From assembly GCF_000315365.1 (NCBI RefSeq), contig NZ_CAOS01000012.1:1-64000 (forward strand): a stretch of 64,000 nucleotides of DNA, read 5' to 3'. This DNA comes from Desulforamulus hydrothermalis Lam5 = DSM 18033 (GTDB taxonomy: Bacteria > Bacillota > Desulfotomaculia > Desulfotomaculales > Desulfotomaculaceae). Below are positions 1 through 64,000 of this stretch, one piece after another (position 1 is the first letter of the stretch; every line of letters starts with the position of its first letter). The position numbers and the translations under genes were made by a program. The notes under the pieces were generated by a model. The model was not told the DNA's origin, ran no database searches, and worked only from the letters and a program-made list of their open reading frames with translations.

Positions 1-31
1 GGCCACGCGTCGACTAGTCAGGGGGGGGGGG
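1..31. other. Synthetic primer/adaptor tag at contig edge
   Basis: The first 18 bases, GGCCACGCGTCGACTAGT, contain back-to-back MluI, SalI and SpeI sites and match, from memory, the constant part of commercial RACE anchor primers and of arbitrary-PCR primers. They are followed by CA and a run of eleven G. This is a laboratory oligonucleotide, not genomic DNA, and was probably carried in from a gap-closing or walking PCR product. The transposase frame on the minus strand runs into it and stops at a TAG made by the SpeI site. Confidence 0.88.
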
Positions 32-625
32 ATCATCTCCCATGCCCAGTACGACGGTTTTCATCTGGTCGGTCAGCATTACCTTTGGGATGCCCCCAAA
101 ATATTCAAAAGCATGAATCAAGCAACGAAGAAAGCTGTGAATGTCACAACGCTTAGTGAACTCTATATAGGTGGAACGAGAGTACCCCAATACCATGACA
201 AATACCGGCACTTTTCGGACTGTACCGTCCAAATCTACGTAATCACACAGTCCCCAGTCGACCTGTGCATATTCACCAGGTTTAGTCTCGTAACGAAGAA
301 CAGCGGGAACTTGTTTGGGAGGACGAAAGTCCTTCACATAGTCTTTCAAGATGGTACGTCCCCCGGTATACCCCTTTTCTCGTAGAAGATCGAATAAAAC
401 CTCGCAGTTATAGATACCTTCTTGAAGACGTTCCTGCAGGAACGGTTTATACGGATCAAGCTTGGAACCACGAGATTTACGGTTTCCCTTTTTGGGGGAG
501 AATTCACCCCGGAGATATCGGCGAACTGTATTTCGAGAATGCCCCGTTAGACGGGCAATTTCACGAATTGTCCTGCCGTCGGCCCTTCTGGTATGGGGGG
601 ATATCACTATCCCACTCCTTAGCAT
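14..625 (-). CDS. istA: IS21-family transposase IstA, N-terminal part
   Basis: About 195 genuine residues remain of a protein that is usually near 400-500. The N-terminus carries a helix-turn-helix (IREIARLTGHSRNTVRRYL, about residues 19-37), followed by the start of the DDE integrase core with YAQVDWG (first Asp) and LTDQMKTVV (second Asp). The ATG at 625 follows an AGGAGGG ribosome binding site. The last residues (a run of Pro, then Asp) are encoded by the poly-G of the synthetic tag and are not real. The catalytic Glu and the C-terminus are absent, so the fragment cannot be an active transposase as it stands here. Confidence 0.88.
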   Translation of the reverse strand: MLRSGIVISPHTRRADGRTIREIARLTGHSRNTVRRYLRGEFSPKKGNRKSRGSKLDPYKPFLQERLQEGIYNCEVLFDLLREKGYTGGRTILKDYVKDFRPPKQVPAVLRYETKPGEYAQVDWGLCDYVDLDGTVRKVPVFVMVLGYSRSTYIEFTKRCDIHSFLRCLIHAFEYFGGIPKVMLTDQMKTVVLGMGDDPPPPD

Positions 626-738
626 GTGTCTCCCTCCTAAGATTAACTTGGCCGTTAATTACGAAGGGGATATATTCGCTAAGGGTGGGTCATTTTCTTT
701 CCGGCGAACCTGGGTCAATTATATCCCGGCGGTGACAC
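32..738 (-). mobile_element. IS21-family element, left end, truncated
   Basis: The segment holds the 5' part of an istA-type gene and, outside it, the terminal region. Two 21-bp direct repeats of the form TGGGTCA-N8-CCGGCG lie at 686-706 and 711-731, the multiple terminal repeat arrangement typical of IS21 ends. Read on the minus strand the outermost sequence begins TGTCACCGCCGGG or TGTGTCACC near 736-738, which fits the 5'-TG terminus of the family. The other end, the rest of istA and istB are missing because the contig ends in the tag at base 31. The exact terminus is an inference. Confidence 0.72.
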
Positions 739-1868
739 AGGTTGATTGTTCATTTTTAGATAATTATTTTAAGCCAAAGGCATATGGGAGATTAGGTTAT
801 GACCGCAAGGCTCTCTTTAGAGCTCTTCTGCTTAAAAAACTAATGAGGCTTTCCACTACCAAGACCTTGGTAAATTGCTTGCAGTATTCTCCAATATTGG
901 CATGCTGGTGTGGTTTTCATACAGGTAAAAAAACTCCTTCCGAAAGTGTTTTCTCTAGATTTGAGGAGCAATTGAGTCAAAACGGAATCAACACGGTAAT
1001 GGGAGAAATTTGCGAAAAACTGACCATAGAAATTCTTAAAAAGGTTGATGCCACATCTGAAGTTGTAATAGACAGTACAGACATCCCAGCCAAGGAGACA
1101 CCATCTACCGAAACCGAAACGGGTGCAGCATACGGATACCGAACCGCTTCAGCTGAAGAAACCAGTATTTTTTATGGTTTCAAAGCACATCTTGCTGTAG
1201 TAAATATGCCAGTTGGGCCATTACCTTTGGCGGCTAGAGTAGCTCCAGCAAACTGCTCCGACATGGAGCTTGCCGATAAACTAATAAAAGAAGCCTGTGA
1301 ATTTTACAAAAATGTTGTAGGGAAAGCCCCCCACTTCTACATTATGGATGCCGGATATGATGCTGAGGCTATTTATAGTCAGGTTCTTGAGTTGGGCGGG
1401 CAAGCAATAATTAAGCTAAACCCAAGAAATCAGAAAAACAGAAATAAGGATCATACCAGTGACGGTACCCCTTTGTGTCCGGCAGGATATGCAATGGTCT
1501 ATCAAGGTACTGAAAAAAATATTGGGGCAAACAAGTTTCGGTGTCCCCAAAAATGTGGCCAGCAGGTAACTTGCCAGGGGGAATGCAGCAATCAAACTTC
1601 CTATGGTTATCAGAAAAGAGTTTACTTCAAGGATAACCCACGGTATTTTTGTAGCCCACATAGAGGAAGCGACAACTGGCAAAAGATTTACAATAAGAGA
1701 AGCTCGATTGAAAGACTATTCTCTTTACTAAAATGCCATTTAAACATGGGTAACCTGACAAAAAGAGGGATAGAGAAAGCATTTACTGACACAATGCTTT
1801 GCCTCATAACATACCTGGCAGTAACCCTGACAGAGTTAAAACGCCAGAAAATACAGAAGGCGGCATAG
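624..1868 (+). CDS. IS4/IS5-type DDE transposase, 5' end uncertain
   Basis: This is a Transposase_11-like (DUF772/DDE) transposase. The catalytic triad can be seen as VIDSTD (first Asp), IMDAGYD (second Asp) and SSIERLF (Glu), with a Cys-rich insert (CPQKCGQQVTCQGEC) before the Glu, as in many IS1182-like proteins. It would cut and paste its own element. The frame is open far upstream, but the first recognisable family sequence is VDCSFLDNYFKPKAYGRLGYDRKALF, coded from about 741. Everything upstream of about 738 looks like the end of the neighbouring IS21 element, and the ATG at 624 has no ribosome binding site. The native start may therefore have been removed by the IS21 insertion. No convincing terminal inverted repeats were found by eye. 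Confidence 0.7.
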   Translation: MCLPPKINLAVNYEGDIFAKGGSFSFRRTWVNYIPAVTQVDCSFLDNYFKPKAYGRLGYDRKALFRALLLKKLMRLSTTKTLVNCLQYSPILACWCGFHTGKKTPSESVFSRFEEQLSQNGINTVMGEICEKLTIEILKKVDATSEVVIDSTDIPAKETPSTETETGAAYGYRTASAEETSIFYGFKAHLAVVNMPVGPLPLAARVAPANCSDMELADKLIKEACEFYKNVVGKAPHFYIMDAGYDAEAIYSQVLELGGQAIIKLNPRNQKNRNKDHTSDGTPLCPAGYAMVYQGTEKNIGANKFRCPQKCGQQVTCQGECSNQTSYGYQKRVYFKDNPRYFCSPHRGSDNWQKIYNKRSSIERLFSLLKCHLNMGNLTKRGIEKAFTDTMLCLITYLAVTLTELKRQKIQKAA

Positions 1869-2236
1869 GTTAAACTATTTTTGGTGCCTACTTTAGTCTA
1901 GGGGGTTTTTGCGTCCATTTTTACAGAAATAGTTGATAATTATTAACATTCAGGGTAACGGAGCTAAAAACCCTGAGAATTTAGTGACATAGGCTTATTA
2001 TATGGTAGTTGTTTTTTTACATTTTGCAATTGGCTCAAATTTTAATAGATTCCGCTCACGTATTCTTCACTGCTGCGCTTAATTTTGGACATAAAAATAT
2101 GGCGACAGGTATCCGTAGACACCTGTCACCCCAACATTTGACATAGAGCCAAAACTTAAAGGATGTGTGTTTTAACAATCTCTTGGCAAAGTACGGGCAA
2201 CGGAACTGTTTGACAACCGTTCAGCACTGTATAAAT
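1869..2236. other. Intergenic stretch without a gene
   Basis: This 368-bp AT-rich stretch follows the transposase and lies at the 3' side of the minus-strand deacetylase. It contains a 7-bp perfect hairpin (TCAGGGT...ACCCTGA, 1951-1977) that could end transposase transcription, and a second inverted repeat (GGCGACAGGT...ACCTGTCACC, about 2102-2131, one mismatch). No open frame with a ribosome binding site is seen on either strand. It probably includes the right end of the IS element. Confidence 0.5.
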
Positions 2237-2980
2237 TTACAGACTGTCCATAGGATCATAGACGGCAACATCATTGTCGTCCCATTGTAACAATTGAGAT
2301 AAGGGAACCACCCGGTAGCCTTTTTCTTGCAGGCCTTTTAACAGCAAAGGGAGGGCCTCCACTGTTTTGCTCCTGTCAAGTCGGCCGTCATGTAAAAGGA
2401 TAATATAGCCGGGTTTTACTTTGTTTAATACACGCTGCGCCATTTCCTGAGGAGTTGTCGCTGAGCGGTTTTCGATGGTTACTGACCATAAAATTTCCTG
2501 CATGCCAAGACTGGCGGCTGCCTGCTCAGCGTAACCGGTGGTTAAGCCTTTGGGAGAGCGGAAAAACACAGGTGCGATACCGGTTGTTTCAATAATGGTT
2601 TGCTGGGCAGTGGCTAACTCGGTATAGGTTTCCTCCGGCGACAGTTCAGTAAGCTTGGGGTGTGTCATGGTGTGGTTGCCCAGTTCATGGCCTTCGGCAA
2701 CAATTCTTTTGGCAATGTCAGGATGAGCCTTGACGTTATTGCCTACCATAAAAAATGTGGCCGGTGTGTGAGATTGCTTTAGTGTATCAAGCATCGGTAC
2801 GGTATAGCGAGGGTCCGGACCGTCGTCAAAAGTTAAAGCCACAATTTTATCGCCGGTTTCCTTACGATAAACAGCTTTGCTGCCTAACGCAGCCTTAATA
2901 CCGCTTGAACTGAAAAAAATCAAGCAAATCATTACGGCCAACAAGCCGGGAAACATCCTTTTGGCAACTGGCAAAAACAT
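2237..2980 (-). CDS. Polysaccharide deacetylase (NodB/CE4), membrane-anchored
   Basis: This 247-residue protein is a CE4 deacetylase that would remove acetyl groups from N-acetylated sugars of peptidoglycan or a related glycan outside the membrane. An N-terminal hydrophobic segment (about 8-33) serves as signal or anchor. The NodB motifs are TFDDGPD (50-56, catalytic Asp and metal Asp), HTMTH (103-107, metal His pair) and a late LLHDG. The usual RPPYG motif reads RSPKG here, which is unusual. It resembles PdaB-type sporulation deacetylases in size. The ATG at 2980 is chosen because GGGAGGT sits about 7 bp upstream; a GTG at 2986 is too close to it. It is transcribed alone, away from the HD-GYP gene. 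Confidence 0.88.
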   Translation of the reverse strand: MFLPVAKRMFPGLLAVMICLIFFSSSGIKAALGSKAVYRKETGDKIVALTFDDGPDPRYTVPMLDTLKQSHTPATFFMVGNNVKAHPDIAKRIVAEGHELGNHTMTHPKLTELSPEETYTELATAQQTIIETTGIAPVFFRSPKGLTTGYAEQAAASLGMQEILWSVTIENRSATTPQEMAQRVLNKVKPGYIILLHDGRLDRSKTVEALPLLLKGLQEKGYRVVPLSQLLQWDDNDVAVYDPMDSL

Positions 2981-3184
2981 AGACACACCTCCCTTAATGG
3001 TAAAAATAATTTAACTAATTAATTCGTAAATGATCTTATTTATACCTTTAAAAAAATTAAAATTTTTTCAAGTTAAAATATTGTCATAGCTGTGGTTCAA
3101 AAGTAATTTTAAGGCGAAAAAACAGAGGAATTTAAAGGAAAAAGTAGAATATTTTAACCCAGCAACAACAGACGGAGGTATAAT

Positions 3185-4306
3185 ATGCGACGGGTGTCTC
3201 TGCAACATGTAAAACCCGGCATGAAGGTCGGGCGCCCGGTTCTCAACAGTAACGGTCAAGTACTTTTGAATGCTGGGGTCATACTGAACGAAAGATACAT
3301 AGCACGATTAAAATTACTGGGGATCCCGTCGTTATACATTGATGACGGCTTTCTACCGGACATTCAAGTTGACGACGTAATATCCTGCGAAACCAGGATG
3401 AAGGCCGTAAAACAAGTCAAAGAGCTGCTGAAAGCCCACTCTATGTCTCTGGGGAACAGTGCGACTGAAATGGAAAAAGTTTACTCCACCATTAATGACA
3501 TTATTGACCAGCTGTTAAATAACAATAAATTAATGGTGGAACTGTCAGATATACGTTCATTGGATGACTATGTTTTTGCACATTCAGTAAATGTCTGCGT
3601 GCTGGCTCTCATGACAGGTATTTCCCTGGGCTATGAACGTCCTAAGCTGTTTCACCTGGGCATGGGTGCCCTGCTGCATGATATAGGTAAAATTTTCATA
3701 CCTAAAGAAATTTTAAATAAACCAGGGGCCTTAACCGAGGAAGAATACAATGTTGTAAAAAAACATCCTGAATACGGGCTGGAAATACTCAAAAAAAACC
3801 CCCAGGTAAGCAGTTTGTCAAGATTGGTGGTTTACCAGCACCATGAGCGGTTCTGCGGCTCAGGTTACCCGCAGGGGTTAAAGGATTCGGAAATACACGA
3901 GTTTGCTCAAATTACCGGTATGGTGGACATGTATGATGCCCTTACGGCCGACCGTGTCTATCGCAAAGCTTTTCCACCCCATGAAGCTTACGAAATGATT
4001 GCCGGGTCGGGAGATTACCTGTTTGCTTTTCATATAATTCAACCCTTTCTGGCGAATATTGCTGCTTATCCGGCAGGAACAGTGGTTGAACTAAGCACCC
4101 GAGAAGTTGCAGTGGTGGTGCGTACCAGGAAAGGATTTTCTTTATATCCCCGGGTGAGACTATTGTATGACAGAACAAGAAAACCGGTAACCGATTTGAT
4201 TGAAATTGAACTGTCTGAACACCGCAATGTGGTAATCAGCCGGGTGCTGGGCGAAGTGGAGCTGATGACCGCAGAGCAAGAAGCAGGCAATAAAAATAAA
4301 CAATAA
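3185..4306 (+). CDS. HD-GYP domain protein, probable c-di-GMP phosphodiesterase
   Basis: This 373-residue cytoplasmic protein has an N-terminal region of about 60 residues of the kind seen in many clostridial HD-GYP proteins, a linker, and an HD-GYP domain at about 125-270. LLHDIGK gives the HD pair (H165, D166), QHHE supplies H219 and H220, and GSGYP is present. The usual HHExxDGxGYP motif reads HHERFCGSGYP, so the conserved Asp is Cys224. The last 90 residues are a basic extension without a clear family. The likely role is hydrolysis of cyclic di-GMP, opposing the GGDEF protein at 16.3 kb. The ATG follows GGAGGTATA. Activity is inferred from the family and the changed residue could matter. 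Confidence 0.87.
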   Translation: MRRVSLQHVKPGMKVGRPVLNSNGQVLLNAGVILNERYIARLKLLGIPSLYIDDGFLPDIQVDDVISCETRMKAVKQVKELLKAHSMSLGNSATEMEKVYSTINDIIDQLLNNNKLMVELSDIRSLDDYVFAHSVNVCVLALMTGISLGYERPKLFHLGMGALLHDIGKIFIPKEILNKPGALTEEEYNVVKKHPEYGLEILKKNPQVSSLSRLVVYQHHERFCGSGYPQGLKDSEIHEFAQITGMVDMYDALTADRVYRKAFPPHEAYEMIAGSGDYLFAFHIIQPFLANIAAYPAGTVVELSTREVAVVVRTRKGFSLYPRVRLLYDRTRKPVTDLIEIELSEHRNVVISRVLGEVELMTAEQEAGNKNKQ

Positions 4307-4476
4307 TAAACCGGGGCGTGGTAGCTTATTTGGATTTTTTGCAAAACCCATAAAGTAAGCAAGCAGCTTGGCTGCTGGCGGTGAAACGGCTTAGCGATAA
4401 CCGGTTGACAGCTGCGCTTTTGGTTGACCGGATTTTATAACCGGTTCAGCGTAAATAATATGGTAGAGGTGGTTGC

Positions 4477-5616
4477 ATGAGCAAATGGCGCAACATTGCA
4501 GTTTTTACACTGTTGCTGGCCTTTTTATCCGGCATCATGTTCACGGCCGGCTGTACCCTGATTAAAGATATTGCACCAAAGCAAAACACCGCAGGCTCAC
4601 AAGAAGGGGTAGCTGATGCCGGGGTACCCGGCGTAGGGCCCAACACCATTGCAGACATTGTGGAAAAAGCCGGGCCGGCAGTAGTTAAGATAACCACCGT
4701 GGTAGAGGTAGGCGGATATCAAAACCCCTTATTTAATGATCCTTTCTTCCGGCAGTTCTTTGGTCTAAGACCTGAACCGCAATATCAGAGCGGTCTTGGT
4801 TCAGGCTTTATTATTTCAAAAGACGGCTATATTCTTACCAATGAGCATGTAATCGAGGGAGCTCAAAAGATCAGTGTTCTGGTTAAAGGTCATAAAAAGC
4901 CTTTTGCAGCTAAGTTGGTAGGGGCAGACCCTGCTCTTGATTTGGCCGTTTTGAAGATTGACGGCAGTGACTTGCCGGTTCTTACACTGGGCGATTCCAA
5001 CCGTATCCGGGTTGGCAACTGGGTAATTGCCATTGGCAGTCCCTTCGGGCTTGAAGACACCGTAACTATTGGCGTGATTAGTGCTAAAGAAAGGCCCTTA
5101 GAAATAGACAACCGTACTTTTGAACATTTGTTGCAAACTGACGCATCAATTAACCCTGGCAACAGCGGCGGGCCGCTGCTGAATTTAAACGGCGAGGTAA
5201 TTGGTATCAATACTGCCATAAATGCCCAAGCTCAAGGCATTGGTTTTGCCATTCCCACCAGTACGGTAAAGGAAGTTATCAATGAATTAATTGAACAGGG
5301 GAAAGTGAAAAGACCCTGGATAGGAGTTCAAATCCAGCCGGTGACGCCGGACATAGCCAATTACCTTGGCTATGAAGGCTCGGCAGGAGCGGTGGTGTAC
5401 GGGGTCGTAGCGGGCGGGCCTGCTCACAAGGCCGGGCTGCGGCAAGGAGATATTATTTTAAGCATTGACGGCAGTAAAGTAGCAACACCGGATGAGCTGA
5501 TTAAAATTATCCAGAAAAAGAAAGCAGGTTCCCATATTGTATTAGAGGTTTACCGCCAGGGCAAGACAATTAAGGTTACTGTACAAACTGAAGAAAGACC
5601 GGCTGAAGGAAGATAA
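4477..5616 (+). CDS. htrA: HtrA/DegP-type serine protease with one PDZ domain
   Basis: This envelope protease degrades or senses misfolded proteins outside the membrane. The 379-residue chain starts with a hydrophobic segment (10-25) ending in TAGC, which could be a weak lipobox or a plain anchor. The trypsin-like domain shows the triad H124 (TNEHV), D155 (DLAVLK) and S230 (GNSGGPL). A single PDZ domain covers about 280-372. The GC-rich linker 35-55 is low complexity. The ATG at 4477 has AGAGGTGG just upstream. It stands alone in its transcription direction, with a palindromic hairpin at 5618-5641 right after its stop. Confidence 0.95.
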   Translation: MSKWRNIAVFTLLLAFLSGIMFTAGCTLIKDIAPKQNTAGSQEGVADAGVPGVGPNTIADIVEKAGPAVVKITTVVEVGGYQNPLFNDPFFRQFFGLRPEPQYQSGLGSGFIISKDGYILTNEHVIEGAQKISVLVKGHKKPFAAKLVGADPALDLAVLKIDGSDLPVLTLGDSNRIRVGNWVIAIGSPFGLEDTVTIGVISAKERPLEIDNRTFEHLLQTDASINPGNSGGPLLNLNGEVIGINTAINAQAQGIGFAIPTSTVKEVINELIEQGKVKRPWIGVQIQPVTPDIANYLGYEGSAGAVVYGVVAGGPAHKAGLRQGDIILSIDGSKVATPDELIKIIQKKKAGSHIVLEVYRQGKTIKVTVQTEERPAEGR

Positions 5617-5617
5617 G

Positions 5618-5641
5618 ACAGGGCACATGATGTGTCCCTGT
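5618..5641 (+). repeat. Palindromic repeat, left copy; also possible htrA terminator
   Basis: ACAGGGCACATGATGTGTCC begins 2 bp after the htrA stop and recurs exactly at 5901-5920. Each copy is itself a near-perfect palindrome able to form a 10-bp stem with a 3-base loop. The two copies bracket the long intergenic repeat at 5668-5895. Confidence 0.8.
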
Positions 5642-5667
5642 TTCAGAATGTAGACAAAGGAAAGACA

Positions 5668-5895
5668 AAGTGGTTTTATGATCCCCTGTCAGCGACTTGT
5701 CGAAGCACCGGTCACAGCACTTGATAAGCGAAGGAGTCATTGGGGTGGCGCCCACAGGACGTGGGCGCCAGCCGAACCGGGCCAGGATGGTCCGTTTGAG
5801 GCGACCCCAAGGGCGACCGTAGCGAATCATAGTGCTGTCGGTGCGTAGACCGGAGCTAAAGGGGATCATAAGCCACAGGTAATGTTTGTCAACAC
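5668..5895 (-). repeat. Intergenic repeat family, copy A (full length)
   Basis: This copy is about 230 bp and lies between htrA and larA. On the minus strand it contains the conserved blocks TGACAAACATT, GTGGCTTATGATCCCCTTT, CTACGCACCGACAGC, ATGATTCGCTACGGTCGCC and a 10-bp GC-rich hairpin (TGGCGCCCAC-AGGAC-GTGGGCGCCA, about 5747-5771). The minus strand stays open as a frame through the block, but the other copies carry 10-bp length differences and shifted frames, so coding is unlikely. It could be a structured RNA, a 3'UTR element or a non-autonomous mobile unit. Confidence 0.8.
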
Positions 5896-5900
5896 TCTGG

Positions 5901-5923
5901 ACAGGGCACATGATGTGTCCTGT
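5901..5923 (+). repeat. Palindromic repeat, right copy
   Basis: This is the second copy of ACAGGGCACATGATGTGTCC, 283 bp after the first and on the far side of intergenic repeat copy A. It forms a hairpin with one G-T pair and is followed by TGTTATTGTTTT, so it could also act as a weak terminator or attenuator ahead of larA. Confidence 0.75.
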
Positions 5924-5961
5924 TATTGTTTTGGGGGCAAACTAACAGCGGAGGTGCTGCT

Positions 5962-7236
5962 GTGGAAATACCTTTCCGCTACGGTGACCAAACCGTTAAG
6001 ATTAATATAGAAGACCGTAACCTAGCCGGTATCGTACAGACAAATTTGCCGGCTGCCCCTAACCAGTCAGAGGAGGTGAAAAATACTCTGGCGCATCCCA
6101 TCGGCAGCAGCAAACTGCGGGATCTGGTGTTAAAAAAGCAGCCGGCTTCCATTGCCATCCTGGTTGCGGATGTATCCCGACCTATACCATACCGGGCTGT
6201 CTTGGAACCTGTTTTGCAAGAAATACTAACGGCCGGCGTTAAAAAGGACCAGGTTAAATTTATCATTGCTACCGGCGCCCACCGACCCAATTCAGTAAGC
6301 GAAATCAAAAAAGTATTTGGTCCTTTGGCGGAACAATATCTGTTTTTCAACCATGATTGCGACCGCTGTTTGGTTAACCTGGGCCGGCTTAGCAGCGGTA
6401 CCGAATTATATATTAATAAACAAGTAATTGAAGCTGCAATGGTTATCACTGTTGGCAATATTATGCCGCATAACCTGGCTGGGTTTTCCGGCGGTCCTAA
6501 ACTCATCCTGCCGGGGGTTGCCGGCCGAAAAACCATTGAGCAAAATCACGGCATGCTGACCTGCCAAGGAGTGGGCCCCGGTAAAATTGCCGGCAATCCG
6601 GTGTCAGAGCAGATAATGGAAGCGGCACAACGGGTAGGAGTTGACTTTGCGGTAAATGTAATTATTAATGAAGAAAATGAAATCATCAAATGTTTTGCCG
6701 GTGATCCGGCTGCTTCTTGGCTGACAGGGTGTGGCTGCTGCCACAACCTTTACCGACAAAAGCTACCGGCGCCGCAGCAAGTGGTAATAGCCGGCGCCGG
6801 AGGATACCCGCGGGATATAAATTTGTACCAGGCGGTCAAAGCCCTGATCAACGGTGCCGGGCTGGCGGCAACCGGCGGTACAGTGGTGCTGCTGGCCCGC
6901 TGCCAGGAGGGAATTGGCGAGCCGGTTTTTCAGCAGTGGTTGGAGCAAGCCAGATCCCCCCATGAAATTATGCGCAAATTTCATGAGCAGGGCTTTGTGC
7001 TGGGGGGGCATAAAGCATACCTGCTCAGCAAAATTATGCAAGAAAAGGAAATAATCTTAATTTCTGATTTAGCCGGCTCACAAAATCAGGTGCCTTTGCT
7101 TAAAAATGCAGCAGATTGGCAAACCGCAGAGAAGATGCTTGTCAGGAAATATGGTCCGGCCTACCGGGCATTGGCAGTTCCTTTTGCCGGGTTGGTCTTT
7201 CCTCTTTCCGGCCAGGCTATGTTGTCCGACAAGTAA
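5962..7236 (+). CDS. larA: LarA-family nickel-pincer racemase/epimerase-like protein
   Basis: LarA racemises lactate using a nickel pincer nucleotide attached to a lysine; related proteins act on other 2-hydroxyacids. This 424-residue protein keeps the family landmarks: DVSRP, TGAHRP (first catalytic His), PHNLAGFSGGPK (second catalytic His and the cofactor lysine) and NHGML (nickel His). The GTG at 5962 is preferred because GGAGGT lies 6 bp upstream; an ATG at 5926 has no such site. No larB, larC or larE cofactor genes are nearby, so the cofactor must be made from elsewhere or the substrate is different. Its 3' end overlaps the convergent deacetylase gene by 76 bp. The exact substrate cannot be told. 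Confidence 0.85.
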   Translation: MEIPFRYGDQTVKINIEDRNLAGIVQTNLPAAPNQSEEVKNTLAHPIGSSKLRDLVLKKQPASIAILVADVSRPIPYRAVLEPVLQEILTAGVKKDQVKFIIATGAHRPNSVSEIKKVFGPLAEQYLFFNHDCDRCLVNLGRLSSGTELYINKQVIEAAMVITVGNIMPHNLAGFSGGPKLILPGVAGRKTIEQNHGMLTCQGVGPGKIAGNPVSEQIMEAAQRVGVDFAVNVIINEENEIIKCFAGDPAASWLTGCGCCHNLYRQKLPAPQQVVIAGAGGYPRDINLYQAVKALINGAGLAATGGTVVLLARCQEGIGEPVFQQWLEQARSPHEIMRKFHEQGFVLGGHKAYLLSKIMQEKEIILISDLAGSQNQVPLLKNAADWQTAEKMLVRKYGPAYRALAVPFAGLVFPLSGQAMLSDK

Positions 7237-8504
7237 CGCTTTAAAAGTTCATGTTTGGAAATTACTACTTTTTTCGGTGTCAGTTTATGCCACTGGCGTC
7301 GCAGATGGGACAATCCCCCGGGATGAAGCAAAAACATGAGCCAGCGCTGATACCACGCCACCAGCGAGCGAAGGCCGGGAGTAAGGTCGTAGACCGAAAA
7401 ACCCAGTTGGCTGGTGCCCCGGTGAATCATGGTAATGCCCATCAGTGCTTTAATACCCTGGTAAGCCGGGTCCTGCGAAACGGTTTTTGCCAGCACGGGC
7501 AGTGATCTTCTGGTTTCCCGCAGCAAGGCAAGGCCGATTAACTCCAATGAACGGGCGGTTGTAGTAATTTTTTGCAAAAATTTATTATTAAAATGCAGCT
7601 CACCAATTTTATCGCCTGGCAGCAAAGTTGTGCCATCCGGCAGTTCCATGCGGCGGCCCCGGTAATGACGTACCGCCAGGCGAAAAAGACTGTTTTCCTG
7701 GCCGCCTACCGGACGCAGGCCGGCCAGACGCTCAAAGCAGTATTCCCATACTTGCCATAGGCTGCGCAAAATTTTCTTAACAATATAAGGATCTTGACAG
7801 AGCAGCAATTCATCCAGGCTAACGGCCCGGAGGTTTTTTTGCTGTAAAGTTTGCATTATGCAGGGCAAAGCTGCCACCATGTTGGCCGGACCGCTTATGA
7901 CGGCTCCTGGCTTGGTACAGCGATCATGAAAAACAATAATATCGCCCGATTTCACCTTGCTTTGCACAATGTCGTGGATGCGCCGGGGCGATGAACCCGG
8001 GTGCCAATCCCAGCTCATGAAAGTCCACAATACTGTCTGTTGCCGTGATAATAACAGATATATGTATGTAAATAAATTAAACACACCCCAGGCGGGGCGG
8101 AAAAATCGCGGCGCATTACCGGTAATGCCTTCAATGGCCTTAATGCCGCTGCTTATCTCCCGCGTGGCAGACCAAGGGGATTGTAACCAAGCGAAACGAT
8201 GAAGGTAACCGTGGGTGCCGATACTATGTCCTTCGGCAATAATCCGCTTTACCAGGCCTTGATTTTGTACAGCGTGCTGACCTACCAGAAAAAAAGTGGC
8301 TTTAGCCTGGTATTGTTGCAAAACATCTAATACTTGAGGAGTATAATCAGGATCAGGACCGTCGTCAAAGGTCAGGGCAACCAGACCCGATTTTTTGCTG
8401 CCCCGAAAGATTGACCCTAGATGCATCAGACGTCCCAAAATGGTTGGCAACAGCATGTAAAAAAAGATTACAAGGCCAGCCAGCTTTAAAACGGTTTCAA
8501 ACAC
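7161..8504 (-). CDS. Polysaccharide deacetylase fused to a YkoP-like domain
   Basis: This 447-residue protein starts with a membrane segment (about 7-27), followed by a NodB domain (about 40-235) with TFDDGPD, THGYLH and VFHDR motifs. The last ~180 residues (LFRLAVRHYRGRRMELPDGT..., FNNKFLQ) resemble the separate B. subtilis YkoP protein, here fused in one chain. The Arg of the third NodB motif is kept as FFRPAWG. It probably works on an envelope glycan. The GTG start has AGGAGTG upstream, just after the stop of the MFS gene, so the two genes are co-transcribed with the YuiD-like gene. The 3' end runs 76 bp into larA on the other strand. Confidence 0.85.
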   Translation of the reverse strand: MFETVLKLAGLVIFFYMLLPTILGRLMHLGSIFRGSKKSGLVALTFDDGPDPDYTPQVLDVLQQYQAKATFFLVGQHAVQNQGLVKRIIAEGHSIGTHGYLHRFAWLQSPWSATREISSGIKAIEGITGNAPRFFRPAWGVFNLFTYIYLLLSRQQTVLWTFMSWDWHPGSSPRRIHDIVQSKVKSGDIIVFHDRCTKPGAVISGPANMVAALPCIMQTLQQKNLRAVSLDELLLCQDPYIVKKILRSLWQVWEYCFERLAGLRPVGGQENSLFRLAVRHYRGRRMELPDGTTLLPGDKIGELHFNNKFLQKITTTARSLELIGLALLRETRRSLPVLAKTVSQDPAYQGIKALMGITMIHRGTSQLGFSVYDLTPGLRSLVAWYQRWLMFLLHPGGLSHLRRQWHKLTPKKVVISKHELLKRYLSDNIAWPERGKTNPAKGTANAR

Positions 8505-8510
8505 GTTTAA

Positions 8511-9689
8511 TCACTCCTGGTTGCTTAAAGTCCGGTCAAAGGGGTAGTAAAGATAAAACAAACCCATGCCGGCCAGGATGAATGCACTTAAAAAAATAGC
8601 CCCGGTGGGATGCAGCCAACCAAAGATTGCCCCGCCCAGCACAGGGCCGACAGCTATGCCCAGTCCCTCCAGGGTGGTGAAAATGCCCCACCCGGTAGCC
8701 TGTTGCTCCGGTGGGATAGCTCTGGCCAGTAAAGAATTCCAGGCAGGCAACACGGCCGCGTAGGAAAAACCAACCAGAACAGCCAACAGCATTAAAGCAG
8801 GAAAGCTGTGTGCCCGGGTTAACAAAGACAAAAACAAGGCACTGAGCAAAAAGCCGGCTGTTAATAATTTTTTTAACGGCCACCGATCTGCCAGTTTTCC
8901 CATAGGTATTAAAAATAGAACGGTGGCAGCCCCGCCGGCGGTTAATAACAAACCATACTGCCGGGAGGATAAGCCTAACACCCCGGTGGCATATACCGGA
9001 AGGATCGGCAATAACAAACTGGCTGCCATGGTCTGCAAAAACATCCCGGGTAGCAAAATCTTCACCACCATGGGGTCTGCCGCCAGTTTTCTCAGTTGGT
9101 CGGCCAGGGAGAGTTGTTTGCCGGCTCCTTGGGCCGGCAAGGGAACCAGTATGCCCACAACCAGACAGATAACCCAGATACCGATCAGCAGTTGAAAGGC
9201 GGTACGAAAGCCGGCGGTTAACACAAAGTTAATACTCACCGGGCCTGCCCCGGCGCCCAACAGCCAGGCAGAGAAAACAGCGCCCATACGGGCCGCCCGA
9301 TCAGGATGACCGATGGGGGCCACCCGGCTGACAACAGCCAGCCATATGGGAGCAAAACCAAGCCCGAACAGGCCCGCCCAAAACACTGCCAACCAGGTAG
9401 CGTGCTGCTGAAATAAACCCAGCAGGGCAAGCAAGCTCAACAGCAAGCCGGCCAGCAGGACAGGTTTGCCATGCCGATCCAACTGGCAGCCCACAGCTGT
9501 TTTAAAAACAGTTTCAGTAAAGTAATGGGCTGATACCACCAGACCGGCGCCGGCAACCGAGGCATTTAAAAAATGAACGGTATACAGAGGCCAGAAGGTT
9601 AGAAAAAAAGCGCTTCTGGTTAGCTCGGTAAGAAACAATAATATTATTAAAGATAAATCCTGACGTGAGAGAAAACTCAAATGCAACAA
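8511..9689 (-). CDS. Major facilitator superfamily transporter
   Basis: This is a 12-helix MFS permease (392 residues). The signature between helices 2 and 3 is seen as GCQLDRHGKPVLL, and a second related loop GKLADRWPLKKLL lies between helices 8 and 9. Helices fill the whole chain, with a hydrophilic central loop near 190-215. No substrate can be named; the family includes drug and sugar exporters. A TTG at 9689 is chosen because AAGGAG lies 9 bp upstream and it clears the upstream gene; an ATG at 9734 would overlap that gene by 32 bp. It lies between the YuiD-like and deacetylase-YkoP genes in one operon, so export of or tolerance to an envelope compound is possible. Confidence 0.87.
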   Translation of the reverse strand: MLHLSFLSRQDLSLIILLFLTELTRSAFFLTFWPLYTVHFLNASVAGAGLVVSAHYFTETVFKTAVGCQLDRHGKPVLLAGLLLSLLALLGLFQQHATWLAVFWAGLFGLGFAPIWLAVVSRVAPIGHPDRAARMGAVFSAWLLGAGAGPVSINFVLTAGFRTAFQLLIGIWVICLVVGILVPLPAQGAGKQLSLADQLRKLAADPMVVKILLPGMFLQTMAASLLLPILPVYATGVLGLSSRQYGLLLTAGGAATVLFLIPMGKLADRWPLKKLLTAGFLLSALFLSLLTRAHSFPALMLLAVLVGFSYAAVLPAWNSLLARAIPPEQQATGWGIFTTLEGLGIAVGPVLGGAIFGWLHPTGAIFLSAFILAGMGLFYLYYPFDRTLSNQE

Positions 9690-9702
9690 CTTATGATACT
9701 CC

Positions 9703-10152
9703 TTAGAAGACCACTGCAGCCATGATAACGCCAATCATGGCACCCACCGCCACTTCAGATGGAGTGTGGCCAATTAGCTCTTTGAGAGCCTTGACATTTT
9801 GCTGTCCGTCCTGGCGTCCCATCTCTTCTAAAATTTGATTTAACACTTTGGCATGAATGCCGGCAGCCCGGCGCACTCCCATCGCATCATACATAACTAT
9901 TAAAGAAAAAATAGCCGTAATGGTAAAAAGAGAAGAAGACCAGCCATAGCTTAAACCGGCGGCAGTGGCCAAAGCGGTGACCATAGCTGAGTGAGAACTG
10001 GGCATGCCGCCGGCTTCAAAAAACCTCTCCCAGCGCCACTTTTTGTTTGTTAGACATTCCAGCAACCCTTTAAGAAACTGGGCGGTTAAAAAAGCTGTCA
10101 AGGGAGCAAACAGGATTTTATTTAAATATAACCAGTAATACAGTTTTGACAA
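9703..10152 (-). CDS. yuiD: YuiD/DUF212 family membrane protein (PAP2-related)
   Basis: This 149-residue protein belongs to the DUF212 family, distantly related to acid phosphatase/vanadium haloperoxidases. GGMPSSHSAMVTAL (48-61) and the later VMYDAMGVRRAAG and GHTPSEV are the family landmarks. Four membrane segments are likely. A role in lipid phosphate or undecaprenyl phosphate metabolism is a guess from fold and neighbours. The TTG at 10152 is preceded by AGAGGTGA at good spacing, and the nearby ATG is in another frame. It is the first gene of a three-gene operon with the MFS and deacetylase genes. Confidence 0.88.
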   Translation of the reverse strand: MSKLYYWLYLNKILFAPLTAFLTAQFLKGLLECLTNKKWRWERFFEAGGMPSSHSAMVTALATAAGLSYGWSSSLFTITAIFSLIVMYDAMGVRRAAGIHAKVLNQILEEMGRQDGQQNVKALKELIGHTPSEVAVGAMIGVIMAAVVF

Positions 10153-10391
10153 ACATATTCACCTCTTACATGTTGCACTGTTGAACAGACCTTGGTTATT
10201 AAATTACTATTCTCTGTGTTAAGGGTAAATCCTTGCTAGTGTTGAATAATCAGAACTGGTTGATTATAACAACCTGTATGGTTATCAAAATTTTGACACC
10301 TATGGAAAAATTATTGGTCTTCAAGGCAATTTAGCTTCCTGTTACAATTTTTAGAGGGACCGGGGCTAAAAATTTTTAAGCAGGAGGAGTT

Positions 10392-11438
10392 ATGACAAAA
10401 AGAAGACGGACAACCATAGGAATCCTGTTGCTTTACCTTTTCACTTTTAACTTTATGTTTTGGCCGGCACCGGCCGCCGCCAGCCAGTCTAAACCCATTG
10501 TCATGGGGTATTATGCCAAGGACTGGTACACTGATGACCTATCCTATAATTCACTGGTTAACTACCATAATTATCTGGATTATGTAGCTGCTTTTTCTGC
10601 CCGCATCAACAGCGACGGCTCACTAACTGTTGATTTTCCTCCCACGGAAGGTATCAAGCTGGCTCAAAAGAAAGGGGTTAAACCTTTATTAGTGGTACAT
10701 AACATGCACAACGGTATGGATAGTGCCACTGCTTCGGCTGTACTGGGAGATTCCCGGAAAAGATGGCGCCTGGCAGTCAATATTGTTTCGTTAGTTAAAC
10801 AATATGGCTATGCCGGTGTAAATATTGATTTAGAGGCAGTACCTCCCCAAAACAGAAACGACTATAATAAGTTATTGTGGGAATTAAAGGGTTTATTGAA
10901 ACCCGGTGGCTATCTTCTGACGGCGGCGGTGCCGGCAAAAAACAGCCCGCAGTGGAACAGCAGCTGGTCGGGAGCTTACGACTATCGGGAAATTGGACGA
11001 GTTTGCGACTATGTGATGCTGATGACCTACGATGAGCATTGGTTTGGAGGCCAACCTGGGCCCATTGCGTCATTACCTTGGGTGCAAAGTGTATTAAATT
11101 ACGCCACGGAGCAAATTCCCTCCCATAAAATAATCTTAGGCCTGGCTGCCTATGGTTATGACTGGTCAGCCAGTAAAAACCGCTCAGTTAAATGGAAGGA
11201 TATTAATCAATTAGTTAAGCAAACCGGTGCGGTGATTCGCTGGGATAACGTCAGCTGTTCGCCGTATTTGTACTACTGGGTTGGTTCTGAAAAACATGAA
11301 GTTTGGTTCGAAAATAAATACAGCCTGGGTATCAAATTAGGTCTGGTAAAATCCTACCGGCTGGGCGGTGTAGGCTTCTGGCGCATGGGCTTTGAAGACC
11401 AAGCTTTTTGGAGTACCCTGCAGACAAAATTAAAATAA
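10392..11438 (+). CDS. Glycosyl hydrolase family 18 protein, secreted
   Basis: The 348-residue protein has a signal peptide (about 1-30, ending APAAA) and a GH18 barrel. The catalytic motif AGVNIDLE (141-148) gives E148 as acid and D146 as partner, close to the spore-cortex hydrolases YaaH/SleL, though no LysM domains are present. The downstream motifs MLMTYDEHW and GVGFWRMG complete the barrel. It probably cleaves N-acetylglucosaminyl bonds in peptidoglycan or spore cortex. The ATG at 10392 follows GCAGGAGGAG. It is a single gene divergent from the yuiD operon, with a 239-bp gap between them in which no clear site was found. Confidence 0.92.
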   Translation: MTKRRRTTIGILLLYLFTFNFMFWPAPAAASQSKPIVMGYYAKDWYTDDLSYNSLVNYHNYLDYVAAFSARINSDGSLTVDFPPTEGIKLAQKKGVKPLLVVHNMHNGMDSATASAVLGDSRKRWRLAVNIVSLVKQYGYAGVNIDLEAVPPQNRNDYNKLLWELKGLLKPGGYLLTAAVPAKNSPQWNSSWSGAYDYREIGRVCDYVMLMTYDEHWFGGQPGPIASLPWVQSVLNYATEQIPSHKIILGLAAYGYDWSASKNRSVKWKDINQLVKQTGAVIRWDNVSCSPYLYYWVGSEKHEVWFENKYSLGIKLGLVKSYRLGGVGFWRMGFEDQAFWSTLQTKLK

Positions 11439-11528
11439 CGGCTTAAGTTTTATAATATCAGGCGTTTCAGCCTGCCCGGATGCATGTTTCCCTGTCAGCC
11501 GCCTGTAAATTACCGTAACAACACTTGA

Positions 11529-11635
11529 TGAATAAAAAGTGAGTTGGGGCGGCACCCACAGAAAGTGGGGCCTCCCTAATTCCGCAGCTAATCTTAACGG
11601 ATATGGGATTATCCTGACATCTCAAGTTTGTCAAC
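11529..11635 (-). repeat. Intergenic repeat family, decayed copy D
   Basis: The plus strand reads ACTTGATGAATAAAAAGTGAG, GGGGCGGCACCCACAGAAAGTGGGG and, further on, AGTTTGTCAACAGG. These follow in the same order as in copy A (ACTTGATAAGCGAAGGAGT, GGGGTGGCGCCCACAGGACGTGGG, TGTTTGTCAACAC). The middle is diverged. It lies after the GH18 gene. Confidence 0.5.
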
Positions 11636-11663
11636 AGGCTGAGGGAGGCGCAAGGCCTCCCGG

Positions 11664-11825
11664 CTAGCTTTCATTTGCGGCTGATTTTTGGGTAACCGCC
11701 AGTAAATAAATCTCTTGCTTGATTTTAGCCAATTCATTTAGCTGGGACTGCGCCTGGTTTAAGGTTTCAATTTGCTCCTCAGACAAAGGAGCAATTTCCA
11801 GTCCTTCTGTGTTGATATCTACCAC
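11664..11825 (-). CDS. Small coiled-coil-like hypothetical protein (53 aa)
   Basis: A 53-residue frame starts at a GTG, 8 bp after AAAGGAGGG, which is one of the strongest ribosome binding sites in the window. The product begins VVDINTEGLEIAPLSEEQIE and is acidic and Gln/Leu-rich, likely a single long helix. It has no Cys, membrane segment or known motif. It ends in a stretch GC-rich enough to pair (GAGGGAGGCGCAAGGCCTCCC), possibly a terminator. It is divergent from the first feo operon. No function is assigned. Confidence 0.6.
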   Translation of the reverse strand: MVDINTEGLEIAPLSEEQIETLNQAQSQLNELAKIKQEIYLLAVTQKSAANES

Positions 11826-11883
11826 AACATATCCCTCCTTTGCGAACTATTTTTTCCCGCCAAACATAATATAAACAAACCCC

Positions 11884-11912
11884 TTGCTTTGGCTGTGAGT
11901 GAGAATTATAAT
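11884..11912 (+). promoter_or_regulatory. Sigma-A-type promoter of feoA-feoB
   Basis: TTGCTT and TATAAT are separated by exactly 17 bp, 61 bp upstream of the feoA start. The Fur box begins 7 bp after the -10 box, so bound Fur would cover the transcription start. Confidence 0.72.
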
Positions 11913-11918
11913 AAAAAT

Positions 11919-11937
11919 GACATTGATAACCATTATC
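11919..11937 (+). promoter_or_regulatory. Fur box upstream of feoA-feoB
   Basis: GACATTGATAACCATTATC matches the 19-bp consensus GATAATGATAATCATTATC at 16 of 19 positions. It sits just after the -10 box of the feoA promoter. Fur is encoded 3.7 kb downstream. Confidence 0.85.
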
Positions 11938-11972
11938 TTTGAATGTTTTGACCGGTAGGAGGGAAGTGTGGC

Positions 11973-12194
11973 ATGACACTGGATAAATGTAAAAGAGGAC
12001 AAAAAATTAAAATAGTTAATATTAATAACGAAGTGATCAGGTCACAGGCCATCCGGTTTGGTATTTTTGAAGGAACGGTTGTTACTTGTGAAGAAGTAGT
12101 ACCGGCAGGACCGGTGGTGGTCGGTATGTGCAAACAACAGATTGCCATTGGCCGCGAGCTGGCTAAAAATATTGCCGTTCAACCGGTTAACTAA
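11973..12194 (+). CDS. feoA: Ferrous iron transport protein A
   Basis: FeoA is a small SH3-like cytoplasmic protein that works with FeoB in Fe(II) uptake. The 73-residue product shows the family pattern LDKCKRGQKIKIVNI...AIRFGIFEGTVV and ends in IAIGRELAKNI. The ATG follows TAGGAGGGAAGTGTGGC. feoB starts 24 bp after its stop. The operon has its own promoter and Fur box, so low iron should turn it on. Confidence 0.95.
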   Translation: MTLDKCKRGQKIKIVNINNEVIRSQAIRFGIFEGTVVTCEEVVPAGPVVVGMCKQQIAIGRELAKNIAVQPVN

Positions 12195-12218
12195 ATAAGT
12201 TATCGAGGTAGTTGAAAA

Positions 12219-14159
12219 ATGAATAATCAAAGTGCTGGGCAAGGGGAAGCCGGCGGCAAAAACATCGTTTTAGTGGGCAACCCCAATGTAGGAAAATCGG
12301 TGTTTTTCAATTATTTAACCGGGCGCTACACGGATGTAGCCAACTTCCCGGGTACTACGACAAACGTAATATGCGGACGCTTTGGCCGGCACGCCGTCAC
12401 TGACACCCCGGGGATTTATGGAATATCCTCATTTAGTGAGGAGGAAAAAATTGCCCGGGATATTGTTTTGCATGGGGATATTTTGGTAAATATTGTTGAC
12501 GGAGTCCATCTAGAACGGGATTTGTTTTTAACCCAACAGCTGATAGATACCGGACTGCCGGTACTGGTTGTGATTAATATGATGGATGAAGTTCGACAAC
12601 AGGGGATAAAAATTGACATTCCGGTGTTGAGCGAACTGTTGGGGGTGCCGGTAATCGCAACCGTGGCGGTTGAAGGAAAAGGTATGGATCAGCTGCCCGG
12701 TGCCGTCCGCCAGGCCCGGACAGGCCGTCGTTTGCCGCTGGTGCAAGAAAAAATGGCAGAGTTGCCGGCGCAGATACCGGATCCCGACAAACTGCTTATT
12801 TTAGAAGGGGATTCTGCTGTAGCAACCAGACACGGTATGGTGCCGGGAAGTGACCGGGAACTGATTTACAGCGCCAGGCGGCGGTGGGTTAACGAACTGG
12901 TGGCCATGTCGGTCAAAGAAACCGGTCGCGGTGATGTTTGGAGTGCTTCTCTCAGTCGTTGGATGATTCAACCCCTAACCGGGATTCCTACACTGATATT
13001 CATTTTGTGGCTTCTCTATCAACTGATAGGGGTGTTTGTGGCGCAAACGGTGGTAGGTTTTACCGAAGAGGTGTTGATGGGCGAGTATTTTCAGCCTGCG
13101 GTCAGAGACCTGGCCAGCCGTTTCCTGGCACCGGCTTCCCCCATCAATCAAATATTGGTAGGGGATTTTGGCGTAATTACCATGACGGTTACCTATCTGC
13201 TGGGGCTTTTATTCCCTCTGGTACTGGGCTTTAACCTGGTGTTGGCTTTATTAGAAGACAGTGGCTACCTGCCACGCATTGCCATACTGCTGGATCGCTT
13301 GCTGACCTCCTTTGGATTGAACGGCCAGGCAGTAATCCCGCTGGTGCTGGGCTTTGGCTGTGTAACCATGGCTCTGCTGTCTACCCGGTTGCTGGGATCG
13401 GAACGGGAACGGCGCATCGCTACCGTTATACTGGCATTAACCGTGCCCTGTTCTGCTCAACTGGCCATTATCACCACCATGCTGGCAGGGCTGGGGCCGG
13501 GTTATGCCGTTGTCTACGGCTTAATTATTATCAGTGTATTTTTAACCGGGGGATTAGTCTTAAACCGGTTTATACCGGGCCAATCCACCTCCCTTTGGAT
13601 TGATTTGCCTCCTCTCAGACTGCCCAGACCGGGAAATGTAGTAAAAAAAAGTTGGCTTAAAAGCACAGAATTTATCACTGAAGCAGCCCCGCTGTTTGCT
13701 TTAGGCGCCTTTTTTTTGGGTATTTTAGAAGTGACGGGGGCTTTATATGCCATTGAAAATGCCCTTCTTCCCTTGACGGTAAACTGGCTTGGCTTGCCCA
13801 AGGAAGCAGCCGGCGGATTTATAATGGGAGTAATTCGGCGGGAGTTTGGGACCGCAGGGCTGTTTGTTTTTCCTATGTCGGACATGCAAAAAATGGTGGC
13901 TTTGACCACTATTACTCTGTTTGTTCCCTGTATTGCATCCGCCATGGTGATATATAAAGAAAGGGGTTGGCGGGAAGGTACTGCCATTTGGCTGGGTGTT
14001 ATGACAGTGGCCTTCTTTATCGGAGGAATTATAAACCAGTTGCTGAACTACTTTACCAATGTCTTGCCGGCAACTTCCCCGTTAACCATGTTAGCGGGTG
14101 TCATCATGCTGGGGCTGGCTGTGCTGCTGGGCCTGCACCGGCTAAAACCCGTCAGATAG
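12219..14159 (+). CDS. feoB: Ferrous iron transport GTPase/permease FeoB (copy 1)
   Basis: This 646-residue protein has an N-terminal G domain and a C-terminal membrane domain that carries Fe(II) into the cell. G1 is GNPNVGKS (20-27), G2 lies near GTTTN, G3 is DTPGIYG and G4 is an unusual INMMDE in place of NKxD, as often in FeoB. The membrane part shows two Gate-like repeats (EDSGYLPRIA..., VPCSAQLAIITTM, VPCIASAMVI). At 646 residues it is shorter than proteobacterial FeoB but similar to the second copy at 18.5 kb. The ATG follows ATCGAGGTAG. It ends the feoA-feoB operon. Confidence 0.95.
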   Translation: MNNQSAGQGEAGGKNIVLVGNPNVGKSVFFNYLTGRYTDVANFPGTTTNVICGRFGRHAVTDTPGIYGISSFSEEEKIARDIVLHGDILVNIVDGVHLERDLFLTQQLIDTGLPVLVVINMMDEVRQQGIKIDIPVLSELLGVPVIATVAVEGKGMDQLPGAVRQARTGRRLPLVQEKMAELPAQIPDPDKLLILEGDSAVATRHGMVPGSDRELIYSARRRWVNELVAMSVKETGRGDVWSASLSRWMIQPLTGIPTLIFILWLLYQLIGVFVAQTVVGFTEEVLMGEYFQPAVRDLASRFLAPASPINQILVGDFGVITMTVTYLLGLLFPLVLGFNLVLALLEDSGYLPRIAILLDRLLTSFGLNGQAVIPLVLGFGCVTMALLSTRLLGSERERRIATVILALTVPCSAQLAIITTMLAGLGPGYAVVYGLIIISVFLTGGLVLNRFIPGQSTSLWIDLPPLRLPRPGNVVKKSWLKSTEFITEAAPLFALGAFFLGILEVTGALYAIENALLPLTVNWLGLPKEAAGGFIMGVIRREFGTAGLFVFPMSDMQKMVALTTITLFVPCIASAMVIYKERGWREGTAIWLGVMTVAFFIGGIINQLLNYFTNVLPATSPLTMLAGVIMLGLAVLLGLHRLKPVR

Positions 14160-14261
14160 ATTAAATCTGTCAGTATTATAAAAACAGATCGGCTTGCAGA
14201 AAAAAGGTTGTAAAACTAAAGTGGGGTTCTACTTCTGTCAACGGCCCCGATTGAGAGCGGA

Positions 14262-14335
14262 GCACCCTGGTGTTGCCGGTGGCTCGAAAGGCCGGAGGGG
14301 ATGATTGATCACCGGCAAGATTTGTCTACAGTTTA
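14262..14335 (-). repeat. Intergenic repeat family, decayed copy G
   Basis: The plus strand has GGTGTTGCCGGTGGCTCG, GGCCGGAGGGGATGATTGATCACC and GATTTGTCTACAG in the order and spacing of the same blocks in copy A (GTGCTGTCGGTGCG, GACCGGAGCTAAAGGGGATC, TGTTTGTCAACA). It is strongly diverged and lies between feoB and the dacF-type gene. Confidence 0.4.
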
Positions 14336-14351
14336 AAAAACAGGTGATGAT

Positions 14352-15587
14352 GTGTTAACAAGAATATTGGCGGTTATCATATTATTTTTGTCCTTTGGCA
14401 GTTGTCTACCCACCGCCCGGGCAGAAGCACCGCAGATTGTTGGGGAGGCAGCCGCTTTGCTGGATGCCGGTACCGGGCAGTTGCTGTATGGCAAGCAAGA
14501 ACACAAAAGGATGTTCCCCGCCAGTACCACCAAGGTACTAACTGCCCTGGTAGCTATGGAAAGAGCAGACCTGAAAGAAACGGTGACCATTGGACCTAAC
14601 CCTGTCAATGCCGGAGGCACCTCCATGTGGTTTCAGGAGGGAGAGCGGTTAACCCTGGAGGAGTTGCTTTATGCCCTGCTTTTAAACTCCGCCAACGATG
14701 CCGGGGTGGCTATTGCGGAACATGTGGCCGGATCGGTAGAAAATTTTGCCGCTATATGTAATCAAAGGGCAAAGGAGTTGGGAGCCCGGGACACCCATTT
14801 TACCAATCCGCACGGCATGCCGGATGCCAATCACTATTCCACCGCTTACGATTTGGCCTTAATGGGGCGGGAAGCCATGAAAAACAAGGATTTCAGGAAG
14901 ATTGTGGCCACTGTTCACCATGAAGTTCCCCGCAGCGACCCGGAGGCACAAAAATATTTATTTAACCATAATAAATTGCTGTGGAGCAAAGTTTACGGCT
15001 ATCAGGGTGCTACCGGCATTAAAACCGGCTACACCGTACAGGCCGGCCAGTGCATTATAGCTGCCGCCCAACGGGATGGGCGGGAATTAATAGCTGTAGT
15101 TTTGCGCAGTGAAGGCAGTAATTTATGGACCGATGCAGCGCGCCTGTTGGACTATGGTTTTGCCAATTTTACCAACCAACAGTTGGTTCGGCAGGGCGAA
15201 GTTATGGACAAGCTGCCTGTCAAATACGGAAAAAGCCAGGTAAGCCTGGTGGCCGCATCGGATTTTTTATATACCTTTCCCAGGCAAGGGGCTGCGGAAG
15301 TTCAGATCAGCAAAGAAATTATACCGTCAATAAAGGCTCCCGTCACAAAAGGCCAGGTATTGGGTACGGTTTTACTCAAGAGCGGCGAGCAAGAGCTGGG
15401 CAGAGTGAACTTGGTGGCGGCTGCTGATGTGCAACGTGACTGGTGGGCCATCAGTAAAGCATTTGTTACCTGGACTGTGCCGCCGCTGGTAATATTGCTT
15501 TGGATTCGCCGGCGTTTGATGCTTTACCGGCGAAGGAAGCAGCGGGCAGCAAGGCGCCGCCGGTATTACGACTACGAGATAGAATAA
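14352..15587 (+). CDS. dacF: D-alanyl-D-alanine carboxypeptidase (DacF/PBP5 type)
   Basis: This low-molecular-weight penicillin-binding protein trims the terminal D-Ala from peptidoglycan stem peptides. A signal peptide (1-24, ending ARA) is followed by the transpeptidase-like domain with STTK (58-61, catalytic Ser), SAN (113-115) and KTG (in GIKTGYT). After a beta-rich C-terminal domain comes a membrane segment (about 365-387) and a very basic tail rich in Arg, so the protein is anchored at its C-terminus. The GTG at 14352 is the only good start before the signal peptide, though its ribosome binding site is weak. In sporulating bacteria this family often acts on the cortex. Confidence 0.93.
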   Translation: MLTRILAVIILFLSFGSCLPTARAEAPQIVGEAAALLDAGTGQLLYGKQEHKRMFPASTTKVLTALVAMERADLKETVTIGPNPVNAGGTSMWFQEGERLTLEELLYALLLNSANDAGVAIAEHVAGSVENFAAICNQRAKELGARDTHFTNPHGMPDANHYSTAYDLALMGREAMKNKDFRKIVATVHHEVPRSDPEAQKYLFNHNKLLWSKVYGYQGATGIKTGYTVQAGQCIIAAAQRDGRELIAVVLRSEGSNLWTDAARLLDYGFANFTNQQLVRQGEVMDKLPVKYGKSQVSLVAASDFLYTFPRQGAAEVQISKEIIPSIKAPVTKGQVLGTVLLKSGEQELGRVNLVAAADVQRDWWAISKAFVTWTVPPLVILLWIRRRLMLYRRRKQRAARRRRYYDYEIE

Positions 15588-15592
15588 CTGCA

Positions 15593-15621
15593 TTGACACC
15601 CGCAGCAAAAAACAATATACT
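15593..15621 (+). promoter_or_regulatory. Sigma-A-type promoter of fur
   Basis: A consensus TTGACA and a TATACT are separated by exactly 17 bp, 31 bp before the fur start codon. No Fur box was recognised in it. Confidence 0.75.
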
Positions 15622-15651
15622 GGAAAAAAGCGGCTCGGGTGGTGTTTTTGT

Positions 15652-16089
15652 TTGAAAAACATTATAAATCAAGTTGGAGAAAAGCTGAAGGCTAAAGAGT
15701 ACAAATTAACCCCCCAAAGGCAGCAAATTTTAGAAGTAATGCTGGAAAATAAAGATAAGCATTTGAGTGCAGAGGATGTATATACGCTGGTTAAAAGAAA
15801 AGCGCCGGATGTGGGGCTGGCAACGGTTTACCGTACCTTGGAGCTGTTCCTGGAACATGATATTATCCATAGTGTGGACTTTGGTGACGGACGCAAACGT
15901 TATGAATACGGTGATAACAGCGACCGGCATCACCATCACCACGCCATCTGTCTTAAATGCGGTAAGATCTTGGAGATAAACGAGGACTTGCTGGAGGAAC
16001 TGGAAAAACAGGTATTTAAAGATTATAATTTTGTTGTTATTGATCACGAACTGAAGATTTTTGGTTACTGCGGCGAATGCAAGCGGTAA
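15652..16089 (+). CDS. fur: Fur-family metalloregulator
   Basis: This 145-residue protein has the winged-helix DNA-binding domain (about 10-85, TPQRQQILEVML and ATVYRTLELF) and the C-terminal metal-binding domain. A five-His run followed by ICLKCGKI and ending in FGYCGEC gives the regulatory and zinc sites of Fur. Its place between two feo operons with Fur boxes makes iron-dependent Fur the best call, rather than PerR or Zur. The TTG start follows GGTGGTG, and the promoter at 15593 is consensus-like. A strong terminator follows. Confidence 0.9.
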   Translation: MKNIINQVGEKLKAKEYKLTPQRQQILEVMLENKDKHLSAEDVYTLVKRKAPDVGLATVYRTLELFLEHDIIHSVDFGDGRKRYEYGDNSDRHHHHHAICLKCGKILEINEDLLEELEKQVFKDYNFVVIDHELKIFGYCGECKR

Positions 16090-16096
16090 GTTGAGA

Positions 16097-16139
16097 GGGT
16101 GCTCAAAGGTCTGAAAACAGACCGGAGCCACCCTTTTTT
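16097..16139 (+). terminator. Terminator after fur
   Basis: GGTCTG-AAAA-CAGACC forms a 6-bp hairpin nested in a GGGTG...CACCC outer stem, followed by TTTTTT. Confidence 0.88.
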
Positions 16140-16154
16140 GCTGTCAGCTTTGTC

Positions 16155-16212
16155 TGCCAAGCATAGCGCTGTCGGCGCGAAGCCCGACCACTGTCAAATG
16201 TTTGTCGGCAAT
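16155..16212 (-). repeat. Intergenic repeat family, partial copy E
   Basis: CATAGCGCTGTCGGCGCG and CAAATGTTTGTCGGC match copy A (CATAGTGCTGTCGGTGCG; TAATGTTTGTCAAC), with the middle part shortened. It follows the fur terminator. Confidence 0.6.
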
Positions 16213-16322
16213 CTGTAGCCGCATAAGGCAGACTCAATAAATCTCAGAATTTCACTGTTATTGTCAAAAACAATGATATAATAGATTAAATGCCTGCTGT
16301 TTGAAACTGAGGTGTATGCCAG

Positions 16323-18032
16323 GTGGTTGATCTGCTGTTTTTTAACAGGCGTATACGTACCTCCTTACTTATTGGCTTTATGTTGTTTATTATTTTGCCG
16401 GCCCTGGCCGTAGGGCTGTTTAGCTATGTACAAACCAAAAAAGTTATGGAGCAATCTGTTTTTAACAGCTTGCAATACCTGGTGAACGCCCAGGAAAACG
16501 CCATTAATAACTGGTTCAATGCCAGAAAGCATTTTCTTGAGGGACTGGCCCAAAATGAAAAAATAACCGGCTTAGATTATCGTGCCATGCAAAATGTGTT
16601 AAGCAATGCCTTAAAAATGGATGAGAACTTTCTTAGCCTGATGTTTGTGGGCACTGACGGCGAAATTAAAGCTGATCCCGTTTACCAGGCTGATCTGGGA
16701 AGAATAAGCGTTGTGGATCGGGAATATTTCAGGCAAGCCCTTGAAGGAAAAACCTACGTCAGTGAGGTTTTATTAAGTAAAATTACCCGTAAACCGGTTA
16801 TTGTAATAGCAACGCCGGTAAAAAGGGAACAACATATTGCGGGAGTGCTGTTTGGCGCCGTCAATATTAATGTAATAACAAAACTGGTACAGCAAAACTT
16901 TCCGGGTGCGGGCGGTCAGGCTTATCTCATAAATCAAGAAGGGTTGATTCTTAACGGGGCGGAGCCCAAGGGCTTAACCGAACAAAAATTACAAAACATA
17001 CCGGTTCAGCAGCTCAGCCGGGGCATCAGCGGCCAGGGCATTTACATAGACTACCTACATAAGCAGGTATTTGGGGTGTATCGCTGGTTGCCGTCCGTTA
17101 AACTGGGCCTGGTGGTGGAAAAAGAATATACCGGTGCTTTACTGGAGAACGGCTTGGCCACCTACTTAAAAGTGGTGTTAGCTTCTACTGTTATTATTGG
17201 CTTGTTTATCAGCTTTGCCTTGTATTATTCGCGCCGGTTAAGCCGGCCCTTGGAACAACTGGCCGCCGAGGTGAACAGTATTGCTGAGGGGAGATTCAGA
17301 TCGGTGGTTGATCTGCAGGCCAATAAAGAAGTGCAGGCCCTGGTTTATGCCATTAACAACATGTCAAGCAATTTGTGCCAAAAAACCACCCAGTTAAACA
17401 AATTGGTCAACCAGTTGGAGCAGAGCGCGGCAGAGCTGCAACAGGAGAAAAATAAATTGGCACAAATATCGATTACGGATGAACTGACCGGGTTGTACAA
17501 CCGGCGCTATATAAACCAGGAACTTGACCGTTTTACCCGGTTAAGCCGAACCCTGAGCAAGAATATATCAGTTATGCTGCTGGACCTGGATCATTTTAAA
17601 GCTGTCAACGATACTTACGGCCATGCTGCAGGAGATGCAGTGCTGAAAGAATTTGCCCGGCTGGTCAAACTATGCAGCCGTCGGACTGATGTGGTGGGGC
17701 GTTTTGGCGGGGAGGAATTCATGATCATCCTGCCCTTTATCAGCAGCCACCAGGTAAAAGATATTGCCGAAAGAATCCGGCAGGATGTCAGTAACCATGT
17801 CTTTGAGGCAGATAATTTCAAGATAAAAATTACCGTCAGCATCGGTGCGGTAACACTGGTGCCGCCTGCCCAAGCAAAAGTGGCGGAAACCATAGAAAAA
17901 ATGATTAAAACAGCTGATGACTGCCTGTATGCCGCCAAGCGAGCCGGTCGCAACAGAGTAGTACAAGTACAAGTCGAGGACGGTTTGCAACCGGCGTTGA
18001 TAACCGATAACCAAAACCCGTCACAGGAGTGA
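16323..18032 (+). CDS. Membrane diguanylate cyclase with Cache sensor
   Basis: This 569-residue protein makes cyclic di-GMP from GTP in answer to an outside signal. Membrane segment 1 (16-36) and segment 2 (about 280-302) enclose an extracellular double Cache domain. A HAMP linker (about 300-355), a coiled coil (about 360-390) and a GGDEF domain (about 395-555) follow. The active site reads RFGGEEF, and the RxxD inhibitory site is present as RRTD just upstream, so it should be active and product-inhibited. The GTG at 16323 follows GAGGTGTATGCCA. It is a lone gene; the HD-GYP protein at 3.2 kb is a candidate opponent. Confidence 0.93.
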   Translation: MVDLLFFNRRIRTSLLIGFMLFIILPALAVGLFSYVQTKKVMEQSVFNSLQYLVNAQENAINNWFNARKHFLEGLAQNEKITGLDYRAMQNVLSNALKMDENFLSLMFVGTDGEIKADPVYQADLGRISVVDREYFRQALEGKTYVSEVLLSKITRKPVIVIATPVKREQHIAGVLFGAVNINVITKLVQQNFPGAGGQAYLINQEGLILNGAEPKGLTEQKLQNIPVQQLSRGISGQGIYIDYLHKQVFGVYRWLPSVKLGLVVEKEYTGALLENGLATYLKVVLASTVIIGLFISFALYYSRRLSRPLEQLAAEVNSIAEGRFRSVVDLQANKEVQALVYAINNMSSNLCQKTTQLNKLVNQLEQSAAELQQEKNKLAQISITDELTGLYNRRYINQELDRFTRLSRTLSKNISVMLLDLDHFKAVNDTYGHAAGDAVLKEFARLVKLCSRRTDVVGRFGGEEFMIILPFISSHQVKDIAERIRQDVSNHVFEADNFKIKITVSIGAVTLVPPAQAKVAETIEKMIKTADDCLYAAKRAGRNRVVQVQVEDGLQPALITDNQNPSQE

Positions 18033-18072
18033 TGGGTTTAGATTACTGACAAAGGTTCTGAATACTTGCCGG

Positions 18073-18282
18073 GTGTTTTTTGATCACATGCCAATCCCTT
18101 GGCGAAGCACCGGTTACTGCACTCGATGAGCGAAGAAGCCGGTGGGATGGCGCCCGCAACACGGGTACCGGCCCAACCGGGGCGGGCGCGCTCCCGGCGA
18201 TTCCATTGGCGACCGTAGCGAATCATCCTGCTGCCGGTGCGCAGAAGGGGAGCATAAACCACCCTCAAATGTTAGTTTACAG
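18073..18282 (-). repeat. Intergenic repeat family, copy B
   Basis: On the minus strand this copy has GGTGGTTTATG, GCGCACCGGCAGCA, ATGATTCGCTACGGTCGCC, a variant GC-rich hairpin and CGGTGCTTCGCCAAG, in the order seen in copy A. It lacks 10 bp that copies A and C have (the GCTCCGGT block), which shifts the reading frame. It lies between the diguanylate cyclase gene and the terminator of the second feo operon. Confidence 0.75.
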
Positions 18283-18285
18283 CCA

Positions 18286-18315
18286 AAGACCCCGTCACTC
18301 TTGTGACGGGGTCTT
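18286..18315 (-). terminator. Terminator of feoA2-feoB2 operon (bidirectional)
   Basis: AAGACCCCGTCAC-TCTT-GTGACGGGGTCTT is a perfect 13-bp stem with a 4-base loop, 14 bp past the small Cys-rich gene. It may also stop transcripts from the left. Confidence 0.85.
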
Positions 18316-18328
18316 GTTTGCCGATACG

Positions 18329-18493
18329 CTAATGTTTTGCTTTAGCCAGGTTGCACTTAAAACAACTGCCTGTGCAGCCGCCGGGGATGGGTTCCCGGCA
18401 CCTGGGGCAAACCAGGGTCAACTTGTCAACCGGGCAGCGGCAACGGGGGCAGGTTTTAAGGTTGCAGCAATGGTGACTGTCTTTTTGTTTCAT
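18329..18493 (-). CDS. Cys-rich small protein (54 aa), FeoB partner candidate
   Basis: A 54-residue frame overlaps the feoB2 stop by one base (TGATG) and has AAGGAGG 7 bp upstream, so it is surely co-translated with feoB2. Ten of its residues are Cys, in groups CC, CPRCRC, CPRC and CTGSCFKC, with HH near the start. It is soluble and basic. This looks like one or two small zinc ribbons or an iron-sulfur scaffold. It is not the winged-helix FeoC of enterics and it lacks the membrane segment of the known FeoB-associated Cys-rich membrane protein. A role in assisting or regulating FeoB is an inference from position. Confidence 0.8.
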   Translation of the reverse strand: MKQKDSHHCCNLKTCPRCRCPVDKLTLVCPRCREPIPGGCTGSCFKCNLAKAKH

Positions 18494-20478
18494 CAGGATG
18501 CCTCCTTGGACGGGGTTTTGCCGTAGGGACCCTGTTTAATAAGTAACCGGACAACAATTATCAGCAGAACAGACAATCCAAGCACAGTTGCGGCAACTGT
18601 TAAAACTTGGGTCGGGTTGGCAGTTCCCAGCAGGCTTGACAACCGGGCAACCACGCCGCCGATCAGGAAAGCAATCACCCAGGTGCTGAGCCACATCAGG
18701 GCGGCCTCTTGTTTGGTGCGTTCTTTAAAAATGACCAGAATGGAAGCGATGCAGGGTACAAACAGAGTGATGGTAATCAAGGCTACCACCGTTTGAATCG
18801 GGGTTAATGTCATGTCTGCCAGGCCGGCGGCGCCAAAATCTCTGCGCACCACTCCCATGATAAAGGCTGTGGCAGCTTCTTTAGGTAAACCAAGCCAGCC
18901 TACCGTCAGGGGAGCCAGAGCGTTTTGCAGCAGGGCAAGCAAGCCGGTTACCTGGAAAATACTGATTAACAGGGCGCCCAGGGCAAACAAGGGAAATGCT
19001 TCTTTTAGGAATTGATAAGATTTAATTGCTGTTTTGGTTAAAACATTATCGATTCTGGGCAACCGCAAAGGCGGCAAGTCAATTAACAGGTCGGAGGAAC
19101 GTCCGGCTAACAGTGAATTCATGACGGTTCCAACCACCACCAGCACTGCCAGGATCACCAGGGAATAAAGGGCCGCAAATTCGGCCCCCACCCCTGCCAG
19201 CATGCCGGCAATAACGCCCAATTGAGCGGAACAAGGGATGGCCAAACCCAGGAGAAAAATGGCAATGCGCCGCTCCCGCTCTGAGCCCAGCAACCGGGTG
19301 GTAATGGTAGCCATGGTGACACAACCCAGGCCCAAAATTAAAGGGATCACAGCCCGGCCGTTCAAACCGATGCCGGTCAATACCCGATCCACCAGCGTGG
19401 CCAGCCGGGGCAGATAACCGGAATCCTCAAACAAAGACAAGAAGAAGTAAAAACCCACCACTAAAGGCATTAACAACCCCAGTACATAAGTAAAGGTCAT
19501 GGTTAGCAAACCAAATTCACCAATTAAGATGGTCCCCAGGGTGGAGCTTTCGCTGATAAACTTTCCTACCAGAGAGCGGACAGCCGGTTCATACATACCG
19601 ACCATAACAGTTTCTTCAGTTATGCCTACCACGGTTCCGGCAACAAAAACGCCAATAGCCTGATACATGGCGTACAGAGCCAGCAGCAGAATAGGAATAC
19701 CGGTAAGCGGTTTGATCATTAAGCTGCTGAGGGTATTGCTAAAGGCAGCGGTTTTGCTGATCTCCTTCACCACATGATGTACCAGCCGGTTGACCCGTTG
19801 GCGCCTGCCCAGATAAATTTCTTCCCGCCGGTTTATTGGTGGCAAGCCATGCCGGGCGGCCACCGCTGCATCCCCTTCCAGAATCAACAGGGCTTCACCG
19901 CGACTGCCCACCCGGTTAACCAATTCATCTAAATCCTGTTGCAAAGCCGGATCAGAATGACCGCGGCGGGCTTGCCAGATGTTTTGTTTGACTTCTTCCA
20001 AACCCTGTTTTTTAACTGCCACCGTAGGGATAACCGGGACTCCCAGCAATTGGCCAAGCAGGGGCACATCTATTTCGATACCCTGCCGGGCGGCTTCGTC
20101 CGTCATATTTAAGGCTACAATTACCGGTACGCCGGTATCAATTATCTGCTGGGTTAAAAACAAATCCCGCTCCAAATAGACGGCGTTTACAACATTGATT
20201 ACCACATCTGCCGACAGAATGACATCCCGGGCCACCCTTTCTTCATCGTTAAAGGAAGAAATGCCGTAAACCCCGGGAGTGTCAATAATAACATCTCCTT
20301 GGTAACGACCGTGAGAGATTTCCAACGTGGTTCCCGGGTAGTTGGAAACATCCACATACATGCCGGTTAGATAGTTAAAAAACACTGATTTTCCGGCGTT
20401 GGGGTTACCCACCAAAACAATACGCCGGGCGCCTTCCGGCATCTCAATTTTAATATTACAGTTATGACAATGGGACAT
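18493..20478 (-). CDS. feoB: Ferrous iron transport GTPase/permease FeoB (copy 2)
   Basis: This 661-residue protein is a second Fe(II) permease, closely similar to copy 1 in length and motifs: GNPNAGKS (24-31), DTPGVYG, ALNMTDE at G4, EDSGYLPRLA and the two VPCSAQ/VPCIAS segments. It differs at the N-terminus, where MSHCHNC adds a CxxC and two His before the G domain. The ATG at 20478 follows AAGGAGTG. It lies between feoA2 and the small Cys-rich gene. The two copies may respond to different iron levels or be used at different times, but this cannot be told from the sequence. Confidence 0.95.
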   Translation of the reverse strand: MSHCHNCNIKIEMPEGARRIVLVGNPNAGKSVFFNYLTGMYVDVSNYPGTTLEISHGRYQGDVIIDTPGVYGISSFNDEERVARDVILSADVVINVVNAVYLERDLFLTQQIIDTGVPVIVALNMTDEAARQGIEIDVPLLGQLLGVPVIPTVAVKKQGLEEVKQNIWQARRGHSDPALQQDLDELVNRVGSRGEALLILEGDAAVAARHGLPPINRREEIYLGRRQRVNRLVHHVVKEISKTAAFSNTLSSLMIKPLTGIPILLLALYAMYQAIGVFVAGTVVGITEETVMVGMYEPAVRSLVGKFISESSTLGTILIGEFGLLTMTFTYVLGLLMPLVVGFYFFLSLFEDSGYLPRLATLVDRVLTGIGLNGRAVIPLILGLGCVTMATITTRLLGSERERRIAIFLLGLAIPCSAQLGVIAGMLAGVGAEFAALYSLVILAVLVVVGTVMNSLLAGRSSDLLIDLPPLRLPRIDNVLTKTAIKSYQFLKEAFPLFALGALLISIFQVTGLLALLQNALAPLTVGWLGLPKEAATAFIMGVVRRDFGAAGLADMTLTPIQTVVALITITLFVPCIASILVIFKERTKQEAALMWLSTWVIAFLIGGVVARLSSLLGTANPTQVLTVAATVLGLSVLLIIVVRLLIKQGPYGKTPSKEAS

Positions 20479-20554
20479 GCTTATTCACTCCTTATCAAGT
20501 TACAAGAACGCAGCGTTGGTTGGCTCGGCCTAATGCGTAAACTTTGTTTAATGG

Positions 20555-20776
20555 TCAGTCCGCCAGGCTAATGTTAATTTCTCTGGCCAGTTGCCGGCCC
20601 AGGGCAATTTGTTGCCGGTTTTGCCGGATCACAATGGGACCGGCCGGGACAACCTCATCGCAGGTGAGCCACTGGCCTTCGGTGATGCCAAACCGGATAG
20701 CCTGGGCCCGGATAGTTTCATTAGAAATATGATTGATTTTAAAGCTTTGGCCTTTTTTTATCAGGTCTAATGTCAT
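20555..20776 (-). CDS. feoA: Ferrous iron transport protein A (copy 2)
   Basis: The 73-residue product (MTLDLIKKGQSFKINHI...) is clearly a FeoA paralogue of copy 1, with AIRFGITEGQW and IALGRQLAREI at the same places. The ATG at 20776 follows AAAGGAG; a TTG at 20782 is too near that site. It begins an operon feoA2-feoB2-Cys-rich protein, with two Fur boxes upstream. Confidence 0.94.
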   Translation of the reverse strand: MTLDLIKKGQSFKINHISNETIRAQAIRFGITEGQWLTCDEVVPAGPIVIRQNRQQIALGRQLAREINISLAD

Positions 20777-20798
20777 ATCCAAACACTCCTTTAAATTT

Positions 20799-20817
20799 GA
20801 ATACGATAATCATTATC
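20799..20817 (-). promoter_or_regulatory. Fur box proximal to feoA2
   Basis: GAATACGATAATCATTATC matches the 19-bp Fur consensus at 16 of 19 positions, centred about 32 bp upstream of the feoA2 start codon. Confidence 0.85.
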
Positions 20818-20898
20818 AATAAAATCTTGCCAAGAAATTTGGTTTTAGGATAAACATATTATGATCAGCAAGTTGAATTACTTACGCAAAACAACTAT

Positions 20899-20917
20899 GA
20901 AAATGATTATCAATATC
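20899..20917 (-). promoter_or_regulatory. Fur box distal to feoA2
   Basis: GAAAATGATTATCAATATC matches the Fur consensus at 16 of 19 positions. It lies exactly 100 bp from the proximal box. The rest of the gap up to 21111 shows no further site that I can support apart from a small hairpin (CAGGA...TCCTG near 21052-21073). Confidence 0.75.
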
Positions 20918-21111
20918 TGTTTTTAGTATATGACCGGGCAAACCGGCTGTCAATCCCTAAATCTAAAATTTAATTTTTGTTGCTTGCATGTCCGGGGAGC
21001 GAGGGAATTACAAACAAAAAAGCCGGTATTTATAGGTGGCAGGCATTTTCGGCAGGATGCATGAACGTCCTGTAGAAATGTTAATAGATCCAGAAGTCGG
21101 AGGTGTGGCTG

Positions 21112-22691
21112 TTGGACACATTACGCCTGCGTATTGAATTTAAGGACCGGGTAGGCATTGTTTATGATGTTTCCCAGGTGGTGTCACCGAAAAATATAAA
21201 CATTATTTCACTGCAGGTTTTGCCTAATAATATGTACCTGGAAATTGAGGCTTTAGGGGAGCGGGAAGCGGCGGCTTTGCAGCAGGAACTGCAAGCTATT
21301 GCCGGTGTTATCAGGGTGGCAAACATTGAGGTGATGCCCCATGAAGAACGGGAGCGGCAGCTCAAAGCGGTTCTCGATTCGGTGAGCGACGGCATTATTG
21401 CCGTAGACCGTCAAGGAATCATCACCGTTTTTAATCCGGCTTGCGAGAAGATTCTTCTCATAGCCGCAGAAAAGGCCTTGGGCAGGGATGTGGCGGAAGT
21501 AATTTCTATGGATATCCCCATGATAAACAGTTTAAAAAACGGTGAAGGATATGATCATAAAGAAATAAAAATTACTACTCCCCGGGGCAGGCATCACTAC
21601 TTAAGCACCGGTCGGCCCATTAAGGATCAAGCGGGCAGAGTGATTGGCATGGTGGCGGCCCTTAAAGATATGTCCCAGGTGCGTGACCTGGTTTATTCAG
21701 TAACCAAGCCTTCCATGATTACCTTTGATGACATCATTTATGGCAGTGAAGTTATGGAACGGGTGGTGGCCATGGCCAAACGGGTGGCCCGCAGTGACTC
21801 CACCGTTATGATCAGGGGAGAAAGCGGCACTGGCAAGGAATTATTTGCCAGAGCCATCCATATGGAGAGTTTGCGTAAAAACAAGCCCTTTGTGCCTCTA
21901 AACTGTGCGGCATTACCGGATTCATTATTAGAAAGCGAACTTTTTGGCTATGCTGACGGTGCCTTTACCGGAGCAAAAAAGGTGGCAAACAAGGGTTGTT
22001 TGAATTTGCCCATGAGGGGACTTTGTTTTTGGACGAAATTGGCGAACTGTCACCTCATTTGCAGGCAAAACTTCTCCGGGTACTGCAGGACGGTAAAGTA
22101 AGGCGCCTGGGCGACCGCCACGAGACGCCGGTAGATGTCAGGGTAATTGCCGCCACCAACAGGAACCTGGAAGAAATGATTGCCCGGGGAGATTTCAGGG
22201 AGGACCTCTATTATCGCTTAAATGTATTTCCTATCCGAGTACCCCCCTTGCGGGACCGGCCGGAGGACATACCTTTTCTGGTGCACCATTTTCTAAAAAA
22301 ATATACTTCCCGGCCCAATCGCACGATTTCCGGTATTGCGGCCGAGGCGTTGCGTTTATTAATGAAAAACCGCTGGGCGGGCAATGTGCGGGAATTGGCC
22401 AATGTCCTGGAACGAGCTGTTAACCTGGTTGAAAATGGCGAAATAAGACCGGAACATATTATTTTAGATAATGAACAATTTTACACTGTGCCGCCTGTTC
22501 CGGTTTGCGAACCCAACAGTTTAACTTTAAAAGAAGCAACCGCCCGGGCAGAACGGGATTCCCTGCAGCAGGCTTTGAAAATCTACGGCAGTGCCCGTAA
22601 AGCCGCCAAAGCATTAGGGGTGTCCCACACCACCGTTTTAAATAAGATGCGGCGCCTGGGGCTGACGGCACGCCGCCGCAAACATCAATAA
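21112..22691 (+). pseudogene. Sigma-54-dependent regulator (ACT-PAS-AAA-Fis), frameshifted
   Basis: Read through one frameshift this is a ~527-residue enhancer-binding protein: ACT domain (1-75), PAS (80-185), sigma-54 AAA domain with GESGTGKE (Walker A), GAFTGA (sigma-54 contact) and FLDEIGE (Walker B), and a C-terminal Fis-type helix-turn-helix (ARKAAKALGVSHTTVLNKM). This is a TyrR-like layout. The break lies right after GAFTGAKK: at 21975-21982 the run AAAAAAGG lacks one G; adding it restores [15 protein letters not shown], the normal family sequence. A single-base loss at a homopolymer suggests either a sequencing error or a recent mutation. The TTG at 21112, 8 bp after GGAGG, is the likely start. 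No target operon is adjacent. Confidence 0.88.
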
Positions 22692-22738
22692 TGTCTGCCT
22701 TAACTTTGTCAACACGCGTAGACCGGTCAACGGGTTGC

Positions 22739-22960
22739 TTAACAATATTTATCTTTAAACGCTTGTTCGCTTAGAACAAGCAGTCCTTGGGCAGGCAGCT
22801 TAATGAGTTCGCCGACTTGATAGCGGCAGTAATCTTGAGGGTGCTTTTCAGTTAATTGCACCACAATATAATCAGAAGTGATTTCTCTTACAATGCCATA
22901 TTTGGGGTAAGTATCCTTGGGCCAGAGGCGTACCCTGACGCCGGGTTTTAATCTGGTCAA
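22739..22960 (-). CDS. Hypothetical small protein (73 aa)
   Basis: This 73-residue basic protein begins with a TTG start after GCAGGTGAATAACA. The pattern VRVRLWPKDTYPKYGIVREITSDYIVVQLT looks like a small SH3-like beta barrel, and two Cys lie near 45 and 73. I do not recognise the family. It is divergent from the patatin gene, with 129 bp between the two starts. Confidence 0.62.
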   Translation of the reverse strand: MTRLKPGVRVRLWPKDTYPKYGIVREITSDYIVVQLTEKHPQDYCRYQVGELIKLPAQGLLVLSEQAFKDKYC

Positions 22961-23089
22961 TGTTATTCACCTGCCGGTTTTGTTAATACATTTTATAGCA
23001 AAAAACAAGATGGTTCAACTTACCATGTTTTACTTATTCACCATCATCTTTAAGCAGCCATAAAATGAATTGGGCAGGTGATGGTGAAA

Positions 23090-23992
23090 ATGCGTAAAGT
23101 TATAGGCTTAGCCCTGGGCGGCGGTTTTGTGCTGGGAGCAGCCCATGTGGGGGTGCTCAGGGTACTGGAGGAAAACGGGATCAAACCCCAAATGATTGCC
23201 GGCACCAGTGCAGGCAGCATTGTAGGCTCACTGTATGCCGGTGGCTGGACAGTGGCTCAACTGGACCAAATGATCCGCCGGTTGAAACCCAGCATGTTCA
23301 TAGATGAATTTGCTGCGGTAGAGAACTTTTTTATTATGACTTTAAAATTAATTTTTGATGTATTTCACCTTCCTTATCCTTTCCGTTCGCCCCTGGGATT
23401 AATGAGAGGAGCCAAATTAGAGCGGTTTATCAAATCAAAGCTGGCCGGCCAAAGTTTTGAGGGTGTTTACCGCCAGCTGGCCATAACCACGGTAGACATA
23501 ACGAGCGGGAAAAAGGTTATTTTTCTCAGCAGGCAAAACCGGATGCGCTTAAAAGCCAAGCGTGACCAAGTATTTATCAGCGGGGTGCCGGTTTGGCAGG
23601 CGGTACGAGCCAGTACAGCGGTGCCGGGGTTGTTTGAACCCAAAGAAATAAACGGTTACCTGCTGGTGGACGGCGGTCTGCGGGAAAACGTACCGGCCCA
23701 GGTGCTAAAAGCGCTGGGAGCAACCACCGTGCTTGCTGTAGACCTGGGCAACGACGGTGACGAGCCCAGGGTGCCGCGCAATATTGCCCATTTATTGAGC
23801 CAAACCTTGGATATAATTCGTTCGGAGGCGGTTGAACAAGTGCTGGATGATCATGCTGATGTTTGCATCCGCCCGTTGCTAAAGGGCATCGGATCCTGGG
23901 ATTTTCATAAAATACCCTATATCATTGAGCAAGGCGAGAAAGCAGCCCGGGAACTGCTGCCGGAAATTTTAAGAGTTTGCGGCAGAAATTAA
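23090..23992 (+). CDS. Patatin-like phospholipase (RssA/YchK type)
   Basis: This 300-residue cytoplasmic or membrane-associated hydrolase has the patatin fold: the oxyanion loop LGGGFVLGAAHVGVL near the start, the nucleophile elbow GTSAG (Ser40) and the catalytic Asp in LLVDGGLRENVP. It is expected to release fatty acids from lipids, but bacterial members of this branch have few known substrates. The ATG at 23090 is preferred over GTG 23078, ATG 23081 and GTG 23084 because those lie inside or too close to the GGCAGGTG site. It is a single gene. Confidence 0.92.
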   Translation: MRKVIGLALGGGFVLGAAHVGVLRVLEENGIKPQMIAGTSAGSIVGSLYAGGWTVAQLDQMIRRLKPSMFIDEFAAVENFFIMTLKLIFDVFHLPYPFRSPLGLMRGAKLERFIKSKLAGQSFEGVYRQLAITTVDITSGKKVIFLSRQNRMRLKAKRDQVFISGVPVWQAVRASTAVPGLFEPKEINGYLLVDGGLRENVPAQVLKALGATTVLAVDLGNDGDEPRVPRNIAHLLSQTLDIIRSEAVEQVLDDHADVCIRPLLKGIGSWDFHKIPYIIEQGEKAARELLPEILRVCGRN

Positions 23993-24125
23993 GTTAAAGG
24001 TACCAAACTGCGGCAAACCCGGGGTAACCTGTTGAGTAAAACAGTGTGCCATAATATAATGGTTTTGGTCAGGCACCGCTTTTAAAAAAATTCACGACCG
24101 GGGATGCCCGAAAGAGGTGTAAAGC

Positions 24126-24932
24126 ATGCCGGTGGATTATCATTTACATACTTTTCGCTGTGGACATGCTGTCGGAACTGTGGCGGAAATGGTGGCGGCA
24201 GCCCGCCGCAAAGGTTTTAAGGAAATTGGTTTTGCCGAACATTTACCCATGTACTGGTTGCCGGAGGAAAAAAGAAACCCGCAAGTGTCGATGCCATCTG
24301 CGCAGCTGGAGATTTATGCAGCCGAGGTAATGCAGGCCAGGGCAGCCAACCCCGATTTAGCCGTTAAACTTGGGGTGGAGGCGGATTACATTCCCGGCCA
24401 TGAGGCTCAACTTAAAGCTGTTCTGGATTCTTTACCCCTGGATTACGTACTGGGTTCGGTGCATTTTCTTGGGGACTGGGCCTTTGACGATCCTGCCTGC
24501 CTGGCTGAGTATAAAAAGCACGATCTTCAGGATTTGTATGACTTGTATTTTCAACATGTACAACAGGCGGCGGCATGCGGTCTGTTTGACAGTTTAGCCC
24601 ATCCGGATTTGATTAAAAAATTCGGCTTATTGCCGGAACGCCCTCTGACAGATCTTTACCGTAAAACGGTCCGGATTATGAAGCAGTACGATATTTGTGC
24701 CGAGGTTAATACCGCCGGCTGGCGTTACCCTTGTAATGAATTGTACCCGTCACCTGAATTTCTTACGCTTTGCCTGGAACAAAACGTCCCGGTCACCTTA
24801 GGTTCGGATGCCCACAAACCGGAACAAATCGGGGAGGGGTTGGACCGGGCGGTAGCTCTCCTGAAGAACATCGGTTTCCGCCGGGTGGCCACCTTTCAAC
24901 AGAGAAAACGCACGATGATTAATCTGAGATGA
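24126..24932 (+). CDS. hisJ: Histidinol-phosphatase, PHP family
   Basis: This 268-residue PHP hydrolase is of the HisJ/HisK type, which removes phosphate from L-histidinol phosphate in histidine synthesis. Metal-binding motifs are DYHLHT at the start, GFAEHLPM, GVEADYIPG, LGSVHFL, SLAHPDLIKKFG and LGSDAHKPE. The ATG follows AAAGAGGTGTAAAGC. No other his gene is present. Other PHP phosphoesterases share these motifs, but length and the GSVHF signature favour histidinol phosphatase. Confidence 0.9.
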   Translation: MPVDYHLHTFRCGHAVGTVAEMVAAARRKGFKEIGFAEHLPMYWLPEEKRNPQVSMPSAQLEIYAAEVMQARAANPDLAVKLGVEADYIPGHEAQLKAVLDSLPLDYVLGSVHFLGDWAFDDPACLAEYKKHDLQDLYDLYFQHVQQAAACGLFDSLAHPDLIKKFGLLPERPLTDLYRKTVRIMKQYDICAEVNTAGWRYPCNELYPSPEFLTLCLEQNVPVTLGSDAHKPEQIGEGLDRAVALLKNIGFRRVATFQQRKRTMINLR

Positions 24933-24989
24933 CGGTGTTGGTCGCAGGAAAGCGGCCAAGAGTACCGCAGGAGCGATATAACATAAAAA

Positions 24990-25032
24990 ACAAGCATCCC
25001 GTTCCGCTTTTCGTGAAACGGGATGCTTTTGT
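24990..25032 (+). terminator. Terminator after hisJ
   Basis: AAGCATCCCGTT pairs with AACGGGATGCTT around a 12-base loop, and TTTTG follows. It separates hisJ from the mraZ operon. Confidence 0.88.
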
Positions 25033-25134
25033 TTGCGGTGACTGTGACCAAATAATGGATTTGGTTAATTTTTTTGCCAGAAATATCAAAAACATCCGCA
25101 GGCCAGAAGGAGTTTTTACCGGCACAGCGAATAG

Positions 25135-25181
25135 AAGTGGTGTAAAGTGGTATTAAGTGGTGGGAAATACCCAGAAAGTGG
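25135..25181 (+). promoter_or_regulatory. MraZ operator: repeated AAGTGG boxes
   Basis: AAGTGG occurs at 25135, 25145 and 25155 with exact 10-bp spacing and again at 25176. Direct repeats of GTGG-like boxes one helical turn apart are the known target of MraZ (TGGGN repeats in E. coli, AAAGTG repeats in Mycoplasma). They end 12 bp before the mraZ ATG, fitting autorepression of the division operon. Confidence 0.85.
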
Positions 25182-25192
25182 AGCATGATATC

Positions 25193-25621
25193 ATGTTTAT
25201 GGGGGAGTTCCAGCACAACATCGACCCAAAGGGTCGTCTCATCATACCTGCCCGCTTCCGTGAAGGTCTGGGTGACCGGTTTATTGTCACCAAGGGTTTA
25301 GACAACTGCCTTTTTGTTTATCCTCGCCAGGAATGGGCTGAGGTTGAACAAAAACTGAAGTCACTGCCCTTTGCCAGGGCAGATGCCCGGGCCTTTGTAC
25401 GTTTTTTCTTTTCCGGAGCCACCGAATGTGAGGTTGATAAGCAGGGACGGATTTTGCTGCCCAACAACCTGCGGGAATATGCCCAACTGGATAAAGAAAC
25501 CGTTATTGTGGGGGTGGCTACCCGGGTAGAAATTTGGTCCAAAGAGATTTGGGACCGTTATCACGCCCAGGCTGAAGCATCTTTTGAAGAACTGGCGGAA
25601 AAGATTGTTGATTTACTTTAG
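25193..25621 (+). CDS. mraZ: Transcriptional regulator MraZ
   Basis: MraZ is a ring-forming AbrB-fold DNA-binding protein that represses its own dcw operon. The 142-residue product starts [19 protein letters not shown], the family N-terminus, with a second half-repeat ([20 protein letters not shown]) at about 70-95 that also carries the DxxGR motif. The ATG at 25193 gives the standard length; an upstream GTG at 25157 would lie inside the operator repeats. It is the first gene of the division and cell-wall block. Confidence 0.95.
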
Positions 25622-25735
25622 CCGCCGGCTCTTTTTGCCTTTGAGATATAGACGACAGTATGAAATAACCGGTTTTTTGATAAAAATAATGGCAGTTAAG
25701 CTAATATTTGATTTTTCATCCGGAAAGGGACTGCG

Positions 25736-26674
25736 ATGGAGTTCAAACATATATCCGTACTGTTAAAAGAGTCCATTGAAGGGTTAAACATAAACCCCCG
25801 GGGAATTTATGTGGATTGTACCCTGGGAGGAGCCGGACATAGTTACGAAATATTGCGTCGTCTGGGACCGGAAGGACAACTGATAGGCATCGACCAGGAC
25901 CCGGCAGCTGTTAACCATGCGGTGGTCAAACTTCAGGAGTTCGCCGGTCAGTTTCGTGTTGTGCAAAGCAATTTTTCATGCTTAAAAAAAATTTTGCAAG
26001 AAATGGCTGTGCCCGCGGTAGACGGGGTGCTGTTTGATTTGGGGGTTTCTTCGTATCAGTTGGATACCCCCGAACGGGGCTTTAGTTATATGCATGATGC
26101 CGAACTGGATATGCGCATGGCACCGGACTTGCCCTATAGTGCCAGGGATTTGGTAAATCAACTTGCCGAAGAAAAATTGGCGGATATCATTCGACGCTAT
26201 GGTGAAGAACGCTGGGCCCGACGCATCGCCTCTTTTATTTGCGAAGCAAGAAAAAAACAGCCTATTGCCACCACCGGCGAGCTGGTCGAGATAATTAAAG
26301 CTGCCGTGCCGGCCAGGGCCCGGCGTGAAGGGCCCCACCCGGCAAAGCGAACCTTCCAGGCCCTGCGCATTGCCGTAAACCGTGAGTTGGACATTCTTAG
26401 CCAGGCCGTGCAGGATGCGGTGTCGGTATTAAAACCCGGTGGCAGAATATGTGTAATTACCTTTCACTCGTTGGAAGACCGTATTGTCAAGGACACTCTG
26501 AAAGCATTGGCTGCTCCTTGCCTGTGCCCGCCGTCATTTCCGGTTTGCGCATGCGGCAGGCGGCCGTTGATTAAAGTTATTACCGGTAAGCCCATTGAGC
26601 CAAGCAGAGTAGAAGTGGCAAACAATCCCCGGGCACGCAGCGCCAAACTGCGGGTAGCCGAAAAACTGGGTTAA
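25736..26674 (+). CDS. rsmH: 16S rRNA m4C1402 methyltransferase RsmH
   Basis: RsmH (MraW) methylates N4 of C1402 in 16S rRNA. The 312-residue length is normal. The SAM-binding motif is [12 protein letters not shown] (25-36), with [11 protein letters not shown] and ERGFSYMHD as family signatures and [13 protein letters not shown] near the C-terminus. The CxC-rich segment [15 protein letters not shown] is typical for Gram-positive members. The ATG at 25736 follows GGAAAGGGACTGCG. It is second in the block, 114 bp after mraZ. Confidence 0.96.
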
Positions 26675-26745
26675 TTAATGTATTTGAAAGGTATGCCGGG
26701 GTCTTGTAAACTATAGGTTCTAAACCGGATGGCAGGTGCATAAGC

Positions 26746-27279
26746 TTGAGTGTAGCACAGGAAAAATTTAGCTATCAATTGCCGGAAGAACGGCAGCAAC
26801 AAAAAGCCAGGCCCGGTCGACAATTGTCCAAACGGGCTGCCCGCCGGGGCAAAATTGTGGTAACAGGCTGTATACTGGCATTATTTTTGACCGGTCTCAC
26901 CATTGCTTATTACTATGCCCAGGTAGCTGCCGTAGGTTACCAAATCAGCCGGCTGCAAAGCGAGGTGGCCAATTTACAGGCTGAACAAGAGTACCTGGAG
27001 TCACAAGCTAACCAACTGCTGTCTTTACAACGAATTGAGGCCATTGCCACCACTAGACTGGGTATGGTAAAACCGGATCCCAAGGAAGTGGTTTTGGTTG
27101 CCGCCCTGCCTAAGAGTCCCCAGGCAGCATCAAACAGCTCAACCAATCAATTAAACAAACAAGAGTCATCGCAATCTGCCTCCGGTGTGCAGGAGCAGCA
27201 TAAAACGGGAGAGATTGGGAAAAATCCCGTTATTGACGCATTGATGGATCTGGTACAGCGATGGGAGCAAAAACGTTAG
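26746..27279 (+). CDS. ftsL: Cell division protein FtsL
   Basis: This bitopic membrane protein of 177 residues has a basic cytoplasmic N-terminus (1-45), one membrane helix (about 46-66) and an outside coiled coil (about 70-105, ISRLQSEVANLQAEQEYLESQ), then a low-complexity Ser/Gln tail. FtsL partners DivIC and DivIB/FtsQ to activate septal wall synthesis. Sequence conservation in this family is low, and the call rests on topology and position between rsmH and spoVD. The TTG at 26746 follows GCAGGTGCATAAGC. Confidence 0.88.
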   Translation: MSVAQEKFSYQLPEERQQQKARPGRQLSKRAARRGKIVVTGCILALFLTGLTIAYYYAQVAAVGYQISRLQSEVANLQAEQEYLESQANQLLSLQRIEAIATTRLGMVKPDPKEVVLVAALPKSPQAASNSSTNQLNKQESSQSASGVQEQHKTGEIGKNPVIDALMDLVQRWEQKR

Positions 27280-27316
27280 GGAGCGGCGACCCCAGGCCTG
27301 CAGGGAGGAATCATGG

Positions 27317-29461
27317 TTGAAGACCACCAGTATTGTTATCCGCAGGAGAATAACCGGCCTTTTCTTACTGGCCGCCGCTTTTTTGTCATGCATTATATTA
27401 CGCTTGGCATGGGTGCAGATTGTTAAGGGAGATGAATATCGCCAGAAAGGTATTATCAACCGGATGCGGGACGTGCCGGTGGAGGCTAAGCGGGGCAGTA
27501 TTCTGGACCGTAACGGCAATGAGTTGGTTACCAGTGTCAGTGCGGACTCTGTTTATGCCATTCCCAACCACATTAAAAACCCTGATGAAGTGGCTGTTCA
27601 AATTGCACCCCTGCTGGGGATGGATGTTAACAAGGTTAAAACCATTATTACCAGGAAGTCTCGGTTTGAGTGGCTGAAAAGAAAAGTGGATTATGAAACA
27701 TCCCAAAAAATTAAAGCTTTAAAAATTGAAGGCATCGGTTTTGCTGAGGAAAGCAAGCGTTATTATAAACAGGAAACCCTGGCACCTCATATTCTGGGCT
27801 TTACCGGTACGGATAACCAGGGACTAATGGGTATGGAAGCGGCCTTTGACGAAGAATTAAAGGGGATTCCCGGCCGTATCGTGATTGAACATGATGCGGC
27901 GGGGCGGGAAATTCCTCAGGCTTTGCACCAGTACATACCGCCCAGTCAGGGGAATAACCTGGTACTGACCCTGGACCAGACGATTCAGCATTTTGTAGAA
28001 CGGGAACTGGATAAGATTGTGGTGGCACATCGTCCTAAAACGGCGGTAATCATTGTGATGGATCCCCAGACCGGGGAAGTGCTGGCTATGGGCAACCGTC
28101 CCACCTTTAATCCTAATAAGTGGCGGGAAGCGCCGCAACAGGTTTGGGACCGCAACCCTGCCATTTGGTATAATTATGAACCGGGATCTACCTTCAAGAT
28201 TGTAACCGCTGCCGCAGCCCTGGAGGAAAATGCCGTTAAACCTTCCGATCGTTTTTATTGCCCCGGTTATATTCAGGTGGCCGACCGCAAAATACGCTGC
28301 TGGAAAGACGGCGGCCATGGCAGCCAGAGCTTTGAAGAAGTGGTACAAAATTCCTGCAACCCGGGGTTTATTCAAACCGGCTTGAACCTGGGCAAGGAAA
28401 AATTTTATAAATATATCAGAGCCTTTGGCTTTGGCCAGCCTACCGGCATTGGCCTGCCCGGCGAAGCCAAAGGTATTATCATCCGGGAAAATGATGCCAC
28501 TAACCTTAATATCGCCACCATGTCCATCGGACAGTCTATTGCCGTCACGCCCATTCAGCTGTTATCGGCAGTTTGCGCGGTGGCCAACGGCGGCAAATTG
28601 ATGAAACCCCAACTGGTGAAAAGGGTGGAAGACCAAAAGGGTAATGTGATAAAAGAGTATAAACCGGAAATGATAAGGCAGGTTATCTCTGCGGAAACGG
28701 CCCGGTTGACCGGTCAGTTGTTAGAAAATGTTGTCTTCAAGGGGACCGGCAAGAATGCTTTTGTTGAAGGGTACCGGGCAGCCGGCAAAACCGGTACAGC
28801 CCAGGTGGTGGCAGAACGGGGCGGCTACGCCAGCGGCAAATATGTGGCTTCCTTTGTGGGCTTTGCACCGGTTAATGATCCCAAAATTGCCGTTTTAATT
28901 ATGATTGCTGAACCCCAAGGAGGGGCATATTATGGCGGCGTTGTTGCTGCCCCGGTTTTCTCTCCCCTGGCCCTGGATATTTTGCGTTACCTGGGTGTGC
29001 CGGAACAGAAAAATTTACCCAAGCCCAAGACCAATCCCTGGGAAGTGGAACAGGAGCGAATTGAAGTAGCGGTTCCCAACGTAGTTAACCTGCCCCTGGA
29101 TGAAGCACAGAAAACTTTACGGGAGGCCGGCTTGGCTTTTGAAACAAGAGGCCAGGGCAGGGTGGTTTACGGCCAGATTCCGGAAAGCGGCGCCTTGGTA
29201 TTGTCAGGCACCACTGTCATTTTGGATCTCGCCGGTACCGCCGACGCTAAAAATAAACAGGGGGAACAGGTTTCCATACCGGATTTAAAGGGCATGACCA
29301 TTCGTGAGGCAGGCAATTTGTTGGAGAGTATAGGGCTTAAGTTAGAACCGGTGGGTTCCGGGTTGGCAGTAACCCAGAGTCCCGCTCCCGGGCAGAAGCT
29401 GCCTCGGGGCAGCACCGTAAAGGTGGAATTTAAACCCCCGTCAGCAGCCAATAAATTTTAA
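27317..29461 (+). CDS. spoVD: Class B penicillin-binding protein SpoVD/FtsI with two PASTA domains
   Basis: This 714-residue septal transpeptidase cross-links peptidoglycan. After the membrane anchor (12-33) come the dimerisation domain, the transpeptidase domain with PGSTFK (catalytic Ser near 292), SCN and AAGKTGTAQ (near 489), and two PASTA repeats (about 583-645 and 652-712). PASTA domains mark SpoVD and Gram-positive PBP2 types. This is the only class B PBP in the block, so it may serve both vegetative division and spore cortex. The TTG at 27317 lies 8 bp after GGAGG; an ATG 4 bp earlier is out of frame. A terminator follows. Confidence 0.93.
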   Translation: MKTTSIVIRRRITGLFLLAAAFLSCIILRLAWVQIVKGDEYRQKGIINRMRDVPVEAKRGSILDRNGNELVTSVSADSVYAIPNHIKNPDEVAVQIAPLLGMDVNKVKTIITRKSRFEWLKRKVDYETSQKIKALKIEGIGFAEESKRYYKQETLAPHILGFTGTDNQGLMGMEAAFDEELKGIPGRIVIEHDAAGREIPQALHQYIPPSQGNNLVLTLDQTIQHFVERELDKIVVAHRPKTAVIIVMDPQTGEVLAMGNRPTFNPNKWREAPQQVWDRNPAIWYNYEPGSTFKIVTAAAALEENAVKPSDRFYCPGYIQVADRKIRCWKDGGHGSQSFEEVVQNSCNPGFIQTGLNLGKEKFYKYIRAFGFGQPTGIGLPGEAKGIIIRENDATNLNIATMSIGQSIAVTPIQLLSAVCAVANGGKLMKPQLVKRVEDQKGNVIKEYKPEMIRQVISAETARLTGQLLENVVFKGTGKNAFVEGYRAAGKTGTAQVVAERGGYASGKYVASFVGFAPVNDPKIAVLIMIAEPQGGAYYGGVVAAPVFSPLALDILRYLGVPEQKNLPKPKTNPWEVEQERIEVAVPNVVNLPLDEAQKTLREAGLAFETRGQGRVVYGQIPESGALVLSGTTVILDLAGTADAKNKQGEQVSIPDLKGMTIREAGNLLESIGLKLEPVGSGLAVTQSPAPGQKLPRGSTVKVEFKPPSAANKF

Positions 29462-29473
29462 CCGACGGCTGGG

Positions 29474-29512
29474 AAACCCTGGCCTCCCGTGCAGGGGGGC
29501 CAGGGTTTTTAC
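29474..29512 (+). terminator. Terminator between spoVD and murE
   Basis: AAACCCTGGCC pairs perfectly with GGCCAGGGTTT over 11 bp, followed by a T run; an outer CGGCTG/CAGCCG pair can extend it. It splits the division block into separate transcription units or acts as an attenuator. Confidence 0.88.
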
Positions 29513-29583
29513 AGCCGGCGCCGACAGGCATAAATGATGCACAAATGGAAAGAATAGGAAGTATAATGAATGGAGGGCTTAGG

Positions 29584-31056
29584 GTGCTGTTAAAACAATT
29601 GCTGCAGGCTGTTGCAACGGTTTCGGTTGAAGGTTCACAGGATATTGAGATAGAAGGTATTTGTTATGACTCACGCCAGGCCGGACCGGGTATGCTTTTT
29701 GTGGCCATCCGGGGCTTTCAAACCGACGGGCATATGTATATTGACCGGGCTGCGGCAGCCGGGGCTGCTGCCGTTGTGGTGGAAAAGGATACAGTTGTGC
29801 CGCAGGGGTTGACTGTTGTTAAAGTGGCGGACAGCAGAAAGGCGCTGGCCTTATTGTCAAGCCATTTTTACGGCAATCCCTCCCAAAACTTAACCATGGT
29901 AGGAGTAACCGGCACCAACGGCAAAACCACCACCACTCATTTGATTGCTTCGATATGGCGACAGGCCGGTCTAAAGCCAGGTGTTATCGGCACTATCCAT
30001 AATTTAATCGGCGAACAGGCACTGCCGGTGACCAATACTACCCCGGAATCACTGGACTTGCAAAAATTGCTGGCCCGCATGGTTGAAGAAAACGTCAAGG
30101 GTGTCGCCATGGAGGTTTCCTCCCACGCCTTGGCTTTGAACCGAGTTGCCGGGGTGGCTTACGACATGGCAGTGTTTACAAATATAACCCAGGATCACCT
30201 TGATTTTCACGGTACCATGGAAGAGTACCTGGCGGCCAAAGCGAAACTTTTTACCATGGATATTAAGTATGCTGTTATTAATGCTGATGATCCGGCGGCG
30301 GCATATTTGACCAAGGTAAGCCGAGGAAAAGTTTATACCTATGCCATTGAACAGCAGGCGGACGTTATGGCAACCGATATACAAGTTACCGCTAAAGGGG
30401 TTAGCTTTACCGTCAGGGGCCCCTGGGGTGAACACAAGCTGCAGTTAAAACTAACCGGACGTTTTAATGTTTACAACGCTCTGGCCGCCTATACGGCAGG
30501 TCTCGCTTTAGGTTTGCCGGCCCCGGATGTAATAACTGCGCTGGCCGGTGTCAGCGGCGTTGCCGGCCGCTTCGAACTGGTAGACGAGGGTCAGGATTTT
30601 GCTGTGATTGTGGATTATGCCCATACGCCGGACGGGTTGGCCAATATCCTGGAGACAGCCCGCCAGATTACCGGCGGCAGGTTAATTACTGTTTTTGGTT
30701 GTGGCGGCGACCGTGACCGCACCAAGCGGCCCATCATGGGCGAAATTGCTGCCCGCTACAGTGATTTGGCGGTGGTAACTTCAGATAATCCCCGGACCGA
30801 AGATCCCGGCAGGATTATTCAAGATGTGCTGGAAGGGGTAAGCAAAGCAGCTTCACCGGACAGTTACCTGGTCCTTGAGGACCGCCGGGAGGCTATCAAC
30901 CGGGCGGTTGACTTGGCCCGGCCGGGTGATGTGGTGGTAATTGCCGGCAAGGGGCATGAAGATTACCAGATTATCGGGACTACCAAATATCCCTTTGATG
31001 ATCGGTTGGAGGCGCGGCAGGCCATAGCCCGCCGCTACGGCACCAAGCGAAATTAA
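29584..31056 (+). CDS. murE: UDP-MurNAc-tripeptide synthetase MurE
   Basis: MurE adds the third amino acid to UDP-MurNAc-L-Ala-D-Glu in the cytoplasm. The 490-residue product has [11 protein letters not shown] (ATP loop), the carbamoylated-Lys region and DNPR (in TSDNPRTEDP), the hallmark of enzymes that add meso-diaminopimelate, so the wall is probably A1-gamma type. The GTG at 29584 is chosen because GGAGGG lies just upstream; ATGs at 29545 and 29566 lie before that site. murF follows after 20 bp. Confidence 0.96.
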   Translation: MLLKQLLQAVATVSVEGSQDIEIEGICYDSRQAGPGMLFVAIRGFQTDGHMYIDRAAAAGAAAVVVEKDTVVPQGLTVVKVADSRKALALLSSHFYGNPSQNLTMVGVTGTNGKTTTTHLIASIWRQAGLKPGVIGTIHNLIGEQALPVTNTTPESLDLQKLLARMVEENVKGVAMEVSSHALALNRVAGVAYDMAVFTNITQDHLDFHGTMEEYLAAKAKLFTMDIKYAVINADDPAAAYLTKVSRGKVYTYAIEQQADVMATDIQVTAKGVSFTVRGPWGEHKLQLKLTGRFNVYNALAAYTAGLALGLPAPDVITALAGVSGVAGRFELVDEGQDFAVIVDYAHTPDGLANILETARQITGGRLITVFGCGGDRDRTKRPIMGEIAARYSDLAVVTSDNPRTEDPGRIIQDVLEGVSKAASPDSYLVLEDRREAINRAVDLARPGDVVVIAGKGHEDYQIIGTTKYPFDDRLEARQAIARRYGTKRN

Positions 31057-31076
31057 AAAAGGAAGTGCCAATCAAC

Positions 31077-32456
31077 ATGTTACCTTACAGTGTAGATGAA
31101 ATTGCCCGGATAACCGGGGGTGTCTTATTGCAGGGCAACCCTGCCACGCCGGTTAATGGGGTTTGTATTGACAGCCGCCAAGTACAGCCAGGGGGGATTT
31201 TTGCGGCCCTGCCCGGACAGCAGGTTGACGGCCATGATTTTGCGGCACAGGCTGTGGCAGGGGGGGCAGCCGCCCTGTTAGTATCCCGGCCGGTTACCGT
31301 TGCTGCGGCTGTACCGGTTGTGCTGGTGAAGGATACCAGGCAGGCCTTGCAGCGCCTGGCTGCCGATAACCGGGCCCGCCTGACTGTGCCGGTGGTGGCG
31401 GTAACGGGCAGCAACGGTAAGACAACCACTAAAGATATGATTGCGTCAGTGCTGCAAACCCGCTACAATACCCTCAAGACCCAGGGCAATTATAATAACG
31501 AACTTGGTTTGCCCTTAACGCTGCTTAATTTAACTGAACAACATCAAGCCGCCGTGGTGGAAATGGGCATGCGGGGGCCCGGAGAGATAGATTTTTTAGC
31601 CAAACTGGCTAAACCAACCGGTGCGGTGATCACCAACATCGGCGAAGCCCATCTGGAACGCCTGGGCTCAGTAAAAAATATTGCCCTGGCTAAAACAGAG
31701 GTATTAGAACACATTGAGCCGGGCGGCTTTGCTGTGCTAAACGGGGACAGTCCCTGGCTCAAGGAGCTGGCCGACCGCTGCCGGGGTAAGGTATGGTTCT
31801 ACTCTTTAACAGGCCGGGGAGATATTCGGGGTTATAACATTGAGCCGGATGGCCTGGGGGTTAAGTATCAGGTCATTTATCCAGGGGGCCGGGGCGAAAT
31901 ATACCTGCCGGTACCAGGCAGCCACAATGTCCTGAACAGTTTGGCTGCGGTGGGAGTTGGTCTGCAGCTGGGCTTAACCTTTGCTGACATTGCCTGCGGG
32001 TTGCAGCAGGCGGCACTTTCCGGGATGAGGCTGGAAATAATTAAATGTCAGGGCATTACCATTATAAACGATACCTATAATGCCAATCCTGCATCGGTTA
32101 AAGCTGCCCTCAAGGTTTTGCAGGAAACTGCCACCGGCAGAAAAATTGCGGTCTTGGGCAATATGTATGAACTGGGTGCCCTGTCCCAGACGGGACACCG
32201 GGAAGTGGGCGAAGCGGCAGCCGGTGTGCCGGTGGATTACCTGGTAACCGTGGGGCAGCTGGCCCGCTGGATTGCTGAGGGAGGACAGCAGGCAGGATTA
32301 CCATCCGCTTGCATTCGGCAGTGTGCAGATAACCCACAGGCGGTTAGCATTATAAAAAACATACTGCAAACCGGTGACACAATATTAATTAAAGGGTCCC
32401 GTGGTATGCGCATGGAGCAAATTGTTCAGGAATTGGCAGCAGACGGCCGATCTTGA
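31077..32456 (+). CDS. murF: UDP-MurNAc-tripeptide--D-Ala-D-Ala ligase MurF
   Basis: MurF joins D-Ala-D-Ala to the tripeptide precursor. The 459-residue chain shows GSNGKTTTKDM (ATP loop), the LTEQHQAAVVEMGM segment and NDTYNANPAS, all typical of MurF rather than MurE. The ATG at 31077 is preferred to the GTG at 31065, which directly abuts the GGAAG site. It is part of the murE-murF-mraY-murD series. Confidence 0.95.
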   Translation: MLPYSVDEIARITGGVLLQGNPATPVNGVCIDSRQVQPGGIFAALPGQQVDGHDFAAQAVAGGAAALLVSRPVTVAAAVPVVLVKDTRQALQRLAADNRARLTVPVVAVTGSNGKTTTKDMIASVLQTRYNTLKTQGNYNNELGLPLTLLNLTEQHQAAVVEMGMRGPGEIDFLAKLAKPTGAVITNIGEAHLERLGSVKNIALAKTEVLEHIEPGGFAVLNGDSPWLKELADRCRGKVWFYSLTGRGDIRGYNIEPDGLGVKYQVIYPGGRGEIYLPVPGSHNVLNSLAAVGVGLQLGLTFADIACGLQQAALSGMRLEIIKCQGITIINDTYNANPASVKAALKVLQETATGRKIAVLGNMYELGALSQTGHREVGEAAAGVPVDYLVTVGQLARWIAEGGQQAGLPSACIRQCADNPQAVSIIKNILQTGDTILIKGSRGMRMEQIVQELAADGRS

Positions 32457-32521
32457 TGAGGATGAGGGCGATATAGGGGCTGAATTGGCACGGCCCTCGG
32501 TGCATAAGGGAGGAATTTTGC

Positions 32522-33523
32522 GTGGATTATCATGTGGTTGGGCTGGCGGCAGGGATCAGTATGCTGGTAACCCTGGCGCTGGGTCCGCTAACCATTCCTT
32601 TGCTGAGAAGACTGAAGTTTGGGCAAACCATCCGAGCGGAAGGACCGTCCGGTCACATGGCTAAATCCGGCACCCCAACCATGGGTGGCATAATGTTTCT
32701 GGCGGCCATCGCGGTGACCGGTGCCTTATTATTAAGCAGCGGCGTACCTGGCCGGGCCGAAGGTTTGGTGGTGTTAGCCGTTACCCTGGGATATGGTTTA
32801 ATTGGTTTTTTGGACGATTTCATTAAAGTTGCGCTAAAAAGAAATCTGGGTTTAAAGGCCCGGGAGAAAATTTTAGGCCAGCTGATATTTGCTGCGGTTT
32901 TGGCAGTGGTGGCTGTGTTCCGGCTGGGGCGAGGAACTGATTATGTAATTCCTTTTACCGACTTTTTTACCCCGGGGGGCATTGGATTTGATCCCGGTTG
33001 GTGGCCGTTTTTCGGAATTACGGTATTGGTGCTGCTGGGCACCGGCAACGGCGTTAATTTAACAGACGGCTTAGACGGTCTGGCTGCCGGTGCTACGGTA
33101 TTTACTGCGGCGGCCTTTGTGGTGCTGGCCCTGGCCGTCGGTAAAGTAGGCACAGCTATTGTTTTGGCAGCCGTGGCAGGCGGTTGCCTGGGTTTTTTAT
33201 TTTATAACCGGCATCCGGCCAAGGTTTTCATGGGAGATACCGGTTCGCTGGCGTTGGGAGGCGCCCTGGGGGCGGCAGCTGTGGTTACCCGCAGTGAATT
33301 ACTGCTGGTTATTATTGGCGGCCTGTACGTGCTGGAAACCCTATCGGTCATTATTCAGGTAATATCTTTTAAGACTACCGGCCGCCGGGTTTTTCGCATG
33401 AGCCCGTTGCACCACCACTTTGAACTTACCGGGTGGTCGGAAAAAAAAGTGGTCAGCTTTTTTTGGCTGTTGAGCTTAATATTTTCCTTGGTTGGCTTGC
33501 TGGGCACCGTGGGGTTGAGTTAA
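32522..33523 (+). CDS. mraY: Phospho-MurNAc-pentapeptide translocase MraY
   Basis: MraY moves phospho-MurNAc-pentapeptide to undecaprenyl phosphate, making lipid I. The 333-residue, ten-helix membrane protein carries the Asp-rich motif FLDDFIKV, NLTDGLDGLA and the HHHFE loop near the C-terminus. The N-terminal GPSGHMAKSGTPTMGG is typical. The GTG at 32522 follows AAGGGAGGAATTTTGC. It lies 65 bp after murF. Confidence 0.97.
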   Translation: MDYHVVGLAAGISMLVTLALGPLTIPLLRRLKFGQTIRAEGPSGHMAKSGTPTMGGIMFLAAIAVTGALLLSSGVPGRAEGLVVLAVTLGYGLIGFLDDFIKVALKRNLGLKAREKILGQLIFAAVLAVVAVFRLGRGTDYVIPFTDFFTPGGIGFDPGWWPFFGITVLVLLGTGNGVNLTDGLDGLAAGATVFTAAAFVVLALAVGKVGTAIVLAAVAGGCLGFLFYNRHPAKVFMGDTGSLALGGALGAAAVVTRSELLLVIIGGLYVLETLSVIIQVISFKTTGRRVFRMSPLHHHFELTGWSEKKVVSFFWLLSLIFSLVGLLGTVGLS

Positions 33524-33594
33524 CCCGGCATACCTGGCAGGTTCGACCTTGTTAAAGGTGGAAATACTTTTTGCTGCATAAAGGAGAGCGTAAA

Positions 33595-34959
33595 GTGGAT
33601 TTGGCAGGAAAGAACGTTTTAGTGGTGGGGGCCGGAGTGAGCGGCCGGGCAGTATGTGAATTTTTACATAACAAAGGGGCCAGGGTAACCCTGACAGATG
33701 CAAAACCAAGGGAACAAATGGCAGAGATGGCGGATCAACTTTCCCGGCAGGGAATAAAACCGGTGTTTGGGGAATACCCGCCGGTGAGCCGTCAGGATTA
33801 TGATTTATTGGTGGTGAGTCCCGGCGTTCCCTTGACAGTAGATCCGGTGGTCCAGGCCGGGGCGGCCGGCGTGCCTGTTTTAGGTGAACTGGAACTGGCC
33901 TACCGGTTTGCCAGGGCGCCCGTGATAGCCATAACCGGTACCAACGGCAAAACCACCACCACCTCATTAATCGGCCAAATGTTTAAGGACGCCGGTTATA
34001 AAACTTTGGTGGCAGGCAATATTGGATTGCCTCTGATCAGTGAGATTGAGCACTATACAGCAGATGATATAGTGGTGGCCGAAGTATCAAGTTTTCAGCT
34101 GGAAACCGCTTGCCTTTTTTCACCTAAAGTAGCAGTAATTTTAAATATCACACCGGACCACCTTGACCGTCACGGTTCAATGGAAGCCTATATCAAAGCC
34201 AAAGCCAATATTTTTACCAGGCAGCAGCCCTCAGACTGGACCGTATTAAATTATGATGATCCGGTTACCAGGCAATTGGCCGAGGATTGTCCTGCCCAGG
34301 TTATATTTTTCAGCCGGCGGCATATTTTAGAAAAAGGGAGCTTTGTCCAGGACAACAAGATTGTGTTTGCCGACCGGTCCGGCTTGCGTGAGATTGCCCC
34401 GGTTGACTCCCTGCGCATACCTGGCAGCCACAATTTGGAAAACGCTTTGGCTGCCGTTGCCGCCTGTTGTGCTATGGGCTTATCGCCGGCTGAACTGGCC
34501 TACACCTTGGGTCATTTCACCGGAGTTGCCCACCGCTTGGAATATGTTACCACCATCAACGGTGTGGCTTATATTAATGATTCCAAGGGCACAAATCCGG
34601 ATGCTGCCATTAAGGCGCTGGATGCCTACCACGTACCGATTGTATTGATTGCCGGCGGTAAAAACAAAGGAGTATCGTTTGAACAATTTGCCCGTAAAAT
34701 TAAAGAGAAAGTCAGGGTTTTAATTACCGTGGGGATGCACGGTTATCAGATAGCCGAGGCCGCCCGAGCACAGGGATTTAACAACATTTTGCCCGCCCGG
34801 GATTACCCCCACGCCGTACAGCTGGCTTACCGGCAGGCCCGGCCGGGCGAAGTGGTACTGCTTTCCCCGGCCTGCACCAGTTGGGATATGTTTAAAAACT
34901 TTGAGGAACGGGGCCAATTATTTAAAAAACTGGTGCTGGAACTGCCAAACAACAATTGA
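33595..34959 (+). CDS. murD: UDP-MurNAc-L-alanine--D-glutamate ligase MurD
   Basis: MurD adds D-glutamate to UDP-MurNAc-L-Ala. The 454-residue product has an N-terminal Rossmann domain ([13 protein letters not shown]), [11 protein letters not shown] (ATP loop), [10 protein letters not shown] and the C-terminal [19 protein letters not shown] signature of MurD. The GTG at 33595 follows AAAGGAGAGCGTAAA; upstream TTG codons would place the ribosome site inside the gene. It precedes spoVE by 57 bp. Confidence 0.96.
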
Positions 34960-35016
34960 AGCAATCACAGCCTGCCCCCCGGCATTTGAAGGCGGAAACT
35001 AAAGGAGGTAGAAACC

Positions 35017-36120
35017 GTGCGTTTAAAAAAGAGACCACCGGATTTTGTGTTGTTCTTAACAGTTCTTATGCTGTTAGCCATTGGTCTCGTAATGGTTTTT
35101 TCTTCCAGCGAGTACGTAACCATGGTCCGTTACGGGGATAGTTTCTACTTCTTCAAAAGGCAGTTGCTCTGGGCTCTGATGGGTTTGGCAGTGATGTTTT
35201 TTATGATGAATTTCGATTATTACAGGTTGAAAAGATGGATTGGGCCTATTATTTTAACCGGGTTTATTCTCTTAATCGCTGTGTTGTTGCCGGGGGTAGG
35301 CCAGGTGGTAAACGGTGCACGGCGGTGGATCAACCTGGGTTTTATGTCTTTCTCGCCGGCTGAGCTGGTTAAACTCTGTATGATTATGTTTGTGGCTTTT
35401 GGGTTATCAAAAAAAGGCGACAGGTTAAACTCCTTTACAGAAGGGCTGCTGCCTTACCTGGTTGTGATGGCGCTGGCTGCCGGTTTGATCCTGCTGCAGC
35501 CTGACCTGGGAACGGCCATCGTCCTGTGCGGCACGGTTTTTATCATGTTTTTTGCCGCCGGGGCCAGGCTCTCTCACCTGGGCAGTCTGGCGGGATTGGG
35601 GCTGGTAGCGGTGGGACTGGCCATTTACTTTGAGCCCTACCGCATGAAAAGGTTTCTTGCCTTTTTGGATCCTGAAGCTGACCCACAGGGGAGTGGTTAT
35701 CATATAATACAATCCCTTTATGCACTGGGCTCCGGCGGTTTATTCGGGGTTGGGCTGGGGCAAAGCAAGCAAAAGTATCTCTATCTGCCGGAAAATCACA
35801 CTGATTTTATTTTTGCCATCACAGGGGAGGAGCTTGGTTTCATCGGGGCTTCCTTGATTGTCCTGCTGTTTATTATGTTTGTTTGGCGCGGCTTAAAAAT
35901 TGCAGTTACTTCACCGGACCCCTTCGCCAGTCTCCTGGCGGCAGGGATTACCAGCAGTATTGCCCTGCAGGCCATGATTAACATGGGGGTGGTAACCGGT
36001 TCTTTGCCGGTAACCGGGGTGCCGTTGCCTTTTATCAGCTATGGCGGAACCTCATTATTGTTTACCCTGCTGGGTATAGGTATTCTTTTGAATATTTCCA
36101 AGTATACTACACCGCGCTGA
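35017..36120 (+). CDS. spoVE: SEDS glycosyltransferase SpoVE/FtsW
   Basis: This 367-residue, ten-helix SEDS protein polymerises lipid II together with a class B PBP, here most likely SpoVD. Family marks are NGARRWINLG, QPDLGTA, FLDPEADPQGSGYH, NHTDFIFAITGEELGF and GVPLPFISYGGTS. It is the only SEDS gene in the block, so it may act in division as FtsW and in spore cortex as SpoVE. The GTG at 35017 follows AAAGGAGGTAGAAACC, a very strong ribosome site. Confidence 0.94.
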   Translation: MRLKKRPPDFVLFLTVLMLLAIGLVMVFSSSEYVTMVRYGDSFYFFKRQLLWALMGLAVMFFMMNFDYYRLKRWIGPIILTGFILLIAVLLPGVGQVVNGARRWINLGFMSFSPAELVKLCMIMFVAFGLSKKGDRLNSFTEGLLPYLVVMALAAGLILLQPDLGTAIVLCGTVFIMFFAAGARLSHLGSLAGLGLVAVGLAIYFEPYRMKRFLAFLDPEADPQGSGYHIIQSLYALGSGGLFGVGLGQSKQKYLYLPENHTDFIFAITGEELGFIGASLIVLLFIMFVWRGLKIAVTSPDPFASLLAAGITSSIALQAMINMGVVTGSLPVTGVPLPFISYGGTSLLFTLLGIGILLNISKYTTPR

Positions 36121-36189
36121 ATAAAGGTTCCGGTAATTATTAAAAAACCTTTATGTTTAAGAATATCAACCTTAACTGAGGTGAAGGCT

Positions 36190-37305
36190 TTGCGTGCTAT
36201 TTTAACAGGCGGCGGTACCGGTGGCCACATCTACCCGGCTCTGGCCATTGCCAGAGGCCTGCAGCAACATTTTCCCCGGACGGAAATTTTATATGTGGGA
36301 ACCAATCGAGGTCTTGAGGCGGATATTGTGCCCAAGGCCCATTTCCCTTTTCAAGCCATTACGGTGTCCGGCCTGGCGAGAAAGATATCCTTAGCCAACT
36401 TGCAAGTGCTGTGGCAAGCCTGGCAGGGTTACCGGGAAGCCGGCCGTATTATCAAAAAATTTCAGCCGGATATTGTTATTGGCACCGGCGGTTATGTCTG
36501 CGGACCGGTAGTTATGGCAGCTGCCAGACTGGGGATACCGACTTTAATTCACGAACAGAATGCTTTACCCGGCATAACTAACCGCATTTTATCCAGGTTT
36601 GTTGATTTGGTGGCGGTTACCTTTGAGGACTCCCGGCGTTATTTTTCCGGCAAGGCCCGGGTGAAGCTCACCGGTTTGCCCATTCGCCCGGAAATTTTGC
36701 AGGCTCGCCGTTCTGAGGCTTTGGGCTCCCTGAATTTAAGCCGGGAAAAACTGACATTGCTGGTTTTTGGCGGCAGCCGGGGGGCCAGGAAAATTAATCA
36801 AGCAATGATTGAGGTGATTAAACGATACGGCAACCACCCGCAGGTACAGGTGCTGCACGCTACCGGACAAGCAGGGTACCGGGAATTTTTGCAAGAATTA
36901 TCTAGCCAAAGTATTGTTTTGGATAAATATGTCAATATTATTGTTAAACCATATTTATACAATATGCATGAAGCCCTGGCTGCTGCCGATCTGGTGGTTA
37001 GCCGGGCCGGTGCCGCTACTTTGGCGGAACTAACGGCTTTGGGACTGCCCGCCATCTTAATTCCTTATCCTTATGCGGCTGAGAACCATCAGGAATATAA
37101 TGCCCGGGCACTGGCAGACCGGGGGGCAGCGGTGCTGATCAAGGATGCCGAGCTGACAGGCCGGCGGCTGGTTGAAAGTATTGACGCTGTTATTAACCGG
37201 CCGGACAAACGGCAGGACATGGCCCGGGCCAGCCAAAATTTAGGGCGTCCCGAGGCACTTCGTGATATTATTAAATGCGTGGAAGAGATATTGCCGCGGC
37301 CGTAG
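36190..37305 (+). CDS. murG: Lipid II synthase MurG
   Basis: MurG moves GlcNAc from UDP-GlcNAc to lipid I on the inner face of the membrane. The 371-residue GT-B enzyme starts with GGGTGGHIYPA (G-loop 1), then IGTGGYVCGP, IHEQNALPG, LVFGGSRGA and SRAGAATLAEL (UDP-binding region). The TTG at 36190 is chosen since GAGGTGA lies about 6 bp upstream; the GTG at 36181 is part of that site. A 210-bp gap separates it from murC. Confidence 0.95.
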   Translation: MRAILTGGGTGGHIYPALAIARGLQQHFPRTEILYVGTNRGLEADIVPKAHFPFQAITVSGLARKISLANLQVLWQAWQGYREAGRIIKKFQPDIVIGTGGYVCGPVVMAAARLGIPTLIHEQNALPGITNRILSRFVDLVAVTFEDSRRYFSGKARVKLTGLPIRPEILQARRSEALGSLNLSREKLTLLVFGGSRGARKINQAMIEVIKRYGNHPQVQVLHATGQAGYREFLQELSSQSIVLDKYVNIIVKPYLYNMHEALAAADLVVSRAGAATLAELTALGLPAILIPYPYAAENHQEYNARALADRGAAVLIKDAELTGRRLVESIDAVINRPDKRQDMARASQNLGRPEALRDIIKCVEEILPRP

Positions 37306-37515
37306 CTTATTTCAGCGGTCGGGGCCGTCTTTTATTTGCTGCGGAACAGGACAAGCCTGCCGGCTTGCCCGGCAGTAACACCCGCCGGTCAAGGTGCATA
37401 GTATGGCTTACAGAAACGCTCCGGCGGTGATGACTTGTTGATTAAGATTAACCCATAGGCAGACAGGAGCCAATCTTCAGGCGGGGCAGTCTTGTTTCGG
37501 GAAGGAGTGACATAA

Positions 37516-38895
37516 TTGCAGGGAAACCTGAAAAGAATTCATTTTGTCGGTATCGGTGGTGCCGGTATGAGCGGCATTGCCACTGTTTTATTGGGCATGG
37601 GTTGCCGGGTATCGGGATCGGATGCCAAATATTCAGCGGTTTTGGAACGGCTGCAAAGCTTAGGTGCCAAGTGCTATGTGGGGCATGAGGCCGGCCATAT
37701 CGACCGGGATATTGACACGGTAGTAATTTCTACCGCTATTTCCCCCGACAACCCGGAAGTGCTGGCGGCTAACCGGTTGGGTATACCGCTGGTTAAGCGT
37801 GGGGAAATGCTGGCCCGGCTGATGCAATCAAAACAAGGCATTGCGGTGGCAGGAGCCCATGGCAAAACCACCACCACATCCATGACAGCCCTGGTATTAG
37901 AAGATAACGGGCTGGATCCCACCATATTGATCGGAGGTGACTTGAGCAAAATCGGTGGCAATGCCAAACTGGGGCGGGGCGAGCTGCTGTTGGCTGAGGC
38001 AGATGAAAGCGACGGGTCCTTTTTATTGTTGGAACCTCAGGTGGCTGTGGTAACCAATATCGAGGATGACCACTTGGATTATTACGGCAGTCAAGAAAAG
38101 TTAACAGAGGCCTTTCGGGCTTTCCTTAATAAGGTGCCGCAGCATGGCGTGGCGGTAATTTGCCTGGATGATCCTGTTCTTAAACAAATGCGAGGCAGTC
38201 TGACCTGCCCGCTGATTACCTACGGTTCGCAGGATGCCGGTGCTGACTATGTTTTACACTCTCTGAAAGGTAAAGACGGCTTTAACTGCGGTGAAGTGTA
38301 TTATCGGGGAGAAAAACTTGGCACTCTGGCCCTGCAGGTGCCGGGTTACCACAACCTTCTTAATGCCCTGGCGGCCGTAGCGGTGGGGAGGTATCTGGGG
38401 CTTACTTTTGCTCAGATAACCAATGCGCTGAGAACATTTCAAGGAGCCAAAAGACGTTTTCAGCTAATTGGCGAAGCGGGCGGGGTACAGGTTGTGGACG
38501 ACTATGCTCACCACCCCACAGAAGTAAAGGCGACCCTGCAGGCAGCAAGATCTGTTCACCCGGGAAGAATTATTGCCGTTTTTCAACCCCACAGATATTC
38601 CCGAACCAGACAGCTTTACCGAGAATTTGGGCAGTCTTTCGGTCAAGCGGACCTGGTTGTTTTCACTGATATTTATGCTGCCAGTGAACAGCCCATTGAA
38701 GGTGTGCATACAAAGCTGATTATTGATGCCATGCCCAAACAGGCAGGACAACAGGTTGTCTACCTGCCAGGCCTGGCAGAAGCGGCAGATTTCCTGGCCG
38801 GCGAAGTCAGACAGGGGGATTTGGTATTGACCATGGGGGCCGGTGATATTTACACCTTGGGCGGGGCACTGCTTAAAAGACTGGAGGAAAAGTAA
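37516..38895 (+). CDS. murC: UDP-MurNAc--L-alanine ligase MurC
   Basis: MurC adds L-alanine to UDP-MurNAc. The 459-residue chain shows HFVGIGGAGMSGIA, AHGKTTTTSM (ATP loop), LLAEADESDGSF, NIEDDHLDYY and VDDYAHHPTE, all standard. The TTG at 37516 follows GGGAAGGAGTGACATAA. The 210-bp gap before it holds a small perfect hairpin (CTGCCGG-CTTGC-CCGGCAG, 37356-37374) and possibly a separate promoter. murB starts 2 bp after its stop. Confidence 0.96.
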   Translation: MQGNLKRIHFVGIGGAGMSGIATVLLGMGCRVSGSDAKYSAVLERLQSLGAKCYVGHEAGHIDRDIDTVVISTAISPDNPEVLAANRLGIPLVKRGEMLARLMQSKQGIAVAGAHGKTTTTSMTALVLEDNGLDPTILIGGDLSKIGGNAKLGRGELLLAEADESDGSFLLLEPQVAVVTNIEDDHLDYYGSQEKLTEAFRAFLNKVPQHGVAVICLDDPVLKQMRGSLTCPLITYGSQDAGADYVLHSLKGKDGFNCGEVYYRGEKLGTLALQVPGYHNLLNALAAVAVGRYLGLTFAQITNALRTFQGAKRRFQLIGEAGGVQVVDDYAHHPTEVKATLQAARSVHPGRIIAVFQPHRYSRTRQLYREFGQSFGQADLVVFTDIYAASEQPIEGVHTKLIIDAMPKQAGQQVVYLPGLAEAADFLAGEVRQGDLVLTMGAGDIYTLGGALLKRLEEK

Positions 38896-38897
38896 GC

Positions 38898-39809
38898 ATG
38901 GTTTATACTGCACTGGCGGGCGAGCTTCGGTCACTGGTTAAGGGTACTGTCAAAACCGATGAGCCAATGAGTAAACATACCACCTGGCGCATTGGCGGCA
39001 AGGCGGACCTTTTTGTTGATCCCGGTGACAAAGAAGATATTCGTCGGGTAGTGGAGTTTGTCAGAACCAGAGATATCCCCCTGACGGTAATCGGCAACGG
39101 GTCAAATCTGCTGGTTAAAGACGGCGGCATCCGGGGGGTAGTCCTTAAAGTGGGCCGGGGCTTGGCGGAGATTTCTGTGCAAGGGACTACCATTAAGGCC
39201 GGCGCCGGTGCCATGCTGCCGGAACTGGCGGCAGCGGCCCGCCGGGCCGGCCTGGGCGGTTTTGAGTTTGCCGCCGGTATTCCCGGTTCACTGGGAGGGG
39301 GCATTGTAATGAACGCCGGGGCAGTCAACGGTTGTGTGGCAAATGTTTTACATTCAGTTGAAGTGATAAACGAACACAACCGGTTTGTTACACTGCACAA
39401 TAAAGAGCTGGGTTTTCAATACCGTACCAGCAACCTGCAAGGCAAACAGGTTATTTGTGTTTCTGCCCTATGGCAGGGTTATGCTAAAAGCAAAGCATTA
39501 ATCGAACAGGAAACCCGGGACTATTTGTTAAAAAGAAAAGCTGCCCAGCCCCAGGGTTATCCTAATGCAGGCAGTGTTTTCAAAAATCCCGCCGGTGATT
39601 ACGCCGGCAGATTAATAGAAGCCTGTGGCGGCAAGGGTCTCCGGGTGGGAGATGCGCAAGTTTCCACCAAACATGCCAACTGGATATTAAACCTTGGCCG
39701 TGCTACGGCACGAGACGTTTTAACCCTCATTGAAAAAATAAAAAAAATGGTGCAGGAAGCTTTTGGCATTGAACTGCACCTGGAAGTGAGAGTGTTGGGA
39801 GAAGATTAG
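38898..39809 (+). CDS. murB: UDP-N-acetylenolpyruvoylglucosamine reductase MurB
   Basis: MurB is the FAD enzyme that reduces the MurA product to UDP-MurNAc. The 303-residue protein is of the type II (Gram-positive) form. It shows HTTWRIGGKADLF, VIGNGSNLLV, the FAD-binding GIPGSLGGGIVMNAGA, and the catalytic Ser in NAGSVFKNP. Translation is probably coupled to murC, as the ATG follows the murC stop by 2 bp with GGAGGAAA inside the end of murC. Confidence 0.96.
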   Translation: MVYTALAGELRSLVKGTVKTDEPMSKHTTWRIGGKADLFVDPGDKEDIRRVVEFVRTRDIPLTVIGNGSNLLVKDGGIRGVVLKVGRGLAEISVQGTTIKAGAGAMLPELAAAARRAGLGGFEFAAGIPGSLGGGIVMNAGAVNGCVANVLHSVEVINEHNRFVTLHNKELGFQYRTSNLQGKQVICVSALWQGYAKSKALIEQETRDYLLKRKAAQPQGYPNAGSVFKNPAGDYAGRLIEACGGKGLRVGDAQVSTKHANWILNLGRATARDVLTLIEKIKKMVQEAFGIELHLEVRVLGED

Positions 39810-39823
39810 GCGGAGGTGGCAAG

Positions 39824-41077
39824 ATGGAAAAGTTCGTGATTGTAGGAGGTAACCGCCTAAAGGGAACTATCAAAGCAAACGGTTCAAAAAATGCTTCCTT
39901 ACCGATCCTGGCAGCAACATTACTAAGCGGCGGCATTTGCACAATTCAGCAAGTTCCCAGGTTAAGAGATGTTTTTGTTATGCAGGAACTTCTTAATTAC
40001 CTGGGCGCAAAGACAGTTTTCGAAGGCAATACTATGACGGTGGACTGTACCTACGTCCAGTCGCAGGAAATTTCTGAAGATCTGATGCGCAAAATGCGGG
40101 CCTCTAACCTGGTATTGGGTCCTTTGCTGGGTCGATTTGGCAATGTTAAAATTTCTTATCCCGGTGGCTGCAACATCGGGTCTCGCCCCATGAACCTTCA
40201 CTTTAAAGGTTTAGCTGCCCTGGGAGCCAAAATATCTGAAAGATTTGGTTATATTACGGCGTCAGCCAATCAATTAGCAGGCACAGTAATTCATTTTGAT
40301 GTTCCCAGTGTGGGGGCCACTGAAAACTTAATGATGGCCGGCGTTCTGGCGCAGGGTACCACGGTTATTAGAAATGCAGCCAAAGAGCCTGAGATTGTTG
40401 ATTTGCAGAACTTTCTTAACGCTATGGGGGCTAAAATTGTGGGTGCCGGTACAGATGTTATACGAATTGAAGGGGTGAAAGAATTAGGGTCGGTTACCCA
40501 CACGGTAATCCCGGACCGCATTGAAGCCGGAACCCATATGATTGCCGGGGCTATTACCCAGGGTGATGTTACGGTGGCCAATGTGATTCCCGAGCACTTA
40601 GATCCCGTTATTTACAAATTAAGGGAAGTGGGCGTAACGGTAGAAGTTGGCGAAGACTGGGTGCGGGTACAGGGTAACGGGCAACTGAAAGCGGCTGATA
40701 TTAAAACCATGCCGTATCCGGGGTTTCCCACAGATATGCAGCCCCAGATGATGGCTTTACTTACCGTTGCCGACGGAACCAGTGTCATTACCGAAACTAT
40801 TTTTGAAAATCGGTTTAAACATGTTTCAGAATTCCGCCGCATGGGAGCGGATATTTACCTGGAAGGACATACAGCTGTGGTTAAAGGTGTCAAACGACTG
40901 ACCGGGGCTTGCGTAGAAGCCAGCGATCTGCGGGCGGGAGCTGCCCTTATCCTGGCTGCGCTGGCCGGGGAAGACGGCACCGTTTTAAGCAATATTGAGC
41001 ATATTGACAGGGGTTACGAGCGGATAGAAAAGAAATATAATGCCCTGGGCGCACGTATTATAAGAGTCAACAGTTAA
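39824..41077 (+). CDS. murA: UDP-GlcNAc enolpyruvyl transferase MurA
   Basis: MurA starts peptidoglycan synthesis by moving enolpyruvate from PEP to UDP-GlcNAc. The 417-residue product has NGSKNASLP near the start (residues that bind UDP-GlcNAc), the double-domain inside-out barrel repeats and FPTDMQPQ with ENRFKHVSE. The PEP-attacking cysteine of fosfomycin-sensitive enzymes is in the GGCNIGSRP loop, so the enzyme should be sensitive. The ATG follows GGCGGAGGTGGCAAG. The stop codon lies within a terminator hairpin. Confidence 0.96.
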   Translation: MEKFVIVGGNRLKGTIKANGSKNASLPILAATLLSGGICTIQQVPRLRDVFVMQELLNYLGAKTVFEGNTMTVDCTYVQSQEISEDLMRKMRASNLVLGPLLGRFGNVKISYPGGCNIGSRPMNLHFKGLAALGAKISERFGYITASANQLAGTVIHFDVPSVGATENLMMAGVLAQGTTVIRNAAKEPEIVDLQNFLNAMGAKIVGAGTDVIRIEGVKELGSVTHTVIPDRIEAGTHMIAGAITQGDVTVANVIPEHLDPVIYKLREVGVTVEVGEDWVRVQGNGQLKAADIKTMPYPGFPTDMQPQMMALLTVADGTSVITETIFENRFKHVSEFRRMGADIYLEGHTAVVKGVKRLTGACVEASDLRAGAALILAALAGEDGTVLSNIEHIDRGYERIEKKYNALGARIIRVNS

Positions 41078-41090
41078 TGACTCTTTTTTT
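41062..41090 (+). terminator. Terminator at the end of murA
   Basis: AAGAGTCA and TGACTCTT form an 8-bp perfect stem, followed by TTTTTTT. The murA stop codon TAA is in the loop, so the hairpin overlaps the coding end. Confidence 0.9.
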
Positions 41091-41173
41091 GGTTTTGCCT
41101 TGGACAAGAATTATTTATTTCAGTTATAATGTTGTAAAAACATAGCGGGAAAAAACAGGTAAGGAGTGGGACT

Positions 41174-41929
41174 GTGTACAGGCCTCATACAGGTTCCCCA
41201 CGCAAGAAGAACCACTTGCTGCAAAGTGTTTTTTTTATTTTACTGGTTTCAGTTTCAATTTATGTTTTATTGCAATCACCTTTTTTTGAGATTAAATATA
41301 TTACGGTGAACGGCAATCGCCAGTTAACCGAGGAAGAAATTATTAAGCTGTCCGGGCTGCATCTCAATGCCAATATATTTAAAGTGAACCTGGCCGAGGC
41401 GGCAAAAAGGTTAAGCCTGGTTCCTATGATTAAAAGCTCGCAGTTAAAGCGATCCTTACCCAACAAGATTACCATAACAGTTGTGGAGAGAACGGCTGTG
41501 GCACTGCTGCCGGTACAAAACGGCTTTATTAAAGTGGATGCTGATGGGGTATACTTGCAAAAGGGTCAGATTGCCTCAGCTTTACCCATCATTACCGGCC
41601 TGCAGGTTAGAGTGCCACAACCTGGGCAACCGGTGTCGGCAGAGAACCTGCCGGTGGCACTGTCAATCTTATCCCAATTACCACGTTCTTTAGCTGTTAA
41701 ACTATCAGAAATTAATATCGGCAAAGACGGTCAAATTAATTTATATACCATTGACGGGGTTCAGGGCAAACTGGGATTGCCTAGGGATGTTGCCTACAAA
41801 GGCACTGTTTTCCAACAGGTGTTGGACAGCCTGCGGCAAACCGGCAACCGGATTGAATATGTTGATATTTCCAACCCCAGGGTGCCTGTGGTTAAATATT
41901 TGAAACAGCAGCCGGAGGGGCAACCATGA
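41174..41929 (+). CDS. divIB: Cell division protein FtsQ/DivIB
   Basis: This 251-residue bitopic protein has a short basic cytoplasmic part, one membrane helix (about 18-36), a POTRA domain (about 38-108, FEIKYITVNGNRQLTEEEII) and an FtsQ/DivIB domain. It links FtsL/DivIC to the wall synthases at the septum. The GTG at 41174 follows TAAGGAGTGGGACT. A weak promoter (TTGGAC, 19 bp, TATAAT at 41125-41130) may drive the operon that runs from here to ftsA. Its end overlaps the next gene by 4 bp. Confidence 0.93.
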   Translation: MYRPHTGSPRKKNHLLQSVFFILLVSVSIYVLLQSPFFEIKYITVNGNRQLTEEEIIKLSGLHLNANIFKVNLAEAAKRLSLVPMIKSSQLKRSLPNKITITVVERTAVALLPVQNGFIKVDADGVYLQKGQIASALPIITGLQVRVPQPGQPVSAENLPVALSILSQLPRSLAVKLSEINIGKDGQINLYTIDGVQGKLGLPRDVAYKGTVFQQVLDSLRQTGNRIEYVDISNPRVPVVKYLKQQPEGQP

Positions 41930-42627
41930 AAATGGAAAAATACCAGTGGGGCATTGTACTGGTGGGCATAGTTTTAGGGTTAATGCTGTCGGTTCAATAC
42001 CGTTCTTACAAAGATATCAACGAAACGCCGCCCATTGCCAGAGTACAAGCCCTGTCCAACGAAATTAATCAGAAAAAAGAGGAACGCAACCGGCTGCAGC
42101 AGCGGGTTAACGAACTGCGGGAAAAACTTGACAAAAAAGCATCGGTATCAGATATTAACCGCAGAGAATTGGAAATTTACCGGATTATTGCCGGCACCAA
42201 GGCAGTAGTGGGGCCGGGTGTGGAAGTGACCTTAAACGACAGCAATGTAGCGCTGCCTCCGGGACAAGATCCCAACCTGTTTGTGCTGCACGATGAAGAT
42301 GTTCTCCGGGTTATCAATGAGCTAAAAGCCGCCGGAGCGGAGGCCATAGCTTTAAACGGGGTGCGTTTAATTGCTACCAGTGAGATACGCTGCATTGGAC
42401 CCACCATTCTTACCAATAAAAACAAAAGACTGCCTGCACCGTTTACCATTACCGCTATTGGTAACCCGGATACCCTGGAAAATTCTTTGTTTATGAAGGG
42501 CGGCGTAGTGGAGCAACTGAAAATTTGGGGCATCCAGGTGCAGGTGCGGAAAAAAACCGGCATAGAAATTGCTGAGTATACCGGACCTACAACCTTTGAG
42601 TATGCCCGACCGGCAGTGGAAGAATAA
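41926..42627 (+). CDS. ylxW: DUF881 family protein (YlxW-like)
   Basis: This 233-residue protein has an N-terminal membrane segment (about 6-24), a coiled coil (about 40-80) and a DUF881 domain (about 85-230, with GPGVEVTLNDS, DEDVLRVINELKAAGAEAIALNG and ITAIGNPDTLENSL). DUF881 proteins sit beside division genes in Gram-positives, but their role is not settled. The start overlaps the divIB stop in ATGA, so translation is coupled. A paralogue follows directly. Confidence 0.9.
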   Translation: MKMEKYQWGIVLVGIVLGLMLSVQYRSYKDINETPPIARVQALSNEINQKKEERNRLQQRVNELREKLDKKASVSDINRRELEIYRIIAGTKAVVGPGVEVTLNDSNVALPPGQDPNLFVLHDEDVLRVINELKAAGAEAIALNGVRLIATSEIRCIGPTILTNKNKRLPAPFTITAIGNPDTLENSLFMKGGVVEQLKIWGIQVQVRKKTGIEIAEYTGPTTFEYARPAVEE

Positions 42628-42647
42628 GGCGGGTAAGGCGGGATAGT

Positions 42648-43355
42648 ATGAATAAAATACTCTATGTATCAATTGTGCTGGTATCAGTAGTGCTTGGCAT
42701 GATGGTGGCTTTTCAATTTCGCACCACCGGCAGAATAGATGCCGGTGTCCCTATCGACAGGGTACAGCTTTTAACCACCGAATTAAAACAACTCGAAAAG
42801 GAATATAATACCCTGCTGATGGAGGCCAACGATCTGGAAAATAAATTAGCCCAAGCGGCCAAGGGCCGACCGGAAGCCTCCCAGGCGGTACATAACGAAT
42901 TGCAAAAAGTACGCCAGCTGGCCGGAATGACAAAACTGACAGGTCCGGGTGTGGAAGTAACCCTGGAACCAGTCAAAAAGGAAGACCCGCAGGGAGGAGC
43001 TAATCTTTTCACCGTCAGGGATGAGGATTTGCTCAGGGTGGTAAACGAACTGCGAGCTGCCGGTGCGGAGGGCCTGTCTGTTAATGATGAGAGAATCATC
43101 TCCACCAGTGAGATCCGTTTGGCAGGTTCTTTTATTGACGTTAACCTGACCAGAATTTCTCCCCCCTATCAGGTGCGAGCTATTGGGTCGCCGGATCAAC
43201 TGGAAAGCGCCCTATTGATTAAAGGCGGTCTGGTTGATACAATGCGGGACTGGGGGGTTGCCGTTACCGTAACCAAAAAGCAATTATTAACCTTGCCGGC
43301 CTACAACCACCCTATTAACATTGAATATGCCAGGCCGTTAAAGGAGGAAAAATAA
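42648..43355 (+). CDS. ylxX: DUF881 family protein (YlxX-like)
   Basis: This is a 235-residue paralogue of the preceding gene, with the same plan: membrane helix (about 4-20), coiled coil (35-75), DUF881 domain with GPGVEVTLEPV, DEDLLRVVNELRAAGAEGLSVND and YQVRAIGSPDQLESAL. The pair probably arose by tandem duplication long ago and may form a heteromer outside the membrane. It lies 2 bp before the sbp-like gene. Confidence 0.9.
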   Translation: MNKILYVSIVLVSVVLGMMVAFQFRTTGRIDAGVPIDRVQLLTTELKQLEKEYNTLLMEANDLENKLAQAAKGRPEASQAVHNELQKVRQLAGMTKLTGPGVEVTLEPVKKEDPQGGANLFTVRDEDLLRVVNELRAAGAEGLSVNDERIISTSEIRLAGSFIDVNLTRISPPYQVRAIGSPDQLESALLIKGGLVDTMRDWGVAVTVTKKQLLTLPAYNHPINIEYARPLKEEK

Positions 43356-43357
43356 TT

Positions 43358-43699
43358 ATGCTCGTGGGTGTTTTGCTGGCGCTGCTGGGATTGAGCATAG
43401 GAGCCATCATAGGGCTGAATGTTCCCATGGTACTACCCCAGGTATATGCTCAGTATCTGGGGTTGGGTGTGTTGGCCGCTCTGGATTCGGTTTTCGGCGG
43501 GATTCGTGCCGCTATGGAAAACCATTATGACAACCGTATTTTTGTAACCGGATTCTTTAGCAATATTTTATTGGCAGCCGGTTTAGCTTACATTGGCACT
43601 AAATTGGGCGTGCCGCTCAGTACAGCGGCGGTGGTGGCCTTTGGTGTCCGTTTATTCCAAAATCTCGCCATTATTCGGCGGCATTTATTAAAAAAATAA
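43358..43699 (+). CDS. sbp: Small basic protein Sbp (DUF1290)
   Basis: This 113-residue membrane protein has about three helices and the DUF1290 pattern LGLSIGAIIGLNVP, YLGLGVLAALDSVFGGIRA and FSNILLAAGLAYIG. In B. subtilis sbp sits in the same place between ylxX and ftsA. Its function is unknown. The ATG follows AAGGAGGAAAAATAATT, which overlaps the end of the previous gene. Confidence 0.9.
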   Translation: MLVGVLLALLGLSIGAIIGLNVPMVLPQVYAQYLGLGVLAALDSVFGGIRAAMENHYDNRIFVTGFFSNILLAAGLAYIGTKLGVPLSTAAVVAFGVRLFQNLAIIRRHLLKK

Positions 43700-43787
43700 A
43701 GCATTTTTGGCTGTTACATAAAAGGGAATTTCTATTCTATGTTGAATTTTACATTTTAAGTAAACAGTTGCCTGGGAGGTGCCTGGC

Positions 43788-44762
43788 TTGGCCAGGAAAC
43801 ATATAATTGGTGGACTGGATATTGGTACCACCAAAGTGGTATCAGTAATCGCTGAAGCCGGCCTGCACGGTCACCCTGTGATCAAGGGGTGGGGAGAGTG
43901 TGCCGCCCTGGGGATCCGTAAGGGCGTGGTTATTGACAAAACCTCATTAGGCAAATCCATTGCTCATGCTGTGGGTATGGCACAAGCCATGGCCGGCCTG
44001 AGTATTAAGGAATTTTATTGTTCGCTGCCGTATGCCAGTCAACCGGCGGGAACTTGTGAAATCACGGATGTTCAATTGTATGAAGCTATAGCCATGGCAG
44101 GAGTGACAATTCGCCAAGCATTTTCCTCAGTTATTGCTTCCGCCGAAGCAATTTTAAATCATACGCATAAGCACATTGGCACGGTGTTAATAGATCTGGG
44201 GGGGGCACTGACCGGTTTGGCTGTTTATAACCAAGGAGAGCCGGTTTTAACCCGCATGCTGCCTGTCGGCAGTGAACATATCACCAGTGATTTGGCACTG
44301 TGTTTGCGAACCTCGCTCAGCGAAGGGGAACGCATTAAGCGGTCCCTTGGTTTGCTCAGACCGGATTCTTCCACGACGCTGACAATCAGCGGTGTCGGAG
44401 GGCGGGCAAACAGGACGGTGCCGGCTTGTACAGCCAGTGATATTATAAAATCAAGAAGCCAGGAAATTTTTGAACTGGTTTATCAGGCATTAAGCCAACA
44501 TGTTAGGCTTGCCTCGTTAACGGGGGGGGTTATTTTAACTGGAGGTGGGTCTTTATTAAAGGGAATAGTGGATTTGGCCGCTTGCCAGATGAATTGCCCG
44601 GTGGCAGTGGGTCATCCTGTCAAATTGGCTATGTCTCAGGAGGAGTGGGGCAGCCCCGTATATGCTTCAGTCTTAGGCATGGTGCTCTACGGCGCCAAAG
44701 GAAGCACCCGCCGCACAGGAAACCAAACCGGATGGCGTGAAGTAATAAGCAGGTTTATATAA
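43788..44762 (+). CDS. ftsA: FtsA-like division protein, short form lacking most of subdomain 1C
   Basis: FtsA is an actin-fold protein that tethers FtsZ to the membrane. This one has 324 residues, far under the usual ~400-420. Phosphate loop 1 (GGLDIGTTK), phosphate loop 2 in altered form ([14 protein letters not shown]) and the adenosine loop ([11 protein letters not shown]) are kept, as is a C-terminal amphipathic end ([10 protein letters not shown]) suited to membrane binding. Between [12 protein letters not shown] and the helix before loop 2 only about 35 residues remain where FtsA normally has the ~80-residue subdomain 1C. No frameshift explains the gap. The TTG at 43788 follows GGGAGGTGCCTGGC. 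It directly precedes ftsZ. Confidence 0.85.
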
Positions 44763-44800
44763 GTGAACGGCTTGACGGCAAAATACGGAGGAGGATAATC

Positions 44801-45853
44801 ATGCTTGATTTTGAATTAGATCTGGATAATTTTGCGAACATTAAAGTAATCGGTGTTGGGGGCGGCGGGAATAATGCGGTCAACCGTATGATCAGCGCCG
44901 GGTTAAAAGGTGTTGAGTTTGTCGCGGTTAACACAGATGCTCAATCATTGTTCTTGTCCCAGAGCAACCACAAAATACAGATAGGTACTAAACTGACGAA
45001 AGGTTTAGGTGCCGGCGCCAACCCGGAAATCGGCTGTAAGGCGGCAGAAGAAAGTCGGGACGAAATAATGCAGGCTCTTAAGGGAGCTGATATGGTTTTT
45101 GTTACCGCCGGTATGGGCGGTGGCACCGGTACCGGAGCAGCTCCGGTGGTGGCGGAAATTGCCAAAGAACTGGGTGCCTTGACGGTTGGCGTTGTTACCA
45201 AACCCTTTACGTTTGAAGGCAGAAAAAGGTTAACCCAGGCGGAACAAGGGATTGAAAACTTAAAAAGCAAAGTGGATACCTTAATTACCATTCCCAATGA
45301 CCGGCTGTTGCAAGTTATTGATAAACATACCTCCATTGTGGAAGCTTTTCGCATAGCCGATGATGTATTGCGTCAGGGTGTGCAGGGCATTTCCGACCTA
45401 ATTGCCGTACCCGGCTTGATTAACCTGGATTTTGCCGATGTCAAGACCATTATGAAGGATACCGGCTCGGCACTCATGGGTATTGGCAGCTCCACGGGAG
45501 AAAACCGTGCTACTGAAGCGGCCCGCATGGCTATTTCCAGCCCCCTGCTGGAAACTTCCATTGAGGGGGCGCGAGGTGTGCTGTTAAACATTACCGGTGG
45601 TTCCTCCCTGGGCTTGTTTGAGGTTAACGAAGCGGCAGAAATTATTGCCCAGGCTGCTGATCCGGAAGCAAATATTATTTTTGGTGCCGTCATAGACGAA
45701 AGAATGAACGAAGAAGTAAGGGTGACGGTGATTGCCACCGGGTTTGACCATCATGTGCCCGCAAGAAAAGAAAAGAAAAAGCCCGACATGGAAATTAAAC
45801 CCTTTGCCGGGCAGGACGACCTGGACATTCCTGCTTTCCTGCGCCGACGCTAA
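44801..45853 (+). CDS. ftsZ: Cell division protein FtsZ
   Basis: FtsZ is the tubulin-like GTPase that forms the division ring. The 350-residue chain has the tubulin signature GGGTGTG (107-113), [10 protein letters not shown] near the N-terminus, the T7 synergy loop around [11 protein letters not shown], and the C-terminal peptide [12 protein letters not shown] that binds FtsA, SepF and other partners. The linker before it is short (about 15 residues). The ATG follows CGGAGGAGGATAATC. A terminator comes right after. Confidence 0.98.
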
Positions 45854-45865
45854 GACAGCAGTCTG

Positions 45866-45895
45866 CCCCCCTAAATAACAGGGGGGTTGTTTTTT
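45866..45895 (+). terminator. Terminator after ftsZ
   Basis: CCCCCCT and AGGGGGG form a 7-bp stem around a 7-base loop, followed by TTGTTTTTT. Confidence 0.9.
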
Positions 45896-46038
45896 GGGAC
45901 AGAGGTTTAGCAAAACTGCCGGGAGGTTTTGTGATCTTTGCCGACGACTTTGGCAGGGGATTTATAGTGTTTTTTTGTAGCGGATAGCCTGAATGCACCG
46001 GGGCAAAATAATTAAGAGAAACAGCCGGAGGTGATGTA

Positions 46039-46185
46039 ATGAAAAAACCACCAGCCAATCAAGAAAGTTTGACCCGTAAAGAAGCGCTGGACAGGGTAAG
46101 GAGCCAGCAGCGATTTATTGATCCCAACCGGGGGCCGGCTCGTAAAGATGCAAACCGCCATGATATTAACGATCCTTTAAATTAA
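46039..46185 (+). CDS. Small basic hypothetical protein (48 aa)
   Basis: This 48-residue frame starts with an ATG 7 bp after GGAGGTGA, an excellent ribosome site. The product MKKPPANQESLTRKEALDRV... is basic, polar and likely disordered, with no Cys or membrane part. It is followed by a terminator (46267-46297). It sits between ftsZ and spoIIGA. I know no family; a small sporulation or division factor is possible but unproven. Confidence 0.6.
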   Translation: MKKPPANQESLTRKEALDRVRSQQRFIDPNRGPARKDANRHDINDPLN

Positions 46186-46251
46186 GATGTTTGTATTTAC
46201 TTAAAAAAATGTAAAACCGGCTCTGAAAATAATGGAATTAATTACCATATA

Positions 46252-46285
46252 TTTACATTTTTTTCTAACCCTGGCGTTGTATAAT
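46252..46285 (+). promoter_or_regulatory. Candidate spoIIG-type promoter with 22-bp spacer
   Basis: TTTACA (46252-46257) and a perfect TATAAT (46280-46285) are 22 bp apart. The B. subtilis spoIIG promoter, used by sigma-A with Spo0A, has this same unusual 22-bp spacing. No exact TGTCGAA Spo0A box was found near it. The -10 box also lies in the loop of a terminator hairpin, so the match may be by chance. Confidence 0.42.
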
Positions 46286-46303
46286 ACTGCCAGGGTTTTT
46301 TAT
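46267..46303 (+). terminator. Terminator upstream of spoIIGA
   Basis: AACCCTGGC and GCCAGGGTT form a 9-bp perfect stem with a 13-base loop, followed by TTTTTTATT. It ends the small gene at 46039-46185. Confidence 0.8.
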
Positions 46304-46384
46304 TGCCGGTAGTGATGGAATATTTAATTTAAACAAGCCATATGATGGTACTAATCAGCCTGTGTAATAACGGGGTAGACATAA

Positions 46385-47296
46385 ATGAGACAAGTGGTCT
46401 ACTTAGATGAAATTATTCTTGTTAACCTGGTAATGAACTTCACTGTACTCTGGTTAACTTCCAGATTAAACGTCACCCCTGCCGGTTCTCCGGTCAGATT
46501 ATTAAGTGCTGCGGCTATAGGTTGTCTTTATGCCCTGGCAATTTTTGTTCCCGGGTTTAACCTGGCAGGCAGTTTTTGGGCTAAATTGTTGACTGCCGCG
46601 TTGATGGTTCTAATAGCCTTTGGCTATACTTCTTGGCAAAAATTTATGCGTAATTTTCTTTGGTTTATACTGATTGGCTTTACTGTAGGCGGCATTGCGG
46701 CGGGATTGCATTATTTGGGGCAAAACATAACGGTGGTGCAATTTAAAGGCCCCCTGGCGGACATGAGTTACCATAAATGGCTGATCTTAACTTGTACGGT
46801 ACTTTGCTGCCTTGGGGCCGGGAAGTGGGGGATTGACAGCCGGCTTAGGCAGCTGCATTTAAAGGCTGTTAAAATCCCCTTAACTGTTACCCTGTGGGGA
46901 AAATCGGTTTCCCTGGAGGCATTGGTGGATACCGGCAACCGGCTGATGGAACCCTTGAGCCGGCACCCGGTTGTCATAGTGGAATATGAAGTTTTGCAGC
47001 CGCTGCTGCCGGCAGAGATCTGCGGGCTTTTCCAGTCAGGGAAAACCAAAGACGGCTCACACATGATGCTGTCACTGGCGCAGACATCTTACGCCAAACG
47101 CTTGCGGTTAATACCTTTTCATGCCGTTGGCAGCGAACACGGCATGCTGTTGGGCATCCAACCTGATAATATAGAAATTTTTTATCAAGATAAACAACAG
47201 CGGGTTAAAGACGTGGTGGTAGGCATATATGACCAAAGACTTAGCCCGGAGACCGCCTACAGAGCTTTGTTGCACCCGCAATTACTGGCTTCCTAA
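46385..47296 (+). CDS. spoIIGA: Sporulation sigma-E factor-processing peptidase SpoIIGA
   Basis: SpoIIGA is a membrane-bound aspartic protease that cuts the pro-sequence from pro-sigma-E in the mother cell after a forespore signal. The 303-residue protein has five helices in its first ~145 residues and a protease domain with ALVDTGNRL (catalytic D182, close to D183 of B. subtilis). The N-terminus MRQVVYLDEIILVNLVMNF is the family pattern. Its substrate gene sigE follows 39 bp later, as in Bacillus and Clostridium. The ATG has only a weak ribosome site. Confidence 0.96.
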   Translation: MRQVVYLDEIILVNLVMNFTVLWLTSRLNVTPAGSPVRLLSAAAIGCLYALAIFVPGFNLAGSFWAKLLTAALMVLIAFGYTSWQKFMRNFLWFILIGFTVGGIAAGLHYLGQNITVVQFKGPLADMSYHKWLILTCTVLCCLGAGKWGIDSRLRQLHLKAVKIPLTVTLWGKSVSLEALVDTGNRLMEPLSRHPVVIVEYEVLQPLLPAEICGLFQSGKTKDGSHMMLSLAQTSYAKRLRLIPFHAVGSEHGMLLGIQPDNIEIFYQDKQQRVKDVVVGIYDQRLSPETAYRALLHPQLLAS

Positions 47297-47335
47297 AAGA
47301 AAAGGCCAAAGGATGGGGTTCAGGGAGGGAGAGGC

Positions 47336-48061
47336 TTGAAAAACGCCTGGCATTTAAGAATATTGATTCGTCTTTATGTGGCCCGGGTTATCCACTGGTT
47401 AGGTTACCGGCAGGAGGTTCATTATGTTGGCAGTAGCGAAGCTTTGCCGCCGCCCCTTTCCAATGATGAAGAAAATGATTTAATTGAGCGGTTGGGCAGC
47501 GGAGATATTAAAGTTAAAAATATTCTTATTGAAAGAAATCTCCGATTAGTGGTTTATATTGCCCGGAAATTTGAAAACACGGGTGTAGGTATTGAAGACC
47601 TGGTGTCTATCGGTACCATTGGTTTAATTAAAGCTGTTAATACCTTTGATCCCCATAAAAAAATAAAGCTGGCTACATACGCTTCCCGCTGTATTGAAAA
47701 TGAGATATTAATGCACTTAAGGCGCAACAATAAAACCCGTTCTGAGGTATCTTTTGATGAGCCCTTAAACATTGATTGGGACGGTAACGAATTACTTTTA
47801 TCAGATGTATTGGGGACTGAAAACGATATAATCTACAAAAACCTGGAAGAGGAAGTTGACAAAAAACTGCTGCATCAGGCGCTATTAAAATTATCCGGCC
47901 GGGAAAGAAGAATTATGGAACTGCGTTTTGGTTTGAATAACGGTGCAGAAAAAACCCAAAAAGAAGTGGCTGACCTGTTGGGAATTTCACAATCTTATAT
48001 ATCCAGGTTGGAAAAGAGAATTATTAAAAGATTAAAAAAAGAAATTCACCGTTTAGAGTAA
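47336..48061 (+). CDS. sigE: RNA polymerase sporulation sigma factor SigE (pro-sigma-E)
   Basis: This 241-residue sigma-70 family factor directs early mother-cell transcription. It begins with a ~28-residue pro-sequence (amphipathic, to about [12 protein letters not shown], the normal SpoIIGA cut region). Region 2 ([26 protein letters not shown]) and region 4 ([34 protein letters not shown]) are complete. The TTG at 47336 follows GGGAGGGAGAGGC. The sequence is intact, with no skin-type interruption. Confidence 0.97.
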
Positions 48062-48251
48062 TATGAGAGGGCCGGTATCAGCAAGCAAAAGTCTCAAAAA
48101 CAATGAATTACGGTTGTTTTTGGGGTTTTTTGATGCTCTTAACAAGCATGTATATAAGAAATTTACCAAGGCAATAATGAACTGTAAGTCAAGAGAATAG
48201 GTTTTATCACTGGTACCACCGCTACTAGACATAAGGTTGGGAGGCCGATCC

Positions 48252-49025
48252 ATGCTGGTAAACAAAGTTGAGATCTGCGGTGTTAACACATCCAAACTTC
48301 CGGTACTAACGAACAGCCAGATGAGAACTTTGTTCGAAGCAATGCAGCAGGGCGACAAAAATGCCAGAAATGAGTTGATTAACGGCAATTTAAGGTTGGT
48401 ACTCAGTGTAATACAACGTTTTACCAACCGGGGCGAATATGTGGACGACCTGTTCCAAGTGGGATGTATTGGTCTTATGAAAGCCATTGATAATTTTGAT
48501 CTCAGTCAAAACGTAAAATTCTCCACTTATGCTGTACCGATGATTATTGGGGAAATAAGGAGATACCTGCGTGACAACAATCCCATCAGGGTCAGCAGGT
48601 CGCTGCGGGATGTAGCATATAAAGCTCTGCAAGTGAGAGACAGTTTGGTTAATAAGTTTTCCCGGGAACCGTCAATAAATGAAATTGCCGGTGAATTAAA
48701 AATGCCCAGGGAGGAAATTATTTTTGCCCTGGATGCAATCCAAGAGCCCATTTCTTTGTTTGAGCCCATTTACCATGATGGGGGAGATCCCATATTTGTC
48801 ATGGATCAGATTAGTGATGAGAAAAACCAGGACTTCAGCTGGCTGGAGGAAATATCCATCAAAGAAGCCCTAACCAAACTCAGCGATCGCGAAAAGCACA
48901 TTTTAACACTGCGTTTTTTTGAAGGTAAAACCCAAATGGAGGTGGCTGAGGAGATCGGAATCTCCCAGGCACAAGTATCCCGGTTAGAAAAAGCCGCTCT
49001 AAACCACATGCGAAAGTACGTATAA
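48252..49025 (+). CDS. sigG: RNA polymerase sporulation sigma factor SigG
   Basis: SigG drives late forespore transcription. The 257-residue product starts MLVNKVEICGVNTSKLPVLTN, the conserved SigG N-terminus that contacts inhibitors such as CsfB. Regions 2-4 are complete, with ERGEYVDDLFQVG-like (NRGEYVDDLFQVG) and KTQMEVAEEIGISQAQVSRLEK segments. The ATG at 48252 follows TTGGGAGGCCGATCC. It is separated from sigE by 190 bp, which probably carries its own promoter, though I could not define one with confidence. Confidence 0.96.
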   Translation: MLVNKVEICGVNTSKLPVLTNSQMRTLFEAMQQGDKNARNELINGNLRLVLSVIQRFTNRGEYVDDLFQVGCIGLMKAIDNFDLSQNVKFSTYAVPMIIGEIRRYLRDNNPIRVSRSLRDVAYKALQVRDSLVNKFSREPSINEIAGELKMPREEIIFALDAIQEPISLFEPIYHDGGDPIFVMDQISDEKNQDFSWLEEISIKEALTKLSDREKHILTLRFFEGKTQMEVAEEIGISQAQVSRLEKAALNHMRKYV

Positions 49026-49039
49026 GATTGTTGCCATCA

Positions 49040-49106
49040 AGAGTGGCCGGTGCGTTGACCGTAGCTACAGTGGATCACAAACCGCCGATGAACGCTTGTC
49101 TACACG
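49040..49106 (-). repeat. Intergenic repeat family, partial copy F
   Basis: The plus strand GCCGGTGCGTTGACCGTAGC, CAGTGGATCACAAACC and GCTTGTCTACAC aligns with copy A (GTCGGTGCGTAGACCGGAGC, AAGGGGATCATAAGCC, GTTTGTCAACAC) with nearly equal spacing. It sits between sigG and its terminator. Confidence 0.6.
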
Positions 49107-49108
49107 TT

Positions 49109-49152
49109 GCGTCCCGTCGCCGCTGTTAAAGTGGGACGGGATGCCTGTTTTT
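49109..49152 (+). terminator. Terminator after sigG
   Basis: GCGTCCCGTC pairs with GACGGGATGC (one G-T pair) around a 16-base loop, followed by CTGTTTTT. Confidence 0.82.
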
Positions 49153-49239
49153 AAATGTTATAAAATGACTTTTCAGACACTCCCTTTTTTGTGCAGAAAA
49201 GCCGGCATGCTGCATATACATTAATTGGGAGGTGGCAAA

Positions 49240-49509
49240 ATGATTAAGATTTCTGACCTGCGCATAAGAGAGGTGGTAAATATAGTGGACGGCAGAAGGT
49301 TAGGAATGATTAAGGATATTGATATTGATTTGGAAGCGGGTCGCATTGCCGCCCTTATATTACCGGGACAGGGCCGCTTTCTGGGTCTTTTTGGGCGGGA
49401 AGACGAACTGGTGGTTCCCTGGGATAAAATTAAGAAAATAGGTATCGATACAATATTAGTGGAAATAACGCCATACCAAAGCCCCGGCGAGGAAACCGGT
49501 CGCTACTAA
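49240..49509 (+). CDS. ylmC: YlmC/YmxH family PRC-barrel sporulation protein
   Basis: This 89-residue protein is a PRC-barrel of the YlmC/YmxH family. It shows the pattern ISDLRIREVVNIVDGRRLG, IALILPG and ELVVPWDKIKKIGIDTILV. Members are found downstream of sigG in many spore formers; the molecular role is unknown. The ATG at 49240 follows TTGGGAGGTGGCAAA. It is the last gene of the sporulation block. Confidence 0.9.
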   Translation: MIKISDLRIREVVNIVDGRRLGMIKDIDIDLEAGRIAALILPGQGRFLGLFGREDELVVPWDKIKKIGIDTILVEITPYQSPGEETGRY

Positions 49510-49854
49510 GTTTTGTTAAGACTTATTCTAATATTATGACTGTTTATTTAAGGGAAGCTAATCCAGTAATAATTATTGCATTTTGTCGAAAATTTTAATA
49601 TACTGAAAATCAGAAAATAGTTGTTTTATTTCAAGGAAAATGCAGTATACTTTGGCATATTAAGTTATCAAGCCGGATTTTGGTAAAGAATATTCTGACA
49701 CAAACTATTAAACTGTCGATGAGTTTTATTTCTCCGCGTTGCTGGAGGAATTATTAGAATGGATAATGTGGTCAGACCATCATGCCCTCAAAATGTTCGG
49801 AATGTAAATTTTATTATAAAGGTTCCAAAAAAATCTTATTAAGAGGTGGATTGT
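49510..49854 (+). other. Regulatory gap upstream of the LUD operon
   Basis: This 345-bp AT-rich gap has no supported frame. It holds a TGTCGAA box (49584-49590, Spo0A-like), a possible TATACT -10 box (near 49650), and the GntR-type palindrome at 49769-49779. The rest shows nothing I can name. Confidence 0.5.
49769..49779 (+). promoter_or_regulatory. GntR/FadR-type operator before the LUD genes
   Basis: TGGTCAGACCA is a perfect 11-bp palindrome of the TGGTNNNACCA kind bound by FadR-subfamily GntR regulators such as LldR, PdhR and LutR. It lies 76 bp before the first LUD gene. The regulator gene is not in the window. Confidence 0.68.
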
Positions 49855-50448
49855 ATGAGTGCCGTACAAGCAAAAGTTCCTATCAAAGAGGCCTGTGATA
49901 AATTTGCAGGTGATGCTTTGTACGAAAAATTTAAAACCGCTGCCGAAGCATTATCTGCCGAAGTATATCGAGCAGCCAATATGGCAGATGCTCGCCGGTT
50001 GGTTAGCCAATTGATTAAAGAATTAAAGATTTCCAAAGCGGTTTATGCTGCCGGGCCGCTGGTTGACGAACTGGACGTCAAAGCACTTGCCGGTCAACTG
50101 GGTATCACCATGACCGATGAGAACTTGCGCCAAAACGCGGCGGATGCCGGTCTGGGCATTTCGCAATTAGACTATGCCATTGCTGAAATCGGCACCCTGG
50201 TTGGCAATGCCACCGGTATAGAAAGCCGTATGGTGTCTATTCTGCCGCCGGTGCACTTGGTTTTGGTACAGACAAAGAATCTTTTGCCAACTTTGTTAGA
50301 TGCCATTGCTGTTTACAATAAAAACCTGGGCGAGCTTCCTAAATACCTTACTTTTGTGAGTGGGCCCAGCCGAACTGCCGATATTGAAAGGGTGCTCACC
50401 ATTGGTGTGCATGGTCCGGGCAGATTAATCATTGTGTTTATAGACTAG
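49855..50448 (+). CDS. lutC: LUD domain protein (LutC-like)
   Basis: This 197-residue protein is a LutC/YkgG-like LUD domain, part of the iron-sulfur L-lactate dehydrogenase system that turns lactate into pyruvate. Family marks are VYAAGPLVDELDV, GISQLDYAIAEIGTLV and PPVHLVLVQTKNLLPTL, ending in SGPSRTADIERVLTIGVHGPGRL. The ATG at 49855 follows AAGAGGTGGATTGT. It forms an operon with the large LutB/LutA fusion 10 bp downstream. Confidence 0.93.
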   Translation: MSAVQAKVPIKEACDKFAGDALYEKFKTAAEALSAEVYRAANMADARRLVSQLIKELKISKAVYAAGPLVDELDVKALAGQLGITMTDENLRQNAADAGLGISQLDYAIAEIGTLVGNATGIESRMVSILPPVHLVLVQTKNLLPTLLDAIAVYNKNLGELPKYLTFVSGPSRTADIERVLTIGVHGPGRLIIVFID

Positions 50449-50458
50449 GAGGTACATC

Positions 50459-52603
50459 ATGGGGACAGCAAAATTGAAACAAGAGATTAATGCCGCCCTG
50501 AATAACGACAATTTAAAGGGTGCCCTGGGGCGTTTCGGGGAAGCTTACCCCATTGCCCGTGCCAAGGCCTACGAAGGTAAAGATTTTGAGGCCATCCGAG
50601 AAAAAATTCGTGTAGCTAAGAGCTACGCCGCAGAAAATATGGAGAAACTGGCGGAGCAGTTTGCTGCTAATGCGCAAAAAAACGGCGCCATCGTCTTTCG
50701 GGCCAAAACCGCTCAGGAAGCTAAAGAATATATCCTCAAAGTTGCCAGAGAGAACCATGTAAATCATATTATTAAGTCCAAATCTATGGCTTCAGAGGAA
50801 ATTCACCTTAATCAATTTCTTAATGAAAACGGCATCCAGGATGTGGCAGAATCAGACCTGGGAGAATGGATTATTCAGCTGTGCGGCCAGCGTCCTTCCC
50901 ATATGGTAATGCCTGCCATTCACATGACCCGCGGCGAAGTGGCAGAAATATTCTCCAAAGAAGTCAACGAACATTTAGAACCCGATATTCCTAAACTGGT
51001 AAAGGTAGCCAGAGAGAACTTGCGCAATAAATTTCTGCGGGCAGAAATGGGTATTTCCGGCGCCAACATAGCAGTGGCTGAAACCGGTACAATTGTCATG
51101 TGCACCAACGAGGGCAACGGGCGGCTTACTACCACGGTTCCTCCGGTGCATGTGGTACTGGTGGGGATGGAAAAACTGGTGGCCAAATTTGAAGATGTGG
51201 GTCCCATTTTAGAAGCGCTGCCCCGCAGTGCTACCGGTCAAAAACTAACCAGTTATGTGACTATGATGACCGGCCCAACCCCGGCCATTGACATGGATGG
51301 CAACATTATACAGCAAAAACAAATGCACATTGTACTGATGGATAACGGCCGCACCGAAATGCGCAACGACCCTGTTTTTAAACAAGCTCTGCAATGTATC
51401 CGTTGTGCTTCCTGCTTGAATGTTTGTCCGGTGTTCCAGCAGGTGGGCGGTCACGTTTATGGCGATGTATACACCGGTGGTATTGGCACGATTTTAACTG
51501 CCTTCTTAAATAGCTTTGAAAAGGCCGGCGAACTGCAAAACCTTTGTCTGCGCTGCGAACGCTGCAAGTCTTTCTGCCCCGGCAAGGTGGACATTCCCAG
51601 TCTGATTGTTGAGCTGCGCCGCCGCACCGTTAAGAAAGACGGCTTGCCCATGGGGCAAAAGCTGATTTTAGAAAAGGTATTGACCAACCGTAAACTGTTC
51701 CATTCTTTAATCAGAACCGCCTCTCTGGCGCAAAAACCTTTTGTTAAAGGCAATATGATTCGCCATCTGCCCTTATTCTTCTCCGGACTTACCGAAGGCC
51801 GCAGCCTGCCGGCGGTTGCTGCAACACCGCTGCGGGACCGGGTGGGACACGCTAAGCCCAAAGGTAAAGTAAAGGCCAAGGTTGCTTATTATGCCGGTTG
51901 CCTGGGGGATTTTGTCTACCCTGAACAGGGTGAAGCTGCCTATAAGGTGCTTAATAAAATGGGGATGGAAGTGGTGTTCCCCATGGAGCAAACCTGCTGC
52001 GGTATCCCTGCCAGCCAGATGGGAGCACCGGAGGTAGCCGTAAAATTAGCCAAGCAGAACATTGAAGCTTTGGAAAAAGAAAACGTGGATTACATTGTTT
52101 CGCTGTGCCCCACCTGTGTTGAGGTGTTGAAACACCATTACCCGGAGCACTTTAAAGATGACCCGGCCTGGCGGGCACGGGCTGAGAAAATTGCGGCCAA
52201 AGTTATTGATTTTGCATCGTTTGTAACTAAACATGGCAAGGAACTTAAATTTAAAGGTTTGGGGATCAAGGCAACCTACCATGATTCCTGCCACATGAAA
52301 CGGGCCCTGGGGGTTTGGCAAGAACCCCGGCAGCTGCTGAGCAAGGCGGGTGTTGACGTTACTGAAATGAAGGGCTGCGATGAATGCTGTGGTTTTGGCG
52401 GTTCTTATTCAATTAAGATGCCGGAAATTTCCCTGGCCATACTGGAAAAGAAATTAGCCAATGCGGAAGCTACCGGTGCCGGCGTGTTGGCCCTGGACTG
52501 CCCCGGTTGTAAAATGCAAATCAGCGGCGGTCTGGATGCCAGAGGCAAAAACATGGTAGTTAAGCACACAGCCGAGCTGCTGGCAGAAGCCTTAACAGAA
52601 TAG
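50459..52603 (+). CDS. LutB-LutA fusion: LUD, 4Fe-4S and CCG-domain protein
   Basis: This 714-residue protein joins what B. subtilis makes as two proteins. Residues 1-310 are a LutB-type LUD domain (ISGANIAVAETGTIV, PPVHVVLVGMEKLV). Two 4Fe-4S motifs follow (CIRCASCLNVCP near 313 and CLRCERCKSFCP near 360). The rest is a LutA/GlpC-type region with two CCG motifs (CCGIPASQMG near 512 and CCGFGGSYS near 640) and a CPTC and CPGC. With LutC it should oxidise lactate and pass electrons to the membrane pool. The ATG follows AGGAGGTACATC. A strong terminator ends the operon. Confidence 0.93.
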   Translation: MGTAKLKQEINAALNNDNLKGALGRFGEAYPIARAKAYEGKDFEAIREKIRVAKSYAAENMEKLAEQFAANAQKNGAIVFRAKTAQEAKEYILKVARENHVNHIIKSKSMASEEIHLNQFLNENGIQDVAESDLGEWIIQLCGQRPSHMVMPAIHMTRGEVAEIFSKEVNEHLEPDIPKLVKVARENLRNKFLRAEMGISGANIAVAETGTIVMCTNEGNGRLTTTVPPVHVVLVGMEKLVAKFEDVGPILEALPRSATGQKLTSYVTMMTGPTPAIDMDGNIIQQKQMHIVLMDNGRTEMRNDPVFKQALQCIRCASCLNVCPVFQQVGGHVYGDVYTGGIGTILTAFLNSFEKAGELQNLCLRCERCKSFCPGKVDIPSLIVELRRRTVKKDGLPMGQKLILEKVLTNRKLFHSLIRTASLAQKPFVKGNMIRHLPLFFSGLTEGRSLPAVAATPLRDRVGHAKPKGKVKAKVAYYAGCLGDFVYPEQGEAAYKVLNKMGMEVVFPMEQTCCGIPASQMGAPEVAVKLAKQNIEALEKENVDYIVSLCPTCVEVLKHHYPEHFKDDPAWRARAEKIAAKVIDFASFVTKHGKELKFKGLGIKATYHDSCHMKRALGVWQEPRQLLSKAGVDVTEMKGCDECCGFGGSYSIKMPEISLAILEKKLANAEATGAGVLALDCPGCKMQISGGLDARGKNMVVKHTAELLAEALTE

Positions 52604-52611
52604 CCATATTT

Positions 52612-52647
52612 AACCGGAGACCGGCTGATAACCGGTCTCCGGTTTTT
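52612..52647 (+). terminator. Terminator of the LUD operon
   Basis: AACCGGAGACCGG and CCGGTCTCCGGTT form a perfect 13-bp stem around a 7-base loop, followed by TTTTT. Confidence 0.93.
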
Positions 52648-52687
52648 GCCCACCGATATGTGGAAAAATCAGTGCTTTAATACTTTA

Positions 52688-53023
52688 CTACCGGCTGGGT
52701 AGGCGGATTAACCGGTAGGGGCGGTCTGTTTCAAAGAAACCATATTTTTTATAAAATATAACCAGTTGGTCATTGTTTAAATCACCGGTACCCTGAACTT
52801 CATTAATTAAAATAATTTTATTATCATCTAACAGCGTCACAAGCTTTTTCATTAACTCACCGGCCAAGCCCTGACGCCTTGTGCATTTTGGTACAATCAA
52901 TCGGTTAAAATACCAAACGTTGTCATGCAATCGACTAATGGTGGCACAGGCAGGGAAAAGATAGTTTGTTTTCACATGAATAACAATGCAATTTTCTCCT
53001 GCATAAACCTTTATATCTCTCAT
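52688..53023 (-). CDS. GNAT-family N-acetyltransferase
   Basis: This 111-residue product has the GNAT core: VWYFNRLIVPKCTRRQGLAGELMKKL holds the acetyl-CoA loop (RRQGLA for the usual Q/RxxGxG/A), and FYKKYGFFETDR is the C-terminal motif B. The substrate is unknown. The ATG at 53023 is chosen because AAAGGAGG lies 7 bp upstream; a longer frame has no such site. It is convergent to the LUD operon. Confidence 0.85.
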   Translation of the reverse strand: MRDIKVYAGENCIVIHVKTNYLFPACATISRLHDNVWYFNRLIVPKCTRRQGLAGELMKKLVTLLDDNKIILINEVQGTGDLNNDQLVIFYKKYGFFETDRPYRLIRLPSR

Positions 53024-53296
53024 TTTAAAACCTCCTTTACGCAGAGAAATAAACACAAATGACACCGGTGTTAACAATTTACGCAGCAATTAAATCCTTT
53101 CCCTTGTTAAGGCTTTGCCCCACAACCAGCTAATGTCAAAGAATTTTTATTTTTTGTCGCGAAGGCACCCCGATGATGTGGGCAGTTTGCTCACAGACCG
53201 TACCGGCAAGCTTTATTTGTGCCAAAAGTAACAAATTTATCTTATTATTGCAAGACATTATGTTACAAAAATCACAATATTATATATCTATATTTT

Positions 53297-54355
53297 CTAT
53301 ACCAGATACTCTACTTTTGCTCCGGGGAAATGCTTGGCCAAGTGAAGCTGGAACAGTTGGCTTATTTCTGCCAGTGCCTCCTTAGGATAAACGTACTTAC
53401 CGTAGCCAAATTGACCGTACTTAAATTGGCGCTTGCTTTCGTCCATATCCAGTCTGGATTGGGGAAACAGCTGATTGATGTTTAGCTTGGCCCGCTGGGT
53501 AAAACGATGAGTAATAAATTCAAAGGTTAAATCATGGCGGTAGTGCGGCTCCAAGACCCGGTTCAGTTCCTCAAACAATTCGCTGTAATCCTGCTGCCAG
53601 CCGTCGTACATCATAATAGGAGCTATCAAAAAGCCCAGGGGGTAACCTGCCTGTGCTACTTTGCCGGCGGCAGCTATTCGTTCCCGCATAGAGGGTGTAC
53701 CGTGTTCGAAATTTTTTATCACAGGTTGGGCATTAAGGCTAAACCGAAAACGGGTGCGGCCGTTGTGCCGGGCATCCAGCAGTGAATCCACATCGGTAAA
53801 TTTAGTTACAAAACGGAACCTGGCATACCGGTTTTGCCCAAAAAACTCAATGGCTTGCTTTAAAGCCCCGGTATACCTTTCTACCGGGATAGGGTCAGAA
53901 GTGGCAGCGCCTTCAAAAACAGTTTCCTCAGGCAAACGATGGGTTATATAAGACTCGGCTCGCTCTAATATTTCTTCAATGTTGACATATACCCGCAGAT
54001 AGGGCTTCTTGCCCAGGTTGGTCAGCAAATAACAGTATTCGCACTTGCCGGGGCAACCGGTCACCAGAGGCAGCTGGTAATGGGCTGAGGGTTTGCAGGT
54101 CTGAAAATCTTTTCCTTTGCGAACTCCCACCACCAGTGTACGCTTGGCTTCGACAAAGGCTTCCTGGGCGGTTTGCCCCGGGATACCGGTTACCCGGTTA
54201 TGGGAACCGGTCACCGTCACCGGAATGCCTGCAGACCGGAAGTGATCGCGTAGCCTAATACCCAGTTCATAATCCAGAGCGGCCGGCTCGATGAAAACTC
54301 GTTTCGGAATGAAGATATCGGCGGTAATGTTATTTTTTACTACAGTACTTGACAT
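53297..54355 (-). CDS. splB: Spore photoproduct lyase-like radical SAM protein
   Basis: This 352-residue radical SAM protein aligns along its whole length with SplB, which splits the spore photoproduct thymine dimer during germination. The cluster motif is CPGKCEYC (C101, C105, C108). VTKFTDVDSLLDARHNGRTRFRFS and FEFITHRFT are shared. With a constant offset of 10 from B. subtilis SplB, the position of catalytic Cys141 is Ala151 (EGAATSD in place of EASCTSD, from memory). It may thus be a paralogue with changed chemistry. The ATG follows GACGAGGTT. The 273-bp gap downstream shows no gene. Confidence 0.85.
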   Translation of the reverse strand: MSSTVVKNNITADIFIPKRVFIEPAALDYELGIRLRDHFRSAGIPVTVTGSHNRVTGIPGQTAQEAFVEAKRTLVVGVRKGKDFQTCKPSAHYQLPLVTGCPGKCEYCYLLTNLGKKPYLRVYVNIEEILERAESYITHRLPEETVFEGAATSDPIPVERYTGALKQAIEFFGQNRYARFRFVTKFTDVDSLLDARHNGRTRFRFSLNAQPVIKNFEHGTPSMRERIAAAGKVAQAGYPLGFLIAPIMMYDGWQQDYSELFEELNRVLEPHYRHDLTFEFITHRFTQRAKLNINQLFPQSRLDMDESKRQFKYGQFGYGKYVYPKEALAEISQLFQLHLAKHFPGAKVEYLV

Positions 54356-54530
54356 AACCTCGTCCTTTGTTTAAATTTTTATATCTAAGTATGTCGCAGG
54401 ACTTTTGAATTATACAGAACAGACTGAAGGTCCTGATTTTATTTTTTATCGGGTTGTTAAAAAAGGCAGCTAATGCAGAGATTGGCTAAGCATTAACGCC
54501 AGAAAGGAAAAAATTACTGCCAGGAGGGCT

Positions 54531-54580
54531 TTGACTCACAATATATGGTATTTTATAATTAGTCTGCCCACTATATATTG
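54531..54580 (+). promoter_or_regulatory. nrd promoter with paired NrdR boxes
   Basis: TTGACT and TATAAT are 17 bp apart (54531-54536, 54554-54559). An NrdR-type core CAATATATGG (54539-54548) lies between them, and a perfect core CTATATATTG (54571-54580) lies just after the -10 box. Their 32-bp spacing is three helical turns, the usual layout for NrdR repression. The promoter serves nrdR-nrdD-nrdG. Confidence 0.88.
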
Positions 54581-54617
54581 GGCAAAACAAAACCCTATTT
54601 ATCGGGGGTGAACACAG

Positions 54618-55076
54618 GTGCGTTGTCCCTTTTGCAGTTTTCCCGAAAGCCGGGTTTTAGACTCCCGTCCGGCAGATGAAGGAAACAGCATACGTCGCCG
54701 CAGGGAATGCGGTGAGTGTGGTAAAAGATTCACCACCTACGAGCGGGTGGATGAACGGCCGCTGGTGGTGGTGAAAAAGGACGGGCGGCGGGAGGTTTTT
54801 GACCGTACCAAACTGCTGGCCGGGTTAATGAAGGCCTGCGAAAAAAGACCGGTACCGCTGCAAAAGATAGAAGATACTGTGCATTACATCGAACGGGAAC
54901 TGCGCAGCCATATGGAACTGGAGGTGCCCAGCCATGTGGTGGGGGAACTGGTGATGGACCGGCTGCTGGCATTAGATGAAGTGGCGTATATCCGGTTTGC
55001 TTCGGTGTACCGGCAGTTTGGTGATATCAAGAGTTTTCTCAAGGAAGTTGAAAAATTGTTAAAGAGTAAGACATAA
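54618..55076 (+). CDS. nrdR: Transcriptional repressor NrdR
   Basis: NrdR senses ATP/dATP and represses ribonucleotide reductase genes. The 152-residue product has a zinc ribbon (C3, C6, C31, C34) with the DNA-binding Arg-rich stretch IRRRREC, followed by an ATP cone (about 48-138, VVVKKDGRREVFDRTKL). The GTG at 54618 follows GGGGGTGAACACAG. It is the first gene behind a promoter with two NrdR boxes, so it controls itself and nrdD. Confidence 0.97.
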   Translation: MRCPFCSFPESRVLDSRPADEGNSIRRRRECGECGKRFTTYERVDERPLVVVKKDGRREVFDRTKLLAGLMKACEKRPVPLQKIEDTVHYIERELRSHMELEVPSHVVGELVMDRLLALDEVAYIRFASVYRQFGDIKSFLKEVEKLLKSKT

Positions 55077-55090
55077 AGGGGGACCTTGGG

Positions 55091-57121
55091 ATGTTTACCA
55101 AGATTAGAAAAAGAGACGGCCGGGAAGTGGCCTTTGATGAAACAAAAATTACCGATGCCATCTTTAAGGCGGCCAAAGCGGTAGGGGGCGAAGACCGCCA
55201 AACGGCGATGGAACTCACCCTGGAAGTTTTAAAGTTGTTGAAAAAACAATATAACGGTCATATTTTTGGTGTAGAAGAAGTTCAGGACATGGTGGAAAAG
55301 GTGCTGATTGAGACAGGGCATGCCCGTACCGCCAAAGCGTATATTTTGTACCGTCACCAGCGTACCCGGCTGCGGGAGGCCAAAAGCGACCTGATGGATG
55401 CCGTAGAGGAAATTCTGGCAGAAACCAACCGGGAAAATGCCAATGTTTCCAACTCGCCCTCAGCCAAAATGCTGCAGATTGCCAGCGCAGCCAGCAAGAA
55501 GTATTATTTAACCCGCTTAATCCCGGAAGAAATGTCCCAGGCCCATGTCAGGGGGGATATACATATACATGACCTGGAGTTTTACGGTAAAACTCTAACG
55601 TGCATACAGATCCCCCTGGGAAGATTATTGAAAGAAGGATTTAATACAGGCCACGGTTATATCCGCCCACCCAAGCGGCCGACCTCGGCCACTGCCCTGG
55701 CTGCGATTATATTGCAAAGCTCCCAAAACGATATGCACGGCGGCCAGTCTTTTGCCTTTTTTGACCGCGATTTAGCACCGTTTGTGGAAGACGCCAGTGA
55801 TCATGAAACTTACCAAGCTATGGAGGCCTTAATATATAACCTAAACAGCATGCACAGCCGGGCCGGTGCCCAGGTGCCTTTTTCCAGTCTTAACCTGGGC
55901 ACCGAAACCTCTGAAGCAGCACGCAAGGTAACCCGCAACCTTTTGTTGGCTTATGAAGCCGGGTTAGGCCGGGGGGAAAACCCCATCTTTCCCAATATCA
56001 TTTTTAAACTAAAAGAGGGTATTAACCTGAATCCCGGTGATCCCAACTATGATTTATTTCAGTTAGCTATTCGGGTTTCTTCTAAACGGTTAAATCCTAC
56101 CTTTAGCTTTATGGATTCTTCCTTTAACAACGAGTATGGGGATCAGGTGGGCTACATGGGATGCCGTACCCGGGTGATTGCTAACCGCCGGGGTCCGGCA
56201 GTTACCGACGGTAGAGGTAATTTGTCTTTCACCACTATTAATTTACCCAGGCTGGCCATTAAAGCAGAACGCAACCTGGATAAGTTTTACCGCCTGCTGG
56301 ATGAAGTTATGGATTTAGCTTGCCGTCAACTGTATCACCGCTTCCGGGTGCAGGCTAAACTTAAAGTAAAGGACATGCCTTTTGTTATGGGGCAGGGGTT
56401 GTATCTGGGTTCCCAGGGACTTAAACCGGACGATGTGATTGAAGATGTAATTAAGCACGGCACCCTGTCACCGGGCTTCATCGGTTTGGCCGAAGCGCTG
56501 GTGGCACTAACCGGCCGGCACCATGCGCACAGTGAGGAGGCCCAGGCATTAGGGTTGGAAATTGTTTCTTACCTGCGTCGTAAGGTTGACGAGGCGGCTG
56601 AACAATACAATCTCAACTATACCCTGCTGGCTACCCCGGCTGAAAGCGTAGCAGGTCGTTTTGCGAAACTGGATCGCAAAGAATTTGGCATTATACCCGG
56701 TGTGACCGACAAAGATTATTACACCAACTCCTTCCATGTGCCAGTGGGTTATCCCATCGGTATTTTTGAAAAAATATCGTTGGAAGGCCCCTATCACAAG
56801 TTCTGCAATGCCGGGCACATCAGTTATATTGAAATGGCTTCACCGCCGTTGCATAACCCCCAGGCGGTGGAGGCCATAATTAAACACATGCGGGCCAGTG
56901 ATATGGGTTATGCTGCCATCAACTTCCCGGTGGACTACTGCACTTCCTGCAATATCACGGGAGTCATTAACCAGGACAGTTGCCCCCGCTGCGCATCCCC
57001 GGAAATTCGCCGGGTGCGCCGCATCACCGGTTATCTCAGTACGGTGGACCGGTTTAATGACGCCAAGGTATCAGAATTAAAGGATCGGGTGGTACACTCC
57101 GGAATGGATGGGCGAGGTTAA
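55091..57121 (+). CDS. nrdD: Anaerobic ribonucleoside-triphosphate reductase NrdD
   Basis: NrdD is the oxygen-sensitive glycyl-radical enzyme that makes deoxynucleotides from NTPs. The 676-residue chain has an ATP cone (about 3-95), a ten-stranded barrel with GDIHIHDLEFY and SQNDMHGGQSFAFFD, and a C-terminal zinc site (CTSC and CPRC). The glycyl radical loop reads RRITGYLSTVDRFNDAKVSEL, with Thr in place of the common Cys before the Gly. The ATG follows AAAGGGGGACCTTGGG. It lies 14 bp after nrdR and abuts nrdG. Confidence 0.96.
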   Translation: MFTKIRKRDGREVAFDETKITDAIFKAAKAVGGEDRQTAMELTLEVLKLLKKQYNGHIFGVEEVQDMVEKVLIETGHARTAKAYILYRHQRTRLREAKSDLMDAVEEILAETNRENANVSNSPSAKMLQIASAASKKYYLTRLIPEEMSQAHVRGDIHIHDLEFYGKTLTCIQIPLGRLLKEGFNTGHGYIRPPKRPTSATALAAIILQSSQNDMHGGQSFAFFDRDLAPFVEDASDHETYQAMEALIYNLNSMHSRAGAQVPFSSLNLGTETSEAARKVTRNLLLAYEAGLGRGENPIFPNIIFKLKEGINLNPGDPNYDLFQLAIRVSSKRLNPTFSFMDSSFNNEYGDQVGYMGCRTRVIANRRGPAVTDGRGNLSFTTINLPRLAIKAERNLDKFYRLLDEVMDLACRQLYHRFRVQAKLKVKDMPFVMGQGLYLGSQGLKPDDVIEDVIKHGTLSPGFIGLAEALVALTGRHHAHSEEAQALGLEIVSYLRRKVDEAAEQYNLNYTLLATPAESVAGRFAKLDRKEFGIIPGVTDKDYYTNSFHVPVGYPIGIFEKISLEGPYHKFCNAGHISYIEMASPPLHNPQAVEAIIKHMRASDMGYAAINFPVDYCTSCNITGVINQDSCPRCASPEIRRVRRITGYLSTVDRFNDAKVSELKDRVVHSGMDGRG

Positions 57122-57122
57122 G

Positions 57123-57644
57123 ATGGAGAAGGGGAATTTGTTGAGCGGCAAACTTCGCTTGGGCGGTATTGTTGCCAACAGTGTGGTGGACGGGCCGGGA
57201 TTGCGCACGGTGGTGTTCCTGCAGGGATGCCCCCGCCGCTGTCCGGGCTGCCATAACCAAGAGCTGTTGGACGCCGGCGGCGGCAGGGAAGTAACTGTGG
57301 AGGAAGCCTGGCAGGAAATCAAGCCTACCATTTCTCCCCTGACCCAGGGCGTTACCTTTTCGGGCGGCGACCCGCTGCTGCAGCCGGCAGCGGTTTACGA
57401 GCTGGCCAGACTGATCAAAAAACAGTTTCCCAGGCTGGATATTTGGTTGTATACCGGCTACCGGTATGAAGAAATAAAAAACCTGCCTGTACTGGAATTG
57501 GTGGATGTGCTGGTGGACGGTCCCTTTGAACAAGATAAAAGAGATTTAAGCCTGGCCTTTCGGGGCTCTGCCAATCAACGGTTGATTGATCTTCCTAGCA
57601 GCCGCCGCAACGGTCAGCCGGTAGTATGGCAGCCCCCGGCGTAA
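57123..57644 (+). CDS. nrdG: Anaerobic RNR-activating protein NrdG
   Basis: NrdG is the radical SAM activase that puts the glycyl radical on NrdD. The 173-residue protein has CPRRCPGC (C36, C40, C43; a CX3CX2C site) and FSGGDPLLQ (SAM contact). The ATG at 57123, one base after the nrdD stop, has GAGGTTA upstream; an ATG at 57108 lies inside nrdD. It ends the nrd operon. Confidence 0.95.
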   Translation: MEKGNLLSGKLRLGGIVANSVVDGPGLRTVVFLQGCPRRCPGCHNQELLDAGGGREVTVEEAWQEIKPTISPLTQGVTFSGGDPLLQPAAVYELARLIKKQFPRLDIWLYTGYRYEEIKNLPVLELVDVLVDGPFEQDKRDLSLAFRGSANQRLIDLPSSRRNGQPVVWQPPA

Positions 57645-57687
57645 CCGCTTAAGGCGGTTGAGAGGGCAACGGGGAGTGAAATTAGGT

Positions 57688-58290
57688 ATGGCATTGTACC
57701 ATGACGCAGAGCTATACAAGATAATAACATGCAGAAAATGCCAACATGCGGTGGTTGATACAGAACAAACAGCCAAGGCCTGCCACAAAGTTTTTCAAGA
57801 ACTGGATTTTACAGGTCGCCGTCGGTTAGGCTTGTCGGGGGCTAAACCTAAGCATCACGATATTTTTACAGTGGCCGTTGCCGGTTGTCCAAATGCTTGC
57901 AGCCAACCCCAGATTAAGGACTTCGGTTTGCTGGGACAGGCTGTTCCGGCGGCAGCGGAAGGTTGCAGCGGTTGCGGTTTGTGTACGGCAACCTGCCCGG
58001 ATCAATGTATTCTGTTGACAGAAAAGGGACCGCAAATAGATGCATCCCGCTGTCTTAATTGCGGTCAATGTGCTGCATGTTGTGCCACCGGTGCGGTTAC
58101 CGTCAGCAAAGCCGGTTATAAAGTAATGCGGGGCGGTAAACTGGGGCGCCGGCCCAGGCTGGCTGAAGAGGTTGCAAGCCTGACTGATGAACAAGAGGCC
58201 CTGGGGTGGCTGCGGCAAACCCTTGAGTTATTGCTGGCAGAAGGGTTGCCCGGGGAGAGACTGGGGACTTTATTAAACAGACTAAAATAG
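57688..58290 (+). CDS. Small nitrite/sulfite reductase-like ferredoxin protein
   Basis: This 200-residue protein holds half of the siroheme-cluster signature of nitrite/sulfite reductases (VAGCPNACSQPQIKDFG, CX3C) and then two ferredoxin-like 4Fe-4S motifs (CSGCGLCTATCPDQC and CLNCGQCAACCATGA). An N-terminal CRKC is also present. The CX5C half of the siroheme site is not seen, so it may not bind siroheme. It is too short for a full reductase and resembles small siroheme-type or ferredoxin-domain proteins of anaerobes. The ATG at 57688 is a choice; a TTG at 57658 and a GTG at 57676 are possible. It lies 43 bp after nrdG. Confidence 0.8.
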   Translation: MALYHDAELYKIITCRKCQHAVVDTEQTAKACHKVFQELDFTGRRRLGLSGAKPKHHDIFTVAVAGCPNACSQPQIKDFGLLGQAVPAAAEGCSGCGLCTATCPDQCILLTEKGPQIDASRCLNCGQCAACCATGAVTVSKAGYKVMRGGKLGRRPRLAEEVASLTDEQEALGWLRQTLELLLAEGLPGERLGTLLNRLK

Positions 58291-58309
58291 ATCGTCTATA
58301 AAATAATAC

Positions 58310-58402
58310 TCGACATCTGTCATCTTTTGTCATATAATAAGCCATGTGCATATTGCACACCCGCCTTTTATTTTGTACTCGGCTTCCGGCCGAGTCTTTT
58401 TA
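58310..58402 (+). ncRNA. Candidate short RNA: promoter, hairpin, terminator
   Basis: TCGACA (58310-58315) and TATAAT (58333-58338) are 17 bp apart. A GTGCA-TAT-TGCAC hairpin and the terminator at 58377-58402 follow with no frame between them. A transcript of about 55-60 nt would result. It may instead be only the terminator region of the gene before it. Confidence 0.3.
58377..58402 (+). terminator. Terminator in the gap before the TM1266-type gene
   Basis: ACTCGGC and GCCGAGT form a 7-bp perfect stem around a 5-base loop, followed by CTTTTTATTT. Confidence 0.85.
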
Positions 58403-58534
58403 TTTGGTTGATTGTCACGGGCGTTTGGCAATTTAAATTAAATGTTATAAAAATGTAAGTTTTGGCAAACAGGTTTTGGCTTATAAATATCTAAATAATT
58501 AGTAAACTTTTAAGATAACAGGGGGGGTTGCTGC

Positions 58535-58792
58535 ATGGAAAACAGTGTCGGTGGCGTAGTTATTGTGGTGGAAGATCGTGAAAAGCTGGCTCCTAAAGTA
58601 AATGCCGTTTTAACGGAGTACGGTGATCTTATTGTGGGACGGGTAGGACTGCCCTACCGGGAAAAGAACAAATACGTCATTACTATTGTTGTAGACGGCG
58701 ATGTAGCCGTGGTTAATGAAATGGTTGCCAAATTGGAAGGGCTGGGCGAAATTCAAGTCAAGCTGGCTCTTAGCGGGGTATGTAATCCATAG
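58535..58792 (+). CDS. TM1266-type iron-only hydrogenase system regulator
   Basis: This 85-residue ACT-like protein is of the TM1266 family, named for a gene near [FeFe]-hydrogenase maturation genes. The pattern GVVIVVEDREKLAPKVNAVLTEYGDLIVGRVGLPYR...ITIVVDGD fits the family. The role is unknown; regulation by a small ligand is assumed from the ACT fold. No hydrogenase gene is in the window. The ATG follows AGGGGGGGTTGCTGC. A terminator lies just after it. Confidence 0.85.
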   Translation: MENSVGGVVIVVEDREKLAPKVNAVLTEYGDLIVGRVGLPYREKNKYVITIVVDGDVAVVNEMVAKLEGLGEIQVKLALSGVCNP

Positions 58793-58800
58793 GGTTGATG

Positions 58801-58834
58801 AAAAGAGGTGTTGTTTGGCTAACACCTCTTTTCG
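58801..58834 (+). terminator. Terminator after the TM1266-type gene
   Basis: AAAAGAGGTGTT and AACACCTCTTTT form a perfect 12-bp stem with an 8-base loop and end in T residues. It lies 9 bp past the stop and 26 bp before the next gene, so it may attenuate that gene. Confidence 0.85.
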
Positions 58835-58859
58835 TTCCTGCCGGAAGGGAAGGTGGAAA

Positions 58860-59168
58860 ATGGATTTAACTAAAATTCTGCAAAGGTTACAAGAGGAAAA
58901 ACCTGCTGTGGCTGCTGCCATAGGTGATTTGCGACAAGCTGTGCTGATGAATTCTTCGCTGGATGATAAAACTGCTAACCTGATAGCCGTTGGAATAGCT
59001 ACCGCTTTACGCAATCCGGATGCGTTGCGGGGGCATTTAAAGCTGGCCCGGGCTGCCGGCGCCAACCGCGATGAGGCAATTGGTGCGGTGCTCATGGCTA
59101 TCCCTGGCGGCGGGGTGCCGGCTGCTCTGGCTGCCCTGCCGGAAGTCTGGGAACTTTATGATGCATAG
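58860..59168 (+). CDS. Carboxymuconolactone decarboxylase-like protein without CXXC
   Basis: The 102-residue helical protein looks like the AhpD/CMD fold (DKTANLIAVGIATALRNPDALRGHLKLARAAGANRDEAIGAVLMAIPGGGVPAALAAL). The CXXC that gives AhpD its thiol activity is replaced by non-Cys residues; the protein has no Cys at all. It may bind a ligand or act in a complex. The ATG at 58860 follows GGGAAGGTGGAAA. The call rests on pattern memory. Confidence 0.72.
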   Translation: MDLTKILQRLQEEKPAVAAAIGDLRQAVLMNSSLDDKTANLIAVGIATALRNPDALRGHLKLARAAGANRDEAIGAVLMAIPGGGVPAALAALPEVWELYDA

Positions 59169-59236
59169 CAGTTTTTGCATGCTGACAAAGGGTTAAGGTT
59201 GGCAACACTGTAAAATTGCCCTTGGCAAACCATGCT

Positions 59237-60493
59237 TTAGGCAGCGGATTTTAATTGCTGCCGGGCCAGATCCGGCTTTAATTGTCCCTCCCACTTGGTT
59301 ATTACCAAGGACGCCACACTGTTTCCTACCACATTCACCACTGTTCTGGCCATATCAAGAACCCTGTCAATGCCTGCAATAAAGGCAAGTCCTTCGAGCG
59401 GGATGCCCACTGAGCCAAGAGTAGCCAATAACACCACAAAGGAGACTCCGGGGACACCGGCAATGCCTTTAGAGGTAACCATCAACACCAAAGTCAAAGT
59501 AATTTGAGCGCTCAAAGGCATCTCAATGCCATACATTTGAGCAATAAACAGCGCTGCAATGGCCTGGTAAAGGGTACTGCCGTCCAGGTTAAAAGAATAC
59601 CCTGTCGGTATAACAAATGAAGTAATTGCCTTTGGGCAGCCTAACCGTTCCATTTTTTCCATTATTCTAGGCAGTACAGTTTCACTGCTGGCGGTTGAAT
59701 AGGCTAAAAGCAATTCCTCTTTCAGGTAACGCAGCAGTGAAAAAATGTTTACCCCGGCATATCCAGACACAGTGCCGAGTACCATAACAAGGAACAAAAA
59801 CATGGTGACATAAACTGTGATTGCCAGCTTGCCAAGGGGTATCAAAGAAGCGACACCAAATTTAGATACAGTGGTTCCGATTAAGGCAAATACGCCGATG
59901 GGCGCAAACCTCATGATCATATTGGTTACTACGAACATGGTTTCGGCTACAACCTGAAAAAAATGCAGTACCGGTTTTCCTTTGTCGCCCAGGTGGGATA
60001 AACCTAATCCAAATATAACAGAGAAAAATATAATAGCCAGCATGTCGCCTTTAGCCATAGCGTCTATTACATTGACAGGTATAATGTTAACCAAGGTATC
60101 AACCAGACTATGGCTTTGGGCTGCTTCGGTTGTTGCTACATATTTGCTGATATCGCTTTTAGACAGCCGGCTCATGTCAACACCCAAGCCGGGCTGAACC
60201 AGATTTGCCGCCAACAGACCAAATATAATTGCAATTGTCGTAATTACTTCAAAATACAGTATTGTTTTGCCGCCCAGTCTTCCCAGTTTTTTAACATCAC
60301 CCACTCCGGCCACGCCAACTATCAATGTTGACATAACAATAGGAACCACGATCATCTTTATCAAGCGGATAAACATGTCACCCAGTGGTTTAAGGTAAGT
60401 GTTTACGGCGGGGCTGCCATAAAAAAGAGCACCAATAATGATGCCTGCAATTAAGCCCAATAAAATTTGAAAAACCAGACCGTATTTCTTCAC
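59237..60493 (-). CDS. gltP: Dicarboxylate/amino acid:cation symporter (DAACS)
   Basis: This 418-residue membrane protein is of the GltP/DctA family, which imports glutamate, aspartate or C4-dicarboxylates with H+ or Na+. Family marks are the Ser-rich re-entrant loop STASSETVLPRIMEKME (HP1), SFVIPTGYSFNLDGSTLYQ (TM7 and NMDGT-like motif) and KGIAGVPGVSFVVL (HP2), then GIDRVLDMARTVVNVVGN (TM8 substrate residues). The Arg in TM8 favours an acidic substrate. The GTG start follows AGGAGGTAACAA. Two TGTCGAA boxes lie upstream. Confidence 0.93.
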   Translation of the reverse strand: MKKYGLVFQILLGLIAGIIIGALFYGSPAVNTYLKPLGDMFIRLIKMIVVPIVMSTLIVGVAGVGDVKKLGRLGGKTILYFEVITTIAIIFGLLAANLVQPGLGVDMSRLSKSDISKYVATTEAAQSHSLVDTLVNIIPVNVIDAMAKGDMLAIIFFSVIFGLGLSHLGDKGKPVLHFFQVVAETMFVVTNMIMRFAPIGVFALIGTTVSKFGVASLIPLGKLAITVYVTMFLFLVMVLGTVSGYAGVNIFSLLRYLKEELLLAYSTASSETVLPRIMEKMERLGCPKAITSFVIPTGYSFNLDGSTLYQAIAALFIAQMYGIEMPLSAQITLTLVLMVTSKGIAGVPGVSFVVLLATLGSVGIPLEGLAFIAGIDRVLDMARTVVNVVGNSVASLVITKWEGQLKPDLARQQLKSAA

Positions 60494-60546
60494 TTGTTAC
60501 CTCCTGATAATAAATTTTGCTAAATTAAAATTGCCTATCGACTAAT

Positions 60547-60572
60547 TTCGACAAATTATTATTTATTCGACA
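60547..60572 (-). promoter_or_regulatory. Two TGTCGAA boxes (Spo0A-like) upstream of gltP
   Basis: TTCGACA occurs at 60547-60553 and 60566-60572, that is TGTCGAA twice on the gene's strand, 19 bp apart, 54-79 bp before the start. TGTCGAA is the core of the Spo0A box. Binding is not shown. Confidence 0.45.
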
Positions 60573-60614
60573 TGGTATGACGATTTTCCTACTTTAGCAA
60601 TTGGTAATATATGC

Positions 60615-60652
60615 AAAAAACAACCCGTATCACTTTAATGGTGGTACGGGTT
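60615..60652 (-). terminator. Terminator after cooS
   Basis: On the minus strand AACCCGTACCAC and GTGATACGGGTT form a 12-bp stem (one G-T pair), followed by GTTTTTTG. It ends 43 bp past the cooS stop. Confidence 0.9.
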
Positions 60653-60694
60653 AAAAGTATTAATTATTGCGAGGGGAGTCATTTCCTGTGGGGA

Positions 60695-62818
60695 TTAAGG
60701 GTTGGGAAGGTTAGCTGCCAGGCCCAGTGCGGCTCTCTTCTTTTCAATATGTTCAATATAAATATCAGCTGCTTTTTCGGCATCCAGCTCGATCATCACT
60801 TTACCTAACCCCAGGGTTTCGGTGGTTTCGGTAAGGGTTTTCACCACAACCTCGCTGCCGGTTACCGAGGGTACGGGGGCCACATGAACCAGCCAGCCCA
60901 TGGCTACCGCCGTGCAGGCGTCAGCCACAGCTTTTTGCTCCAGGTATTCGGGAGCACCGATGACCAACGGCAGGGCATTGGTGTCTACGTCCAGGGCATC
61001 AGCCAGCTCCATGGCGGTGTGGGTCATCTTGCCTATGTCCACGCAGGCACCGTAGGACAACACCGGCGGAATACCCAGTGCCCGGCATACCTGTCTCAAA
61101 CCGTTGCCGGCTTCCTGGGCTGCTTCCGGCCGGCACAGGCCGGTATATTCAAATACTGCTGATACACAGCCGCCGGATAACACCAAAACATCCCTTTCAA
61201 TGAGGGCTTTGGCCAACTTAAAGGCGTTGCTGCCGCCCTGGCCGTACCTGGCAGTGGTGCAGCCCACCAGTGTGGCGATGCCGCGAATGTTGCCGCTGGC
61301 GATTTGATCAATTAAAGGCTGCCAGCTGCCGCCCAGGGCTTTTTTAACCGATTCAGTGGAAAAGCCCACCATGCAATCACTGACGTGCGGTGGCACATAA
61401 ACGTTGCGGTTTTCTGTTTTTCTCTTTTGGAAAAATTGAATGGCACGTTCCAGACATTCCGCCGCCTGTTTTCTCATTTGTTCCGGCTTAAAATCCAGGG
61501 CTTCCGTATCAGGGAAGCGGATAACCGGATCAACGCTTAGCAATTTGGTACCGAAACGTTCAGCAAACAACGGCAGGGTAGGAACAGTGCAGTTATAATC
61601 AAACATGAACAAATCCACACAACCGGTGGCCAGCAGGTATTCTTCTGACAGCCATTCGCCTTCCTGCCCGGCCAGGGCGGGCATCTGCCGGGACCCGGAG
61701 TAATTGATCAGCTGCTGGCCTTCACAAACATGCCCCAATACTTGAATGCCCGCCGCACCGGCTGCCCGGGCTTTTTGCTGCCATTCTTCGGTGGACGCCA
61801 GGTCTATGACGACATGGGCCAGTAAAGGCATGTGACCGTTGGTAACAATGTTTACTTTGGCGGGGTCCAACAGCCCCATGTTCATCTTTCTGTGACTTAT
61901 TTCCTGGGTACCGATAAGGATTTCTTGTAAGATATCCAGAGCCCACAAGCCCTGAAATTCATTGGCTACTCCCAGACGCACACAGGTCAGCAGAAAATCC
62001 ACCGGGTCGGCACCCAGGTTGGTCATGCATTTGGTCTGGGCAAAACCCACCTCGGAAAAGGCGCCGCCGGGAAACAGTCCCAGTTTCCGCCACAGCTCTT
62101 TACGGCGGGCCGGGGCAAAGGCTTCCACCAATTTGGATGCTTGGTAATGGGGCCGGTGGATATCTTCAATAAAGAAGTCAGCAAATTCAACTGCCAGCTG
62201 CTCAATGGGTTTATTGGCATCCATGCCCAGGAACTCAGCATATTTTTTGAGCTTTTCCGGTTCCCGGATTTTCAAACCGCTGTCCGGTTGTGCTGCGGCG
62301 GCACGCAGGGTGCGGGCTGCCTGTAAGGCGTGGTAGCAGTTAGCTGCAGTACCGATGGTGGTGTGGCGGTAGGTAAAGTTGCGGGCCACCATCACATGGG
62401 CATCTACGCCGCAAACGCCCCGTTGAGACTTTTTGCTAATCCGGCAGGGGCCGTTGGCACAGAGTTGGCAAGACAGGCCGGGTGCACAAAAATTACATTG
62501 GGGCTGTTGCTCGGCGAAACGGTCAAAAACGTTGGTTAAACCTTGATTGTGCACTACCTGATACATTTCCCGCATAGCCGGGTCAACAATAACGTTCAGC
62601 GGATAACCTTCTTTTGATTGGTCATCTTTTTTAATGTGTTCCCGCTGCCAGCGGTACAGTTCTTCGCCCCGGGGCGACGGTTCAAATTGCCGGTAATCAT
62701 ATGGTACGTCTGTCTTGTTGCGATCCTGGTGGGCACCGGGGTCATTGGTATCAGCCAGGTGGGTGGGATCGCTGTTGTGAATCAGGGTATCATAGTTTTT
62801 ATTGTTTTGATCCGACAT
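60695..62818 (-). CDS. cooS: Carbon monoxide dehydrogenase catalytic subunit, CX2C type
   Basis: CooS interconverts CO and CO2 at a Ni-Fe-S C-cluster. This 707-residue chain has an N-terminal part about 70 residues longer than the well-known enzymes. The B-cluster Cys are C117, C120, C125 and C136. C-cluster ligands are in NGHMP (His), GHVCEG, DYNC, VGCTTA, SGGC and YGACVD, and the catalytic Lys in APEYLEQKA. Where standard enzymes have a CX7C D-cluster, this one has C108-N-F-C111, with Ser116 before the B-cluster. CX2C is known to carry a [2Fe-2S] cluster in D. vulgaris CODH. No cooF, cooC or acs gene is adjacent. The ATG follows GAAGGAGGGACCTT. Confidence 0.93.
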   Translation of the reverse strand: MSDQNNKNYDTLIHNSDPTHLADTNDPGAHQDRNKTDVPYDYRQFEPSPRGEELYRWQREHIKKDDQSKEGYPLNVIVDPAMREMYQVVHNQGLTNVFDRFAEQQPQCNFCAPGLSCQLCANGPCRISKKSQRGVCGVDAHVMVARNFTYRHTTIGTAANCYHALQAARTLRAAAAQPDSGLKIREPEKLKKYAEFLGMDANKPIEQLAVEFADFFIEDIHRPHYQASKLVEAFAPARRKELWRKLGLFPGGAFSEVGFAQTKCMTNLGADPVDFLLTCVRLGVANEFQGLWALDILQEILIGTQEISHRKMNMGLLDPAKVNIVTNGHMPLLAHVVIDLASTEEWQQKARAAGAAGIQVLGHVCEGQQLINYSGSRQMPALAGQEGEWLSEEYLLATGCVDLFMFDYNCTVPTLPLFAERFGTKLLSVDPVIRFPDTEALDFKPEQMRKQAAECLERAIQFFQKRKTENRNVYVPPHVSDCMVGFSTESVKKALGGSWQPLIDQIASGNIRGIATLVGCTTARYGQGGSNAFKLAKALIERDVLVLSGGCVSAVFEYTGLCRPEAAQEAGNGLRQVCRALGIPPVLSYGACVDIGKMTHTAMELADALDVDTNALPLVIGAPEYLEQKAVADACTAVAMGWLVHVAPVPSVTGSEVVVKTLTETTETLGLGKVMIELDAEKAADIYIEHIEKKRAALGLAANLPNP

Positions 62819-62873
62819 AAGGTCCCTCCTTCCAATATCTGTTCAGGATTATTTCCCGAACAAAAACATTTAT

Positions 62874-62910
62874 GTATAAAAATAAAAAACATCGTGAATT
62901 GATCACGATG
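62874..62910 (-). terminator. Terminator after the crp-like gene (or operator before cooS)
   Basis: CATCGTGA-N5-TCACGATG is a perfect 8-bp inverted repeat (62890-62910). On the minus strand it is followed by TTTTTTATTTTTAT, as in a terminator. GTGA...TCAC also looks like a Crp-type half-site pair, but with a 5-bp and not a 6-bp spacer. Confidence 0.7.
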
Positions 62911-62916
62911 CCAGAG

Positions 62917-63072
62917 TGTCGACAAAACCTTATCGGTGGTTTATGACCCCCTTTGGCTCCGGTCTACGCACCGACAGCAATATGATTCGCTGCGGTCGCC
63001 CTTGGGGTCGCCTAAACGGGCCAGCCTGGGCTCCGGGCTATATGCACCGAAGCACCACCGGTTGGATGCCTG
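62917..63072 (+). repeat. Intergenic repeat family, copy C (3' half shortened)
   Basis: The first ~110 bp match copy A almost base for base: GTGTCGACAAA, GGTGGTTTATGACCCC, GGCTCCGGTCTACGCACCG, ATGATTCGCTGCGGTCGCCC and TTGGGGTCGCC. The right part diverges after about 63020 but keeps ACCGAAGCACC. It sits between the crp-like stop and its terminator. It is the only copy in plus orientation. Confidence 0.8.
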
Positions 63073-63073
63073 G

Positions 63074-63754
63074 TTATCTTAGTAAGTCCTCCAGCTTTTT
63101 TTTGTCCACAATAACAATTCGCTGCCGGTCCACCTCAATGGCGCCGCTTCGCTTAAAACTGCTTAACATGCGGTTGACGGTTTCCCGGGTGCTGCCGGTG
63201 AGATTGGCCAGTTCTTGATTGGTAAGGTTAAAGTTAATGTAAATACCGCCGGGTTTGGTTATGCCATGGTCTTCCGCCATTTTGATCAGGGTAAAGGCAA
63301 GACGCCGGGCTGTATCGTGCAGAGCCAGGTGCATCACTTTTTCCTGAGCTGCCCGCAGGCGTCTTGACATGATGCGCAGCATGGCTACAGCCATACCGGG
63401 GTTTTGGCTGATTAATCGCTCAATATCCTGGTTGCGCAGTATACCGACAACGCAATCTTCTTGTACTTCGGCAGTGGCAGGATAATCGCCGCCGTCAAAC
63501 AATACCACCTCGGCAAAGACCTCGCCGGGGTTGACAAAATGCAAGATATGTTCCCGACCGTCTTCTGACCGCCTGGTCAGTTTAATTAAGCCTGATTTTA
63601 AAATATAGAGAGCTTCCCCCGGTTCGCCTTCCATGAAAATAATGCGCCCTTTTTGATAGCTGCGTTCCAGCAGCAGGCGGGAGATTTCCAGCAACTGATT
63701 GTCCGGCAAACCATAAAATAACGGTATCCGTAATAAATACTTAATGTTTTCCAA
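63074..63754 (-). CDS. Crp/Fnr-family transcriptional regulator
   Basis: This 226-residue protein has a cyclic-nucleotide-binding-like sensor domain (about 5-120, GEPGEALYILKSGLIKL and GEVFAEVVLFDGGDYPATAEV), a long dimer helix (about 120-150) and a C-terminal winged helix (TNQELANLTGSTRETVNRMLSSFKRSGAIEV). It has no Cys for a cluster as in Fnr, and the Cys/Pro heme ligands of CooA were not seen, so the signal is unknown. It lies upstream of cooS on the same strand with the repeat and terminator between, and is a candidate regulator of it. The TTG start follows GGGGATGGATAG. Confidence 0.92.
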   Translation of the reverse strand: MENIKYLLRIPLFYGLPDNQLLEISRLLLERSYQKGRIIFMEGEPGEALYILKSGLIKLTRRSEDGREHILHFVNPGEVFAEVVLFDGGDYPATAEVQEDCVVGILRNQDIERLISQNPGMAVAMLRIMSRRLRAAQEKVMHLALHDTARRLAFTLIKMAEDHGITKPGGIYINFNLTNQELANLTGSTRETVNRMLSSFKRSGAIEVDRQRIVIVDKKKLEDLLR

Positions 63755-63768
63755 CTATCCATCCCCTG

Positions 63769-64000
63769 TCAGTATAAATTGCAGTATCTTTTGCGGCAGG
63801 CTTGGATAACTGTGGCTTGGCTGTCCCAGCTATGAGGTTTGCGGTTAAACCCGCCATATACATGTACATCTTCAAAGCCGGCGTCACGCAAAAAGCCTTC
63901 CAACTGTTCCCTGGTTAAAGGACGCAGGGGAACCTGGCCGCTCCCTAAACTGTGGCTGTTGCCGTTGTTGCCGTTTTGCAACAGGGTGGTTGTGAAATCC
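63769..64000 (-). CDS. Probable SAM-dependent methyltransferase, C-terminal part
   Basis: The frame is open to the window edge, so only the last ~76 residues are seen. VPLRPLTREQLEGFLRDAGF and EDVHVYGGFNRKPHSWDS look like the end of a class I (UbiE-like) methyltransferase, where the final strands and helix follow the SAM fold. A Ser/Asn/Gly-rich stretch (NGNNGNSHSLGSG) precedes it. The 14-bp gap to the crp-like TTG start suggests that the two genes are co-transcribed. The catalytic part lies outside the window. Confidence 0.6.
   Translation of the reverse strand, partial: DFTTTLLQNGNNGNSHSLGSGQVPLRPLTREQLEGFLRDAGFEDVHVYGGFNRKPHSWDSQATVIQACRKRYCNLY

Follow-up and report, generated by a model that had tools for sequence, protein, structure and literature searches.

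A naturally occurring FtsA without the 1C subdomain in the genus Desulforamulus

The 1C (SHS2) subdomain distinguishes FtsA from MreB, and it is thought to pair FtsA filaments and to relay the division signal. Models of divisome activation place it at their centre, as the part that binds FtsN and pairs FtsA protofilaments. Structural studies assigned the longitudinal contact of FtsA filaments to IIA and IIB, and traced the lateral pairing of antiparallel double filaments to IC with almost no other subdomain involved; in E. coli, FtsN docks in the cleft between IA and IC (Nierhaus et al., PMC7613929). An E. coli FtsA variant blocked for the lateral contact, FtsA M96E R153D, suffices as the only FtsA in the cell if FtsL* is present (PMC11323482), and in a suppressor-carrying strain of B. 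subtilis FtsZ and SepF are by themselves enough for an active Z-ring to form (PMC11790237). Our search of the open-access literature found no report of a natural FtsA without 1C. Here, we describe such a protein in Desulforamulus. It shares with canonical FtsA (TIGR01174/PF14450; E. coli, V. maritimus, S. aureus and T. maritima) the gene position, the ATP loops, the 1A, 2A and 2B fold, the putative FtsZ-binding residues and a predicted amphipathic tail, but it lacks the 1C domain (SHS2_FTSA, PF02491) that the canonical proteins have.

The gene lies on the forward strand at positions 43,788–44,762 of the window, the whole stretch of 64,000 nucleotides of D. hydrothermalis DNA that was analysed. 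It encodes 324 amino acids from a TTG start codon at 43,788 to a stop codon at 44,760–44,762, and is directly 5′ of ftsZ (44,801–45,853, forward strand), whose product has a conserved C-terminal peptide of 12 residues. Upstream is sbp, a small basic membrane protein gene (43,358–43,699, forward strand), and the order DUF881-DUF881-sbp-ftsA-ftsZ is the usual dcw order, with the three upstream genes being what we take to be DUF881, DUF881 and sbp. The tandem pair of DUF881-type genes (41,926–43,355) keeps its position before sbp across the class. A Shine-Dalgarno sequence, GGGAGG, precedes the TTG start (together 43,773–43,790, forward strand), and an AGGAGG-type Shine-Dalgarno with a TTG start is kept in all nine members of the genus. 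An in-frame GTG at 43,779 is a less likely start, because it is overlapped by the Shine-Dalgarno sequence, whose spacing suits the TTG. The start and end given by the first-pass annotation are correct; its reference to Peptococcaceae can be narrowed to Desulforamulus (Desulfotomaculum group), the genus to which named loci (D. putei, D. aquiferis) point.

We asked how the protein is classified. Read as 327 amino acids, it passes the FtsA equivalog model TIGR01174 (210.1 bits; cut-off 175.85), and its gene holds the dcw position immediately before ftsZ. It fails the curated MreB models (PRK13927, 30 bits against a cut-off of 293; mreB, 27.6 against 365.75); like ordinary FtsA, it passes the general cut-off of Pfam MreB_Mbl. 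It is also the only FtsA of its genome: a second, full-length FtsA was sought there, and the remaining matches were two MreB proteins, a EutJ-like protein of 289 residues and an FtsA-like protein of 640 amino acids. Since the 1C (SHS2) subdomain is absent, we class the protein as a variant derived within the FtsA lineage and lacking 1C, rather than as canonical FtsA. The 640-residue protein is an FtsA-like ATPase (L005; G000:C3:378974-380047) that carries ThiS-like repeats at its C terminus and did not match SHS2. Many genomes of the class, including some without ftsA, encode similar FtsA-like proteins of 600–800 amino acids.

To quantify the loss, we counted residues between two fixed anchors, one where the 1A strand ends and one where the following 1A helix begins. 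The window FtsA has 15 residues between the anchors (44,028–44,072, forward strand), as opposed to 85–92 in ordinary FtsA. The length is 14–15 residues in all nine Desulforamulus genomes. In the sister family, f3, 1C is full (88 amino acids in five of five), and FtsA proteins outside the affected lineages have 85–92 residues, apart from one f13 genome with 82. The Pfam domain SHS2_FTSA was detected in the f3 and E. coli proteins and not in the window FtsA. We conclude that the whole 1C subdomain has been excised from FtsA across the genus. The first-pass annotation had recognised that most of 1C is missing, which understates the loss, and had counted about 35 residues in its place, of which only 15 qualify, the rest belonging to the following 1A helix. 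A deletion peculiar to this one genome beside full-length relatives, the case that would have undone the first-pass reading, is excluded at the genus level. Beyond the class, the distribution of the 1C-less form is known from samples: among the matches listed for a sample of the phylum, none from outside the genus runs without a break across the site of 1C, and the best 77 FtsA proteins of other organisms in a collection of species genomes are 391–433 amino acids long.

As first annotated, the protein has the two phosphate loops and the adenosine loop and, at its C terminus, a short amphipathic segment, and the sequence indicates that the ATP-site residues of the actin fold (phosphate 1, phosphate 2, adenosine) are kept. 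Phosphate loop 1 is LDIGTTKVV (residues 10–18, with D11, G13, T14 and T15; 43,815–43,841), phosphate loop 2 is DLGGAL (residues 136–141; 44,193–44,210) and the adenosine loop region is GVILTGGGS (residues 247–255; 44,526–44,552), all on the forward strand. Phosphate loop 2 had been described as altered (DLGGALT). It does differ, but in a minor way: the near-invariant D136, the invariant G138 and the common G139 are retained, and A140 and L141 occupy variable positions, the latter being Thr in most members of the genus. Across 112 FtsA sequences seven columns are invariant, and the window FtsA keeps all seven, among them R223 and E226, the counterparts of R300 and E303 in the alignment with E. 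coli FtsA. We take these, from structures of FtsA with FtsZ, to be residues that bind the FtsZ tail, a role that is putative here; they lie in the IIB helix segment SRSQEIF (residues 222–228; 44,451–44,471, forward strand), the presumed FtsZ-tail binding surface. The presumed membrane anchor is the short C-terminal segment of 11 residues (44,727–44,759, forward strand), for which the tail has a hydrophobic moment of 0.68 (shuffle P = 0.023). The shuffle P value of the tail is below 0.05 in seven of the nine members of the genus, and the tail is weakly amphipathic in the other two.

An AlphaFold2 model built with 112 homologues (pLDDT 91.1, pTM 0.88) superseded an earlier run with nine sequences (pLDDT 64.6). 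Confidence in the core dips only at the 1C junction (pLDDT 67) and is lower before the tail and in it (52–55). The best matches among solved structures are without exception FtsA (Z 32–37; 2.0–2.4 Å over about 300 residues), among them X. poinarii FtsA (Z 37.0; 2.2 Å over 306 residues) and the T. maritima complex of FtsA with an FtsZ peptide (Z 33.3). PilM follows (Z 27), and then MreB, which likewise has an actin fold without 1C but differs in having 1B, in not being encoded beside ftsZ and in its lower structural score (Z ~25, versus 37 for FtsA). Thus, the fold is predicted to be intact apart from the missing 1C, with the reservation that the model is of a monomer, was guided by homologues of full length and is silent on filaments. 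The structure prediction and alignment proposed at first annotation returned an FtsA fold minus 1C and a loss that is genus-wide.

What could such a protein do? Because IC makes only the lateral contact and the FtsN dock, a longitudinal filament and a membrane tether could both be retained while the two functions of 1C are lost. We therefore consider it likely that the sole FtsA of Desulforamulus is an ATP-dependent membrane tether for FtsZ that can still form single protofilaments, with neither 1C-paired filaments nor a 1C-docked partner. Subdomain 2B would recognise the C-terminal peptide of FtsZ, attachment to the membrane would be through the amphipathic tail, and contacts between 2A and 2B would build single protofilaments along FtsZ. 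Antiparallel double filaments through 1C, and docking of a partner in the 1A–1C cleft as for E. coli FtsN, would be impossible in any known way. With pairing and docking gone, the Z-ring would have to be linked to the synthesis of septal wall through the remaining surfaces of FtsA or through SepF, of which there are two copies. That the protein binds FtsZ and the membrane, that it assembles into single filaments and that SepF takes a share of the work are all inferred. The suggestion of a minimal FtsZ anchor fits the retained parts; the accompanying suggestion of a different mode of polymerisation is unnecessary, since the longitudinal IIA–IIB route could remain. An experimental parallel is FtsA M96E R153D, with which the Desulforamulus protein shares the predicted loss of lateral pairing through 1C; the former, however, was made by point mutation in the laboratory, retains 1C, still recruits FtsN and needs FtsL* if it is to be the only FtsA (PMC11323482). 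A more radical proposal, possible but in our view doubtful, combines a novel contact (for example, MreB-like lateral pairing on the vacated face, or a strictly single filament that follows FtsZ) with signalling to wall synthesis that is free of 1C. If that were true, the 1C activation switch would be a lineage-specific addition and not a core function of FtsA.

We next considered whether the protein is simply decaying, with 1C-less FtsA a degenerate, near-functionless intermediate before gene loss and SepF carrying out the essential anchoring. The class lends this some colour. Its 113 genomes show four states of ftsA: full, with a shrunken 1C, without 1C (Desulforamulus) and absent. The 1C region is reduced to 50–80 amino acids in 16 f8 genomes and to 59 in G009 (L184-L193, L195-L200 and L180), proteins that, like the Desulforamulus FtsA, have no recognisable SHS2 but that retain those residues and are under looser selection. 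At the ftsZ locus, ftsA is absent from 34 of 97 scored genomes, a count that incomplete genomes could inflate, although near-complete, single-contig genomes such as G029 also lack the gene. In these genomes (loci L145-L152, L154-L176, L178, L179 and L182) an sbp-sized ORF directly precedes ftsZ. A quick FtsZ+Sbp tree, with many weak branches, implies at least nine changes between presence and absence; on the same tree, the genomes with the 1C-less form fall into one clade beside f3, with its full 1C, and 1C would have been excised once, on the stem of Desulforamulus. Within most of the families in the class, conservation of 1C is below that of the remainder of FtsA, whereas a sample of other phyla showed the opposite.

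Selection argues against decay. In unsaturated pairs (NG86), omega is 0.12–0.22 for the 1C-less FtsA, compared with 0.19–0.30 for full-length FtsA of the class, 0.23–0.38 for f8 FtsA, where 1C is shrinking, and 0.011–0.019 for FtsZ. FtsA is thus held about 10 times more loosely than FtsZ, a point in favour of decay, but the 1C-less form is under purifying selection and, since its omega is no looser than that of full-length FtsA, it is functional rather than a pseudogene. Moreover, an open, ATP-site-complete ftsA persists in nine of nine members of the genus despite deep divergence (46–71% identity among the 1C-less proteins). We therefore regard the decay scenario as improbable. Still less probable is a new lateral contact made by the vacated 1C face, with a double filament, MreB-like or of another kind, as the result. 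MreB has no 1C and yet its protofilaments pair in antiparallel fashion (PMC7613929), and its fold comes directly behind those of FtsA and PilM in the structure comparison, but the junction residues that replace 1C are poorly conserved (mean identity 0.40). An assembly or sequencing error, or a split gene with 1C encoded separately, is as good as ruled out by the presence of the form in nine genomes, several of them complete and four on a single contig, and by the lack of any SHS2 match in all nine.

Firm purifying selection on a sole FtsA that has no 1C sets the tether function apart from the 1C switch. Desulforamulus, a spore-forming, sulfate-reducing genus in which every sequenced member uses this form, has thus carried out nature's own deletion experiment, and its FtsA is a natural separation-of-function protein for reconstitution. 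A class in which 1C shrinks and ftsA is repeatedly lost, and SepF is always kept, is also a useful setting in which to ask what FtsA adds beside SepF.

SepF, an alternative membrane anchor for FtsZ whose fold is unrelated to that of FtsA, occurs alongside FtsA in Desulforamulus. We found it in all 60 relatives, in two copies in each of the nine members of the genus and as a single copy in the sampled families without ftsA. A second SepF as specific compensation for the loss of 1C was considered and rejected, because f3, with its full 1C, carries a second SepF too. EzrA was considered as a missing partner; no relative had a match above the cut-off, so there is no contrast to draw. The second SepF gene stands alone in the genome (L244:4544-5065 and L246:3628-4140), is common to Desulforamulus and f3, and in two Desulforamulus species adjoins a probable tRNA-thiolation gene and upp. 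One f18 genome has a second FtsZ-like gene (G026:C46:21273-22193), 58% identical to the window FtsZ.
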